Origin: Alkalinema sp. RU_4_3
Lineage (GTDB): Bacteria > Cyanobacteriota > Cyanobacteriia > Leptolyngbyales > Leptolyngbyaceae
Direction: 5' to 3'
Assembly: GCA_012031975.1 (NCBI GenBank)
Contig: JAAUSA010000007.1
Location: 1-54,736 of the forward strand
Length of the DNA: 54,736 bases
Positions 1-54,736 of the stretch are shown here, piece by piece. The notes beneath the pieces were generated by a model. That model worked only from the letters and a program-made list of their open reading frames with translations, was not told the origin of the DNA and ran no database searches. Both the position numbers and the translations under genes were made by a program. Position 1 is the first letter of the stretch, and each line of letters starts with the position of its first letter.

Positions 1-25
1 AACGGGCTTGAGCTGTTAGCCTCGG

Positions 26-167
26 GTTTTAACCCAAGGCGGGTCAGCAGCACAGCGGGGAGTTCGGTCAACAGAATTAATTCCGTCTGTGGTCGAATGT
101 ATCTGCGGGTCTCATCAGCGATCGCACAGACTGTTTTAACCCAAGGCAGGTCAGCAGCGCAGTGGGG
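26..167. repeat. Imperfect direct repeat pair
   Basis: Two 35-base copies lie at 26-60 and 133-167, 107 bases apart. Both begin GTTTTAACCCAAGGC and end in a CAGCRCAGYGGGG-like tail; I count three mismatches. No reading frame runs through them. They could be the remains of a short interspersed repeat or of a duplication downstream of a gene to the left. Nothing else is recognisable in 1-198. Confidence 0.6.
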
Positions 168-198
168 CCTGAAATTGGAATCCCCAGAGAACTTGTTT

Positions 199-1176
199 CT
201 AGATCGCTAGATCGACAATCACAGGATAATGGTCAGAGCCAATATCCTTGCCGATGCGGGAGGTTTTGACAGCGATCGCCCGACTAACCAAACAATGATC
301 GATCGGAATTCGCAGCAGGGGAATATCCACGGGCCAGGAAGGCTGGATCCCAACCCCCTGGCGATTGCTGCGCATCTGGGTGGTTTTGAGAAAGCTGCGG
401 AAGTTGGGGGACCAGAGGGACATGTTGAGATCGCCCATCACGATCGCCGCGTTCTTCTGCTTGTTAACAAAGTCGGCCATTTCCACCATATGGGCATTGC
501 GCTGGCTGAAGTAGTCGGGTTTGAGCGGTGGCAGAGGATGGGTGGCGATTAGGGTTAGGGGTTTGCCATCGACGGTGATGTTGGCGGTGATGCTGGCAGG
601 GGCGTAGCGCTCTTCGGCCCAATATTGTCCCAGGGCATTGCTCAAAGGAAACTTGCTGTAGAGGGCGATGCCAAAGTTGTCGGAGTCGGGGATTTCGAGA
701 AAGTAGGGGAGCCGTTGGCGCACAGGGCCTAGTTGCTTTTGCCAGGTGTCGTTGATTTCCATCAGGACCAGGACGCTAGGGTCTTCTTCTGCGACATAGT
801 TGAGGAAGTCGCCGTAGCGCTCGTTGCTGGTGAGGACATTGGAAAGCATCACGCGCAGGGGTGTGGTGGCGGCGGGGCTGGGGGCCGGGAGATACCAGGG
901 GAGAATCTCGATCGCATTCAATCCCACACAAAACAAACAGACCAAAACCTCGATCCGCCGACGGCTGAAGGCATAGAGAATCAGGGTGAAGAGCGCCCCT
1001 AAAAGGTATTGCAAACGGTAGTGGGTAGTCAGTTCAAGGATTTGGTGAAAACCACCTAGATAGGCACAGACTGTGCAAATAGAGATGATCACGAAGATCG
1101 GACGGGCGATGCCGAGGCAGATATTTTTGCCGTCGATCGCCTTGAGTTCTCTGAGGAGTCTGGCTTTGAGGGTCAT
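199..1176 (-). CDS. Membrane-anchored endonuclease/exonuclease/phosphatase-family protein
   Basis: This 325-residue protein has three N-terminal hydrophobic segments (about residues 24-43, 54-70 and 75-95), then an EEP (DNase I-like) domain. Family signatures appear in order: LSNVL (Asn), LVLMEI (metal Glu), a THPLPP histidine, GDLNMS, and the C-terminal IDHCL and GSDHYPV motifs holding the Asp-His catalytic pairs. Known relatives are Mg-dependent phosphodiesterases, often described as YafD/EEP membrane proteins; the substrate cannot be read from sequence. The frame stays open to a TTG at 1314, but the ATG at 1176 leaves a normal divergent promoter region before the + strand gene at 1314. Function is confident at family level only. 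Confidence 0.85.
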   Translation of the reverse strand: MTLKARLLRELKAIDGKNICLGIARPIFVIISICTVCAYLGGFHQILELTTHYRLQYLLGALFTLILYAFSRRRIEVLVCLFCVGLNAIEILPWYLPAPSPAATTPLRVMLSNVLTSNERYGDFLNYVAEEDPSVLVLMEINDTWQKQLGPVRQRLPYFLEIPDSDNFGIALYSKFPLSNALGQYWAEERYAPASITANITVDGKPLTLIATHPLPPLKPDYFSQRNAHMVEMADFVNKQKNAAIVMGDLNMSLWSPNFRSFLKTTQMRSNRQGVGIQPSWPVDIPLLRIPIDHCLVSRAIAVKTSRIGKDIGSDHYPVIVDLAI

Positions 1177-1313
1177 GGTGGTGGGAAAAGGCTGGATGAT
1201 GCTTATTTCCAGCTTACCCCTGGGGGTGATTCTCCTAACATGACTCGGATTTTGGGCTAATCCCTGGGAAAGGAATACTAGATGTTCCACTGAGTTCGAG
1301 GGAGTTTCCTGCA

Positions 1314-1784
1314 ATGATTCAAGCTAATCGTACAACATTGTTTTTTGGGACCACAGGGACAGCAGTACGGGAGTTACAAACGCTACTGCGAAACTATGCC
1401 AACAAAATTGGATCGCGATCGATCAACCCCGGAACCATTGATGGTCTGTTTGGCCTTAAAACAGAGGCAGCGGTCCAAGCCTTTCAGCGGCAGGTGTTTT
1501 TGCCCAATACGGGTGTCGTCGATGAAATAACTTGGCGATCGCTAATCGTCCGTGGTCCGGTGGATTTGCCAGAATTACGACCAGGGATGTTTGGGGATGC
1601 GGTGATTTTCTTGCAGGTGCGATTGACGCTGCTGGAATTGTTCCATGCGCCGATCGACAGTGAATATGGAGAGACGACGCGATCGGCGGTGGTGGCCTTT
1701 CAGCAGTCAGTGGGGCTGTCGGCAACCGGGGTGGTGGACCAGCAAACCTGGGGGGCTTTGAGCGCTAGGGCGATCGATGGTTAA
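1314..1784 (+). CDS. Protein with two peptidoglycan-binding domains
   Basis: This 156-residue protein consists almost entirely of two PG_binding_1-type modules, about residues 14-78 and 88-152. Each has the typical G-x-AV-x-LQ start and a D-G-x-FG / E-YGETT-x-AV-x-AFQ core ending in G-V-V-D-x-x-TW. No signal peptide or catalytic domain is visible. Such small proteins bind cell-wall glycan-peptide and often act with a hydrolase encoded elsewhere. The gene is divergent from the EEP gene and starts at an ATG. Confidence 0.85.
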   Translation: MIQANRTTLFFGTTGTAVRELQTLLRNYANKIGSRSINPGTIDGLFGLKTEAAVQAFQRQVFLPNTGVVDEITWRSLIVRGPVDLPELRPGMFGDAVIFLQVRLTLLELFHAPIDSEYGETTRSAVVAFQQSVGLSATGVVDQQTWGALSARAIDG

Positions 1785-1959
1785 GCTTAGGATAAGCCTG
1801 CCAAATTGTCGTTTAAAGAACATGCTGCTAGCCCTAGTAAGGTGATACGTTTTTTGGTAGAGAAAGAAATCTCCGATCGCAGGCTGCTCGTCATCGTCTG
1901 TGGGATTCGTTCTGGCGTTTCAAAACTGTGCTTTTGCAAACCAATCAAGGACTCTATCT

Positions 1960-4900
1960 ATGGCTACCGTCACACTCAAAGGATTCGCATCGCTGCCCGC
2001 CGACACCTTTGCCCCTGGGCCACAGTCCGGCAAGTTAATCTCTGCCAATGGCCGCGTTGGACCCTTCCCAGGTCAACCTGTGCAGGGGTTTAGTGCAGTG
2101 CAGTTTGCGGGGGGTGAGAACTTTTGGTTTATGCCGGACAATGGCTACGGAGCCAAGGAGAACAGTGCGGACTTTTTGCTGCGGATCTATCAAGTGAATC
2201 CTAGTTTTGCGGGGTTTGAACCCAACGGGACAGGGCAAGTTGCAGTGGATGTGCAGAATTTCATCCAGTTTTCCGACCCCGATCGCAAAGCCGGATTTAA
2301 GATCGTTAATGAAACAACGAGCGATCGCCTCTTAACAGGTGCTGATTTCGATATCGAATCCTTCAATATTGCCAGTGATGGCACCCTCTGGGTAGGAGAT
2401 GAGTTTGGGCCTTTCTTGCTGCATTTTGATGCCAAGGGACGACTGCTAGAAGCGCCGATCGCCACTCCCAATCCTGTCAAGCTGAATACTTTGAATGGCC
2501 AAGCGCCTTTGGTGATCGGGCATCGGGGTGCAAGTGGAGAATTGCCGGAGCACACGTTAGAGGCCTATGCCTTGGCGATCGAGCGCGGCGCGGACTTCAT
2601 CGAACCAGACATCGTTTCGACCAAGGATGGTGTGCTGATCGCCCGTCACGAACCGAATTTGATTAACACGACGGATGTGGCTAGTCGCCCAGAGTTTGCC
2701 AGTCGGAAACGGAAGGCGATCGTTGATGGTGTCGAAGAAGAGGGTTTCTTTGCCTCGGACTTCACCTTGGCGGAGATCAAGACCTTGCGGGCGATCATGC
2801 CCCAGGGGTTTCGGACGCAGGCGTTCAATGGCGTCTTCCAGATTCCGACCTTGGAAGAGGTGATTAATCTAGTCAAACAAACGGAAAAAGACACAGGTAA
2901 GAAAATCGGCATCTACCCCGAAACGAAGCACCCGACCTACCATGACAACCTCGGCCTGTCCTTGGAAGAGCCGCTGCTAGCAACACTGAATAAAACGGGG
3001 TTCACCGATCCGAGCCGAGTGTTCATCCAATCCTTTGAAGTCTCGAACCTGAAGGAACTCAACACCAAAACCAACTTGCCCTTGGTGCAATTGCTCGATG
3101 CCTACGATGTGGACTATGCCACGGGGAAACTGCTGTACGAAGACGTAAACGCCAGACCCTACGACTTCACGGTCAAGGGCGATACGCGCACCTATGCTGA
3201 TTTGCAAACCACCCAGGGATTGGCAGAAATTGCCACCTACGCCGATGGGATTGGCCCTTGGAAGCGGATGATCGTCTCGGTCAAAAACGTCGATGCGAAC
3301 AACGATGGTAAGGCGGATGATTTGAACAATGATGGCGTGATTAACGATGCCGATCGCGTCACCCTTGCCCCCACCTCCTTGGTGACAGATGCTCATGCCG
3401 TTGGTTTGCAGGTGCATCCTTATACCTTCCGCAACGAACCCCGCTACCTGGCTTCCAACTACGGCGGCAACCCGGCAAAGGAGTTTGAGCAGTTCATCAA
3501 CTTGGGTGTGGATGCTTACTTTACCGATTTCCCTGGTACCGGGGATTTGGTGCGGGATCAGTTAACGAGTACTGTGGTGCGATCGCCCCAGAATCCTGAC
3601 GTTTTACGCACAACCACCTTTAATACCCTCGATGCCAAAGCGCCGATCGTGATTGGTCACCGAGGCGCTTCGGGTTCACGGCCTGAGCATACCTTAGCTT
3701 CCTATAAAAAGGCGATCGCCGATGGTGCGGACTTCATTGAGCCGGATTTGGTGGTGACCAAGGATGGCGTGCTGATTGCGCGACACGAACCTCTATTGGC
3801 CGTTGTGGTACTGAACGCCGATGGCACGATTAAGCTCGATGCGAGTGGCAAACCGACGATCAACACCACCGATAGCAGCACCGATGTTTACCAACGTCCT
3901 GAGTTTGCTAGCCGATTGAAAATCAAGACGCTGGATGGCGTGAAGGTGGCGGGCTGGTTTGCCGAGGACTTCACCTTGGCAGAAGTGAAGCAGCTCAATG
4001 CGATCGAGCGCCTCCCAGCTATTCGCGGCACGGCCTTCGACAAAGATGGCTTGAAAGTTCCGACCTTGACGGAGGTGATTGAGCTGGTGCAGCAGGTTGA
4101 GAAGGATACGGGCCGCAAAATTGGCATCTATCCCGAAACGAAGCATCCGACTTACTTTGCCCAGCAGGGGTTTAACACCAGTCAGTTGCTGGTGGATACC
4201 TTGGTGGCGAGTAAGTTCACCGATCCGAGTCGGATTTATATTCAATCCTTTGAGGTCGGTAACCTGAAGAACTTGAATGATGCGATCATGCCGAAGGCTG
4301 GGATCGATATTCCACTGATTCAACTGTTTGGCGGCACGGGCCAGCCCTACGACTTCGTTGTAAGCGGCGACAAACGCACCTATACCGACCTGAGCACCCC
4401 CACGGGCCTAGCGGAAATTGCCAAATACGCCGCAGGCATCGGTCCTAACAAACAGCGGATCGTTCCCCTCGCCACGATTGATGCCAACAAAGATGGTCAG
4501 CCCGACGACCTGAATGGGGATGGTCAAATTAGCGATGGCGATCGGGTCACAGGTACCCCCACCACGCTGATTCAGGATGCCCATGCAGCGGGTCTGAAGG
4601 TGCATCTCTATACCATTCGCAGCGACAGCTTCTTCCTGCCTTCGAGCTACAACGGCAATCCGGTGAATGAATACAAGCAATTCATTGATCTCGGGGTCGA
4701 TGGCTTCTTTACCGATTTCCCTGGCACAGGCTTCACCGCCCGCAGCACCTATATCCAAACGCCAGCAGTGGCAAACATCGGCGGGTCTGGTGGCTACGAA
4801 GGCATGGCGATTAGCCCGGATAAAACCAAGCTGTACCCGCTGCTTGAAAAGACCGTTGCTGGCGATCCAGCGGCTTCCCTGCGGATTTATGAAGTGGATG

Positions 4901-5862
4901 CCCTCACGGGTAAATTCCAGGGTATCAAGGGCTTCTACAAAATGGACAACGCCGCCAACGCGATCGGCGATATGACCGTTATCAACGCCAATGAATATCT
5001 GGTGATTGAGCGGGATGGGGGCCAAGGTGCCGATGCGAAGTTTAAGAAGATCTTCAAAATCGACCTGTCCCAGAAGGATGCGAGTGGCTTTTTTGCGAAG
5101 GTAGAGATTGCCGATCTGCTGAATATTCACGATGGTAGCGATCTAAACAGAGATGGCAGTACGGTCTATAAAATGCCCTTTGTAACGATCGAAGATGTCT
5201 TAGTCATCGACGATCGCACAATTCTGGTGGCCAATGACAATAACTACCCGTTTTCCCTGGGACGACCTCCGGCCATAGATAACAATGAGATGGTGATTCT
5301 TTCCCTAGACACGACCCTACGACTCGATCCGAGGGTGGGGCTGGCGGGATTGAAACAACCTGCTAGGACATCCGGTGTTTTCGGCTCCAGTGCGAGTGAA
5401 CTCCTGGAAACCCAGAATGCTCAGTTGTTTGGCAACGGTGGGCAAGATACCTTTCTGTCTGGCAACGGTGATACTGCTGTCTATGGCGGTGCGGCGGATG
5501 ATGTGTTTTTCCTAGGGAATGGCAATAATCTGATCTACGGCAACGGCGGCAACGATCGCTTCACCACAGGCTCTGGCAATGACATCATCTACGGTGGTTC
5601 GGGTAACGATCTGTTTTACTCCGGCAGTGGTGATGACCAGCTGTATCTAAATGGCGGCAGCGATCGCGTGGTCTTGTCCGCAGGTAAAGGGTCAGCGACG
5701 GTCTACGGGTTTGACAGTGATGACACCATTAACTTAGCACCGGGTCTGGCTCGGGGGCAGGTGTCGATCGCCCGAAGCGGCCAAGATACCGTTCTGACCG
5801 TCGGGGATGATCTACTGGCCACCCTAAAATGGCATCAAGGGGGCAATGTTCTGATTGCCTAG
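1960..5862 (+). CDS. RTX protein: two glycerophosphodiesterase domains nested in an esterase-like phytase domain
   Basis: This is a 1300-residue protein. Residues 1-175 are the first half of an esterase-like phytase domain ([24 protein letters not shown]). Two GDPD domains follow, from about 183 and 561, each opening with VIGHRGASG...PEHTL and then EPD(I/L)V[13 protein letters not shown], which carries the catalytic His and metal-binding Glu/Asp. Each GDPD contains a DxNxDG calcium-loop-like insert (about 444-467 and 839-863). The second half of the phytase-like domain resumes near 938 ([14 protein letters not shown]), and RTX nonapeptides of GGxGND type fill about 1140-1260. Known GDPDs hydrolyse glycerophosphodiesters; RTX tails usually direct type I secretion and bind calcium, so an exported phosphate scavenger is likely. 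ATG 1960 has AAGGA upstream; GTG 1900 is less likely. Confidence 0.9.
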
Positions 5863-5926
5863 GGCTTGATACTAGAGATTTAAAGACGTATAACAACGTC
5901 TCAGCTTGGAAGGACACATTCCATGG

Positions 5927-5957
5927 GCCTGTTCCGTAATGCGGAACAGGCTTTCTC
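5927..5957 (+). terminator. Intrinsic terminator after the RTX phosphodiesterase gene
   Basis: A perfect 10-bp stem, GCCTGTTCCG (5927-5936) with CGGAACAGGC (5942-5951), encloses a TAATG loop and is followed by a T-rich TTTCTCCT. It lies 65 bases after the stop codon. Confidence 0.75.
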
Positions 5958-6211
5958 CTATGGACAATTACCCTGATCGAGTCAGGTTGCTTGTTTCCCT
6001 GAGTAAATGCTTTGCTTAATCCAAATTTAATCGACTCGATCTTACCCTTAACCTTTCAGTATGCGTACGGAAAATAATTGTAACAATTTTACGAAGACAT
6101 ACGGAGGCGATCGACTCTTTTGTCAGACCAAAATAGATTTATTCTGGCGAGTGGATTTCTTGTATGAGCGATCCCTCTTCCCCTGTCAATTGCTCAAAGG
6201 TTCAGTCATCC

Positions 6212-7096
6212 ATGTCAGTTTTGTTAAATAAACCTGTTATTCGTTCCCTTGTGAAGACTTGTACGCTAGGCCTCATCGGTGGTTTGGGCGTCCTCGTTCC
6301 TAGTTTTGTCGTGGCCCCGTCGGCCCAGGCTGAATCCGCTATTGGCGTGCTTGGGGCTGACGATCGCGTTACGCTTCCCTATAATTGGCTCGTGCAGTAC
6401 AAGCGTCAGCCCGTGGGTCAGCTGGAAATCCAGAAGGCCGATGGCTATTTCTACACCTGTACCTTCACGGTGATCGGTGAAAATCTCGGCCTCACCAATG
6501 CCCACTGTGTCCTCGATGAGCAGGGCCGCAAGCCGATTAAGGCCAAGGGCTATGCCCTGCGTTACAACAAAGGTCGCTTTACCGCAGCCAGTGTGACCAA
6601 GGTTTGGGCAGGTCTAGATTATGAGCCTCGCACCATTGGCGATCTGCCGAGGGATTGGGCGATCGTCAAGTTCAACAAAAAAATTGCCCGTAAGACTGGT
6701 AGGTTTGGCAATGCGCCCTGGTCTACGGATGTCGAGCAAGCGGGTCAAAGCGTGGTGGGTAAGACCGTTGATCATATCGGTTATTCGGGGGATTGGCCCA
6801 CAGCCAAGGCCATTAAACCAGGTGAAACACGCGGTAGAATTCCCGGTGCCCACCTTGGCTGTAAGATTACAGGCGTTGAGCAAGGTCTGCTGGTCCATAC
6901 CTGCGATGGGACACCGGGGGCCTCGGGCACGGGTATCCATGATCCTCAGGGTCGTCTCCATGGCCTAGACTCTGCCACCTTGTTCCGAGGTAAGGAAATG
7001 ATTAACGTTGCGGTGCCCCTGGAGCGCTTTATGCCCGCCGTTGAAGCATTGCGCAAGAAGAATACTGGTCGTCGCATTCGCGTTCCCCGCGTTTAG
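6212..7096 (+). CDS. Secreted trypsin-like serine protease
   Basis: This chymotrypsin-fold protease has an N-terminal signal peptide (hydrophobic LGLIGGLGVLVPSFVV, then APSAQA^ES). The triad is visible: His in LTNAHC, Asp in RDWAIVKF and Ser in GTPGASGTG. The cysteines in TCTF and LGCKI/HTCDG could form disulfides. Relatives are V8/trypsin-like periplasmic or extracellular proteases; the substrate is unknown. The frame has an ATG at 6164, but ATG 6212 gives a signal peptide with a normal short n-region, so I prefer it. The next gene starts 12 bases downstream on the same strand and also encodes an exported protein, so the pair is probably co-transcribed. Confidence 0.85.
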   Translation: MSVLLNKPVIRSLVKTCTLGLIGGLGVLVPSFVVAPSAQAESAIGVLGADDRVTLPYNWLVQYKRQPVGQLEIQKADGYFYTCTFTVIGENLGLTNAHCVLDEQGRKPIKAKGYALRYNKGRFTAASVTKVWAGLDYEPRTIGDLPRDWAIVKFNKKIARKTGRFGNAPWSTDVEQAGQSVVGKTVDHIGYSGDWPTAKAIKPGETRGRIPGAHLGCKITGVEQGLLVHTCDGTPGASGTGIHDPQGRLHGLDSATLFRGKEMINVAVPLERFMPAVEALRKKNTGRRIRVPRV

Positions 7097-7108
7097 GAGT
7101 TTTGACAG

Positions 7109-7483
7109 ATGAATCGTAAATTTATTGCATTTAGTTTGTTGGGTTTGGCATTCACGGGCGTTTCGGCGGGGTTGGCGGTGGCTAATTCCGATCGGACCAA
7201 TCAACCGATTTGCCATGTGCAGCAGTCGGATAATCAGCAGCGTGATCTGACGAAGTTCTGTGGTCAGTCCGAGGCAAAGCCAGCGGGTCTTCTTGATCCC
7301 AATGCACCCGTGGATTTCAATCTACCTCGGAGCGCCACGCCTTCGGAATTGTGGAATAGCGTGCCGGATGCTGAGGAACCGATCGAAATGGGTGAAACCT
7401 ACACCCCAGCGGCCCCGAGTAATCCTGCGCCCCAGCCCCAGTCAACCTCTGAAGCACCTTCGGGTGGGTCGATCGACAACTAG
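7109..7483 (+). CDS. Small secreted protein with Pro-rich tail, partner of the protease
   Basis: This 124-residue protein begins with a clear signal peptide (MNRKFIAFSLLGLAFTGVSAGLA^VA). It has two cysteines (ICHV, KFCG) and a low-complexity Pro/Ser/Thr-rich C-terminus. I recognise no family. It follows the protease by 12 bases with an AGGAG ribosome-binding site, which suggests an operon; a role as protease substrate, inhibitor or cofactor would be guesswork. The tail resembles a linker and may be disordered. Confidence 0.7.
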   Translation: MNRKFIAFSLLGLAFTGVSAGLAVANSDRTNQPICHVQQSDNQQRDLTKFCGQSEAKPAGLLDPNAPVDFNLPRSATPSELWNSVPDAEEPIEMGETYTPAAPSNPAPQPQSTSEAPSGGSIDN

Positions 7484-7588
7484 GTTCAAGCGTCGGCACA
7501 AATTGTTTGGGTGTGGGAGGTTCGCCTTCTGCACCATTTTTTATGGGGCGATTTGGTAGGATAGGGGGACTGTTCGGGGGGTACGCTG

Positions 7589-8762
7589 ATGACTCAAGTT
7601 GTAATTGTGGGTGCGGGTCCGACGGGGCTGACCTTGGCGTTGCTGCTGGTGCGGACGGGCATGACGGTCAAGGTGATCGAGGTGTCACGGAGCTTTCGGC
7701 GGATTTTTCGGGGGGAGGCGCTGATGCCGAGTGGGCTGGAGGCGATCGCCCAGATGGGCCTCAGTGATGTGATCGAACGGATTCCCCATCGCAGCCTGGA
7801 TGCCTGGGAAGTCTATATTGAAATCGATCGATTTTCGGGTGGATGAGCCGATGGAACCCGGTGGTCAACCCTGTACGTTGATTTCGCAGCCAGCTTTTTT
7901 GGAAGCGGTGTTGGAGAAGGCCCAGGTATTTGAGGGGTTTGAACTCCTACAGGGAAGTGGGGTGCAGGACTTGTGCTGGGAAGATGGAAGGGTGTCGGGG
8001 GTGAAGCTGGGGGATGGAAGGACGATCGCGGCGGATCTCGTAATTGGGGCGGATGGGCGCAATTCGATCGTCCGGCAAAAGGCGAATTTAGAACTGACTA
8101 AAGACCAGCAAAGTTTCGATATTGTTTGGCTGAAGATGCCGACGAGTCCTGAGTTTCGGGAGAATGTGTTTTATTCGATTGTGCGCGATCGGGCCGCCTT
8201 TGGGGTATTTCAAAGTTCAGAAGGGAACCTCCAAGTCGGTTGGTCATTACAAGAGGACGATCCGATCGATTGGCAAACCATCGATTGGGCGGAGAAGTTG
8301 GCGTCGGTGTCGCCGGAATTTTTGGCGGGGCATTTTCGATCGCTCCATGGGAAGATTGACAAACCTTTGCTGCTGTCGATCGTCGTGGGACGCTGTGCGA
8401 AGTGGTTTGGGCCAGGGGTATTGCTGCTGGGGGATGCGGCCCATCCGATGTCGCCGATTCGGGCGCAGGGGATTAATATGGCGCTGCGGGATGGGATTGT
8501 GGCGGCGAATGATTTGGCGGGCGGGGGGGCGATCGATGCGATGCTGCCGCAAATTCAAGCGGCCCGAGAACCAGAGATTATTGAGATTCAGCGCCTTCAA
8601 AAAGCAGAGGTAGCCCAGGCAACGCTGATGCACAATCTGTCTGTGTTGCGTCACATGGTGAGTGTGATGGCCCCGGTGATTGGCGGAAGGGTGAGAAAAT
8701 CGTGGCTCGATCGACAATTAAAATTACGGCGAGGCATTCATGGTGGCAAAGCCTTCAGCTAG
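7589..8762 (+). CDS. FAD-dependent monooxygenase (frame broken once)
   Basis: Two overlapping frames together give one PHBH-type flavin monooxygenase of about 390 residues. The first frame has the Rossmann motif VIVGAGPTGLTLALLL and ends with ...WEVYIEIDRF; the second continues as FRVDEPMEPGG and holds the second FAD motif LLLGDAAHPMSPIRAQGINMAL. Removing one T from the T4 run at 7832-7835 joins them without a gap, so a one-base insertion is the simplest explanation. Known relatives hydroxylate aromatic or polyketide substrates with NAD(P)H and O2; the substrate here is unknown. I treat the gene as probably intact in the organism. Confidence 0.8.
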
Positions 8763-8856
8763 AAAATCATCCATCCCACCGATCAACTCTCAACTGAATG
8801 CTTCGCCCTCACGCATTGTCACAAAGAAAGGCATTCAAAAACGCCACCCCAAAATT

Positions 8857-9252
8857 TTAAACCGATCGCACCAATTGCAGGACAATCCCCACAAGAGAAC
8901 CCAGCAGCAAAATCATCCCAGAAGAAAAGCCGATTGCAAACCCCAACAACCTTTTCTCCGCCGCCTGATAATAACCCCAAGCATACAACCCCCGACCGAT
9001 CACCCAGATGCCACCAATGACAGCTGCCACATCTGGCCGGACAAAGTGGGCAAAGAGCCACAGGGCAGGCAAAAACACAATGAGCTGCTCCAACGTATTC
9101 TGCTGAACACGAATGGCGCGTTCGAACTCCGGAGGCCCAGACATTGCCGGAGGTTTGACGCCATATTTGACTCGGGCTCTACCCACATTGATCGTGACGA
9201 CCACAAACAGAATGAGTGCCAATACGGTGACCAGACTAACCAAAGGGAACAT
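8857..9252 (-). CDS. MAPEG family membrane protein
   Basis: This 131-residue protein has four hydrophobic segments and the MAPEG pattern: an N-terminal helix, RARVKYGVKPPAMSGPPEFERAIRVQQNTLEQL (R-x-Q-x-N-x-x-E core), a middle pair of helices, and GRGLYAWGYY. The family covers membrane glutathione transferases and eicosanoid enzymes; in cyanobacteria the substrate is not known. The start is ATG 9252, with GGAG six bases upstream; the frame runs back to a TTG at 9264. It is convergent with the monooxygenase gene. Confidence 0.85.
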   Translation of the reverse strand: MFPLVSLVTVLALILFVVVTINVGRARVKYGVKPPAMSGPPEFERAIRVQQNTLEQLIVFLPALWLFAHFVRPDVAAVIGGIWVIGRGLYAWGYYQAAEKRLLGFAIGFSSGMILLLGSLVGIVLQLVRSV

Positions 9253-9289
9253 ACCAATCTCCAAACCGCTGAATACTTATGTACTGCTT

Positions 9290-9311
9290 GCGAAGCGATA
9301 AATCGCTTCGC
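9290..9311. repeat. Perfect inverted repeat upstream of the MAPEG gene
   Basis: The arms GCGAAGCGAT (9290-9299) and ATCGCTTCGC (9302-9311) match perfectly around a 2-base spacer, 38 bases upstream of the MAPEG start. The sequence resembles two overlapping HIP1-like half-sites. It could be an operator, a cruciform or a repeat remnant; no poly-T tract follows on either strand, so a terminator is unlikely. Confidence 0.5.
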
Positions 9312-9422
9312 TCGCCGAAAACAGGGTAGCGAGATCGATCGCCCTACCCCCCAGAACGTAACTATTCCTTAATTATGGGCCGCTTTGGCAGTCCTGCGGG
9401 GAAAATCTACATCTAGGTCTGA

Positions 9423-9481
9423 AAATCTACGCCTATTGGCAGAGGCGTAGGGCTTGACAGTGACGCAGAATAAGCTACACT
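9423..9481 (+). promoter_or_regulatory. Promoter for the 9561 gene, with upstream hairpin
   Basis: TTGACA at 9454-9459 and TACACT at 9476-9481 are separated by 16 bases, a good sigma70-type match on the + strand. Just upstream, CTACGCCT and AGGCGTAG form an 8-bp inverted repeat, and GAAAATCTAC occurs twice 20 bases apart, which may mark a regulator site. Confidence 0.5.
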
Positions 9482-9560
9482 CTGCGAAGTTTGTGTCTTA
9501 GATAACTTTTGGAAGGTTCCTCCGGATCGCCTAAAAGTTCCCCCCTGTGTGTTTCCTGCT

Positions 9561-9860
9561 ATGAATTACCCAAAACCGCCGACTCGCGATCGCACCTCCC
9601 TCCTTTCGCCCAAACCTTCGTCGCCGATGGATGCTGCCATCAGCGAGAACGTGTTGCTATACGCCTTGACCGTCGTCGTCCTCTCCGCCCGCGAAAAGGG
9701 TCAAACCCTAGGGGAACTGCAAGCTGAGGTCCTGGCTGACGATATGCTCCTCGACATCACCCAGCGCCGCTTCCTGAGTGAGATTGTCGCCAAGGCCTGG
9801 GAGAGAATGCCTGACTCGGTGCAGAGTCCTAATATTTCAGACCTAGAAGCCGCCGCCTAA
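9561..9860 (+). CDS. Conserved hypothetical protein of about 100 residues
   Basis: A short polar N-terminus is followed by a probably helical core (ENVLLYALTVVVLSAREKGQTLGELQAEVL...DITQRRFLSEIVAKAWERMP). There is no signal peptide or motif I can name. ATG 9561 is preferred over GTG 9549. It ends 7 bases before the sugar-kinase gene on the same strand, so the two are likely co-transcribed from the promoter at 9454. Confidence 0.65.
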   Translation: MNYPKPPTRDRTSLLSPKPSSPMDAAISENVLLYALTVVVLSAREKGQTLGELQAEVLADDMLLDITQRRFLSEIVAKAWERMPDSVQSPNISDLEAAA

Positions 9861-9867
9861 CCGCCAA

Positions 9868-11142
9868 ATGACCTATGCCCTTGGCCTTGACTTCGGTACC
9901 TCTGGAGCCAGAGCGATCGCTATCGACGGTGCCGGAACCATCGTGGCCCAGACCCAGCAATCCTTTACAGAACAAACTTCGGTGGTTTGGCGATCGGTGC
10001 TGGAGTCGTTGATTTTGGACCTGGGGGCCGAGGTGCGGGCCGAGGTCAAGGCGATCGCCATCAATGGCACCTCTTCTACGTCGCTGCTGTGCGATGGCTC
10101 TGGGGTGCCGCTAATGGAACCCCTGATGTATAATGACGATCGCGCCAAGGGTTTTGTGGAAGGGCTGAGGGCGATCGCGCCGCCGAATCATACGGTGCTG
10201 AGCGCGACTTCGAGTTTGGCGAAGCTGCTGTATTTCCAGGAGCAGCAGGCGTTTGGCCAAGCAAGGTATTTTCTGCATCAGGCGGATTGGATCGCGGCGC
10301 AGCTCCACGGGACATGGGGGGTGAGTGACTACCACAACAGTCTGAAGCTAGGCTATGACGTGGTGAACCTCAGGTATCCCGACTGGCTGCGGGGAAGGTT
10401 TGAACCGCTGTTGCCTCGGGTGGTGGCTCCGGGGACGGCGATCGGTCTGGTGATCTCAAACGTTGCCGATCGATTGGGACTGCCTCGGGACTGTCAGGTC
10501 TACGCGGGGACGACGGATAGTATTGCGGCGTTTTTGGCCAGTGGGGTGCGATGGTCTTCGACCGACCATAGGTCATCGCTTGGAGAGGCCGTCACGTCCC
10601 TTGGGTCTACGCTGGTGATTAAGCTGTTGAGCGATCGAAGGGTGGAGGATAGCCGCTATGGCATCTATAGTCATCGTTTAGGAAATCTATGGCTGGTGGG
10701 TGGGGCCTCGAATACAGGTGGGGCAGTGTTGCGGAAGTTTTTTGAGGATGGGGCAATTGCCGAGTTGAGTGGGCGGATTGATGTCGATCGGCCTTCTGGG
10801 TTGGACTATTATCCTTTGACGCAGCCGGGGGAGCGGTTTCCGATTAATGATCCGGGGTTGGAGCCAAGGGTTGAGCCAAGGCCAGAGGATCCGGTGCGGT
10901 TTTTGCAGGGGTTGCTGGAGGGGATGGCGCGGATTGAGGCCGAGGGGTACCGTCTGCTGCGGGATTTGGGGGCGACGGCTCCGGCGTCTGTGGTGACGGC
11001 GGGGGGTGGGGCGAAGAATTTGGCTTGGATGGCGATCCGGGGGCGGTGTTTGGGTATACCAGTGGCAGCAGCGTTGCAGCAGGAGGCGGCCTATGGGTCC
11101 GCTAGACTAGCTTTTCTCAGCCATCAGGCGGTAAATTGGTAG
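9868..11142 (+). CDS. FGGY-family sugar kinase, ribulokinase-like
   Basis: This 424-residue kinase is complete. The ATP-binding opening GLDFGTSGARAIAID lies at residues 6-20, the substrate-side INGTSSTSLL near 70, the catalytic-region YAGTTDSIAAFLASG near 215 and the second phosphate loop VTAGGGAKN near 375. Length and the compact C-terminus match the cyanobacterial/plant sugar kinases (SePSK/AtXK-1 type) that phosphorylate D-ribulose, rather than long glycerol or xylulose kinases. The exact sugar is inferred. It is likely the second gene of a three-gene transcript with the small protein upstream and the acyl-carrier-like protein 10 bases downstream. Confidence 0.85.
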   Translation: MTYALGLDFGTSGARAIAIDGAGTIVAQTQQSFTEQTSVVWRSVLESLILDLGAEVRAEVKAIAINGTSSTSLLCDGSGVPLMEPLMYNDDRAKGFVEGLRAIAPPNHTVLSATSSLAKLLYFQEQQAFGQARYFLHQADWIAAQLHGTWGVSDYHNSLKLGYDVVNLRYPDWLRGRFEPLLPRVVAPGTAIGLVISNVADRLGLPRDCQVYAGTTDSIAAFLASGVRWSSTDHRSSLGEAVTSLGSTLVIKLLSDRRVEDSRYGIYSHRLGNLWLVGGASNTGGAVLRKFFEDGAIAELSGRIDVDRPSGLDYYPLTQPGERFPINDPGLEPRVEPRPEDPVRFLQGLLEGMARIEAEGYRLLRDLGATAPASVVTAGGGAKNLAWMAIRGRCLGIPVAAALQQEAAYGSARLAFLSHQAVNW

Positions 11143-11152
11143 GTAGGAGTCG

Positions 11153-11671
11153 ATGAATCTCAATGTCACCCCCAGATTGGGGCATCTTGATAGAAGTGCA
11201 GATGCTATTCGATTCGTTAGAGAACCCTGGAATATGTGGCGACGGCTAAATAATTTTTGGACCAGTTTGTGGACGTATTTGGAGTTGCGGCCAGATATCG
11301 GTGCGCGCTATCGGATTAACCAGGCGCTGCGCGATCGGCCTTCCCATTTATGGCCCGAGTGGTATCGGCGGTTTTGGGAGCCGGAGGGTGTGGCGCGGGA
11401 GGTGGCGGAGTTTGTCTACCGATCGGTGGCGCGGCATTCGGGGCTGAAGGTGGAGAAGGTGGTGCCGAGCGATCGGCTGAATGAAGATTTGAAGTTGCCT
11501 TTGATCTGCTGGTTTGATTGGGAGATGTCTTTTTATGAGGATTTTTCTCGGCAGTTGGGGGTGGAGATGGATGCGGATGATTGGCTGATGTCGGATTTCT
11601 ATACGGTGGCCGATCTGATGGCGTTTTTGAATCAGCAGTTTCGGAAGAAGTCGGGTCGATTGTCGATTTAG
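11153..11671 (+). CDS. Hypothetical protein with acyl-carrier-like C-terminal half
   Basis: This 172-residue protein has a Trp-rich N-terminal half (WNMWRRLNNFWTSLWTYLEL). The C-terminal half (residues 85-165) has the size and helical pattern of acyl-carrier-like domains (PSDRLNEDLKLPLI...FYEDFSRQLGVEMDADDW...TVADLMAFL), but no DSL phosphopantetheine serine is present. It resembles DUF1493-type proteins only loosely. TAGGAG precedes the ATG. It follows the sugar kinase by 10 bases. Its 3' half is overlapped on the opposite strand by the extended Uma2 frame. Confidence 0.7.
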   Translation: MNLNVTPRLGHLDRSADAIRFVREPWNMWRRLNNFWTSLWTYLELRPDIGARYRINQALRDRPSHLWPEWYRRFWEPEGVAREVAEFVYRSVARHSGLKVEKVVPSDRLNEDLKLPLICWFDWEMSFYEDFSRQLGVEMDADDWLMSDFYTVADLMAFLNQQFRKKSGRLSI

Positions 11672-12238
11672 TCGGTTTGCCTCAACATCCTCATAGATAT
11701 CATCCAACGAAATACTCAAATCCACAGAAGCCAACTCTAAGCTTGTCCCCAATTCATAGGATTGCAAAACCCAAAGCCCCTCCTCGTTCCGCCGAAAGCA
11801 CTCCACCCTGGGATACTTGGCATTAATCAATACATATTCCTGTAATGTCTCGATCGACTGATAAACCGTAAATTTATCCCCGCGATCGAAAGCCTCCGTC
11901 GAATCTGACAAAACCTCAATAATCAAACAGGGGTGAGACTTATGATTAATTTGATCGCGATCGCGCCCATCACAGGTAACCATCACATCAGGATAGAAAA
12001 AGGTTCGCTGGCGAGGGATTTGTAGCCTCATTGCTGCCATATAAGCACGATAACTACTGCCCCGACCATGGTTTCGTAAAATCACAGCGCAATTCCCGGC
12101 GATCGTCACATGGGCATCCGTCGCCCCTGCCATCGCATAGATCTCGCCATCGATATACTCATGCTTGACATCTGAAGCCTCTTCCAAGGCAAGATATTCT
12201 TCTTCAGAGAGATAGTCAGGGATTCGAGTGGCAACCAT
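11348..12238 (-). CDS. Uma2 family protein with anomalous antisense extension
   Basis: Residues 1-185 are a complete Uma2 (PD-(D/E)xK-like) domain: LSEEEYLALEE, VKHEYIDGEIYAMAG, FYPDVMVTC and LIIEVLSDSTEAFDRGDK, with the usual end LDDIYEDVE. Uma2 genes normally stop there. Here the frame continues about 110 codons as an Arg/His/Leu/Pro-rich sequence that is simply the antisense of the convergent 11153-11671 gene. One base fewer in the AAA near 11675 would end the protein at a TAA about 11668, so the extension is probably an indel artefact. Biochemical roles of Uma2 proteins are unknown; a nuclease fold is predicted. Confidence 0.8.
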   Translation of the reverse strand: MVATRIPDYLSEEEYLALEEASDVKHEYIDGEIYAMAGATDAHVTIAGNCAVILRNHGRGSSYRAYMAAMRLQIPRQRTFFYPDVMVTCDGRDRDQINHKSHPCLIIEVLSDSTEAFDRGDKFTVYQSIETLQEYVLINAKYPRVECFRRNEEGLWVLQSYELGTSLELASVDLSISLDDIYEDVEANRLNRQSTRLLPKLLIQKRHQIGHRIEIRHQPIIRIHLHPQLPRKILIKRHLPIKPADQRQLQIFIQPIARHHLLHLQPRMPRHRSVDKLRHLPRHTLRLPKPPIPLGP

Positions 12239-12344
12239 AGTGGACCTCCATTGCTGACTTCAGTCTAGCTAAAAATAGGCGATCGATCGCTTAAACCAGC
12301 CGCAAACACCATTTCAAAATTACTTGTGCTACGAATTTCTATTC

Positions 12345-12548
12345 CTACAGATGGGTCGAACTAGACGAGCCAGATACTTCCCAATCGGTAATCATCGCGC
12401 TTTGAGACAATTCATCCCAGCCCAAACCTAACTGATCCAAAATTTTGCAAGCTTCGGCCAACGCTTGATCTTCCTGCTGCTGAAGATTTCGACGATTGCG
12501 CCGAGGGATCAAATTGCGGCGAGCGTATATTGCAATTAATCTTTTCAT
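12345..12548 (-). CDS. Small hypothetical protein downstream of a Uma2 gene
   Basis: The frame from ATG 12548 encodes 67 residues: a basic N-terminus (MKRLIAIYARRNLIPRRNRR), then an amphipathic acidic helix (QQQEDQALAEACKILDQLGL). It starts five bases after the stop of the Uma2 gene at 12554, so it is probably translated from the same message. I know no family. The longer frame upstream overlaps Uma2 and is unlikely to be the true start. Confidence 0.5.
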   Translation of the reverse strand: MKRLIAIYARRNLIPRRNRRNLQQQEDQALAEACKILDQLGLGWDELSQSAMITDWEVSGSSSSTHL

Positions 12549-12553
12549 AGTAA

Positions 12554-13156
12554 TTACCAAATTCGGTCCATACTGAGCACAAACCCCGGCATCACATCCC
12601 CACAATCGATCGAACTTGGCGATTCCAATACCGTCGCCTGCCCCGATCGATAGACCTCCACCTGCTTATTTTTCGGATTAATCAACAGTCCCAATCGCAC
12701 CCCAAGCCGCTGATACTCCTGCATCTTCTCCTGTAACGGCATCAAGTTATCCGTCGCCGACCGCAGTTCAATCACAAAATCAGGCACGATCGAAATAAAC
12801 CCAACAATGTCCACACCCACTAGCCGCGACTTCTCGATCCAAGAAACATCGGGTGACATCTTCCCACCCCCGATCTGGGTGAAGTCATAACCTGTAGATG
12901 AGTCAAAAGCTTCACCTAGATCAGTTTGACGGCTCCAAATGCCGACTTCAACCCCTAAGTTGAAATTTCGTTTACCACTTTCCCCACCTGTTGGAGGCAT
13001 AACAATTAACTCTCCATCTTTCGTTAATTCAAGACGCAGATCGGGATTGTCTAGGCAAAGCTGGTCAAAGTGCTCTGGGCTGACAGTGAGCTTGGCATGG
13101 CTAACGTTCAGAAGCAGCGAATCGATCGATGATTTAGGAGCCGTGGCGATCGTCAT
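12554..13156 (-). CDS. Uma2 family protein
   Basis: This 200-residue Uma2 protein is complete, with FDQLCLDNPDLRLELTKDGELIVMPPTGGESGKRN at the start of the domain, then SPDVSWI, VPDFVIELRSATDNL, the K-MQEYQRLGVRLGLLI helix/strand and a short C-terminal DVMPGF. The PD...ExR/K arrangement places it in the PD-(D/E)xK superfamily. Function is unknown; the family is greatly expanded in cyanobacteria. It lies between two further Uma2 genes on the same strand. Confidence 0.85.
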   Translation of the reverse strand: MTIATAPKSSIDSLLLNVSHAKLTVSPEHFDQLCLDNPDLRLELTKDGELIVMPPTGGESGKRNFNLGVEVGIWSRQTDLGEAFDSSTGYDFTQIGGGKMSPDVSWIEKSRLVGVDIVGFISIVPDFVIELRSATDNLMPLQEKMQEYQRLGVRLGLLINPKNKQVEVYRSGQATVLESPSSIDCGDVMPGFVLSMDRIW

Positions 13157-13243
13157 ACAACCTCCAAATATCTTGGGGATCTTGATTACATCATTCTATC
13201 ATGGGCGATCGAATCCGCAGGGCGCATGCCTACTTGACAAACC

Positions 13244-13927
13244 CTATAACTTTGCGATCTCCCGCATAAACCAATTCGCCGCAGTAATATTCGTCCCCTC
13301 AGCTAATCGATCGAGCACCGCCTCTAGTAATGCGATCGGCAATCCAGGCAGCGCCACAGAAGTATCACATTCCTGATATTTCCCATCCACCAAGCGAAAC
13401 GCCAAAACCTGCTGACCCGGCACATTCACCACCCAATATTCCGGAATCCCCAAGGCCGCATATAGCTGCTTCATCTCATCCAAATCACTCGCTAACGTCG
13501 TATCCGACACCTCCCCCACCAAATCTGGCACCCGCCATTTCTGCAAATCAATCCGACGCGGCTCCCCCTTGGACCAACTGGGCGCACCATCCCCCACATA
13601 CAACATCAAATCCGGGGCCGCCCCTTGCAATTCTGGCTTCTCCATCAGATAGCCACCCATCGATTCCGCCACCAGCTCTGGATGCTGGCCAAACCAAAAC
13701 GCCAGCAGCATCACAAACAAATCCCTCACCTGAGCATGCTTAATCCCCTCCCAACCCATCGCATCCACCTTCAAATAACCATTGTGGAAAAATAGACGCA
13801 GCCGTTCGGGCATCTCCGGATCATCCCGGTAGCGCTCATAGTCCACCCAGGTCGCAGGTTGCCACTGGGAGAGAATCGATATGGGGTTCTCGTGAAAGGG
13901 AATTGCGGCGGTCATAGGTCTCACCAT
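13244..13927 (-). CDS. Uma2 family protein
   Basis: This 227-residue member differs in sequence from its two neighbours. It has TWVDYERYRDDPEMPERLRLFFHNGYLKVD, then GAAPDLMLYVG, VPDLVGEVSDTTLASDLDEMKQLYAALGIPEYWVVN and a C-terminal helix ALLEAVLDRLAEGT. The PD and E-x-S/D positions of the nuclease-like core are kept. AAGGTGA precedes ATG 13927. The three tandem Uma2 genes are only weakly alike, so recent local duplication is unlikely. Confidence 0.85.
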   Translation of the reverse strand: MVRPMTAAIPFHENPISILSQWQPATWVDYERYRDDPEMPERLRLFFHNGYLKVDAMGWEGIKHAQVRDLFVMLLAFWFGQHPELVAESMGGYLMEKPELQGAAPDLMLYVGDGAPSWSKGEPRRIDLQKWRVPDLVGEVSDTTLASDLDEMKQLYAALGIPEYWVVNVPGQQVLAFRLVDGKYQECDTSVALPGLPIALLEAVLDRLAEGTNITAANWFMREIAKL

Positions 13928-13965
13928 GATTCACCTTAATTCTAACGGACAGATTTATAAAACCC

Positions 13966-15242
13966 TCAGCACACTGGCAATTTCGGCGATCGCGGCATCG
14001 CTTGAATGCGATCGAGCGCCTGCCGAAACTGCCCTTCCTCCACATTCTGGGTCACCACGACAATCTCCGCCAGGCCATCACGAATCCCAGCCTGGACCAC
14101 CGACTCCAGACTCACCGCCTGATCGCCAAAACAAGTCCCAATACTGCCAATCACCCCCGGATAATCCTGGGTCATAAACCGTACGTAAAACCGCGTCTTC
14201 AGGGTCGCCATCGGAGCCACCTGACAGTAGTCCTGATGGGTGCAAGCCAGCAGGGGATCGAGCTGTCCCTTTGGTACCACCTTCAGCAAAGCCGCAATAT
14301 TCAAAATATCCGCCACCACCGCACTCGCCGTTGGACCCGCCCCGGCCCCCCGGCCAAAAAACATCACCTGCCCCACCGGATCGCCCTCGACCAAGATCGC
14401 ATTGTAGACATCATTCACATTACTCAACGGATGACTCTTCGGCACCAGCGTCGGATGGACTCGCACCTGTAAAGTCTCCGGATCCGGCGTACGGGAGGCA
14501 ATAGCCAACAGCTTGATCACATACCCCAACTTCTCGGCATAGCTGATTTCCGTAGCACTCACCGATCGAATCCCTTCGCAGGCCACCAGTTCGCGCTTCA
14601 CACTCCGGCCAAAGGCCAAGGCCGCCAAAATCACCAGCTTATCCGCTGCATCATGGCCATCCACATCCGCCGTCGGGTCCGCCTCCGCATAGCCTAGGGC
14701 CTGGGCATCCGCCAGCACCGCCCCAAAGTCCGCCCCCTCATTCTGCATCCGGGTCAGAATATAATTCGTCGTCCCATTAATAATCCCCATCACGCTGGTG
14801 ATCCGGTTCGAGCAGAGGGACTGCTTCAGGGGTTCGATCACCGGAATCCCGCCCCCCACGGCAGCTTCGAGAAGGACATAGACCCCCGCTTTTCCGCCGC
14901 CGTAAAAATCTCTTCCCCAAAGCGAGAAATCACTGCCTTATTGGCCGTCACCACATGCTTGCCATGGTTAATGGCCTCTAGGATTAGCGATCGCGAAGGT
15001 TCCAGTCCCCCCAGGACCTCGACGACAATGTCAATCTCGGGATCGCGGACAATACTTTCGAGATCCGTCGTGAGGCGATCGGCTGGAATCGATACGGGCC
15101 TGGGCTTGTCGAGGGTTCTGACCCCCACACGATGGACCTCTAATTCCCGTATCAGAGGCTGACGCTGGTCCGGGTCCTGTAAGATCTGTACAGTGCCCCC
15201 GCCAACGGTTCCGAGTCCAAGTAAACCAACCTTAAATGCCAC
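13966..15242 (-). CDS. hom: Homoserine dehydrogenase (frame broken once)
   Basis: Two overlapping frames give one homoserine dehydrogenase of about 425 residues. The N-terminal part has the NAD(P)-binding GLLGLGTVGGGTVQIL, VVEVLGGLEPS and NHGKHVVTANKAV. The other has GGGIPVIEPL, MGIINGTTNYILTRM, AQALGYAEADPTADVDGHDAADKL and a C-terminal ACT domain (DYPGVIGSIG). The join lies at the C5 run 14883-14887; adding one C restores the expected GVYVLLEAAVGGGIP. The enzyme reduces aspartate semialdehyde to homoserine for Thr, Met and Ile synthesis and is essential for prototrophy, so the shift is probably a sequence error. Confidence 0.88.
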
Positions 15243-16200
15243 GAGTGATTCCTTCCCAGCACGACCTCCCCATTCTAGGGCAATTGAAACCCGCTACTAA
15301 ATTCTTCCCCATCTTCCTGGCGTTGCTCTGCTGGCTGGGTCATCCCGCCTACGCGGCCCCTTCCCTCACGGAGCCCGAAGTGACACGATCGGGCCAACTC
15401 ATCAAACTCCCCCAGGTCTGGGCCGACCTCCAGAGTGCCCAAGTCCTCTACCTCGGCGAAACCCACGACCAAGAAGCCGACCACCAGGCCCAACGCGCCA
15501 TCCTCGAAACCCTCCTGACAGGTGAAAAGCCCCTCACCCTAGCCATGGAGATGTTCCAACGGCCCTACCAAGGGGCGATCGATCGCTACTTCAAAGGTGA
15601 ACTCACCGAAGCCGAGTTCCTGGCCCAAACGGAATACCTCAAGCGCTGGGGCTTTCCCTGGGCACTCTACGCCCCGATCGTCAATCTCGCCAAGGATAAA
15701 AACATCCCCCTGATCGCCCTCAACACGCCCTCTGAGGTGACTCGCCAAGTTGCGCGCAAGGGCCTAGACATCCTGACGCCCGAGCAGCGGCAGTTTATCC
15801 CCGAGACCAAAGATATCTTCCTCGGCCCCGAAGGCTACCGCCAGCAGATCCAGCAGCTCTACACCGAAATGCACCAGGGCAAGGGCAATAGCAGCGGGGG
15901 CGATCGCTTTTCCAAGCCCAGGTCCTCTGGGACGAAACCATGGCTCATCGGATCACCCAAGCGGCGACCCAAACCCCCAATAGGCTGATCGTCGTCCTCG
16001 TCGGCCAGGGCCATCTGCTGAAGGACTACGGCATCCCCGCCCGCGTCGCCCGCCGTTTGCCCAATATCCAGCAGCGCGTTGTTCTACTAAACCCAGCCGA
16101 TCGCTCGATGGCGGCGGACTACCACTGGATCACGATCGCCCCGGCAGCAGATAGATCGCCCCCGACAACCAAGTCAGCCCCACCGCCACCCAAAACATAG
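15236..16200 (+). CDS. ChaN-like lipoprotein-family protein (frame broken once)
   Basis: The protein starts with an export signal (FFPIFLALLCWLGHPAYAAP) and continues as a ChaN/COG3016 (haem-uptake, TIKI-like fold) domain: VLYLGETHDQEADHQAQ, LAMEMFQRPYQGAIDRY, LIALNTPSEVTRQVA. At the T4 run 15908-15911 the frame breaks; one extra T gives the expected DRFFQAQVLWDETMAHRI and joins it to the second frame, with VLVGQGHLLKDYGIPARVARR. Known ChaN binds haem; the role in cyanobacteria is unclear. ATG 15236 overlaps the divergent hom start; TTG 15284 would give a tidier signal peptide. Its 3' end overlaps pgsA by 71 bases. Confidence 0.8.
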
Positions 16201-16645
16201 CGATCGGCAAGATGCCTAGGGGTAACGGGGCGATCAGCAGGGCGATCGCCATGATCTGCACCACGGTCTTGACCTTGCCCCAGACGTTTGCACCCGACAC
16301 AGTTCCCTGGCTCGGACTAACGCGCCACCCGGCGATCGTCAATTCCCGCGCCAGGATTAAAAATACCCCCCAGGCAGGCACCTTACCCAGCTCCACCAGG
16401 GCCATCAGCGGAGCCATCACCAGCAGCTTATCCACCAGGGGATCAAGGAACTTGCCCAAATCCGTCACCTGATTGAGCCTGCGAGCCAGGTATCCATCGA
16501 GCCAATCCGTCCCCGCCGCCAGTAAAAACACCGCCACCATCAGCCACTGGAGGGTGCGATCCCCGCTTAAGTCCAGCCGTAACCCCCACAGCAAAAACGG
16601 CACCCCAAACAGACGCGAAACCGTAATCCAAGTGGGTAAATTCAT
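16130..16645 (-). CDS. pgsA: CDP-diacylglycerol-glycerol-3-phosphate 3-phosphatidyltransferase
   Basis: This 171-residue integral membrane enzyme carries the complete CDP-alcohol phosphotransferase motif at residues 50-72 (DG-x2-AR-x8-G-x3-D-x3-D, read as DGYLARR...GKFLDPLVD). About five hydrophobic helices are visible. It makes phosphatidylglycerol phosphate, the precursor of phosphatidylglycerol needed by photosystem II. It is convergent with, and overlaps, the ChaN-like gene. Confidence 0.92.
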   Translation of the reverse strand: MNLPTWITVSRLFGVPFLLWGLRLDLSGDRTLQWLMVAVFLLAAGTDWLDGYLARRLNQVTDLGKFLDPLVDKLLVMAPLMALVELGKVPAWGVFLILARELTIAGWRVSPSQGTVSGANVWGKVKTVVQIMAIALLIAPLPLGILPIAMFWVAVGLTWLSGAIYLLPGRS

Positions 16646-16700
16646 AGCGTCTGTTCCGTTATTGGGTGGGGATCGCCCCCATTATGCGGAACGACGGGGC

Positions 16701-16730
16701 AAAAAAAAGAGAGCAGCCTTTCGACTACTC
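16701..16730 (-). terminator. Terminator of the sugar transferase gene
   Basis: On the minus strand GAGTAGTC and GGCTGCTC pair (8 bp with two G-T wobbles) around a GAAA tetraloop, followed by TC and eight T. It lies 53 bases after the sugar transferase stop and before pgsA. Confidence 0.75.
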
Positions 16731-16783
16731 CCTTGCCACTAACTCAGGTACAAACTTTTAAGCAATTGATAGAATCTCAGGCC

Positions 16784-17443
16784 CTAGCAAGCCCCATGCT
16801 TATTAAACACCACCCACACCGTCTTGAAGATCAGTTTGACATCGTACATGAAGGACCACTTTTGCTGATAAGCCAAGTCCATCTTCACAATGTCCTCAAA
16901 ATCCTTCACGGTGGAGCGACCGTTGGCCTGCCACTCGCCAGTAATGCCGGGTTTAACCGCGAGGCGCTGCCAGTGGTGTGCTTCGTACTTGGACACTTCA
17001 TCGATGCTGGGAGGACGGGTCCCCACCAAGCTCATCTCACCCTTTAACACATTCCAGAACTGCGGAAACTCATCCAAACTGGTACGGCGCAGAAATTTCC
17101 CAACGCGGGTAATGCGGGGATCCTCCTCCACCTTGAAGATATGGCCCGAGGCCTCATTCTTCAGCAGATGCTTGAGGGCATCGGCATTGGCAACCATGGA
17201 GCGGAATTTCCAGATTTTGAAGGTGACACCACCGACCCCACAGCGGGTTTGGCTGTAGAAGATGGGTCCGGGATTGTCTAACTGAATGGCGATCGCCACG
17301 GGCACTACCAGGACAGCCAGCACAAGCAAGCCGACACAGGCGCCCGCAATGTCCAAGCAACGTTTGAGCTTGCTACGGACCGAGGCGTGGACTGCGACTT
17401 CGGAGGAAGCAGCCAAAGTGAAGGAAGCATTTGCCATTGCCAT
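16784..17443 (-). CDS. Exopolysaccharide-type sugar transferase (polyprenyl-phosphate hexose-1-P transferase)
   Basis: This is a bacterial sugar-transferase family protein (PF02397 type) with one hydrophobic segment (CLDIAGACVGLLVLAVLVVPVAIA). The catalytic block follows: IQLDNPGPIFYSQTRCG, FKIWKFRSM, RITRVGKFLRRTSLDEFPQFWNVLKGEMSLVGTRPP and ITGEWQANGRS. Members transfer a hexose-1-phosphate to undecaprenyl phosphate to start exopolysaccharide or O-antigen units. At about 219 residues it is the short form. ATG 17443 or 17437 is the likely start; the frame runs back to a TTG at 17518. Confidence 0.9.
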   Translation of the reverse strand: MAMANASFTLAASSEVAVHASVRSKLKRCLDIAGACVGLLVLAVLVVPVAIAIQLDNPGPIFYSQTRCGVGGVTFKIWKFRSMVANADALKHLLKNEASGHIFKVEEDPRITRVGKFLRRTSLDEFPQFWNVLKGEMSLVGTRPPSIDEVSKYEAHHWQRLAVKPGITGEWQANGRSTVKDFEDIVKMDLAYQQKWSFMYDVKLIFKTVWVVFNKHGAC

Positions 17444-17773
17444 GGGCCGTTGGACAGACAGTGAGGAAAGGGATTGGGGATTGGGTGAAGAAGAAGTGAT
17501 CAACACGGGTGAAAACAATGGGTACTAAGGAATCTGAGAGTATCGAACGCTGTACTCGTAATATAAACAGCCCAAAGTGCTAGAGGCCAGTTTCTGGGGC
17601 GACATTTGCCTAATCTTTGTACAGCTCCCAGGTTGTGTGAAGTTCAGATGGGGCCTGTTTTTTCCTTCGGGGATATGTCTATCCAGGGGCTGAGGGTCAC
17701 CCCTACTCTAAGAGATAGAACAATCTGTCGCACTCAGCCATGGGACAGGTTCCGTAGTGATATAGGTCAGAAT
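17444..17773. other. Intergenic region without a supported gene
   Basis: 330 bases separate the sugar transferase from the next minus-strand gene. A TTTATATTAC stretch near 17560 could supply a minus-strand -10 for the sugar transferase. The short frames present show no coding character. Confidence 0.4.
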
Positions 17774-18511
17774 CTATGGTTGATGCGGTAAATCCTTGAA
17801 TAGGTCGGCGACGTCGGCAAGGGTGATCGTTGCCATGTCTTCTGGGGAATCGCTTGGGGCAGGGGCATTGAGCAGGTCGGCCATTCCCTGTAACCTAAAG
17901 TCCTGACTACTGTTAGGTTGCCCGGAAATTGGAGGAGACGTAACAGGTTGGGATTGGGTCAGGTGGTTCAGCAGGTCGCCGAGCTTGGTGATGCGGTCCT
18001 CGGGGGCAAGGGCGGCGGGCACCGGGGCAGCAGCGGGCAGGGTTGGGGCCTGGCGGAGCTGGGTAAGGAGGGCTGTGAGGAGGGGTTCCGCCTGGGTGGA
18101 GAGGTTGTGGAGGCGATCGAGTCCTGTGGTCAGATCGCTCTCGTAGGTCTGAAGGTGGCGCAGGAGGGTGGTGAAGACGAGGGTGAGGGAGCTGTCTAGG
18201 TTGCCGAGCAGTTGGTGGGTGCGATCGCTGAAGTCGCTCAGGGCGATGGTGGTGGAGAGGGGGGCAGAGTTTTGAGGGGGGGCGGCAAGTTGGGCCTGGA
18301 GGGCGTCGCGTTCGGCTCTTAAGGCGGCGATCTCAGCCTGGAGGGCGGTGGTGGGGTCAATGGGGGTGAGGGCGAGCAGATCCCGCAGGCGCTGGAGCAT
18401 CTGGCGCTGCTGGGGGTTGCCCTTGAGACGTTGGCGCAGGCTCGATTGGCTTAGGAGGCGATCGAGTTCGGCGAGGAGGGTTTGGCGTTCGGAGGAGGAG
18501 AGGCTGAACAT
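17774..18511 (-). CDS. Hypothetical coiled-coil protein
   Basis: This 245-residue protein has a helical N-terminus (ERQTLLAELDRLLSQSSLRQRL), a heptad-rich coiled coil (LQAEIAALRAERDALQAQLAAPP, about residues 62-84), further Leu-rich helices, a Pro/Ala linker and a C-terminal helical motif (VADLFKDLP). No signal peptide or enzyme motif is seen. The pattern suggests a structural or scaffold protein; I cannot assign it to a family. Confidence 0.6.
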   Translation of the reverse strand: MFSLSSSERQTLLAELDRLLSQSSLRQRLKGNPQQRQMLQRLRDLLALTPIDPTTALQAEIAALRAERDALQAQLAAPPQNSAPLSTTIALSDFSDRTHQLLGNLDSSLTLVFTTLLRHLQTYESDLTTGLDRLHNLSTQAEPLLTALLTQLRQAPTLPAAAPVPAALAPEDRITKLGDLLNHLTQSQPVTSPPISGQPNSSQDFRLQGMADLLNAPAPSDSPEDMATITLADVADLFKDLPHQP

Positions 18512-18716
18512 GGTGCTGGGGTCGAGAGGGTCTTCTTCTGTGATTGATTGTCGCTGATTTTTTCAGCGGGGTATGCAAAATCCAATGGCCGCGTTTCTGA
18601 GCAAACCCCCTACAATGACTAGGAATGGTTTTGTGATCGGCGTCACTGGGCGATCGGGTCACTGGACTTTAGCTAGGCTTTGTTAATCTGCTCATTGTTA
18701 ATGTGCTGATCATTTT

Positions 18717-19418
18717 ATGGAAGATTCTGCCCTGGGACGGGAATATGTTCCGACTCAAGAGATTAAAGCAATGCCCTTTTTGAGGGATTTGCCCCAGGAG
18801 GCCGTGGCCAAGGTGCTGTCCCATTTGGTCCAGCGCCAGCATCCGGCCAATCAGGTGATTTTGCTAGAGAATGACTGGGGCAGCTCCGTCTATTTCATTT
18901 TGGATGGGTGGGCGAAGATCCGCACCTACAATATGGATGGCAAGGAAGTGACGTTGAACATTTTGGGCAAGGGAGAATTGTTTGGCGAGATGGCGGCCCT
19001 GGATGAGGTCCCGCGATCGACCGATGTGATCACGCTGGTGCCGACGGTGATTGGCAATATGCCCGCCCAGGATTTTGTGCAGCTATTGAATACGGAGCCC
19101 CAGGCAGGGATCCGGCTGGCCCAGTTGATGGCGAGAAGGCTGCGGCAGGTGAATCGGCGGCTGCGACTGCGGGAGTCCGATAGTACATCTCGTATTGCCG
19201 ATGTGCTGCTGTTCCTGGCCGAAGGTCAGGGGGTGAAGCGGGCCGAGGGCATGGATATTCCGAATTTGCCCCACCGGGAGCTCAGCAGTCTGAGTGGATT
19301 GGCCAGGGAAACGGTGACGCGGGTGCTGAGTAAGTTGGAGCGTAAGGAGCTGATTTCGCGGGAAAATAATGTCTTGCGCATTCACAACATCCATGCGTTG
19401 GAGCGGTTGATGCTGTAG
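18717..19418 (+). CDS. Crp/Fnr-family transcription regulator, probably cAMP-responsive
   Basis: This 233-residue regulator has an N-terminal cyclic-nucleotide-binding barrel with the phosphate-binding cassette FGEMAALDEVPRSTDV: Glu, Arg and Ser are at the positions that contact cAMP in CRP. A dimerisation helix follows, then a C-terminal winged HTH (LSSLSGLARETVTRVLSKLERKELI). No Fe-S cysteines occur, arguing against Fnr. It resembles the cyanobacterial SyCRP-type proteins more than NtcA, which lacks this cassette, but I would not fix the name. Confidence 0.85.
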   Translation: MEDSALGREYVPTQEIKAMPFLRDLPQEAVAKVLSHLVQRQHPANQVILLENDWGSSVYFILDGWAKIRTYNMDGKEVTLNILGKGELFGEMAALDEVPRSTDVITLVPTVIGNMPAQDFVQLLNTEPQAGIRLAQLMARRLRQVNRRLRLRESDSTSRIADVLLFLAEGQGVKRAEGMDIPNLPHRELSSLSGLARETVTRVLSKLERKELISRENNVLRIHNIHALERLML

Positions 19419-19466
19419 GTATGTTAGGGTTTGGTGATATTGGCGTTTGTATCGGAGCGTTGCGGG

Positions 19467-19760
19467 ATGAAAGTGGCGATCGCACTATTGCTATGGCTAG
19501 GGATGAGCCTACCTGGGATGGCCTTGCCGTCGGAGGGAGAGGTGCCCGAGGAGGTGCTGCGGGGGGAGGTGACGGTGGGGGCCAGGTCGCCCTTTGACGG
19601 GGCACCCTTGACGGCGCGGGAATATGCGGAATTGCAGGTTGAAATTGAGCGATCGAATCAGGTAGAGGCCGTGGCGCCGGAGAAACTAAGGAACTTGGTC
19701 GGTCTATTAAGGTTGCGGAAGTTCATTAAAACCGTGCTGCCCTTTGTGCCAATTAAGTAA
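19467..19760 (+). CDS. Small secreted conserved protein
   Basis: From ATG 19467 the frame gives 97 residues with a signal peptide (MKVAIALLLWLGMSLPGMA^LP), an acidic middle (EGEVPEEVLRGEVTVGARSPFDGAPLTAREYAELQ) and a basic hydrophobic C-terminus (LVGLLRLRKFIKTVLPFVPIK). I have seen this layout in cyanobacterial hypotheticals of the thylakoid lumen or periplasm but know no function. It lies 48 bases downstream of the Crp-family gene. Confidence 0.65.
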   Translation: MKVAIALLLWLGMSLPGMALPSEGEVPEEVLRGEVTVGARSPFDGAPLTAREYAELQVEIERSNQVEAVAPEKLRNLVGLLRLRKFIKTVLPFVPIK

Positions 19761-19857
19761 TGCTGACTGTAGAGAATAGACCGATGCGGGGCAAACTCTA
19801 AGTACAGTCTGGGCTATACCCCAGCTGGATTGCTCTTCTACCCTAATTCGCCGAACC

Positions 19858-21260
19858 ATGCTTGCCACGCTTTCGACTTCTGTGCCTCGCGCTACTTCTG
19901 GGCCGTTTAGTACGTTGCAACTGGATAAGGAACGCGCCCTTGATGCGGTCGTCATTAATGTCAGTGGCCGTCAGCGGATGATCAGTCAGCGAATTTCGCT
20001 GCTGGTGATGCAATTGGCGATGCATCCACCAGTTGCGGAGCGAGAGGTGATTTATCAGAAGCTCCAGGAGAGTCTGGACTATATGTTGGCAAACCATGAG
20101 GCTCTGTTGTATGGAGATATAGAGGCAAATTTGCCAGGCAATCCCTCTCCTGCGATTCTGTCCATGCATTTTGATGCGCCTACCCAGCTCGATCGCAAGC
20201 TGCGCCGCTATGTGGAACAGGTGCAGGGGTTTATGGCGTTAATGCCAGATCAGCTAACTTTAGGGACGCCTAACTTGTGGAAATTGGTGACGGAGGATGT
20301 GGAGGATTTGGTCTGTGCGATCGATACGGTGGTGAGTCAGTATCAGTTTGAAAATGAATCGCGTCAGGCCGTTATGATGGAGCAATTGTTGGATCTATGC
20401 CAGCGTAATACAGAGCAGACTGTGGTTCTGGAGCAGGCCCTGACGGATCTCAAGCAACTTCAAACCCAATTGATTCAAACTGAAAGAATTTCTGGCCTAG
20501 GACAAATCGCGGCGGGCATTGCCCATGAAATTAATAATCCCGCCAATTTCATTTTGCGAATTTGCACCATGCGAGGGACTATAGCGATCAGCTCCTGAAT
20601 TTAATTGCACTCCATGCTCAAGGCGCTGACAATCGGCAGATTGATGCCTTCCAAGCTGAGATCGATTTGCCATTTATTCAAGCTGATTTTCCGCGATTAA
20701 TTGAGTCGATGGAGACAGGGGCCAGTCGAATTCAAAAGATTGTGGCGGATTTGCGCACGTTTGCGCGGTTAGACGAGTCGGAGTTGAAGACCATTCATTT
20801 GCCTGAAGCGGTTGATAGCGTTGTGTTGATGATTAATCATCGATTGACGTTTGAAATGAATGGAGAGGCCCGAAGCATTGGATTGATTAAGAATTATGAT
20901 GAGAAGATTCCACCGTTATATTGCTATGCTGGACAGCTCAATCAGGTGCTGTTCCATCTTTTAAATAATGCGATCGATGCGCTGCTCTCCGAAGTGCCTT
21001 CGCAACCGCAGATTCGGATTACGACTCGCTTAAAGGATCCCCAGACCCTTCAGATTAGGGTGGCAGACAATGGGCCGGGTGTCCCCGAGGTGCTGCAACA
21101 GCAGATCTTTGATCCCTTCTTTACCACAAAACCCATCGGTCAAGGTACGGGGCTAGGCCTATCGCTCTCCCACCAGTTAATGCAATCCCAGGGCGGACTG
21201 ATTCGCTATGAACCGGGAGAGGGTGCTATTTTTGTGGTAGAGATGCCGATCGCCATGTAA
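19858..21260 (+). CDS. Soluble sensor histidine kinase with PilJ-type N-terminus (frame broken once)
   Basis: Two frames give one kinase of about 467 residues. Residues 30-165 resemble the type IV pili chemotaxis transducer N-terminal domain (VINVSGRQRMISQRISLLVMQL). The HisKA H-box is GLGQIAAGIAHEINNP (phospho-acceptor His223). The HATPase_c part has the N-box LLNNAIDALL, the G1 box VADNGPGVP, the F-box FDPFFTTKP and GTGLGLSLSHQL. The break is at the T4 run 20552-20555; one more T restores NFIFANLHHARDYS. There is no membrane segment, so it senses a cytoplasmic signal. No response regulator is adjacent. Confidence 0.85.
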
Positions 21261-21508
21261 GGGGCAGGTTTAACTTGCACAATTGCCCTCAATAAAGAGA
21301 GAAATTGCGAGATAGGCAGTGTTCGTAAGCGTAGTACGCCTTGAATAGCCACAAAGCCCAGAATTACGATGTTTCCAGCCTTGTCACAAAGGAGACATAG
21401 CGCCTACAGTATGTAGGCCTCAGCCCAGGGTTTATCGCCAGATATGACCGAATATGCTCAATGGGTTCCCTGCTCTACGCTCTAACTTATTCTAATCTGT
21501 GAAAAATT

Positions 21509-21766
21509 ATGGACATCAGACTGATCAACATTGGTTTCGGTAACATTGTGTCGGCAAATCGTGTCAATGCGATCGTCAGTCCCGATTCTGCTCCGATTAA
21601 ACGTATTATGACCGATGCAAGGGAGCGCGGGGATCTAGTCGATGCCACCTATGGTCGCCGTACCCGATCGGTGATCATCCTCGATTCCGGGCATGTGGTC
21701 CTGTCGGCTATTCAGCCCGAGACCATGGCAAATCGGTTTGTCAATAAAGGCCATGGGGATGATTGA
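21509..21766 (+). CDS. remA: RemA-family (DUF370) regulator
   Basis: This 85-residue protein matches the RemA/UPF0296 family over its length: the start [32 protein letters not shown], then [40 protein letters not shown]. In Bacillus RemA is a DNA-binding activator of matrix genes; in cyanobacteria the role is less clear. A 248-base leader upstream holds no gene. Confidence 0.9.
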
Positions 21767-21990
21767 TGGGGTGTTTTGAGCTATCTTTAGGATGCCACAA
21801 ATCCGTTAGTGTCATAAACACAAAAGACAATGACCACGACAACCACTGGGAAGCCGTTTTAGTGCCTTTTGGGATTCTGAATACAGAAACGAAGCAGCTA
21901 TCGATTTATTTGAGGGAATCAGCGGAGACAAGTGATTTCATTGCTGATTGTCTGACGGCTTGGTGGCAATCTGATTGGTACTTTATTTAA
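21763..21990 (+). pseudogene. Transposase fragment (DDE type, ISAzo13-like)
   Basis: The frame immediately following remA contains VLVPFGILNTETKQLSIYLRE, then SAETSDFIADCLTAWWQ. This is like the central part of DDE transposases of the ISAzo13/Rhodopirellula group, which have a PFGI...GQL...TSDFIVD...WW pattern. Only about 60 residues remain; the N-terminal and catalytic C-terminal parts are missing, and no terminal repeats are found. I judge it a decayed insertion sequence. The family call rests on memory of the pattern. Confidence 0.5.
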
Positions 21991-22129
21991 ACGCAAGTCC
22001 CTTATTGATTCTGAATTTGCTGTGACTTCGATGGACGCCGTCAGCCTGCGGGTCAGTTGTCAGCCAAGAAGATGACAGAGGTGGAAAATGCCGTACGCCG
22101 AGTTTTAGGGCTTTAAACTTCCCCACCCC

Positions 22130-23491
22130 CTACTTCCCAATACAAAACTGCCCAAACACCGATCGAGCATCGACTCCGTCACATCCTCCCCCAACACCTC
22201 CGACAACGCCCTTATCCCCGATCGCAAATCGATCGTCCAAAAATCCAACGGCATTTGATCGGCGATCGTCCTTTGCATCTGTTCCAAACTATTCTGCGCC
22301 TGCTGCAAAGCACCCGCCTGCCGCTGATTAATTGCAAAATCTAAATTTGCCGCCGACGTCCCACCCGATCGCACCTGCTCCAAAATTGCCCCTTCCAAAT
22401 CCACAATCCCTTGCTTCAAAGCCGCCGCCGTCCGCACCACAGGTTTATTCCTATTGGGCAATTCTAAAACCCCATCAATTAAATCAATCTTATTCACCAC
22501 AATAATTCCAGGCCGATCGCAAACCCGTTGGAAAATTACTTCATCTTGCTCCGTCCAACCTTGATCCGCGGCAATCGTAAACAACACCAAATCCGCCTGC
22601 TCCGCCGCTCGCCGCGATCGCTCCACACCTAAACTTTCCACGCGATCGTCCGTTTCCCTGATTCCCGCCGTATCCAAAACCTGCACCGGAATGCCACCCA
22701 CCACCAATTGCGACTCCACCACATCCCGCGTCGTCCCCGGTAGATCTGTGACAATCGCGCGATCGCTCCGACTCCAGGCATTTAATAAACTCGACTTGCC
22801 CACATTAGGCCGCCCAACGATCGCCACCTTTAAACCCGTACGCAACAACTCCCCGCGATCGGCAGTCGCCAAAATCTCCCGCACCTGATCGAGTGCCGCT
22901 TGCAAACTCTCCACGATCGCCGCCTCCGCCAAGGGTGGCAAATCATCCGCAAAATCAATTCGGGCTTCCACCTGGGCCAAAATATCTAGACAGGTCGATC
23001 GCAACTCCCGCACTGGCTGCGCCAATCGTCCCTGCAACCCCCGCCAAAGCCTGCACCGCCGCCTCGGGGTGAGCTTCGCCCCCACCAAACTCCATCACAC
23101 TCTCGGCCTGGGTCAAATCCAATCGCCCGTTGAGAAACGCCCGCAAGGTAAATTCTCCCGCCTGGGCCAGGCGCGCCCCGCCACTCAAACAGAGCTGCAA
23201 CACCTGCTGCACCGCCATAATCCCACCATGGCAATGGAATTCCACCACATCCTCACGGGTATAGGAACGCGGTGCCAGCATCGGCAAGACTAAAACCTCA
23301 TCCACCACCGAGCCCTCCGGTCCCACCACATGGCCGTACAGCACCCGATGGCTCTCCCAGGTTTGTTTCCCCATGGGTCGAAACAGCTTTTGGGCGATCG
23401 CCACCACCCCGTCCCCCGACAGACGTACAATTCCCACACTCCCCTGGTCCGGGGAGATCGCAGTGGCAATGGCAGCGATCGCTTCAGCCAT
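22130..23491 (-). CDS. mnmE: tRNA modification GTPase MnmE (frame broken at least twice)
   Basis: The reconstructed protein of about 455 residues has an N-terminal folate-binding domain ([36 protein letters not shown]) and a GTPase domain with G1 [15 protein letters not shown]3 DTAG and G4 NKID. The frame shifts at the C5 run 23038-23042 (one base too many before [12 protein letters not shown]) and again at 22159-22160, where one missing C hides the conserved C-terminus FCIGK and true stop at 22130-22132. MnmE works with MnmG to install cmnm5/nm5 on wobble U34. It starts 3 bases after hemC's stop and probably shares its transcript. Confidence 0.88.
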
Positions 23492-23494
23492 GAA

Positions 23495-24441
23495 CTAGCG
23501 GAACTCAGCGAAGATCGCTTCTAGGATCGCCGTCGCCCCCTGAGCCTTAAGTTTCTCCGCCAGCTCCAGACCTAGGGCCTCCGCCGATTCCGGAGCCCTG
23601 TGACGACATCCTTGATCACCTGCTGACCATCGAGACTCGCGACCAAACCCGATAGGGTGAGTTGGCCATCCGCGATCTTGGTATTGACCCCGATCGGCAC
23701 CTGACAACCACCCTCTAGTTCCCGCAAAAACGCCCGCTCCGCATGGCAGCGCGCCGCCGTTTCACCATGCTCCAGGGTTTTGATCACCGCCAGAATATCG
23801 GTATCGCCATCACGGCATTCAATGCCCAGGGCACCCTGACCCACAGCATGGAGGGAGATTTCAGCAGGAATAGACTGGTGAATGCGATCGCCAAAGCCCA
23901 ACCGATGCAAGCCCGCATAGGCCAAAATCAACGCATCATACTCACCGGAATCCAGCTTCGCCAGACGGGTATTCAAATTCCCCCGCACATCCTTGAAGAC
24001 CAGATGGGGATAGTGATGACGGAGTTGTGCCAAACGACGCAGAGAAGACGTCCCGATCACCGCACCCTCAGGCAGCGTTTCCAACTGGTACTGCTTAAAA
24101 TTTTCATGCACCACCAGCGCATCCGCCGGGTCTTCCCGCTCAGTCACACAGCCCAACATCAGCCCCTCGGGCAAATTCGTCGGCAAATCCTTCAGCGAAT
24201 GCACCGCAAAATCCGCCTTCCCTTCGAGCATCTGCACCTCCAACTCCTTGGTGAACAATCCCTTGTCCCCCACCTTGGCCAGCGGCACATCCAAAATGTT
24301 GTCGCCCGTCGTGCTCATTTCGATCACTTCAAAGCTGTAGTCAGGAAATTTCTTTTGCAATTCACCCTGAACCCAATGGGTCTGAACCAGGGCCAATTGA
24401 CTTTTGCGGGAAGCAATACGGACAGTGCGCTTTGAAGACAT
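23495..24441 (-). CDS. hemC: Porphobilinogen deaminase (frame broken once)
   Basis: This hydroxymethylbilane synthase is about 315 residues. The N-terminal [51 protein letters not shown] and the cofactor-binding Cys in [11 protein letters not shown] are all present. Near the C-terminus the frame breaks at the C3 run 23596-23598; one extra C restores [20 protein letters not shown] and extends it to the stop at 23495. It polymerises four porphobilinogens for haem, chlorophyll and phycobilins and must be functional. It is followed at once by mnmE. Confidence 0.9.
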
Positions 24442-24554
24442 ATCTAATGAAATGGTTTGGCTAAATCTGCATCTAATACAGCTCTTTCATCCCAGGTTAC
24501 CGCAATCTGGAACCCCATGCAGAGCGCGATCGCTCCCCCAAAAGTTACAGATAA

Positions 24555-25622
24555 TTAAGCTGACCCCAAACCCAGCATTTCCTGGACCCGCAGGGCCGTC
24601 GCCGGAGCCAGCAAAACACCATTGCGATAGTGCCCCGACGCCAGAATCACGCGATCGCTCCACCACTCAATCACCGGAGCCGGACGCCCCTGGGGTCTGG
24701 GCCGCCACCCATGCCACCGCATCAAAACCTCCGCATCTTGCAAACTCGGCACCAACGCCATAATCTCCGCCATCATCGTTTCAAACCTCTCCGCCTCAGG
24801 TTCCGGCGGCATCGCACTCTCATTATCAAACTCCACCGTCGCCCCCAGCCAATACTCGTTATTTCCCAGCGGCACCAGATGAATATCATGCCCACTCAGC
24901 ACAGGCTGAAACTCCGGCGTTCCTAACGCCTTAGGCAACCGCACCTTCACCGCCTGCCCCAGTACCGATCGCATCTCCACATCCACCAACCCCACCGATC
25001 CCACCCCCGCACAAACCACCACCACATCCGCCTCCACCACATCCAAATCCCCAACCTCCCACCCAAACTCAAACCGCACACCACGACGCTGCGACGTTTG
25101 AATCAAAGCGCGAGTCAGCGCCGCCGCATCCACCTGCCGATCGCCCGGAGAATACACCGCCCCCACAACGGCCTCCAAACACACCTCAGGAAAAACCTCA
25201 GCAATGCGATCGCCCTCCCAATACTCCAACCGCCTCCCCTGCGCTTGACGAATCCTCCCCAACTGCTCCCACCGCCCCCGCCGCTCCTGCTCAAACTGCA
25301 ACAGCAACAATCCCTGCTGGTTGTACAAAATTGGCCCATCGGCCTGCAATGTTGGGATCACGCGATCGTACCAATCGATCCCCGCCAGCCGCATCTCCAG
25401 GTTCCGCCCCTTTTCCCTCGTACTCACCGCCCCCATCAGCAACCCCAGGGCCGCTCCTGTCGCGGAGGCGATGGTCAAAGACCGACCGGAGGTCATCGCC
25501 CCCGCCGTCATCACAGGCGGCCCCGGAGCCGCCTCATACACCACCACATCCACAAACTCCGACAGCACATAGGCCACCGTAGCCCCCACAATTCCCGCCC
25601 CAACGATCGCCACCCGCATCAT
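24555..25622 (-). CDS. FAD-dependent glycine/D-amino acid oxidase family protein, ThiO-like
   Basis: This is a DAO-family flavoprotein of about 355 residues with the dinucleotide-binding MRVAIVGAGIVGATVAYVL at the N-terminus, YSPGDRQVDAAALTRAL, a VVVCAGVGS segment and the C-terminal ASGHYRNGVLLAPATA that closes the FAD site. Cyanobacterial proteins of this type include ThiO, which makes the glycine imine for thiazole synthesis; no thi gene is adjacent, so I leave the symbol blank. An insert of about 15 residues after the first beta-alpha-beta unit (near MTAGAMTSGRS) is not usual. ATG 25622 is chosen. Confidence 0.8.
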   Translation of the reverse strand: MMRVAIVGAGIVGATVAYVLSEFVDVVVYEAAPGPPVMTAGAMTSGRSLTIASATGAALGLLMGAVSTREKGRNLEMRLAGIDWYDRVIPTLQADGPILYNQQGLLLLQFEQERRGRWEQLGRIRQAQGRRLEYWEGDRIAEVFPEVCLEAVVGAVYSPGDRQVDAAALTRALIQTSQRRGVRFEFGWEVGDLDVVEADVVVVCAGVGSVGLVDVEMRSVLGQAVKVRLPKALGTPEFQPVLSGHDIHLVPLGNNEYWLGATVEFDNESAMPPEPEAERFETMMAEIMALVPSLQDAEVLMRWHGWRPRPQGRPAPVIEWWSDRVILASGHYRNGVLLAPATALRVQEMLGLGSA

Positions 25623-25644
25623 CCCACCCCCCAAAAAACAAAAA

Positions 25645-25668
25645 AGCCCGCATCACCTGCGAGCTTTT
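25645..25668 (-). terminator. Possible terminator downstream of psbQ
   Basis: On the minus strand AGCTCGCA and TGCGGGCT pair with one mismatch around a five-base loop and are followed by a run of six T. It lies about 100 bases after the psbQ stop. Confidence 0.5.
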
Positions 25669-25766
25669 AACAACCCCAAAACCAGAATCCCCAACGACTC
25701 CGGTCCCCCCAAACTATAGCCTTACAGGCATTCAAGAAAGGGGGCTAGGGGGCCTCTTCTCCTAAC

Positions 25767-26222
25767 CTACTGAGGCAACAAAGCATCAAACTGCTCCAAA
25801 CTCTTCACCAAATCGCTATAGGCTCGATTCAGCGCGCGAGAATCCTCATCCGCCGCAGCCTTATCTAGATTCGCCAGCGCCGTAAAGGTATCCTTGGCCA
25901 AATCCCTTGCCTTCTCCTGGGCCTCCGGGAATAGATCACGCGCAATCCTCAGCATCTTCAAGCGCAACTCACCCAAAGGCCCATGGATAAAGTTCCGCGT
26001 AAAAACCCAATTTTCTTGATCAACCAACGCCTTCAAGTCCGTGGTAATGCGATCGCGCATCCTATTCACGGTCTCAGCGTAGCCTTGAATTTCAGCAATT
26101 TGGTCCGCACTGTAGACCTGAGCCCGAGACTTACTTTTTGCCTCTGCGGGACTGACGAACGTGACAAACAGCACCATCACCAATGCCAGGGCTGCCGCCA
26201 GAAAAGAACGATACTTCGACAT
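25767..26222 (-). CDS. psbQ: Photosystem II protein PsbQ (CyanoQ)
   Basis: From ATG 26222 the protein is 151 residues: a signal peptide (YRSFLAAALALVMVLFVTFVSPAEA) and a four-helix-bundle domain with YSADQIAEIQGYAETVNRMRDRI, LVDQENWVFTRNFIHGPLGELRLKMLRIARDLFP and a C-terminal helix pair. It binds the lumenal face of PSII. Most CyanoQ proteins are lipoproteins with a lipobox Cys; here the cleavage region is SPAEAKS with no Cys, so this one appears to be soluble in the lumen. It is separated from the porin gene upstream by a terminator. Confidence 0.88.
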   Translation of the reverse strand: MSKYRSFLAAALALVMVLFVTFVSPAEAKSKSRAQVYSADQIAEIQGYAETVNRMRDRITTDLKALVDQENWVFTRNFIHGPLGELRLKMLRIARDLFPEAQEKARDLAKDTFTALANLDKAAADEDSRALNRAYSDLVKSLEQFDALLPQ

Positions 26223-26377
26223 AACGTATGGATGTAATAAGAACTGAACAAAACCGCGCCGCCACCCAAATGTAACCCCAGGCAAGGTCGCTGCTTGTTA
26301 GTCTATCAGATGGCCCGTAGCCCCTCGATCCATTCCCCCCATCCGTAACAATCCCGCAACAATTAATCCCAACAGAC

Positions 26378-26413
26378 AAAACCGCCGCCGAACCAAAGTC
26401 CAGCGGCGGTTTT
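26378..26413. terminator. Terminator between porin and psbQ
   Basis: AAAACCGCCGC (26378-26388) and GCGGCGGTTTT (26403-26413) form a perfect 11-bp stem with T-runs on both strands. It follows the porin stop by 36 bases on the minus strand. Confidence 0.8.
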
Positions 26414-26448
26414 GATTAAAAACCTAAGAGCCTAAGCCCCTGGGTGAT

Positions 26449-28101
26449 TTAGAACGTGAACGTTGTGCGGACGGTACCGATCAAAGCATCTTCGTTGCTG
26501 CTGTTCTGACCAGGGTTAGTCACCCAGATCAAACCAGGAGTAACGGACACTTTGTCGTTGAGCTGGTACTTGTAGAAACCTTCAACGTGGAAAGGAATGG
26601 ACCGACCAACGCGGGTATTTGCAGCACTGCGGCCACCGGCACGGTAAGGCTCAGCACCAACCATGATGCCCAGGAGGTTGCCCTGCTTACCAAAGTCAGG
26701 CAGCGCAATACCAGCACCGTAGGTCCAGATCTTCTGGTTGCCTTGGTTGTCACCCAGGAAGTTGACATTGGCACGGCTCACAAAGCCATTCACAACCAAC
26801 TGAGGGCTGACCTTGAATGCTGCAGAAGCACCCAAAGCTGTGGTCTTGGAGGACAGACCCAGGTTGTTACCGAAGCCATCGACTTGGGCGTTGGCCAAGG
26901 GGCTACCGATCCCGATTGCGGTGGTGCCATCAAAGATTGCGCCACGGCTGAAGGCAGACACGTAGGTCAATGCCAACTGGAAGGGAGAATTGGTCGGTGC
27001 ATAGGCAATCTGAGCCAAGGTGCTGCTACCGCCAGCGCCGAACAGACCGCCCTTGTTGGCGCCAGTGCTGTTGGGGCTGTTAGCGTTGTCAGCCAGGTAG
27101 CCGCCGCTCAGGGTCAAACCGCCGCCTAGATCGAAGTTAGCACCGATACCGCTACCACCGCCGATGCCGTAGATGGGGTTGCGCTGGGCGAACAGGGACA
27201 GAGGACCGGTACCACCATCACCTGCATCCATTGCGCCCGCTGCTGTAGGCGCGTAGTCGTAGTGGAGACCGCCGGTTGCGGGGATGTAGAACTTAATCTT
27301 CTCGCCGTAGTTACCGTAGTAGGCCAACCAGTCAACAGCCACGCCGTTACCACCACCAGCATTGGTGTTGACGGTCATTTGACCTTCAGAGATGTCGCCA
27401 CCGTTGACGGCACCGCTCTGGAAGTCCTGGAAACGGTTGCCGTTACCAGCAGCTAGGCGGGTGACCAACAGATCCTTACCCGTGAAGCTGGTGTTGAGGC
27501 TGAGGCGAACGCGATCTTGGAAGACAGTGTTGTTGCCACGGTCATCAATGCCACGAGCGCTGAACTCATCGCTGACAGCAAACTGCACTTCACCGGCCAA
27601 CTTGGTGGTGGTGGAGAACTGCTGCTTCTCAAGGGTTGCCACTTTGGAGTCGAGGGCATCGACGCGGCCACGCAGGGTTGCCAATTCAGCAGCAAACTGC
27701 TCTTGCAGCTTCTGCAGGGTCGCCAAATCTTCTTTTTTGACGAGGTTGGAGGTTGCGGCGGCGATCAATTCGTTGACGCGGTCCAAGCAAGCGTTCAAAC
27801 CTGCGGCAAATTCGTAGCGAGTCAAGGCCCGGTTACCCCGGTAGGTGCGATCGGGATAGCCCGCGATACAACCATAGCGCTCAACCAAGGACTGCAAAGC
27901 CTGGAAGGCCCAGTCGGTGGGTTTGACATCGGAAAGCTGGGAAACGGAAGTCACCTGACCTTGGGCAGCTTGGCCTTCGCGGCTGTACTGGGTCAACTGA
28001 TCCAAAGAAGTAATCTGCTCGGCCTTGGCGGCAGAACCCGCAAGGACGACGCCCAGCGCGGCAGAACCGATAACTAGAGAATGTTGTAGAACCTTATTCA
28101 T
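26449..28101 (-). CDS. Outer-membrane porin with SLH domain (SomA/OprB type)
   Basis: From ATG 28101 (GAGGAG upstream) the protein is 550 residues. It has a signal peptide (LVIGSAALGVVLAGSAAKA), an SLH domain at about 50-115 (SDVKPTDWAFQALQSLVERYGCIAGYPDRTYRGNRALTRYEFAAGL), a coiled coil (ELATLRGRVDALDSKVATLEKQ) and an OprB-like beta-barrel ending in the outer-membrane Phe signature (VRTTFTF). The SLH domain binds cell-wall polysaccharide and the barrel forms a channel; homologues are annotated as iron-uptake or carbohydrate porins. The longer frame to 28308 is not needed. It has its own terminator. Confidence 0.9.
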   Translation of the reverse strand: MNKVLQHSLVIGSAALGVVLAGSAAKAEQITSLDQLTQYSREGQAAQGQVTSVSQLSDVKPTDWAFQALQSLVERYGCIAGYPDRTYRGNRALTRYEFAAGLNACLDRVNELIAAATSNLVKKEDLATLQKLQEQFAAELATLRGRVDALDSKVATLEKQQFSTTTKLAGEVQFAVSDEFSARGIDDRGNNTVFQDRVRLSLNTSFTGKDLLVTRLAAGNGNRFQDFQSGAVNGGDISEGQMTVNTNAGGGNGVAVDWLAYYGNYGEKIKFYIPATGGLHYDYAPTAAGAMDAGDGGTGPLSLFAQRNPIYGIGGGSGIGANFDLGGGLTLSGGYLADNANSPNSTGANKGGLFGAGGSSTLAQIAYAPTNSPFQLALTYVSAFSRGAIFDGTTAIGIGSPLANAQVDGFGNNLGLSSKTTALGASAAFKVSPQLVVNGFVSRANVNFLGDNQGNQKIWTYGAGIALPDFGKQGNLLGIMVGAEPYRAGGRSAANTRVGRSIPFHVEGFYKYQLNDKVSVTPGLIWVTNPGQNSSNEDALIGTVRTTFTF

Positions 28102-28959
28102 TGCTTGAAATCTCCTCACACACCATGCAGGAACCACAGATGCTTGTTGCCAAACATAAGCTTCCATCATGGAAAAACTAATCGAACAGGCGGCTGGGCG
28201 GTTGAAACCCCATCCAAAATTACCTCCGGAGAAGTAATAAATAGGTGCGCTTTCATCCAGACTGCATCCGATTGGAGACAGTCTACCAGGAAGCCCAACA
28301 AATTTCACGCAACCTTAGCCCAAGGGCGACTAACGTGCTTCAGCAAATTTGCTGAGAATCTTGCTGAGAAATGACTAGTTGGTCAGTTCTTCACAAAACT
28401 TCTCTACCAACATAACAAATATTTTTTCAGGTGCAAGGGCTGAGTGGACAGTTTTTGTGCCACTTAAGGAACAGATGGACCCAACTTTGCCCCTGTTTTT
28501 CCCTGTAAAAGCTATCCGCCCCCTCCAAAATCCGCTGATTTCAGAGGGGGCGGTCTAGCCGGGTCTTCAGAGGTAACCTTGACTGCCGGGAGAATCTCCT
28601 GACGTTGGCCCCTTTGGACTCATGTAGGTTTGACCTAGAAATGAACTTCTCGCACAAAGAATAAACTCTGACGGGAAAAACACAAACAGGGCAATGGTCT
28701 CAAGATGCTTAGTTCTTAGAGAACAGCCCCGGTACACAGCCGGACAACACCAAACTGAAGACCCAATTGTTTACAACTTTCTTGCATTCATAACCTCCAT
28801 GAAGTTTACTAAAGGACAAGTTATCTCCAAAGCCGCAGGCACAGGGCCAGAAAGCTTTAGGCATGGGTAATAAATACCCTGCACAAACCCTAACATAAGT
28901 TCCTGAGGACGCAAAGGGCGAGATCAGGAATTTTCTGGGCGCTGGGACCAGTAGTCACC
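28102..28959. other. 858-base gene-free region between psbD terminator and porin
   Basis: No convincing gene lies here. The minus strand has a 50-codon frame near 28710-28865 rich in Cys, which I do not trust. The region probably holds the porin promoter and a long leader. The lone structured element I see is the 10-bp hairpin at 28516-28553, listed separately. Confidence 0.5.
28516..28553. other. Strong GC hairpin in the porin leader
   Basis: CCGCCCCCTC (28516-28525) and GAGGGGGCGG (28544-28553) pair perfectly around an 18-base loop. There is no T-run directly after it on either strand, although GATAGCTTTT follows on the minus strand. It could be a weak terminator, an attenuator or part of a small RNA lying about 420 bases upstream of the porin start. 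Confidence 0.55.
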
Positions 28960-28986
28960 AAAAAAACCGGGCTCCAGGCCCGGTTT
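28960..28986 (-). terminator. Terminator of psbD
   Basis: AAACCGGGC (28964-28972) and GCCCGGTTT (28978-28986) pair perfectly around TCCAG, with seven T following on the minus strand. It lies 34 bases after the psbD stop and ends the transcript before any psbC. Confidence 0.85.
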
Positions 28987-29019
28987 CAAACATTCACACA
29001 ATCTAGTTAGCGCTTCGCC

Positions 29020-30075
29020 TTAGAGTGCGTTACCGCGAGGCAGCACTTCCTCAGGGAATACAAACTTCTCGTGGGGCTGGTCCTGGACCGCCATCCACGC
29101 TCGGATACCTTCGTTCAACAGAATATTCTTCGTGTAGAACGTCTCAAATTCGGGGTCTTCCGCCGCCCGCAGTTCCTGGGACACAAAGTCATAGGCTCTG
29201 AGGTTCAGGGCAATACCGATGATCCCAATCGACGCCGTCCACAGACCCGTCACGGGCACAAACAGCATGAAGAAGTGCAACCAACGCTTGTTCGAGAAGG
29301 CGATCCCAAAGATCTGAGACCAGAAGCGGTTCGCCGTCACCATCGAGTAGGTCTCCTCCGACTGGGTCGGATTGAACGCTCGGAAGGTGTTCGACTGTTC
29401 GCTATCTTCAAACAAGGTGTTCTCCACCGTCGCACCGTGGATCGCGCAGAGCAATGCGCCACCCAAGATACCAGCCACACCCATCATATGGAACGGGTTG
29501 AGGGTGAAGTTGTGGAAGCCCTGCACAAACAGGATGAAGCGGAAAATCCCCGCCACCCCAAAGGTCGGCGCAAAGAACCAGCTCGACTGACCCAAGGGGT
29601 AGATCAAGAACACCGCCGTGAACACAGCGATCGGTCCCGTGAAGGCGATCGCATTGTAAGGACGGATCCCCACAAGACGAGCGATTTCCAACTGACGCAG
29701 ACAGAAGCCGATCAGACCAAAGGCCCCATGGAGTGCCACAAAGGCCCAAAGACCGCCAATCTGACACCAGCGCGTGAAGTTACCCTGGGCTTCCGGTCCC
29801 CAGAGCAACAGCAGGGAGTGACCCATGCTATCGGCGGGGGTGGAGACTGCCGTGGTCAAAAAGTTACAGCCTTCCAGGTAGCTCGATGCCAGACCGTGGG
29901 TATACCAGGAAGAGACAAAGGTGGTCCCGGTCATCCAGCCGCCCAAGGCCAAGAAGGCACAGGGGAACAGCAACAGACCCGACCAGCCCACAAAGACGAA
30001 GCGATCGCGCTTCAGCCAGTCATCGACGGCATCAAAGATGCCCCGCTCCGGCGCGCGCCCGACTGCAATAGTCAT
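29020..30075 (-). CDS. psbD: Photosystem II D2 protein
   Basis: This 351-residue D2 protein is complete from [12 protein letters not shown] to [12 protein letters not shown], with five transmembrane helices. Hallmarks are [59 protein letters not shown], the chlorophyll-ligand His in [18 protein letters not shown], the plastoquinone and iron-ligand region [22 protein letters not shown], and [19 protein letters not shown]. With D1 it forms the reaction-centre core. It stands alone with its own terminator, like the psbD2 copy of cyanobacteria with two psbD genes; the psbD1 copy normally overlaps psbC. GGAGA precedes the ATG at 30075. Confidence 0.95.
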
Positions 30076-30222
30076 GCGTTGATTCTCCAATCATTAGCGA
30101 AAAAAAGATTATTAAGCCCGCAAGCACCGTTTGATCTTCGCATCAGCGAGTACTTAGAAAAAACTAAGGCCCAAGCTGACGCCAGAATCAAACAATGTTT
30201 ACGTTTCTTAACTATGGCTCTC

Positions 30223-30228
30223 ATTATA
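30223..30228 (-). promoter_or_regulatory. -10 box of psbD, long 5' leader
   Basis: A perfect TATAAT on the minus strand lies about 148 bases upstream of the psbD start; the -35 position reads GACGGT and is weak. The resulting leader of about 140 bases is typical in length for light-regulated psbD messages. Confidence 0.5.
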
Positions 30229-30317
30229 GGGGCATCTCCCCAGATACCGTCTAGGGGAAAATGGGGAAGCCGGAGAAATGGCCCCGGTTTTGAGGTGTTT
30301 TTTTTAGGGCGTAGGGC

Positions 30318-30760
30318 ATGACAGCACTGGGATTGGATGTTGGGAAAAACGGATTGGGGTGGCGGGCAGTGATGGCTTGGGGTGGTTTGCCCAGGGAATC
30401 ATGACGATCGAGCGGCGGTCCCAGGAGCAGGTGATCCAGGATCTGCGGGCCATCTGCCAGGAGCGTCAGGTGACAACGCTGATCGTGGGCATGCCCTACC
30501 TCCAGGATGGATCGATCGGTCCCCAGGCCAAGAGCATCCAAAAATTTGCCCAGACCCTAGGGCGGCATCTGGACCTGCCGATTATCTGGGTAGACGAACG
30601 GCTGACGAGCTTTCAAGCCGAGCAAGATCTAATTGCCCAGGGGGTTTCGCCCTCCCGGAATAAGGGTTTAATCGATCGACGGGCCGCTGAAATCATCCTC
30701 CAGCAATGGTTAGATGACCAGAAAGGTCACGTTCTGGGAGATACTTATCTCGAAGGGTGA
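30318..30760 (+). CDS. ruvX: RuvX/YqgF family nuclease (frame broken once)
   Basis: The protein of about 147 residues begins MTALGLDVGKKRIGVAGSDGLG once one A is added to the A5 run at 30345-30349; without it the frame is lost after ten codons. It continues VTTLIVGMPYLQDGSIGPQAKSIQKFAQTL, IIWVDERLTSFQAEQDL and the C-terminal DRRAAEIILQQWL, giving the RNase H-fold acidic residues. It is annotated as a putative Holliday-junction resolvase, and in some bacteria acts in 16S rRNA 5'-end processing. It opens a cluster with the DUF3727 gene, mltG and yqeG, an order I recall as common in cyanobacteria. Confidence 0.87.
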
Positions 30761-30845
30761 TGCGTTCAGCTTTGCTGTCTCAAAGAGAATCGCCCCCAAA
30801 CCCGATAAAATCACCCCTAAGTTGCAGTTGGCATAGAGATTAACA

Positions 30846-31406
30846 ATGGATCCAAACGAAATGGATTTTGACACCCCGACCGTCACCGTTAAGGACGAGA
30901 CAGGTCGGAGCTTAGACTGCTTCGTTGAGCAGTCCCTCGAAATCGAAAATCAAGAGTACGTTCTGTTGTTGCCCGTGGATTCTCCCGTGGAGATTTTTGC
31001 CTGGCGGGGCGACGACGACGAGGAAGAGGAAGCTGAGATCGTCGAGGATGCTCAGGAAATTTCCGAAATCTTTGCGACGGCCAAGGCGGTACTCAGTGAG
31101 CAGAACCTGGTGCTCAAGCGTACGGCTGTGGTCCTCACGGTGGAGGGCGATCTGCCAGACTTCGAGGAAGAGGCCTTGGACGAGGAGGGCTTCGATGCCG
31201 ATGGGGACCAGGAGGAGCTGCAATTGCTGGCCACCTTCTACCATGAAGACCAGGAATATGCGGTCTATACCCCCTTGGATCCCTACTTCATCCTTGCGCG
31301 CCTCGACGCCAAGGGCAATCCCGAGCTGCTCTCCCCCGAGGAACTCCAACGCCTTGAGCCCATGCTGGCCCAAATCGAAGATCAGCTATTTGATTCCCTA
31401 GAGTAG
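30846..31406 (+). CDS. DUF3727 (and DUF1292-like) domain protein
   Basis: This acidic 186-residue protein has an N-terminal part like DUF1292 (TVTVKDETGRSLDCFVEQSLEIENQEYVLLLPVDSPVEIFAW), an Asp/Glu-rich linker, and a second similar half (LQLLATFYHEDQEYAVYTPLDPYFILARLD). This family is shared by cyanobacteria and plant plastids; function is unknown. It sits between ruvX and mltG on the same strand. Confidence 0.85.
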   Translation: MDPNEMDFDTPTVTVKDETGRSLDCFVEQSLEIENQEYVLLLPVDSPVEIFAWRGDDDEEEEAEIVEDAQEISEIFATAKAVLSEQNLVLKRTAVVLTVEGDLPDFEEEALDEEGFDADGDQEELQLLATFYHEDQEYAVYTPLDPYFILARLDAKGNPELLSPEELQRLEPMLAQIEDQLFDSLE

Positions 31407-31533
31407 GCCAGACAAAAACCTGACACAGGACCGCTTGCATCGTTGGCCTCTCTGAGTTTAATTGGCAGAGTCTAAATAAGACGTCATGGAACTCAGACGT
31501 TGTAACTTGTAGTTGTTCCCTTGAATATGGTTC

Positions 31534-32660
31534 ATGAAGCGTAAATTTCCCCTGATCGCTCTATTTTTCCTAGCCTCCCTCGGGGGGCTGGGCTGGCAAG
31601 CCAAGTCTTGGTGGCAAACCAACAGTGCCCCCGTCGCCGCCGCCAAGTCGGCCAAGCTGATGACGGTGACCATTCCCAATGGCACACCCACCCAAGAGAT
31701 CGGCGAAATTTTGGCCCAGGGGGGCGTGATTCGATCGGCCAAGGCCTGGCAGCTCTGGAATCGCTGGCAAAGCTTTCAAAACAAAACCGGCGGCCCCCAG
31801 GCGGGCACCTACAATTTGTCCACGGGGGACAGCCTGCCCCAGGTAGCCCAGAAACTCTGGAAGGGAGAAGTGGTCACCAAGAGTTTCACCATCCCCGAGG
31901 GTTGGTCCATTCGGCAGATGGCGGCCTACTTTGAGCAGCAGGGCTACTTCTCCGCCCAGGACTTCATTGCCGCCACCCGCAGCATCCCCGTTCAGGAGCA
32001 TCCTTGGCTCCCAACGAATCTGACCAATCTAGAGGGGTTTCTCTATCCGGATACCTATCAATTGATCGCCAGTGAGCAAGTGACACCCCGGATGGTCGTC
32101 AAGCAAATGCTCGATCGCTTCGCCCAATTGGCCCTGCCGATCTACCAGAAAAAACCCAGCGGCATGAGCCTCCTCCAGTGGGTCACCCTCGGCAGCATTG
32201 TCGAAAAGAGGCGGTCGTCGCCAAGGAGCGCCCCCTGATCGCTGGCGTCTTCACCAACCGACTCAAACAAGGGATAGCACTCGGATCGGATCCCACAGTC
32301 GAGTATGGCCTCGGCATTCAGCAGACCAAGGAGCAGCCCCTGACCCTGACCCAGGTGAACACCCCTTCGCCCTACAACACCTACATGAATCCAGGTTTGC
32401 CACCGGGGCCGATCGCCAGCCCCGGGGTCGCCAGCCTAGAAGCCACACTCAATCCCTCTGCGACGGACTATCTTTACTTTATGGCGCGCTACGACGGCAC
32501 CCATATTTTCTCCAAAACCCTAGGAGAGCATGAGTCGGCCCAAAACGGGGTGCGTGACAAAGTTGAGGCTGAAATGGCCGTAGAAGCCGCGAAACCCGAG
32601 GCGGGCAAACCCGCTGCGAACAATTCCCAGCCCCCTAGCCCCAGCCCCCTGCCCAATTAA
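31534..32660 (+). CDS. mltG: Endolytic murein transglycosylase MltG (frame broken once)
   Basis: The reconstructed protein of about 375 residues has an N-terminal membrane anchor (FPLIALFFLASLGGLGW), a LysM-like part (VTIPNGTPTQEIGEILAQGGVI), then the YceG/MltG domain: FTIPEGWSIRQMAAYF, LEGFLYPDTYQL, LGSIVEKEAVVAKERPLIAGVFTNRL and SPYNTYMNPGLPPGPIASPG. The frame breaks at the A4 run 32214-32217, inside the IVEKE motif that carries the catalytic Glu; one extra A restores it. MltG cuts nascent glycan strands and sets their length. yqeG follows after 56 bases. Confidence 0.88.
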
Positions 32661-32716
32661 GTAGAGAAATGGGGTCTTCTAGGGCAAAATAGCAGAACCC
32701 ATTAGCGCGAGATCCT

Positions 32717-33241
32717 ATGACTTGGGGGAACTTACTCCAGCCTGACCTGTGGCTCAACAAAACCACCACCCACCTTACCCCTAAGCTGCTCAACGATGCG
32801 GGCTTAAAGGGGTTGGTCCTGGATGTGGATGAGACCTTGGTGCCGCGTACCATTAAGCAGCTTTCCGATGAGATTGTGCCTTGGTTTCAATCCATACAGG
32901 CGGTCACCCCGCAAATCTGGCTCGTCAGTAACAATCCCAGCATCCCTCGCATTCAGCGAATTGCTGAGGTCCTGAATGTGCCCTATATTGCCCGCGCTGG
33001 CAAACCCTCGCGCACCCAGTTGCGCCGGGCCATTGAGTCAATGGAGCTGCCCCCAGAACAGGTGGGGATGGTGGGCGATCGCCTCTTCACCGATGTGCTG
33101 GCGGGCAATCGGCTGGGCATGTACACCATTTTGGTGGAACCCATGCGCCATCCCAAAAAACAGGGTGGCTCCTTGGTCCATCGCGCTGAATTTTGGCTGT
33201 CGCGGGCCTTGGGTGCCAAGCTAGACCCGCACCAATCCTAG
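32717..33241 (+). CDS. YqeG-family HAD phosphatase
   Basis: This 174-residue HAD IIIA phosphatase is complete. The nucleophile motif [10 protein letters not shown] is at residues 33-42 (Asp36, Asp38). WLVSNNP supplies motif II Ser, Lys96 in ARAGKPSR motif III, and [18 protein letters not shown] motif IV. Bacillus/mitochondrial relatives act on phosphatidylglycerol phosphate, so a role after PgsA is possible, though I infer this only from family similarity. It ends overlapping moaC by four bases on the opposite strand. Confidence 0.88.
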
Positions 33242-33729
33242 GCCTGATAGTCGCCGGACTTGCCGCCGGATTTACTCAACAATTGGATGCCCTCAATGGT
33301 CATCTCCTTTTCCAGCGCCTTCGCCATGTCGTACAGCGTCAGCGCCGCGATCGAAACCGCCGTCATGGCCTCCATCTCGACCCCTGTTTTGCCCTCGATT
33401 TTGACCATGGCCTCGATCCGGTAGCCTGGCGTTTGGAGATCGGGTTCGATGGTGACGGTCACTTTTTGGATGGGCAAGGGGTGGCAGAGGGGAATCAGGT
33501 TGGCGGTTTGCTTGGCGGCCATGATGCCCGCTAGGCGAGCGGTGCCGAGGACATCGCCCTTGGGGGCATTGCCGGAGGCGATCGCTGCCACTGTTTCCGG
33601 TTTCATCCGGACATAGCCCTGGGCTTTTGCGACTCGTATAGTGGTGGCCTTGCTAGCCACATCGACCATTTGGGCTTCCCCGGCGAGATCGATATGGGTC
33701 AAGGGATTGGGGGAAATATCTTGGGGCAT
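33238..33729 (-). CDS. moaC: Cyclic pyranopterin monophosphate synthase
   Basis: This 163-residue MoaC is complete: [58 protein letters not shown] (including the active-site region), [24 protein letters not shown] and the final [12 protein letters not shown]. It converts the MoaA product into cPMP in molybdenum-cofactor synthesis. No other moa gene is adjacent. The stop overlaps the yqeG stop region by four bases. Confidence 0.94.
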
Positions 33730-33779
33730 GGTTGTGTTTTTCGAGGCGACTGTGCTATTCTAGCTGAGCGGATACACAA

Positions 33780-33852
33780 GGGCTTGTAGCTCAGTGGACT
33801 AGAGCACGTGGCTACGGACCACGGTGTCGGGGGTTCGAATCCTCCTAGCCCG
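33780..33852 (+). tRNA. tRNA-Arg (ACG), one base short in the T stem
   Basis: The cloverleaf reads: acceptor GGGCTTG, D arm GCTC...GAGC, anticodon stem CGTGG/CCACG with loop CTACGGA (anticodon ACG), T loop TTCGAAT and 3' strand CTAGCCC with discriminator G. The T-stem 3' side reads CCTC; one C seems to be missing compared with usual CCCTC, and acceptor pair 6-67 is T-T. CCA is not encoded. The identity as Arg-ACG is clear; the defects look like sequence errors. Confidence 0.85.
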
Positions 33853-34040
33853 TCCTTGATGGTTGGTTTGATAGTTGAAAAGTACAAAACCCTCGGATCA
33901 TTTTTAGAATGGCCGGGGGTTTTGTCATAAGATCAAAACGCCCTAGGCCCAGGAACAATTTTCCGGATTCCGATCGTCTGGGAGCGTTGAATGAATTCAC
34001 CTGCTTTCACACCAACACAATTCTCTCCTCTCCCCTAAGA

Positions 34041-35140
34041 ATGCTATTGAGTCGTTTTGTTTGTTCGGCCCCGTTGCTCCTGTTGGGGTTAGCGGTGGTT
34101 TCTATCTCGCCCGAGGCGCTGGCCCAGAGTCCCGCCCCATCTTCTACCAAACCACAGCCCAATAAGCAGCTCGATGATTTGCTAAAAGCCGCCAGGGAAC
34201 GGGTCGATGCCAAGGACTTTAACGGGGCGATCGCCCTCTACCAGCAGGCCCTGCGCCTGGACGATCGCAATGCCCGCCTCTATTCGGGGATTGGCTACCT
34301 CCAGGCTCAGCAGGGCAACTACAGTGCCTCCCTGGAGTCCTACCGCCTGGCCAGTCGGTTGGAACCGCGCAATGCCGACTTTATCTATGCCCAGGGGTTT
34401 TGTCTGGGGAATTTGAACCAGGATAGTGAGGCGATCGCGCCTACCGCCAAGCGGCCACCCTCAACCCGCGCCATCTCAATGCCCTCCAAGGCCTTGGGGT
34501 CTTGCTATCGCGTAAACAGGACTACGACGGCGCCTTGAAGGCCTATTTGAAGGTCTTGGAACTCGATAGCAAAAATGATGCTGCCCGTGAGGCTGTGACG
34601 GCCCTGTTTATTGACCAAGGTAAGTTGACCGATGCCCTGAACGTGGTGCAGCGTGCCCTGAAGTTTAATCCCCAGAACCCGAGGGCCAATTTTTTGCTTG
34701 GGGTCGTCTACATGGCCCAGGGCAATCGCAGCGAGGGCCTGACGGCCCTAAATAGGGCTGCCCAGCTCGATCCGAGTAATGCCAAAATCCAGGTTCAGCT
34801 CGGCAAGGCCCTGCAGCTAACGGGCAACGCCGATCGCGCCATCACCACCTTCCAACGCGCCGCCCAGTTGGACACCAAATTGCTAGAGGCTCACCTGGGA
34901 CTTGGGGATGTCCGGTTGCAGCAGCAGGACTATGCCCAGGCGATCACGGCCTTCCAGGAGGCCCTGCGCCTGGATGACAAAAACGCCTACGCCTACGAGC
35001 AGATCGGCATGGCAAATAAGGGCAAGGATCGCAAACGCGACGCCATCGATGCCCTCAAAAAGGCCCTCGACCTGTACAAACAACAAAACAATGCGGGAGC
35101 GATCACGCGGGTGGAGATGGTGATTAATGGTTTGAAGTAG
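34041..35140 (+). CDS. Secreted TPR-repeat protein (frame broken once)
   Basis: The protein of about 366 residues has a signal peptide (LLSRFVCSAPLLLLGLAVVSISPEALA^QS), then eight or so tetratricopeptide repeats (e.g. DFNGAIALYQQALRLDDRNARLYSGIGYL, DYAQAITAFQEALRLDDKNAYAYEQIG). Near 34439, just after a HIP1 site, one base is missing; restoring a G gives EAIAAYRQAATLNPRHLNALQGLGV and joins the two frames. TPR arrays bind partner proteins, here in the periplasm or lumen. ATG 34041 is chosen because it starts the signal peptide. Confidence 0.85.
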
Positions 35141-35251
35141 GAAGGGTGAAGTAGGAACATTTTGGGGATTTGTTGATTGCTGTCAGGGTCTTGGGAACAA
35201 TAGGGGCAATTTTCGGGGGACGGCCCCCTGCATGTGCATCTACTAACGACC

Positions 35252-36064
35252 ATGAAACAACTCTTCTCTTCTTCCAGCGCCTATTGCGCGCGGGACGCGG
35301 CTTTCCTTGCGGAAGCGGCCCACTGTGCCTATAACAAGCCCCAGGAAATCGTGGCCCAGGCCGCCAGGTGGAACTATCCCCACTTTCGCTTCCTAGAGCA
35401 AGGCAACACCCAGGCCTACGTGATGGCCAACGATCAGCGGGTGGTCTTAGTCTTTCGCGGCACAGAGCCAACTAGCCCCAAGGACTGGCTCACCAATACA
35501 AAACTCCCCCTCACGGAGGCCTTGGGCGGAAAAGTCCATAGGGGCTTTTGGCAGGATTGGCGGGATGTGGCGGATCTGGTGGTGGAGCAGGTGACTCGAT
35601 TGCGCGATCGCCAGCAAGAACTCTGGATCACAGGCCATAGCTTGGGGGGTGCCCTATCGGTCCTCGCCGCCTTGACCCTCGTGACCCAGGACCAAAGCGT
35701 CAATGGGGTCTATACCTTTGGGGCACCGAGGGTGGGGGATGGGGACTTCACGGCCCACTACAACAGCCGCTTGCAGGCCCAAACCCTACGACTGGTCAAC
35801 CACCGGGATATGGTGCCTCGGGTACCGCCGCTCCAGTGGGGCTATCAGCATGGGGGGCAGATGATTTATTTTAATCAGCAGGGGCAGTTGCAGCAGGGCA
35901 GCCAGTTTTGGGAAGATATGCTAGAGACCATGCGCGGCATGGACTATGGCGCCCTCAGCGATGCCGTGCGCGACCATGACATGCATGCCTACCGTGCCTG
36001 TATTGCTCAAAATGCGATTGCGCCTCCCCCAGAGAAATACCCCCCCAATCTCCAACTTGCTTAA
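35252..36064 (+). CDS. Class 3 lipase family protein
   Basis: This 270-residue lipase_3 protein has the lid-proximal VLVFRGTEPTSPKDWLTN, the nucleophile elbow ITGHSLGGALS (Ser130), YTFGAPRVGDGDF, the Asp in VNHRDMVPRVPP (Asp186) and a late His in the DHDMHAY region. There is no signal peptide, so it probably acts in the cytoplasm or on membrane lipids. Cyanobacterial homologues include galactolipid lipases, but the substrate cannot be read here. Confidence 0.88.
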   Translation: MKQLFSSSSAYCARDAAFLAEAAHCAYNKPQEIVAQAARWNYPHFRFLEQGNTQAYVMANDQRVVLVFRGTEPTSPKDWLTNTKLPLTEALGGKVHRGFWQDWRDVADLVVEQVTRLRDRQQELWITGHSLGGALSVLAALTLVTQDQSVNGVYTFGAPRVGDGDFTAHYNSRLQAQTLRLVNHRDMVPRVPPLQWGYQHGGQMIYFNQQGQLQQGSQFWEDMLETMRGMDYGALSDAVRDHDMHAYRACIAQNAIAPPPEKYPPNLQLA

Positions 36065-36066
36065 GT

Positions 36067-36105
36067 AAAAACCCCGCCCAAGGATGAATTGGGCGGGGTT
36101 TTTAA
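36067..36105. terminator. Bidirectional terminator
   Basis: AAACCCCGCCCAA (36069-36081) and TTGGGCGGGGTTT (36089-36101) form a 13-bp perfect stem with T-runs on both sides, between the converging lipase and 36123-36641 genes. Confidence 0.9.
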
Positions 36106-36122
36106 ATTGATGCAGACAAGCC

Positions 36123-36641
36123 TTAGAACTTAGCTTCCACAGGCTCGGGCTTCGTGGGCATCGGTGTGGGCATCGGTGCAGGCATCGCAGGCGGTGCAAC
36201 GGGAGGGGTTGCCTCGGGATTGCGATCGAAGACGAAGTCACCGGAGGAGCGCATGCCGGGCTTGTAGGTGGGCAAGGTCTGCACGGACAGATTGAAGGGA
36301 TTATTCAGATCAGCGGTGCGGATCGTTGGATCATCCAAGGACTGGCGATTAAGCAAGTAGCGATAGAGGCCGTGGACATCCTTACCATCCTTGGCGATCG
36401 CATTTTCAGGGTACTTGAAGGTGCCGATCATGCTCTGAACAGCTTTGAACGACGAGTTGGTGTCGATAATACTTTCAGAGTTGCGGAAAAAGGTACGATC
36501 CATGGCATTGTCCACGGTTTCGCGGGGACGGAAGACAACGCCTTCCTGGGCCTGGGTCGCAGGCACAATCGCGGCGCCCGTCACTGCGGTAAGGCAAGCG
36601 CTCAAAGCGAAGCGCAATGCAGGTTTCATTTGCACGCCCAT
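36123..36641 (-). CDS. Conserved secreted hypothetical protein
   Basis: Starting at ATG 36641 (or 36629) the protein is about 172 residues: signal peptide (LRFALSACLTAVTGAAIVPATQA^QE), a conserved-looking core (TVDNAMDRTFFRNSESIIDTNSSFKAVQSMIGTFKYPENAIAKDGKDVHGLYRYLLNRQ) and a Pro/Met-rich tail with MPAPMPTPMPT. I recall similar small cyanobacterial exported proteins but no function. It is divergent from pyrE; the longer frame runs into pyrE and is not needed. Confidence 0.7.
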   Translation of the reverse strand: MGVQMKPALRFALSACLTAVTGAAIVPATQAQEGVVFRPRETVDNAMDRTFFRNSESIIDTNSSFKAVQSMIGTFKYPENAIAKDGKDVHGLYRYLLNRQSLDDPTIRTADLNNPFNLSVQTLPTYKPGMRSSGDFVFDRNPEATPPVAPPAMPAPMPTPMPTKPEPVEAKF

Positions 36642-36807
36642 AGTATGTTTGATCCTCACTATTTTTCCTATAGTAACTGAACATTTGGTAGTAGGATCAA
36701 AAACGGTCAAATTCTCGCCCAGGGCCTCAAGGGTCGATTGGGTGGGTGGTTTGTCCGATATTCGATCGACCGTCAGTTCTTTTGTTCTTTCTAGGATGCC
36801 CAAGCCC

Positions 36808-37413
36808 ATGAATAATGCAACCGCTGCTGAGTTTTCTTGGACCAATGCCAACCTGGAGGACCTACGGTTTCAACTATTGAATTTGCTCTGCGAAGTCGCC
36901 TACAAAGAAGGCGATTTCCTCCTGTCCTCAGGCCAGCGCAGCACCTACTACATCAACGGCAAGCAGGTCACACTCCATGCCCAGGGCGGCACGGGCGTGG
37001 GCCGGATTTTGCTACCCCTGGTTCCAGCGGACACCGTGGGCGTGGCAGGGCTAACCCTAGGAGCGGACCCGATCGTCACAGCCACCAGCGTGGCAGCACT
37101 TTACGAGGGGCGATCGCTCACCCCCTTGATTGTGCGCAAAGAAGCCAAGGGCCATGGCACCCAAGCCTATATTGAAGGCCCCACCCTGCCCGAAGGCAGT
37201 TCCGTGGTGGTTTTGGAAGATGTGGTAACAACGGGTAAGTCGGCCATGCAGGCGGTGGAAAGGCTACGGGGCGCGGGATATAAAGTCGATCGGATTGTGA
37301 CGCTGATCGATCGCCAGCAAGGGGGCGCGGAGTTTTATGCATCCCAGGGCTTAGCCTTTGACACGGTGTTTACGATCGCCGATCTGCAAGCCCATAATAA
37401 GACCTTGAATTAG
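36808..37413 (+). CDS. pyrE: Orotate phosphoribosyltransferase
   Basis: This PRTase of about 201 residues has LCEVAYKEGDFLLSSGQRSTYYINGKQV, GLTLGADPIVTATS, the catalytic-loop IVRKEAKGHGTQAYIEG and the PRPP-binding VVVLEDVVTTGKSAMQAVE. It joins orotate to PRPP to form OMP in pyrimidine synthesis. ATG 36808 has an AGGA eleven bases upstream; ATG 36796 is an alternative. The frame extends far upstream without a start of comparable quality. Confidence 0.92.
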   Translation: MNNATAAEFSWTNANLEDLRFQLLNLLCEVAYKEGDFLLSSGQRSTYYINGKQVTLHAQGGTGVGRILLPLVPADTVGVAGLTLGADPIVTATSVAALYEGRSLTPLIVRKEAKGHGTQAYIEGPTLPEGSSVVVLEDVVTTGKSAMQAVERLRGAGYKVDRIVTLIDRQQGGAEFYASQGLAFDTVFTIADLQAHNKTLN

Positions 37414-37485
37414 GCGGCTTGTGATTTGACTGTTGGCTACAATGCTTGCGGGCGCGGGATACGCGCCCCTACCAGAGGCGTGATT

Positions 37486-38853
37486 TTAACCCAATGCCTC
37501 CAAACAAATCTGGCGGAAATCATCCCCCCGATGCTCAAAGCTATTGTATTGGTCAAAACTAGCGCAGGCCGGAGACAGCAACACATGCTTTGCCCCCTTC
37601 TCTAGGGCCACAGCCGCCGCACGGGGCACCGCCGCCGCCATCGTACCCACCTCCTCATAGTCGTCATAGCCAACCTCCGCAAGGCGTTTGGCAAACTGCT
37701 CCGACGCATCCCCAATCAGCAAAACCTTAACCGCCTTAGCCTTGATCGCCGCCATCCAGGCCTCATCATTGCCCTCCTTCGGATCGCCCCCAGCAATCAA
37801 CACCGTCCCCCCCAACATAGAAGACAGACCCACCTCCGCCGCATCGTAGTTTGTCGCCTTGCTATCGTTGATAAACTCAACATTCTTCCAAGTGCGAATC
37901 AGTTCCAAACGGTGGGGCACCCCCGGAAACTCCCGCATCGCCTTCTCGATCTCCGCCGCCCCCAATCCCGAAAAAATGCGCCGCCGCCGCCGCCATCAGC
38001 ATATTTTGCAAATTGTGCTGACCGGGCATCTTCAGCGCCTCAGCAGGAAAGAGTTTTTCACCCTGGATCGTCACCCAGCCAGATTCGTCAATATAGGCAC
38101 CCAGATCGGGATTGCCAGGGAGTTTATCCTTACCGTGGATGCTTGTCCAACAGGCGTATTCGCTAATTGGGTAACGTTTCTCCTGGGCCATCTGCCGCAG
38201 GTAAACATCGTCGCCATTGAAGATCTGAAGGCGCGATCGACTCAGCAACCTAGCCTTCAGATCATAGTAACGACTCAGCGTCTTGTGCCGCGCCAGATGA
38301 TCGGGCGTAAACGTCGTCCAAAGCGCAATATTCGGCGTCAAACTCGGCGAAGACTCAATCTGATAGCTACTCAACTCCGCAATGCAAAACTCCGGCGGCT
38401 CCGGCAACAGCGCCACCTCACAGGCGGCATAGCCGATGTTACCAAACGCAGGCGCATGGTGCCCGGCGGCCGCAAACATGGCGGCGGTCAAAGCGGTCGT
38501 CGTCGTTTTACCATTCGTCCCTGTGATGGCAATCCAGGGACGATCGCCAAGCTCCGCCAAGCCAGCTCCATCTCACCGATCGTCACCACACCCAACCGAC
38601 GGGCCTTTTCCAGGGCAGGCAGATCCCAGGGCACCCCCGGACTAACCACCACCAGTTCAAGGTCCCGGCCCTCGGGGTCAAAGGTATCCCCAAGCTGCAC
38701 CTGGATGCCCTCTTGGGTCAGGGCTTGGCTTTGCGAAAGTAGGGTTTCTGAACTGGCGCGATCGCTCAGGACAACATCGTAGCCCTGGGTTTTGAGCAGG
38801 CGGGCGGCGGCATTGCCAGACTTTCCGAATCCGATGACAGCAGCGTTGGGCAT
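37486..38853 (-). CDS. murD: UDP-N-acetylmuramoylalanine-D-glutamate ligase (frame broken twice)
   Basis: Three overlapping frames assemble into one MurD of about 455 residues. The N-terminal domain has [18 protein letters not shown] and [12 protein letters not shown]; the central has the P-loop [18 protein letters not shown] and NIGYA, then [16 protein letters not shown]; the C-terminal has [22 protein letters not shown] and VLIAGG. Breaks lie near 38548-38556 (one base missing before [10 protein letters not shown]) and 37976-37986 (in the GCG-rich stretch before GAAEIEKAM). The enzyme adds D-Glu to UMA in peptidoglycan synthesis and is essential, so both breaks are probably sequence errors. 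Confidence 0.88.
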
Positions 38854-38887
38854 GGGTGTTGGGGGGAGCGGGGGGAGTTGAGGTGCG

Positions 38888-39916
38888 TTAGATCGAGTAG
38901 TCCATGGGGAAGGACTTGGCTTCCTTGGGTTTGATATAGACCTGCTGGTCGGCGACCAGGTTGAGTTCGTCAAACCGTTCGCGGGTCAGGTTGGCCATCA
39001 TGGTTTGGCCGTCTTCGAGCTGGAGTTCGGCTTGGATTTCATGGCCCATATGGACGATGCGATCGACCCTTGCAGGCACGGTGCTGGAACTCGCCACCAG
39101 GGCTACCAAGATATCGTGGGGCCGCAAAAACACCTCCGAATCCCCTGAGGAATTGCCTGCCCCAAAGCCACCGCCCTGGAACATCTGGGAGTTGGTGGGT
39201 AGCACATTCACTGGCCCAATAAAACTCATCACGAAGGCCGAGGCCGGATGGTCGTAGACCTGGGCCGGGGTGCCGATCTGCTCGACGCGCCCTCTATGCA
39301 TCACGACGATCTCATCGGATACCTCCATGGCCTCCTCCTGGTCGTGGGTGACGAACACCGTGGTCACATGCACCTCATCGTGGAGGCGCCGCAGCCAGGC
39401 CCGCAGGTCCTTACGCACCTTAGCATCCAAGGCCCCAAAGGGTTCATCCAGCAGTAGCACCTTGGGTTCCACCGCCAGGGCACGGGCTAGGGCGATCCGC
39501 TGCCGCTGTCCCCCGGAGAGCTGGGAGGGATAGCGATCGCCCATGCCAGACAACTGCACCAGCTCCAGCAATTCATCGACGCGGTTTTTGACGCGGTTCT
39601 TGGGCACCTTGCGGATGTTCATGCCAAAGGCAATGTTGTCGCGGACGGTCAGGTGTTTGAATAAAGCATAGTGTTGGAACACAAAGCCAATATTGCGCTC
39701 CTGGACCGTCTGGTCCGTGGCATCCTCGCCCGTGAGAAAGATTCGCCCGCTGTCGGGGGTTTCGAGGCCAGCGATCGATCGCAGTAGGGTGGATTTTCCA
39801 GAACCCGAGGGGCCGAGGAGGGCGACCAGGCCACCGCTCTTAATATCGACAGACACCTGATCGAGTGCTTGGAAGTCCCCATACCGTTTTGAAACATCTT
39901 GAACGCTGATACCCAT
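38888..39916 (-). CDS. cysA: Sulfate/thiosulfate-type ABC transporter ATPase
   Basis: This 342-residue ATPase has Walker [15 protein letters not shown]-loop [14 protein letters not shown], signature [15 protein letters not shown], Walker [13 protein letters not shown] and H-loop FVTHDQEEA, then a C-terminal TOBE-like regulatory domain (VFLRPHDI). The layout and [13 protein letters not shown] region match CysA, which energises sulfate import. No permease or binding-protein gene is adjacent, so specificity is inferred from similarity. Confidence 0.88.
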
Positions 39917-40005
39917 AAAACACTCAGAGCCAAAGGCCTCGACAACAGAGATTGCTGCTCTCCAGAATACAACAAAGCACTGACGCTCTGGGATGGACCC
40001 GATTG

Positions 40006-40930
40006 TCAGTGCATCAAAGGAGAGTCTGCCTGGGGCCTTAGGCCTGCTGGTCCTCCTGCTGGCAGGTCAGGCAATGCTGGGGCTTTTTGGGAATGGGCCG
40101 GGCTGGGTTGGCCGTAGCCGTTTTTCTCTAGGAACTGGCGCAACTGCTGGAAGAACACTTGGCGATCGCGCTCTTTGTACACCTCATTTAAGCGCTGCCA
40201 GCCTACTTCCGGCTGCCTAGGGCATATTGATCCGCCAGGTAGGCGGCCAGATACCCCCGCACCTCACGGCTTTCGGTCTGAGCCCGCAGGACATTTTGCC
40301 AGTTCTGTTCGGCGCTCTGCCGGATCGCCTCAGGGTATTGCTCCGTGGCATCCTGCAATTGACCGTCTTCGTAGCGCCATACCTTTAAGGGATAGCCGGA
40401 GGCCGCATAGCTGGAGAAGGCATAGGCGAAGCGATCGTCCCCGCTTTGCAGTTCGGGCAGACCGTCTTTGTTGAGGTCGCTGATGCTGTAGGCGGTGTTG
40501 CCCCAGTCGTGGTGGACGGCTTTCTGGGTTCGGTCCCGGCATTGGGGTAGATCAGCGAGTAGGTGCAACAATGGGCACCGCCTGTGTAGAGATCCACCAG
40601 GACCTCGGGCCGATTGTCACCGTCGAGATCCTGGAGGGCAAAGGCTTCACTGCCCTGCTCCGGGAGGGGGCGATCGCCCGCATCTTCGCGCATCACGGGG
40701 CGATCGACGATCAGATCACCGCCCTTGGTCACCTTGAGATGGAGGTTTTGATAGCTTTGATCGATGCGCTGATAGGAGAGCGTGGCCTGGTAGTCCCCCC
40801 ATTGGGACTGCTGCGTAACCGTAGAGGGTGCTTGGCCAAACCCTGACCAATGGAAAACACCCGCACCAAGAAACGAGGGTAAGGCAATGCCTAGACTTCC
40901 CCTCAAGACGAGAAGCTTGATGAAACTCAT
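40006..40930 (-). CDS. Secreted VCBS/FG-GAP-like protein (frame broken twice)
   Basis: This protein of about 308 residues starts with a signal peptide ([23 protein letters not shown]). A core contains calcium-loop-like [24 protein letters not shown] and [19 protein letters not shown]. One break lies at the G3 run 40526-40528 (one base missing before [12 protein letters not shown]). A second lies near 40207-40212, where the apparent stop after GSRK disappears if one base is added and the frame continues [30 protein letters not shown] to a TGA at 40006-40008. The function is unknown; such proteins may be cell-surface. Confidence 0.7.
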
Positions 40931-41035
40931 ATATGTTCGGAACTCAAAAGTAGATGCGACCTTCAGGATTTCGCCCCGCACAGGACAGGACGAAACTAAA
41001 AATATCCTACTTTCTCGATCCTAAACTGGATAAAT

Positions 41036-41069
41036 AAATACCCCGAAACTGTTAAATTTCGGGGTATTT
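41036..41069. terminator. Terminator downstream of petG
   Basis: AAATACCCCGAAA (41036-41048) and TTTCGGGGTATTT (41057-41069) form a 13-bp perfect stem, 35 bases after the petG stop on the minus strand. Confidence 0.8.
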
Positions 41070-41103
41070 ACGGAGATTGTTGTTTAACCTGGACCGTCAA
41101 GGG

Positions 41104-41220
41104 CTACTCTGCGTCAAACTGGTTGGATCGACGGTACTGGGTGTAGGCGGTGAAAAATAGACCACCCATGGTGAGGGGGATCAGGCCAACAACAATGCCG
41201 AGCAAAATGGGTTCGATCAT
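41104..41220 (-). CDS. petG: Cytochrome b6f complex subunit 5 (PetG)
   Basis: This 38-residue single-helix protein ([20 protein letters not shown] start, then [15 protein letters not shown]) is the canonical PetG size and sequence type. It is a peripheral helix needed for assembly of the b6f complex in the thylakoid membrane. AGGAGAGAG precedes the ATG at 41220. It is divergent from cytM, so two electron-transfer genes share a promoter region. Confidence 0.92.
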
Positions 41221-41440
41221 GGGTCTCTCTCCTGAAGGCGGGCATGATTGCTTTGCGCCTATGTGTAAAAACTTAATGAGGTATGGCGTTATCTTAAGGC
41301 CCAGGGGGTGCGATCGGCAACTAGTGGTTTGGGATGAAAGACCTGGGAGGGTGGTGGCAGAAAGGGTACAACAGCTTTGCAATGGGCCGGAATCTTTGGT
41401 AAAGTTTTGCATAGGGCTGATTGATTCGCTTTTAAGATTG

Positions 41441-41851
41441 ATGCTTTTACAAAACTCGACTCATAAGACGTTACGAATCTCTGAAACGAAGGACGACTTG
41501 CCACAGCAAGAATGGGTCCGGTCATTGCTGCTCATGGTTTCCCTTGTGGGCTTGGTCGTGGGACTCATGGGTCTGTATACAAGCAATCGCCCTAGCGCCT
41601 ATGTTCAGAATGTGTTGGCGCTGCCGGGGGAACGGCAACAGGGGGCGGCTATTTTCTCAATGAACTGTGCGGTCTGCCACGGCTTGATGGCCGATGGCCG
41701 AGTCGGGCCGAGTTTGAAGAATGTTTCCATGCGCAAGTCTCCCGCTGCCTTGATCGAGCAGGTGACCAGCGGGAAGACGCCGCCGATGCCGCAGTTTCAA
41801 CCGGATCCCCAGGTGATGGCCGATCTGTTGAGCTACCTAGAGAGCCTCTAG
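41441..41851 (+). CDS. cytM: Cytochrome cM
   Basis: This 136-residue c-type cytochrome is membrane anchored by an N-terminal helix ([20 protein letters not shown]). Haem attaches at CAVCHG (Cys76, Cys79, His80) and the sixth ligand is Met116 in TPPMPQFQ. The VGPSL-x-NVS-x-RKS and [13 protein letters not shown] segments match cytochrome cM, which influences respiratory and photosynthetic electron flow under stress. ATG 41441 is chosen; homologues are often shorter, so M32 is an alternative. Its end overlaps the lipid kinase gene by four bases. Confidence 0.85.
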
Positions 41852-42813
41852 ACGATCGCCGGGTGGGCTTCGAAGGTCGATCGCGAGGTGCTATGGCTCC
41901 AGATCTCCGGATCCGCTCCCTGGGGAATCAAGGCCCAGACGCTCTTGGGTACTATTTGGAAGTCGATGGGGATGGTGCCGATGAAGTCGCCGTCGAGTTG
42001 GATGGGCAGGGCCTTTTTGCCCGAGAAGGTGATGCGTTTGGCCCGGAAGTACTTGACCTTGGGATCGCGGTTGTAGGCCCGAATCAGGACCGATAGTAGG
42101 CGCAGTGGTGCCCCAGCATGCTCCGGCCCTGGATCACGCAGGCATCTAGGAGCCCATCGTCAATCAGCGCATGGGCTGTGAACTTGACGACGCCGCCATA
42201 GAGCTGGCTGTTGCCGATCACGGTCATCAGAATGGGACCGCGAATCCGCTGGCCATCGATACGCAGGTAGATTTTAGAGCCGCGATAGTTCCAGGCCATC
42301 TGGGCCGCCTGCTTGAGATAGGCCAGGGCACCCAGGCGTCTTTTATCCGTGGGATTGAGTTCCTGGGTGACGGCGGCATCGAATCCGACGCTGGCCATCA
42401 GCAGGAAGTGGCGGTCGCAGTCCTTGCCGGTGGCCCGGCCCAGATCGATTTGGCGGCGATCGGCGGTGAGTAGGGCGCGGGCGGACTGTTCCACATCCAT
42501 GGGCAGGCCCATTTCCCTGGCCCAGACGTTGACGGTGCCAGCGGGGAGGGTGGCGAAGGCGGTGTCGCTGCCCACTAAGCCATTGATCACTTCGTTGACG
42601 GTGCCATCGCCGCCGGCGGCCACCACCAGGTCGTAGCCGCCCTCGGCGGCGGCGCGGGCAATCCCGGTGGCATCTCCGGCGGAGGCGGTGGGGGCAAGAT
42701 CCACCTGCCAGCGGGCGGCGGTCCAAATTTGGGCGGCGCGATCGATGGCGCTACGCAACTGGGGCGGCTTGGCCAGCCTGGGGATTGAATACGATTAGCA
42801 CACGAAGGGTCAT
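41848..42813 (-). CDS. YegS/diacylglycerol kinase-family lipid kinase (frame broken at both ends)
   Basis: The reconstructed kinase is about 321 residues: MTLRVLIVFNPQAGQAA (in a different frame, one C too many at 42761-42764), LVVAAGGDGTVNEVINGL, FATLPAGTVNVWARE, and DGLLDACVIQGRSMLGH. After this the frame breaks near 42108-42113; adding one base extends it through VLIRAYNRDPKVKYFRAKRITFSGKKALPIQLDGDF and SVWALIPQGADPE to a TAG at 41848-41850. GGDGTVNE and PxGTxN are the catalytic DAGK signature. It phosphorylates a lipid, probably diacylglycerol or a sphingoid base. Confidence 0.82.
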
Positions 42814-42889
42814 AGAGGTGGGAGAATCACAGGGATTCGATTAAGCTGATTCGATTATCTCTGGCAATTCGATTAGGCAGCAAGCGTAT

Positions 42890-43360
42890 ATGGGATTTTG
42901 TTTGTTTGTATACGGCACTTTGCAGCCGGGGTATGCTCCCTATGAGCAGTTTTGCGCGCCCTATGTGGGTCAGGCGATCGAGGCGGCTGTGCGGGGGGCG
43001 CTCTACCAGTTGCCCTTGGGCTATCCCTCGATGGTGCCGGGGGAGGGCTGGGTGAAGGGCTATTGGCTTCAGTTGGACCATGATGAGGCCTGGATGGGGC
43101 TCGATGAGTATGAGAGCCATGATGAGGCTGTTTTTGAATCCCACTATCCCCAGCTCAAGATGAGTGAGATGGAATATGGGCGCTGGCGAACGGATGTCTA
43201 CGATGGGGCGGAGCATTTGTTGGGTCAGGCCTGGGTCTATGGCATGAATCGATCGCAGGTGGAGGCCCTGGGTGGGCTGTGGATTGAGTCGGGGGATTGG
43301 GGGGAGTATTTGGGAAAGATAGAAGATAGAAGATGGAAGATGGAAAGTATGAAAGGTTAA
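42890..43360 (+). CDS. Gamma-glutamylcyclotransferase-fold protein
   Basis: This 156-residue AIG2/GGCT-like protein begins FCLFVYGTLQPGYAPYEQF, with GALYQLPLGYPSMVPGEGWVKGYWLQL, LDEYESHDEAVFE (catalytic Glu region) and AWVYGMN. The family rearranges gamma-glutamyl groups to 5-oxoproline, but many members have unknown substrates. The C-terminus is short and basic (RRWKMESMKG). Confidence 0.85.
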   Translation: MGFCLFVYGTLQPGYAPYEQFCAPYVGQAIEAAVRGALYQLPLGYPSMVPGEGWVKGYWLQLDHDEAWMGLDEYESHDEAVFESHYPQLKMSEMEYGRWRTDVYDGAEHLLGQAWVYGMNRSQVEALGGLWIESGDWGEYLGKIEDRRWKMESMKG

Positions 43361-43442
43361 TGAAGGGAATATGAGATGATTTTGAAACAATTTAATTGTG
43401 AACTATGGAATGATGGATAGACTGTGACGGAATGGGTGGGAA

Positions 43443-44052
43443 ATGCTGACAGCTTTTACGGCGGGACTTTTATTAATTGGGATTTCGGAATTAGGGGATA
43501 AGACGTTTTTTATCTCGCTTTGTCTGGCGATGCGTTATCCGAGAAGGTGGGTGTTTTGGGGCGATCGCTGCTCTAGCGTTGATGACGGTGTTGTCGGTGT
43601 TGATGGGTCAGGCGGTGGCGTTATTGCCAAAGCATGTGACGAGAATCGCTAGTATTGTTTTGTTTTTAGGGTTTGGGTTAAAGCTTTTGTATGATGCGAA
43701 GCAGATGCGGCCCCAGGGTGTGGCCTGCGATGCGGAGCAGGAGGCCTTTGAAGATGTGGAGAATGCGGCGGCGGGCTTGGGGCGGCGTCCGGGGAGGATC
43801 GTACTGAAGACCTTTGTGATGACGTTTTTGGGGGAGTGGGGCGATCGCACTCAGTTTGCGACGATTACGTTGGCGGCGGCGCAGGATCCCTGGGGGGTAA
43901 CGGCGGGGGCGATCGTGGGCCATGGGGTTTGTGCGGCGATCGCGGTGTACTGTGGGAAGTTGGTGGCGGGCAGGCTGTCGGAGCGGCTGGTGACGGCCTG
44001 TGGGGGGCTGTTGTTTCTGGTCTTTGCTGGGGTGACGGCGCTGGGGCATTAG
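43443..44052 (+). CDS. TMEM165/GDT1-family cation transporter (frame broken once)
   Basis: The protein of about 203 residues has both E-x-G-D-(K/R)-T signatures, ELGDKTFFISL in the first frame and EWGDRTQFATI in the second, with six hydrophobic segments. The break is at 43553-43561 (TTTTGGGG), where the sequence reads one base out relative to the expected VFxGAIAALALMTVLSVLMGQ. Family members move Mn2+ (and Ca2+) out of the cytoplasm or into the thylakoid; cyanobacterial Mnx and plant PAM71 are relatives. Confidence 0.85.
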
Positions 44053-44606
44053 GGGTTGGTGAGCCAGGCTTCTAGGTCGGCGATCGTATTGAAGTTGAGT
44101 AGGGCAATCGCGAGGTTTTGCTGTTGGTCTGGGGAGAGTTGGGTGATGCGATCGGTGATTGCTTTGGGGAGGGGGCCAACTTTTTGTCTGAGCTGGAGTG
44201 AAACAAGGGATTGGCGCTCTTCGGCTTTACCTTCTTTGCGACCAATTTTGCGGCCAATTCGTTCGACGCTGGTGATGTAAGGCATTTTGCGTTCCTCTTC
44301 GTAGGTCTTTAATTCTTGCCAGAACTCTTTCTCTTCTGGCGCAGGGCTTGGATGAAGCTTTGAATGGCGTCGTACTGGTCTGCCATCCGCGAAGTAGAAG
44401 TGAATTTCTCGTTCTCGCAGGAAAACTTCTACTAGGCTACTGACGGTGCTTTTGAATCCCAAGGCCGAGATGATGTCGGAGGGCAAGGTTAGAAAGCCAG
44501 AAAATCCCGTATCAATCACGGTATCGACCAGTTGCGTCGCCGTGCCATTTTTGAGGACGATCGGCAATGTCGCCTCACAGTTCTGATTCACAGTCCCTTG
44601 CATCAT
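44049..44606 (-). pseudogene. Chimeric frame: truncated clan-AA aspartic protease plus DUF4351 tail
   Basis: Residues 1-52 match the start of a retropepsin-like protease (MMQGTVNQNCEATLPIVL, DTVIDTGFSGFLTLPSDII). Similarity then stops. Residues 90-185 match the end of Rpn-type PD-(D/E)xK proteins with DUF4351 (EFWQELKTYEEERKMPYITSVERIG, LRQKVGPLPKAITDRITQLS, ALLNFNTIADLEAWL). Between them another frame reads ADQYDAIQSFIQALRQKE, which belongs with the second part. So a deletion joined two genes and an indel lies near 44330. I do not expect a functional product unless the join is an assembly error. Confidence 0.6.
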
Positions 44607-44878
44607 CGCGCTGTTTTCAGGCTTCTTGCACCAAAGTGGTCAACTGCCGGATGCCCGATGCGAACGAACCAGGTCTGAGGATCTGAGGCTTTGGCGAGTA
44701 GCCGTTTTGATGCGGCTAGCAGATCGTCAGCGACCTCAAAGGCCCCGGTTTCGATGTCGATCGCCACGATCCTCCCATGGTTGCCTTCTTCAACCTGTTG
44801 GCGCACCTCTGATTCATACAGAGCATCACCACGCTGGGCAAACTCTTCTTTGCTATATCGGGGCTGTCGGACTGCCAT
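44603..44878 (-). CDS. Small conserved protein paired with the aspartic protease
   Basis: This 91-residue protein (MAVRQPRYSKEEFAQRGDAL, then YESEVRQQVEEGNHGRIVAIDIETGAFEVADD, WFVRIGHPAVDHFG) has close relatives that I recall directly before clan-AA protease genes in cyanobacteria. Its stop overlaps the protease start as ATGA, so the two are translationally coupled. The pair resembles a toxin-antitoxin or regulator-protease module; function is unproved. Confidence 0.75.
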   Translation of the reverse strand: MAVRQPRYSKEEFAQRGDALYESEVRQQVEEGNHGRIVAIDIETGAFEVADDLLAASKRLLAKASDPQTWFVRIGHPAVDHFGARSLKTAR

Positions 44879-44984
44879 AGGGTTGACCTCGCTGCGACTT
44901 CAGTGGCCCTATTATAGCTTGGGGTTGGGGGCGATCGCTTCGGTGGTGATATCAGGCTGTGGAGGCTTTATGGGAGCGATCGGG

Positions 44985-45182
44985 CTAAATGACGATCATT
45001 AATCCCCCCTCGAAGTTAATCGTGCATGATTCATATTGAGGTGTGTCATCGTAAATGGTGAGCTGATGACCCGTGGAAAACTTCAGCGCGAATGAATGTG
45101 GTGGGTTAATACTGAAATCGTTAACAGTTATACGTTGCCTAACTGTTGAGTCGTCGCTTAGTGCCTGGACGGTACAACTCAC
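44985..45182 (-). CDS. Small protein coupled to the GNAT gene
   Basis: This 65-residue frame starts with GTG in a GTGA overlap with the GNAT stop and has a beta-rich sequence (ITVNDFSINPPHSFALKFSTGHQLTIYDDTPQYESCTINFEGGLMIVI). No signal peptide or known family is seen. The exact overlap suggests it is translated after the acetyltransferase as the third part of one unit. Confidence 0.5.
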   Translation of the reverse strand: MSCTVQALSDDSTVRQRITVNDFSINPPHSFALKFSTGHQLTIYDDTPQYESCTINFEGGLMIVI

Positions 45183-45751
45183 AGTTCAATGACAGGCTTC
45201 AAGTCATAGTACATCGTTCGATAGGGGGTTTCTGGCGGCAGGCTTTCATTTGGATCGACAAACTCAAAGCCCAACTTGGTATAGAACCCGGATGCGTCAT
45301 AGGCTGGGTCAGTATCACGATCGTACAGTGCATCCACAGTCACAAATCGTACACCCACCATCGGAACAAGCGCTGCCGCCACATAATCGATCGCCCATTC
45401 CACGAGATACTTTCCAGCACCTTTAGCTCGTCTGTCAACCGCAAGCAAGCCAATTTTGATAGCTGGAAATGTCTGATATTTTACACCCTCCGCAGCGAGG
45501 AGCGGGTTCTCAACCTGTAACTTATCGGCCAGAAGCGTGATGTAACCAACCAGAGCATCATCCACTCGTAGAATCCAGCAGTTGCAGACATTGGCATCGG
45601 ATTCCCGCTGAATGCGCCCCTGTTTCCAATAGGTCACAAATTCTCCCCGAACACAACGAAACCCCTGGCCAAGGCTCAGGAGTTCTGGGGTGAGGGGTTC
45701 GACTGGGAGTTGGGAGAAGTCAATCCCCTCGAATTTACTTTGACTGGGCAT
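45179..45751 (-). CDS. GNAT-family N-acetyltransferase, possible toxin
   Basis: From ATG 45751 this is 190 residues. The acetyl-CoA fold shows as WILRVDDALVGYITLLAD, IKIGLLAVDRRAKGAGKYLVEWAIDYV (the R-x-x-G-x-G/A-like loop, here RRAKGAGKYL), VRFVTVDALYD and GFYTKLGFEFVDP. The size and the small gene overlapping its 5' end resemble GNAT toxins of the TacT/AtaT type, which acetylate aminoacyl-tRNA, but ordinary acetyltransferases look the same. The longer frame (to 45802) overlaps the small gene entirely and is unlikely. Confidence 0.8.
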   Translation of the reverse strand: MPSQSKFEGIDFSQLPVEPLTPELLSLGQGFRCVRGEFVTYWKQGRIQRESDANVCNCWILRVDDALVGYITLLADKLQVENPLLAAEGVKYQTFPAIKIGLLAVDRRAKGAGKYLVEWAIDYVAAALVPMVGVRFVTVDALYDRDTDPAYDASGFYTKLGFEFVDPNESLPPETPYRTMYYDLKPVIEL

Positions 45752-45908
45752 TGTTCTGAGCTTTGCGAAGACGGCGTTCGGCGATTCGTTTGGCAAGGGC
45801 AAGGGCGCGCTCGTTGGTCACGGCCTGCCCGGTTTCGATTGCCTCAATGAGTCGCCTTGCCGACTCACCGACAACTGGCTTAGATTCGGTATGGATAGGA
45901 TACTTCAT
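45735..45908 (-). CDS. Small antitoxin-like protein before the GNAT gene
   Basis: A 57-residue frame begins MKYPIHTESKPVVGESARRL and continues with an amphipathic helix (IEAIETGQAVTNERALALAKRIAERRLRKAQ). Its last codons overlap the GNAT start at 45751. Small size, basic C-terminal helix and overlap with a GNAT gene are typical for antitoxin-toxin order; it lacks an obvious ribbon-helix-helix start. Confidence 0.6.
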   Translation of the reverse strand: MKYPIHTESKPVVGESARRLIEAIETGQAVTNERALALAKRIAERRLRKAQNNAQSK

Positions 45909-45946
45909 TGGACTTCGGATATCTTACCCCTCCAGTATAGCAAGAC

Positions 45947-46117
45947 CTAGACTTTCTGTGTCCAGGCAACTCCACCCATGATGATTCGGGCGATCGCATT
46001 GATCCCTAACCCAGCCCTAGCCAAACTCCCTGCTTCGATCGTCGGGAACAGGACGATACTGAGAACCGGGATCACGATCGCGCCAATTCGCATAGCCCGC
46101 AGCAACTTCCGCTTCAT
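45947..46117 (-). CDS. Possible small membrane protein
   Basis: A 56-residue frame (MKRKLLRAMRIGAIVIPVLS, then IVLFPTIEAGSLARAGLGINAIARIIMGGVAW) has a basic start and one hydrophobic stretch. It overlaps the left arm of the long attC candidate at 46004-46193; both may not be real. I give it low confidence. Confidence 0.35.
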   Translation of the reverse strand: MKRKLLRAMRIGAIVIPVLSIVLFPTIEAGSLARAGLGINAIARIIMGGVAWTQKV

Positions 46118-46193
46118 CGGAGACACATTTTTAGATAACCTTTGGACTCAGCTCACTGCTTTGACACCGTCCGGCTCAGGGCTTATGTTATGC
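46004..46193 (-). repeat. Candidate attC site 5 (long form), end of the array
   Basis: Reading the minus strand: R'' GCATAAC (46187-46193), L'' with GCCCTGAGCCGGA, a spacer of about 145 bases, L' GGCTAGGGC and R' GTTAGGG (46004-46010). L'' carries an extra G relative to L', exactly as in the four other sites. The spacer is longer than the usual attC range; a shorter 61-base pairing using AGATAAC at 46133 is possible but pairs less well. Confidence 0.45.
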
Positions 46194-46333
46194 GGCGATG
46201 TCACCAGTTCTGTCAGGCACATACTCAACCCCCGTAATGGTTCTCCGTATAGTAGAGAAAAGCATCTCAGTGTTGGGAATTACCATAGCACTTTGTCAAA
46301 GGAACAAGTTACTAGGGCAATAGATAGATTGTA

Positions 46334-47806
46334 CTAATGAGGATTCCCGTCACTGTCTAGCACTACTTTGATTAGGAAATAACCATTGTCATTAAGTATG
46401 TATTGAACTTGCGTAGGGGGAACAGCTTGTCTACCTCCAGTAAATGTAAAGCCATGACAGTTGTAATTTGTTGTGGGAGGCTCAAGTTCAACAATTGGAC
46501 TTTTTCCTTTATGATTCTGAATGTGTTCCTTTATGCTTTTTGCATCTCCTTCCTCAGCATAGCCTGTCAGAAAAGTTGTTATCAAACGATCTTTGTCTGT
46601 GTAGTATCCATTAGCAAGGTTTAAAGGAAACTTTCGAGTTGGACGTACTATTAGTAGATTGTTTCTGCTACCATCTTTGCGTTTTGCACGCCAAACTGTC
46701 CAAGATTTTCCGTATACACTATCATTTGGGTCATGAAGATAGAGTCCTTGTCCTCCCCACTTGCTTTTGATTTGAGTGATAGTGCCATCTGGACGAACAC
46801 CTGTGATGACACCTGAGTGAGTAATCGCTCCATTTCCATTACTTGCTCGATAAATTACAATATCGCCCTGTTCTGGTAAAGTTTCCTCCTTGTTGGGTTT
46901 CGCAATTTCGTTAGATGCATCCCGCGTCATTATCCAGCTACCTGAGCCACCTGAACCAATTCGGTTAGAGCCTCTCCGCTGTTGTATCCAAGTTCCCGCA
47001 AGACGATTGCCATTTTCGGAAAGTACCAGTGTGGCAGTACCATCCATATCATTCCAAGATTGATAATACTGAAACACGAGTTTGCATTTCTTTGAATCAA
47101 AACTGCCCGATTTGATCTGCCCGACTCCACTTCCCGGTTGATTCCAACTTCCTGACAAATTTGAATTAAATTTCACTTGCCCCCAATCTGATCGCCATTC
47201 TCCAGCGATCGAAACATTGGAAGTACACGACACTGGTTTCTCGCGTGTCATAGTCCATCCACCAGAGCCACCAGAGCCTGGTCGATTAGATCCCCTTGGC
47301 TGTTGTGACCAAGTTCCTGAAAGGCGATTGCCATCTTCTGAAAGAGTAAACGTGCCAGTACCCGTCATGTTATTCCAAGGCTGGTAATACTGAAACACGA
47401 GCTTACGTGTTTTTGAATCATAACTGCCGCTAGTAATCTGTCCGATCCCACCGCCTTGGTTCCAACGCCCCGTTAAATTGGCATTAAATTCTACTACTCC
47501 CCACTCTGACTGCCACTTTCCTTCGAGTGAAACAGGTGACGGATTAGCCGCTAATATCAACTCTTCTTGGATCGGTTGGGAGACACTAGAAATAGGGGCA
47601 GAATGAGGCAATGTAGAGGGAGCAATACCCATCGGTGGCACCGCCGCAGTAGCAACTTCACCCCGCCCAAAAAGTTCATAATAAGCCGTAGAATTAAAAC
47701 TCAGCAGCCCAAAGAGAAGAAAGGTGATCGCTTTTCTTAGAAAAACTGCATTGACAACCGTTAGACAGGTGAGAAGCGCAACAAGAGCTAGACGGAACTG
47801 CCGCAT
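46334..47806 (-). CDS. Secreted protein with two lipocalin-like repeats and a C-terminal Cys/His domain (cassette gene)
   Basis: This 490-residue protein has hydrophobic N-terminal segments (LALVALLTCLTVVNAVF, AITFLLFGLLSF), then two near-identical repeats of about 94 residues (95-189 and 201-296), each GxWxSxWGxVxFNxNLxGxWNQ...GTWxQQxRGSNRxGSGG. A C-terminal half follows: GDIVIYRASNGNGAITHSG (His330) resembles NlpC/P60-like or CHAP domains, but the Cys-containing NYNCHGFTF (Cys450) comes after it, as in permuted papain-like folds. I infer a possible cell-wall or protein hydrolase. It is the only gene between two attC-like sites, and its 3' end faces the left one. Confidence 0.7.
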   Translation of the reverse strand: MRQFRLALVALLTCLTVVNAVFLRKAITFLLFGLLSFNSTAYYELFGRGEVATAAVPPMGIAPSTLPHSAPISSVSQPIQEELILAANPSPVSLEGKWQSEWGVVEFNANLTGRWNQGGGIGQITSGSYDSKTRKLVFQYYQPWNNMTGTGTFTLSEDGNRLSGTWSQQPRGSNRPGSGGSGGWTMTREKPVSCTSNVSIAGEWRSDWGQVKFNSNLSGSWNQPGSGVGQIKSGSFDSKKCKLVFQYYQSWNDMDGTATLVLSENGNRLAGTWIQQRRGSNRIGSGGSGSWIMTRDASNEIAKPNKEETLPEQGDIVIYRASNGNGAITHSGVITGVRPDGTITQIKSKWGGQGLYLHDPNDSVYGKSWTVWRAKRKDGSRNNLLIVRPTRKFPLNLANGYYTDKDRLITTFLTGYAEEGDAKSIKEHIQNHKGKSPIVELEPPTTNYNCHGFTFTGGRQAVPPTQVQYILNDNGYFLIKVVLDSDGNPH

Positions 47807-48042
47807 GATAGAAACCTATTGTAAAAATAAAATCTTTTAATACGCCCTGAATAGAAATTTACAGTATTGACTCTGAATGATCCAGTATTTTCCGCCACAA
47901 AAGTTTCATTCTAATGTTACGAAAAGTACAGTAAATGGCTACTTGTGTGAGATCACTTGAATCAGCCTAGAGCTAGTTGTCTCAGTCTCTTACGCTTTGA
48001 CAGATAAACATCAAACACTGTCTTAACCGATAATTTGAAGCC

Positions 48043-48124
48043 GCATAACGACCCCGCTCACCGGACGCAGATAACCTCTGCATCTCACCAACAACTTGAC
48101 TTCGTTCCGGTGCAGCGGGATTGT
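48043..48124 (-). repeat. attC site 4 (left part), interrupted by a group II intron
   Basis: Minus-strand reading: R' GTTATGC (48043-48049) preceded by GGTC, L' TCCGGTGAGCGGG, and L'' CCCGCTGCACCGGA (48106-48119) with one extra base. The R'' core is split: TTGT at 48121-48124 continues at 50087 as TAGCT, giving GTTAGCT on the plus strand. Joined, the site is 87 bases, the same as the sites at 51206, 52437 and 53899. Confidence 0.8.
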
Positions 48125-48643
48125 GTACGCCCAGCATGGGCGTGAGCTAATGGGGTGCAAGTCCCCTGGGGGAGAACCCGCATCCAAATGCTCGCAAGTC
48201 TTGGAGCCGAGTGATGCCAACCCCTAGTCTAAGGCAAGAGCGTCTCCGTGAGGAGGGGTTTGAAGGAAGCCAGCGACAAAACTGCGTGCCGACGGACAGA
48301 AACGTCATAGAAGGCTGGAATCTCCGGGGCGAGTTAGCACAACATAACAAAGCCCACGGGTTCAGGAGACACGGTAAATGACGCGGTCATGCAGGGAAAG
48401 TTCACGTTCTTATCTGGGGAGATCTGCCTCAATGGCAGTCTTAGAGACTACGGGAGTCTGATTGAGGTCTATCTGGAAACGGGTAGGTAGCCACAGAACC
48501 CTAAGGCTTCAAAGGCGGCCCAGCAGTCGGCAACGGCTGTTGCAAGGGGCAGAAGTCAGCCGAGGCCATAGTAGTCAAATGCCAAGCTGTAATGGTTTGG
48601 ACAGGGCGAAGGGCCGAACCCAATTAATTTTTAAGGAGGAGCG

Positions 48644-50008
48644 ATGGAAAACTCAGACGTTTCGCTGAACCCGTCCGGGGGAGAAATGGATGTGCGTGGA
48701 GCCATAGAGCCAGCCTTAGAGACAGATCTGATGGAGCGAATTCTCAGCTCAGAGAATCTGCACCGAGCATGGCGACAAGTGAGGTCAAATCGAGGCGCGC
48801 CCGGCATTGACGGGATGCGTATTGAAGACTTTCCGGCCTACGCTCGGCTTCACTGGGAGGAGATTCGTCAATCTTTGCGAGAGGGTAAGTATCAACCGAC
48901 TCCTGTGCGGCGGGTAGTGATACCTAAGCCGGGTGGGAAGGGAGAACGTTTGCTCGGTGTGCCTTCGGTCTTGGACCGGGTGATCCAGCAGGCCATCTTG
49001 CAAGTGCTGAGGCCCATCTTTGACCCGGAATTTTCCGAGTACAGTTTTGGGTGTCGTCCGAAGCGCAGTGCCCATGGTGCGATCTTACAGGTAAAAGCCT
49101 ATGTCAAGCAGGGATACCGAGGCGTGGTGGATTTGGACTTGGAAAAGTTCTTTGACACCGTGAATCAGGATGTCCTTATGGCAAGGGTCTCCCGCAAGGT
49201 GCGGGATAAGACGCTACTGAGCTTGATTGGTCGCTACCTGCGTGCCGGGGTAATGGTTGAAGGGAAGGTCGAAGCAACGGACTGGGGCACGCCGCAAGGC
49301 TCTCCCCTATCGCCATTGCTGGCCAACATCCTGTTGGATGACCTAGACCAGGAGTTGGAGCGTCGGGGTCACCGTTTTGTTCGCTATATGGACGATCTGG
49401 TCATTTTGGTCAAATCGCCCCGAGCGGCTAGGCGTGTAATGGCGAGTGTGACTCACTACCTGACCCAGAAGCTGCGACTCAAGGTAAATCCGCTCAAAAG
49501 CCGTGTTTGCCGTATCGAACGATTGGAATACTTGGGGTTTACCTTTCAAGGAATTCGGATCATTTGGACAGAACAAGCATTCCAAGACTTCAAGCATCGT
49601 TTGCGAGGATTGACCTCCAGGCGATGGCGGGTGTCGATGGAATATCGTATTGGGCGGATTAATCAGTATCTGCGTGGATGGATGGGCTACTTTGGTATTT
49701 CCAAATTGTATGGTCCGATTCCAGAGTTAGACAGTTGGCTGAGACGACGTATCCGGATGTGTTATTGGAAACAATGGCGTAAACCGAGAACGCGCATCGG
49801 CAACCTGCTGAGGCTAGGAACGCCGAGACAACATGCTTTCTCGACTGGCTTGAGCCGGAAGGGATATTGGCGGTTGTCGCGGACGATGGCGACGCATACG
49901 GGAATGACAAATGAGTGGCTAGCACAACAGGGATTGCTATCGATTCGCGATCTCTGGATGAGGGTTCAGGGATACGATAAGAAGCCTGTCAAGTTGTCTA
50001 GCAGTTAG
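48644..50008 (+). CDS. Group II intron reverse transcriptase/maturase
   Basis: This 454-residue protein has RT blocks RRVVIPKPGGKGERLLGVPSVLDRVIQQAI, SFGCRPKRSAHGAI, VVDLDLEKFFDTVNQD, GTPQGSPLSPLLANILLDDLD (215-235) and the catalytic YMDD (248-251), followed by maturase domain X (YRIGRINQYLRGWMGYFGI) and the C-terminal SRKGYWRLSRTMATHTGMTNEWLAQQGL. There is no HNH endonuclease, as expected for class C introns that use structured targets. It splices the intron RNA and reverse transcribes it into DNA. AAGGAGGAGCG precedes the ATG. Confidence 0.95.
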   Translation: MENSDVSLNPSGGEMDVRGAIEPALETDLMERILSSENLHRAWRQVRSNRGAPGIDGMRIEDFPAYARLHWEEIRQSLREGKYQPTPVRRVVIPKPGGKGERLLGVPSVLDRVIQQAILQVLRPIFDPEFSEYSFGCRPKRSAHGAILQVKAYVKQGYRGVVDLDLEKFFDTVNQDVLMARVSRKVRDKTLLSLIGRYLRAGVMVEGKVEATDWGTPQGSPLSPLLANILLDDLDQELERRGHRFVRYMDDLVILVKSPRAARRVMASVTHYLTQKLRLKVNPLKSRVCRIERLEYLGFTFQGIRIIWTEQAFQDFKHRLRGLTSRRWRVSMEYRIGRINQYLRGWMGYFGISKLYGPIPELDSWLRRRIRMCYWKQWRKPRTRIGNLLRLGTPRQHAFSTGLSRKGYWRLSRTMATHTGMTNEWLAQQGLLSIRDLWMRVQGYDKKPVKLSSS

Positions 50009-50013
50009 GTTGG

Positions 50014-50052
50014 GAACCGCCCGGTGCGGACCCGCACGCCGGGTGGCGTGGG
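50014..50052 (+). ncRNA. Group II intron domain V
   Basis: GAACCGCCCGGTGCGG and CCGCACGCCGGGTGGCG fold into the paired catalytic hairpin, with the AGC/ACC-like triad and bulge expected for IIC domain V, 6 bases after the maturase stop. Confidence 0.7.
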
Positions 50053-50106
50053 AGGGGGAGATCGTGAGGTTTTCCCCTATCCCGATTAGCTAGCGACACT
50101 TAATCA

Positions 50107-51075
50107 TTACCACTCGCTATATAGTCTTTCAACATAAGTCATTATTTCCTCCCTGGGTAAACGAATTCTAGGCTTTTGCAGTGGGTACAAACTTTCCAAA
50201 GTAGCTAAATCTTGCTCTACAACCTTTGCTGTTGACTGCATCAATGACCTCCGAGCGATCGCATTTATTCCCGGCAACTGAAATAATGGATTCTTCCATT
50301 TGCCATAGCATAAGACAAAGGTTTTTGTTCGATGTTCAGTTTCAGGGTACAAAATGAAGAACTGTGGAACATGCCCAATATCAACCTCAGCTCTGAACAT
50401 GGTCGTTGAGGGAAAACTGTATTCTAGTTCGCTTCTATAGGATTTTGGAATACTGAACAGAGCAGGGTTCTCCAGAATCTCACTCAGAGTATTATCTTCG
50501 CGCAGAAAGGTCAGTTCAACTCTGGCACGGTAACCATCCTCTTCAAAAGTATGAATTGGATTTTCACGAATCTTAAAGCTTGCGCGATGGCTGCCGTTTT
50601 GGTGATTAAAGTCGTAGTTGATTTTAATGCAACTTAAAAAGCTTGCATGGATGCTCTTTTCACCTGCAACACCAAGAAAACTCAAGCCCTTAGTTCTTCG
50701 AGAAATCAGATCGGGAATGGGCAAGCGCGGATCAAAACCTCCATACGTCCAGATTAGGTCGCCTTGAACCACTAACTCTAAGGTCTTTGCGATCGCTTGA
50801 CCATTTGGTTCTCCATCCTTGAGTAACTGACCGTTGCCATTAAACTCAAGAGCATGAAAGGGACACGCAATAGAGTTGCGAGACTCACAAATCCAACCTT
50901 CAGAAAGGGGAGCCTGCATGTGAGGGCAAATATTTTCGAGAGCAAATATTTCACCTTGTGTATTTTGCCACAAGACATAATCTTGACTGTTGAGCGTAAT
51001 CTTGTAGGGTTTGTTTAAACTCAACATTGAGCGATGTGCAACTAACCAAGGAGCACCCGGAAGAACTATTGTCAT
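50107..51075 (-). CDS. Rieske non-haem iron oxygenase (cassette gene)
   Basis: This 322-residue protein has an N-terminal Rieske domain with CPH (Cys50, His52) and CPFH (Cys71, His74) as 2Fe-2S ligands, and the mononuclear-iron motif with Asp155, His158 and His163 in NYDFNHQNGSH. This matches the oxygenase component of aromatic-ring or tetrapyrrole-side-chain oxygenases. No ferredoxin or reductase is adjacent. AGGAG precedes ATG 51075. Its stop lies 16 bases from the R'' end of attC 4 and its start 130 bases from attC 3, so it is alone in its cassette. Confidence 0.88.
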   Translation of the reverse strand: MTIVLPGAPWLVAHRSMLSLNKPYKITLNSQDYVLWQNTQGEIFALENICPHMQAPLSEGWICESRNSIACPFHALEFNGNGQLLKDGEPNGQAIAKTLELVVQGDLIWTYGGFDPRLPIPDLISRRTKGLSFLGVAGEKSIHASFLSCIKINYDFNHQNGSHRASFKIRENPIHTFEEDGYRARVELTFLREDNTLSEILENPALFSIPKSYRSELEYSFPSTTMFRAEVDIGHVPQFFILYPETEHRTKTFVLCYGKWKNPLFQLPGINAIARRSLMQSTAKVVEQDLATLESLYPLQKPRIRLPREEIMTYVERLYSEW

Positions 51076-51205
51076 AAGAATGCTCTCCTGTTTTAGACGG
51101 TTGGCAACGACAATTCTCTTCCCTCAATTTTATCAACAGACTGCTGCTTCAAGATTGAGCGCTTCACCGACAATTCTCAAATGCCGCCCCACCGACAAAC
51201 CAGCA

Positions 51206-51291
51206 GGCTAACGACCAAGATAAGCGGCGGCAAATAGATTTTGCAACTCTATCAAGATCTCTTGTCCGTCCGCTTCATCGACGTGTTAGCT
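51206..51291 (-). repeat. attC site 3
   Basis: 86 bases. Minus-strand reading: R'' AGCTAAC (51285-51291), L'' GATGAAGCGGACGG with one base extra, then L' CCGCCGCTTATC and R' GTTAGCC (51206-51212) preceded by GGTC. The L arms pair well apart from the extra base. It starts 4 bases after the stop of the cupin gene. Confidence 0.8.
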
Positions 51292-51295
51292 GGCG

Positions 51296-51643
51296 CTATG
51301 CACCACCACCAGATTCAAATGCACCCATTCTCCCAAGCCGAATGGTAATAATTTCCACATCCGTGATGGCTTTGTGAGAACCTTGCTGAGTGTGAGCAGG
51401 TGTAATCCAGAACGTACCTTGAGAACAAGTTGTTCCACCAGTTTCCACAACTCCACTTAACACGTAAACGTACTCATTACAAGGGTGCGTGTGGATAGGG
51501 ATGATAGTCCCAGCCTTCAGCTTCAGTAAGTGAATTGAACCCTCTGACACAGGCTCAGCCAAAGGCAAAAACTGTGTGCCGGGGAACTGCTCCATGTTCA
51601 GCCATTGCCCAGAGTCAGTTTGAATGAAAGTCTGTTCTGGCAT
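51296..51643 (-). CDS. Cupin-domain protein, regulated partner of TetR (cassette gene)
   Basis: This 115-residue cupin has GTIIPIHTHPCNEYVYVLSG (motif 1 with two His and a Glu) and GTFWITPAHTQQGSH (motif 2). The anti-sigma ChrR or dioxygenase-like cupins share it; a metal site is probable but the reaction is unknown. It is divergent from a TetR gene over 79 bases with a palindromic operator, and ends 4 bases from attC 3. Confidence 0.85.
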   Translation of the reverse strand: MPEQTFIQTDSGQWLNMEQFPGTQFLPLAEPVSEGSIHLLKLKAGTIIPIHTHPCNEYVYVLSGVVETGGTTCSQGTFWITPAHTQQGSHKAITDVEIITIRLGRMGAFESGGGA

Positions 51644-51676
51644 ATCCTAATTTCTCATGGTAAGGTAATGGGGCAC

Positions 51677-51695
51677 GAGTGAATAATATTCACTC
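51677..51695. promoter_or_regulatory. Palindromic operator between cupin and TetR genes
   Basis: GAGTGAATA and TATTCACTC form a perfect 19-base palindrome around one A, in the 79-base divergent spacer. It also covers a possible -10 (TAATAT). It is the expected size for a TetR dimer site, so the regulator probably controls itself and the cupin gene. Confidence 0.7.
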
Positions 51696-51722
51696 CCGAA
51701 GCTTATCATAAACCTCTACAGC

Positions 51723-52361
51723 ATGAGCAGGCAATTGAAAACCTCGCAATCCCGTTACGATATTGAAGGCAGATATAAAGCACTACTTGAAGCAGGTGAG
51801 ACTTTATTATGCAATGGGTATGACAGCGCTCAGCCCCAACTCATTGCCAAAACTGCAGGCGTGTCGATTGGACTATTTTATCGACACTTCAAAAACAAGC
51901 AGGAATTGCTAACTGCCATTATGGTTCATCATTTAGGGATTTTGCATCGCCAAACTATACAGGAAATTGAGTATTCCCCCAATCCAGTTGAAGCACTTCA
52001 TATTGTCCTAATTTTGACGCTGCGCTACTTCCAAGCTCATCAAGGACTGATCAAGCTCTTTTTCATGCAAATCGGTTATGGGGATGCGATCGCAACCGAA
52101 CAATTGCGAGAAGCTAGGAAAACTTATCGAAATATCTTGGAATCCATTCTCCAATCAGGAATTGCGAGAGGTGTATTCATTACTCCAGATGATTTGGATA
52201 TTCAAATAGCTATCAATAGCATTATTGGGACGATTAACTGGTCACTCTACGACCTGTTAATTGTTAGAAATGAAGCGATAGAACCAGATGACCTGGGAGC
52301 AAGGCTCTCAACGCATATTCTTCGTGGTCTGGGTTATGAATTTAATACCGTACACCCATAA
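51723..52361 (+). CDS. TetR-family transcription regulator (cassette gene)
   Basis: This 212-residue protein has an N-terminal HTH (YKALLEAGETLLCNGYDSAQPQLIAKTAGVSIGLFYRHFKNKQELLTAI, about 18-66) and a ligand-binding helical C-terminal domain. It reads towards attC 2, opposite to the cassette orientation, and is divergent from the cupin gene with which it shares an operator. The effector is unknown. Confidence 0.9.
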   Translation: MSRQLKTSQSRYDIEGRYKALLEAGETLLCNGYDSAQPQLIAKTAGVSIGLFYRHFKNKQELLTAIMVHHLGILHRQTIQEIEYSPNPVEALHIVLILTLRYFQAHQGLIKLFFMQIGYGDAIATEQLREARKTYRNILESILQSGIARGVFITPDDLDIQIAINSIIGTINWSLYDLLIVRNEAIEPDDLGARLSTHILRGLGYEFNTVHP

Positions 52362-52436
52362 CCGAAAACTTACGCTGACTTGGCTCCCGAAACCAGCATA
52401 TAACTTTCATGTGCTCCCCTAACCAAGGTTTAAGCC

Positions 52437-52523
52437 AGCTAACGGTTGCAATCAGCGGCGACGAGTAAACTTTGCAGCATCACCAAGGTCCCTCAACCGT
52501 CCGCTGCATTGCAATTGTTATAC
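52437..52523 (-). repeat. attC site 2
   Basis: 87 bases. Minus-strand reading: R'' GTATAAC (52517-52523), L'' TTGCAATGCAGCGG, L' CCGCTGATTGCAA and R' GTTAGCT (52437-52443). The L arms pair over 13 bases with one extra G in L''. It is the clearest of the sites and starts 8 bases after the stop of the next cupin gene. Confidence 0.85.
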
Positions 52524-52531
52524 TGCGCTAT

Positions 52532-52852
52532 CTACACTTGCTTTTCTGGATAGAAGATAAACAGCGTACAACCTGTCTTAGATTGGGGAACATGACTAGA
52601 CCCAACTGGATGATGAATGAATGTTCCGGCAGGATAGTCACGAGTCCCATCATTAAAAACTCCACTCATGACCAAAACTTCCTCTGAATTGTCTTGGTGG
52701 AAGTCAACGCCCTCCCATCGAGCGCCAGGTGCAATCTCAACCACCACTGCCTGTGATCCAGCATCACCTTGCCATAACTGGCGCACAGAAATTCCACTGA
52801 AAACCTCTTGAACTGGGCTATCTTGTCCGTTTGACCATACTATTGTACTCAT
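52532..52852 (-). CDS. Cupin-domain protein, ChrR-like (cassette gene)
   Basis: This 106-residue cupin has GARWEGVDFHQDNSEEVLVMSGVFNDG (motif 1) and YPAGTFIHHPVGSSHVP (motif 2), the pattern of ChrR-like cupins of the anti-sigma group. It differs from the cupin at 51296. It is divergent from a LysR regulator and ends 8 bases from attC 2. Substrate and metal are unknown. Confidence 0.85.
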   Translation of the reverse strand: MSTIVWSNGQDSPVQEVFSGISVRQLWQGDAGSQAVVVEIAPGARWEGVDFHQDNSEEVLVMSGVFNDGTRDYPAGTFIHHPVGSSHVPQSKTGCTLFIFYPEKQV

Positions 52853-52919
52853 TTAGATCCTCTCCTTTGAACTTGTAACTGAAGCTTAAACTGCTAAAAT
52901 CTATTTGTCAAAATGAACT

Positions 52920-52940
52920 AAATGAATTTAAGATTCATTT
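52920..52940. promoter_or_regulatory. Inverted repeat in the LysR-cupin spacer
   Basis: AAATGAAT (52920-52927) and ATTCATTT (52933-52940) pair perfectly around TTAAG, 16 bases upstream of the LysR start and inside the 104-base divergent spacer. Size and place fit a LysR-type recognition site; a T-N11-A core is present. Confidence 0.6.
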
Positions 52941-52956
52941 TTACTGATATACACTT

Positions 52957-53844
52957 ATGGAATTTCGCCATCTACAGACCTTTCAAGCGATCGTGCAAGA
53001 AGGTAGCTTTCTGAAAGCCGCTGAAAAGCTTCAGTACGCACAATCCACAATCACATTGCATATCCAGCAGCTAGAAGCAGAGTTAGGCGTGAAACTTTTC
53101 TCTCGTCGCGGTAAGCGCACAGAATTAACGGTTGCTGGTAGAACCCTTCAAGATCACGCTGACTATCTACTTCATCGTGCAGCTAATTTACAGCAAACAA
53201 TGACTGATTTAGTTGCCGGGGAAGCTGGGCATCTACGAATCGGGTCAATCGAACCTGTTGCGAGTGTTCATTTGCCTACGGTACTGACACAATTTTGCCG
53301 TGAACACCCTAAAGTGCGTCTGACCTTAGAAGTTGGGGTGACTCAAGTGATTAGCCAGCGTGTAGCGGCAGGCTCACTAGATGCAGCGATCTGTTCACCT
53401 CCAAGTGCAAATTTAGATTTAGCTTTTGAATTGCTATTTCAAGATCCGATCGCACTGCTAATTCCAGAAACACACCAATTCGCCGCATTAGATTGTATTT
53501 CAGTTTCCTCATTGGTCGGAGAGCGTTTGATTCTTACCGAGGAACACTGTCCCTATCGTAATATTTTAGAGAAAGCGTTACTTCCTCATGGAATTAACCC
53601 CTTTTCAGGGATCGAAGTGATGAGTCTGGAAGCAATCAAACAAATGGTGCGATGTGGCTTAGGAGTGGGTGTCCTGCCTAGTGCTGCAATCGCTTCTCCC
53701 CCTCCACATACGATTACTCGAAATATCGCAGAGTTAGATTTGAAATTACCTGTTGGTGTTGTCTTTCAATCAGAAACAAGCTTTCCTGGCTCGACCTTGT
53801 ACTCACTAATTTCAGAATTGAAAGCCAGCTTGGAAAAACTCTAA
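52957..53844 (+). CDS. LysR-family transcription regulator (cassette gene)
   Basis: This 295-residue LTTR has the HTH MEFRHLQTFQAIVQEGSFLKAAEKLQYAQSTITLHIQQLEAELGVKLFSRRGKRTELT and a substrate-binding domain (LRIGSIEPVASVHLPTVL, MVRCGLGVGVLPSAA). It is divergent from the ChrR-like cupin gene and reads opposite to the cassette direction. By analogy it controls its own gene and the cupin; the inducer is unknown. Confidence 0.92.
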   Translation: MEFRHLQTFQAIVQEGSFLKAAEKLQYAQSTITLHIQQLEAELGVKLFSRRGKRTELTVAGRTLQDHADYLLHRAANLQQTMTDLVAGEAGHLRIGSIEPVASVHLPTVLTQFCREHPKVRLTLEVGVTQVISQRVAAGSLDAAICSPPSANLDLAFELLFQDPIALLIPETHQFAALDCISVSSLVGERLILTEEHCPYRNILEKALLPHGINPFSGIEVMSLEAIKQMVRCGLGVGVLPSAAIASPPPHTITRNIAELDLKLPVGVVFQSETSFPGSTLYSLISELKASLEKL

Positions 53845-53898
53845 TTGATGCAGCCCACAGACAGCCTTCAAATACTGTCTCCACCGACGACTTGAGCA

Positions 53899-53984
53899 GT
53901 ATAACGTTCGTGTTCAGCGGATGCAAATAATCTCTCGATCTTAATGACAAGACTAATAATTCCGCTGCAACACGATTGTTATGT
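53899..53984 (-). repeat. attC site 1
   Basis: 86 bases. Minus-strand reading: R'' ACATAAC (53978-53984), L'' CGTGTTGCAGCGGA with one extra base, L' TCCGCTGAACACG and R' GTTATAC (53899-53905). It lies 60 bases after the stop of the DUF3592-like gene. Confidence 0.8.
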
Positions 53985-54044
53985 GCCAACTATACCGTAG
54001 GCACATCAAAGCGTTTCTAATCTTCCATAGTACTTTGTAGATCA

Positions 54045-54536
54045 TCATTTCCTCAATAATAAGTAAAGGGTAAAAATAAATATCATCAACGTAACTACGA
54101 TCATGCCAAAAAATACGATAGCCCAAGCGAAATCAAAAAAATAAGATGACCGTAATCCGCGCCTTAGCACCATCTCCTGAGGACTATTAGGACGATAAAA
54201 GATTTCTCTCTTGCTTCCCAATGCATAAGTGACATTTTCTGCGTATTCAACAGCTTTACGACTGTGAAATCCTCTCTGCTCAAACTGTGCTGTAAAAGCA
54301 GTGCCATCCACAATATATCTATATGTAAAAGCTATTCCATAATTTGGACCTGTTCTGATGCTGCCTATATCATCAAGAATACGACAAGCTATCACTGTAC
54401 TTTCAGCAGGACACCAACTTTTGCTCCGATACCCTAATATTATTTTTTGAATTGACCAAATTATTGATTTGAAACTTTCTACCGTAAAGAACAATAATGC
54501 TACACCACCGCATATGAATCCAAGGACTTCCCCCAT
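54045..54536 (-). CDS. DUF3592-like membrane protein (cassette gene)
   Basis: This 163-residue protein has a hydrophobic helix at each end (about 5-30 and 133-160) around a beta domain: WCPAESTVIACRILDD, YGIAFTYRYIVDGTAFTAQF, EYAENVTYALGSKREIFYRPNSPQEMVLR. This is the DUF3592 arrangement, of unknown function. It is AT-rich compared with the core genes. Its 3' end faces attC 1, so it is the gene of the first cassette visible. Confidence 0.8.
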   Translation of the reverse strand: MGEVLGFICGGVALLFFTVESFKSIIWSIQKIILGYRSKSWCPAESTVIACRILDDIGSIRTGPNYGIAFTYRYIVDGTAFTAQFEQRGFHSRKAVEYAENVTYALGSKREIFYRPNSPQEMVLRRGLRSSYFFDFAWAIVFFGMIVVTLMIFIFTLYLLLRK

Positions 54537-54609
54537 TACAACACCGCCTATTTCTCATCCAATGAACCTAGACTTTCCATGTGAAATATTGAAGAAACTT
54601 TATCAGTGT

Positions 54610-54736
54610 GTCGGGTAAAGGAGAAGGTTTTAGATATAGCCTGCTCCCTCCCCTCAGAACCGTACGTACAACTTTCACTGTATACGGCTCAAGCAATCTC
54701 TAAGCCCCTTGGTGCAATTGTAGATGACAAACCATA
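54610..54736 (-). mobile_element. 3' end of a second group II intron (continues beyond the window)
   Basis: On the minus strand 54690-54657 reads a typical domain V (GAGCCGTATACAGTGAAAG, then TTGTACGTACGGTTC). A domain VI-like stem and an end TTTACCCGAC follow at 54610. Its sequence is unlike the domain V at 50014, so it is a different intron class. The maturase, if any, lies to the right. Confidence 0.8.

Follow-up and report, generated by a model that had tools for sequence, protein, structure and literature searches.

In a cassette array of the cyanobacterium Alkalinema sp. RU_4_3, an autonomous group IIC-attC intron has, with very little doubt, inserted by retrotransposition into an attC site, on its folded bottom strand. 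The window, meaning the whole 54,736-nucleotide stretch of DNA analysed here, displays directly the anatomy of the element, its ends, a pairing with the exon that covaries among relatives and an intact open reading frame; the family of its target site and two occupied attC sites are likewise observed. An initial annotation of the window had assigned the intron to the IIC-attC type, and this assignment is borne out by a class C reverse transcriptase (RT), by the CGC of domain V and by a protein tree in which it falls inside the IIC-attC lineage. The coordinates of the features are given in Table 1.

Table 1. Coordinates of the intron, its target site and the neighbouring features in the window.
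Feature	Position	Strand	Description and basis
attC part with L'', L' and R' boxes (3' part in cassette direction)	48043..48124	-	5' exon on the bottom strand, with IBS1 TTGT at its end
IBS1, TTGT	48121..48124	+	End of 5' exon; relatives and pairing test
Group IIC intron, complete	48125..50086	+	1,962 bases; ends common to about 40 relatives; Rfam matches
EBS1, ACAA	48339..48342	+	4 pairs with IBS1; place conserved in relatives, covaries with IBS1
Reverse transcriptase/maturase, intron-encoded	48644..50008	+	454 aa, intact; TIGR04416, RVT_1 and GIIM
Domains V and VI	50012..50086	+	CGC catalytic triad at 50018-50020; ends CCCGAT; domain edges approximate; sequence and relatives
attC R'' box, remaining end	50087..50091	-	3' exon on the bottom strand; IBS3 is T50087
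Rieske-domain oxygenase-like gene	50107..51075	-	PF00355; belongs to the cassette with the occupied attC
attC	51205..51291	-	Covariance model R1, 50.4 bits
attC	52436..52523	-	Inverted-repeat scan and covariance model
attC	53898..53984	-	Inverted-repeat scan and covariance model

Intron boundaries and exon recognition

In a reading of positions 47400-50700, the 82-base arm of the attC ends GGGATTGT at 48124 and the intron then opens GTACGCCCAGCATGGGCGTGAG, while on the 3' side the intron reads CCCTATCCCGAT and the exon from 50087 is TAGCTAGCG. Comparison with loci from public genomes, together with plasmid, viral and same-family loci, reveals the same arrangement in nearly all of about 40 relatives, with IBS1 followed directly by GUACGCCC at the 5' side and CCCGAU followed by U at the 3' side, in agreement with the ends first proposed. 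The start is GTACGCCC in relatives, or GTGCGCCC or GTGTGCCC in some others, and the 3' end is CCCGAT or CTCGAT with T nearly always as the next base, the window copy being CCCGAT/T at 50086. The GUGYG rule for the start of group II introns would favour position 48123 (GTGTACG, nearer to GUGYG). This candidate was ruled out because the exon bases directly before GTACG vary among relatives (TTGT, TGGT, TTTG, TTGG, CTTG, TAGTG and CTGGT), which places the start at 48125. Within these limits, Rfam models of group II domains D1-D4 match at 48242-48408 and 48519-48614, and domain V reads AACCGCC, thus carrying the CGC triad that marks IIC introns (PMC7923331).

The recognition sequence for the 5' exon, EBS1, is found about 215 bases into the intron at a conserved place (GAGUUAGC-ACAA-CAUAACAAAG). 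The initial annotation had made its junction depend on EBS1/IBS1 pairing, and ACAA pairs with all four bases of the exon UUGU, within the 3-4 bp expected of IIC-attC introns. Moreover, the combination TTGT/ACAA occurs in 27 of 38 introns and full pairing in 30 of the 38. Compensated changes are present in L052 (TGGT/ACCA), L056 (CTTG/CAAG) and L051 (TTTG/CAAA) and, among cyanobacterial loci, in L170 (TAGT/ACTA), L177 (GTGT/ACAC) and L183 (TGGT/ACCA). The mean number of EBS1-IBS1 pairs is 3.79 of 4, versus 3.22 when EBS1 is reshuffled among the introns (none of 50,000 shuffles as good), and the covariation test in cyanobacteria alone gives a p of about 0.016, both tests leaving shared ancestry in. 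This natural IBS1/EBS1 variation offers material for work on the selection of hairpin targets by class C introns.

The target attC and the cassette array

Joining 48124 to 50087 yields ...GGGATTGT/TAGCT, and the joined site (GCATAACGACCCCGCTCACCGGA...TCCGGTGCAGCGGGATTGTTAGCT) is an attC of 82 + 5 = 87 bases, so that the junction and the restored attC of the initial annotation prove right to the base. A scan detects two attC-like inverted repeats in the unjoined window and a third once it is joined, and five shuffled versions give none; the joined site is missed by a strict attC scan and recovered with a relaxed core rule. Since a crude attC score applied over the relatives was too insensitive, missing known class 1 controls too, it gave way to a covariance model trained on 15 attC sites. 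In the underlying alignment, 96% of the cells of the 17-pair stem are paired, both sides have changed in 8 of the pairs, and none of 500 shuffles scores as high. This model detects four attC in the window (starts 48042, 51205, 52436 and 53898) in one orientation, and 13 attC-like sites in the genome. Its training set includes the joined site and two other sites from the window; therefore, the independent support comes from the wider occurrence of the attC family. The host is a Leptolyngbyaceae-like cyanobacterium, and in most genomes of its family, to which Leptolyngbya sp. FACHB-321 belongs, there are intact intron-free attC of the same attC family that run through the junction position. As for the intron-free allele suggested for comparison at the outset, many such sites were found but not the allele of the exact locus, searches with the joined flanks and with the Rieske protein leading to attC repeats and to distant homologues (37-44% identity).

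All four attC of the window are on the minus strand and the intron is on the plus strand; it stands after TTGT within the R'' box and opposite to the cassette genes, as had been described. With four attC in 48042-53984 and no TIGR02249 match on the contig, the array corresponds to a CALIN (at least two neighbouring attC without intI). A complete integron with an intact intI was not found in the genome, a draft assembly of 362 contigs, which holds only truncated TIGR02249 matches below the cut-off. One integron integrase-like gene (L008, G000:C54:456-1085) is truncated at model position 210 of 315 and is without internal stops. Across the family, integron integrases over the curated cut-off are present in 29 of 42 genomes, and in 0 of 14 control genomes.

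The neighbouring cassettes encode cupin-like proteins with TetR or LysR regulators. At 51723-53844, cassettes contain a ChrR-cupin-like gene beside a divergent TetR or LysR regulator, both strands being used within single cassettes. Also, the contig end carries, at 54610-54692 on the minus strand, a match of 63.9 bits to Rfam Intron_gpII, which corresponds to domain V/VI of another group II intron and is located upstream of the first attC in the cassette direction.

The intron-encoded protein and its relatives

The protein matches TIGR04416 with 398 bits, and its best solved relative in the PDB is the GsI-IIC RT (439 bits); by sequence it is assigned to the class C group II RT/maturases. No endonuclease domain was found in it, the domains seen being RVT_1 and GIIM only, and no other group II RT in this genome passes the cut-off. 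A tree of 55 proteins, obtained by a quick method with SH-aLRT as the only support values, groups the six cyanobacterial proteins in one clade (support 100) nested in a 42-row clade (support 100) that includes the class 1 integron introns L030 and L031 and leaves out the Bacillota and actinobacterial proteins. The protein sequences place the intron in a cyanobacterial branch of the already known IIC-attC introns.

A second copy (L002, G000:C161:8926-10496) is 91-96% identical and lacks about 410 bases of the ORF. It sits in another attC, on contig C161, with the exon ATTGT/TATGC, which shows that the element inserted at two different attC sites. This second copy may be non-autonomous, with the window copy acting as its helper. 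Beyond this genome, relatives of the intron were detected in 22 out of 390 genomes sampled from the class, and these represent several families. At 15 of the 19 readable loci of these relatives, all outside the training set, the match to the attC model stops at the 5' splice site. This count takes in a duplicate of L033 and three matches that are weak (14.8-17.9 bits); the other four loci are attC-like by eye. Two cyanobacterial genomes contain several copies, G123 (L181, L188, L190 and L192) and G333 (L172, L189 and L191), and are candidates for recent activity.

Proposed mechanism of insertion and its probable effect on the cassette

In the mechanism proposed here, the intron RNA, in complex with the maturase that it encodes, would recognise the attC hairpin and, via EBS1 (ACAA), the sequence UUGU. 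The RNA would then reverse-splice after UUGU and before U into the folded bottom strand and, as the element has no endonuclease domain, would be copied into DNA without one, the single strand exposed by replication probably being used for the copying. By analogy, we infer that the intron would splice and be mobile, that its insertion would be strand-specific and dependent on replication, and that it may be currently active. Regarding the last point, it is possible, although rather doubtful, that the intron is now an immobile relic in a dead cassette array without integrase, since the integron integrase match is truncated, the second copy has an internal deletion and several related ORFs carry stops. 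However, the window copy keeps an intact ORF, the EBS1-IBS1 match and the conserved ends, and the integron integrase is not needed for the movement of the intron itself, as IIC introns move without it.

The insertion cuts the Rieske gene off from the greater part of its attC and divides the R'' box, hence excision of this cassette would probably be blocked or weakened. In agreement, DNA folding gives -16.4 kcal/mol for the occupied site versus -19.0 kcal/mol for the joined site, and the occupied site loses the R-box pairing. It appears unlikely that the occupied attC can still recombine through an R box rebuilt, with a bulged G, by the initial bases of the intron (G-TA): the attC model does match 48042-48130 across the exon-intron junction with 93 bits, but the R box is not formed on folding the DNA of the occupied site, most of the model score is given by the L boxes, and the joined attC belongs to the training set. 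An equally improbable account joins two elements, namely that cyanobacteria have their own long-standing IIC-attC branch tuned to cyanobacterial attC, and that GUA rebuilds the R box so that an integrase could move cassette and intron together. The first element, an own long-standing branch tuned to the cyanobacterial attC family, is supported; the second, in which the lineage-specific GUA start would rebuild the R box with one bulged G and leave the occupied cassette movable by the integrase, has weak support.

Comparison with known introns

The autonomous IIC-attC intron described here has its closest counterparts in S.ma.I2 and in the introns of class 1 integrons from blaIMP-4 plasmids (L030 and L031), with which it has in common the IIC ribozyme and the endonuclease-less RT. 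The target is also the same (attC R'', after TTGT and before T, opposite to the cassettes), as are the 5' GUACG and the 3' CCCGAU. L030 and L031, both from class 1 integrons on resistance plasmids, were used as known examples: they run opposite to the cassettes and have the same junction, and the window protein is 52-53% identical to theirs. The insertion consensus in the attC R'' at TTGT/T agrees with PMC7923331. Nonetheless, the window intron differs from the known ones in its cyanobacterial host, in the cyanobacterial attC family and in the separate, strongly supported clade of its protein.

Bacillota IIC introns of the GsI-IIC type resemble it in the class C RT, in a domain V with CGC and in an EBS1 at the same place, whereas they differ in a GUGCG start in most of the examples compared, in a target after T-rich terminators and in falling outside the clade. 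An ordinary terminator-inserting group IIC intron that an attC-like hairpin adjoins by chance is highly improbable and, as regards the target, already refuted, because although IIC introns generally insert after intrinsic terminators (PMC4424553) and the RT is close to GsI-IIC, the junction is without a T-rich terminator and interrupts the R'' box at the IIC-attC consensus, most of the cyanobacterial relatives occupy attC stems that are recognised by a model trained without them, and the tree sets the cyanobacterial proteins apart from the Bacillota class C introns. On the other hand, the integron-linked group IIB introns (UHB.I2, H. halochloris; PMC7923331) are likewise group II introns near an attC, but they have another class of ribozyme and of intron-encoded protein, and UHB.I2 has the same orientation as the cassettes.

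Both cyanobacterial integrons and models of their attC sites are already known (PMC8618304, PMC8352920, PMC2426708). A cyanobacterial IIC-attC branch was not found in the literature searched, which was without Quiroga and Centron 2009 and Leon and Roy 2009, and priority is not claimed. A part in the formation of gene cassettes has been proposed for IIC-attC introns, which carry outward promoters in known cases (PMC7923331, PMC8876359); given this proposal, the cyanobacterial clade, with many attC and integrase genes in the family, would be a non-pathogenic system for testing it. A promoter scan inside the window intron gave no convincing outward promoter.

Finally, the IIC-attC lineage opens GUACG (in the window, with its first three bases at 48125-48127, and in relatives) and most of the Bacillota and actinobacterial class C introns compared open GUGCG, one Peptococcaceae locus, L069, also opening GUACG.
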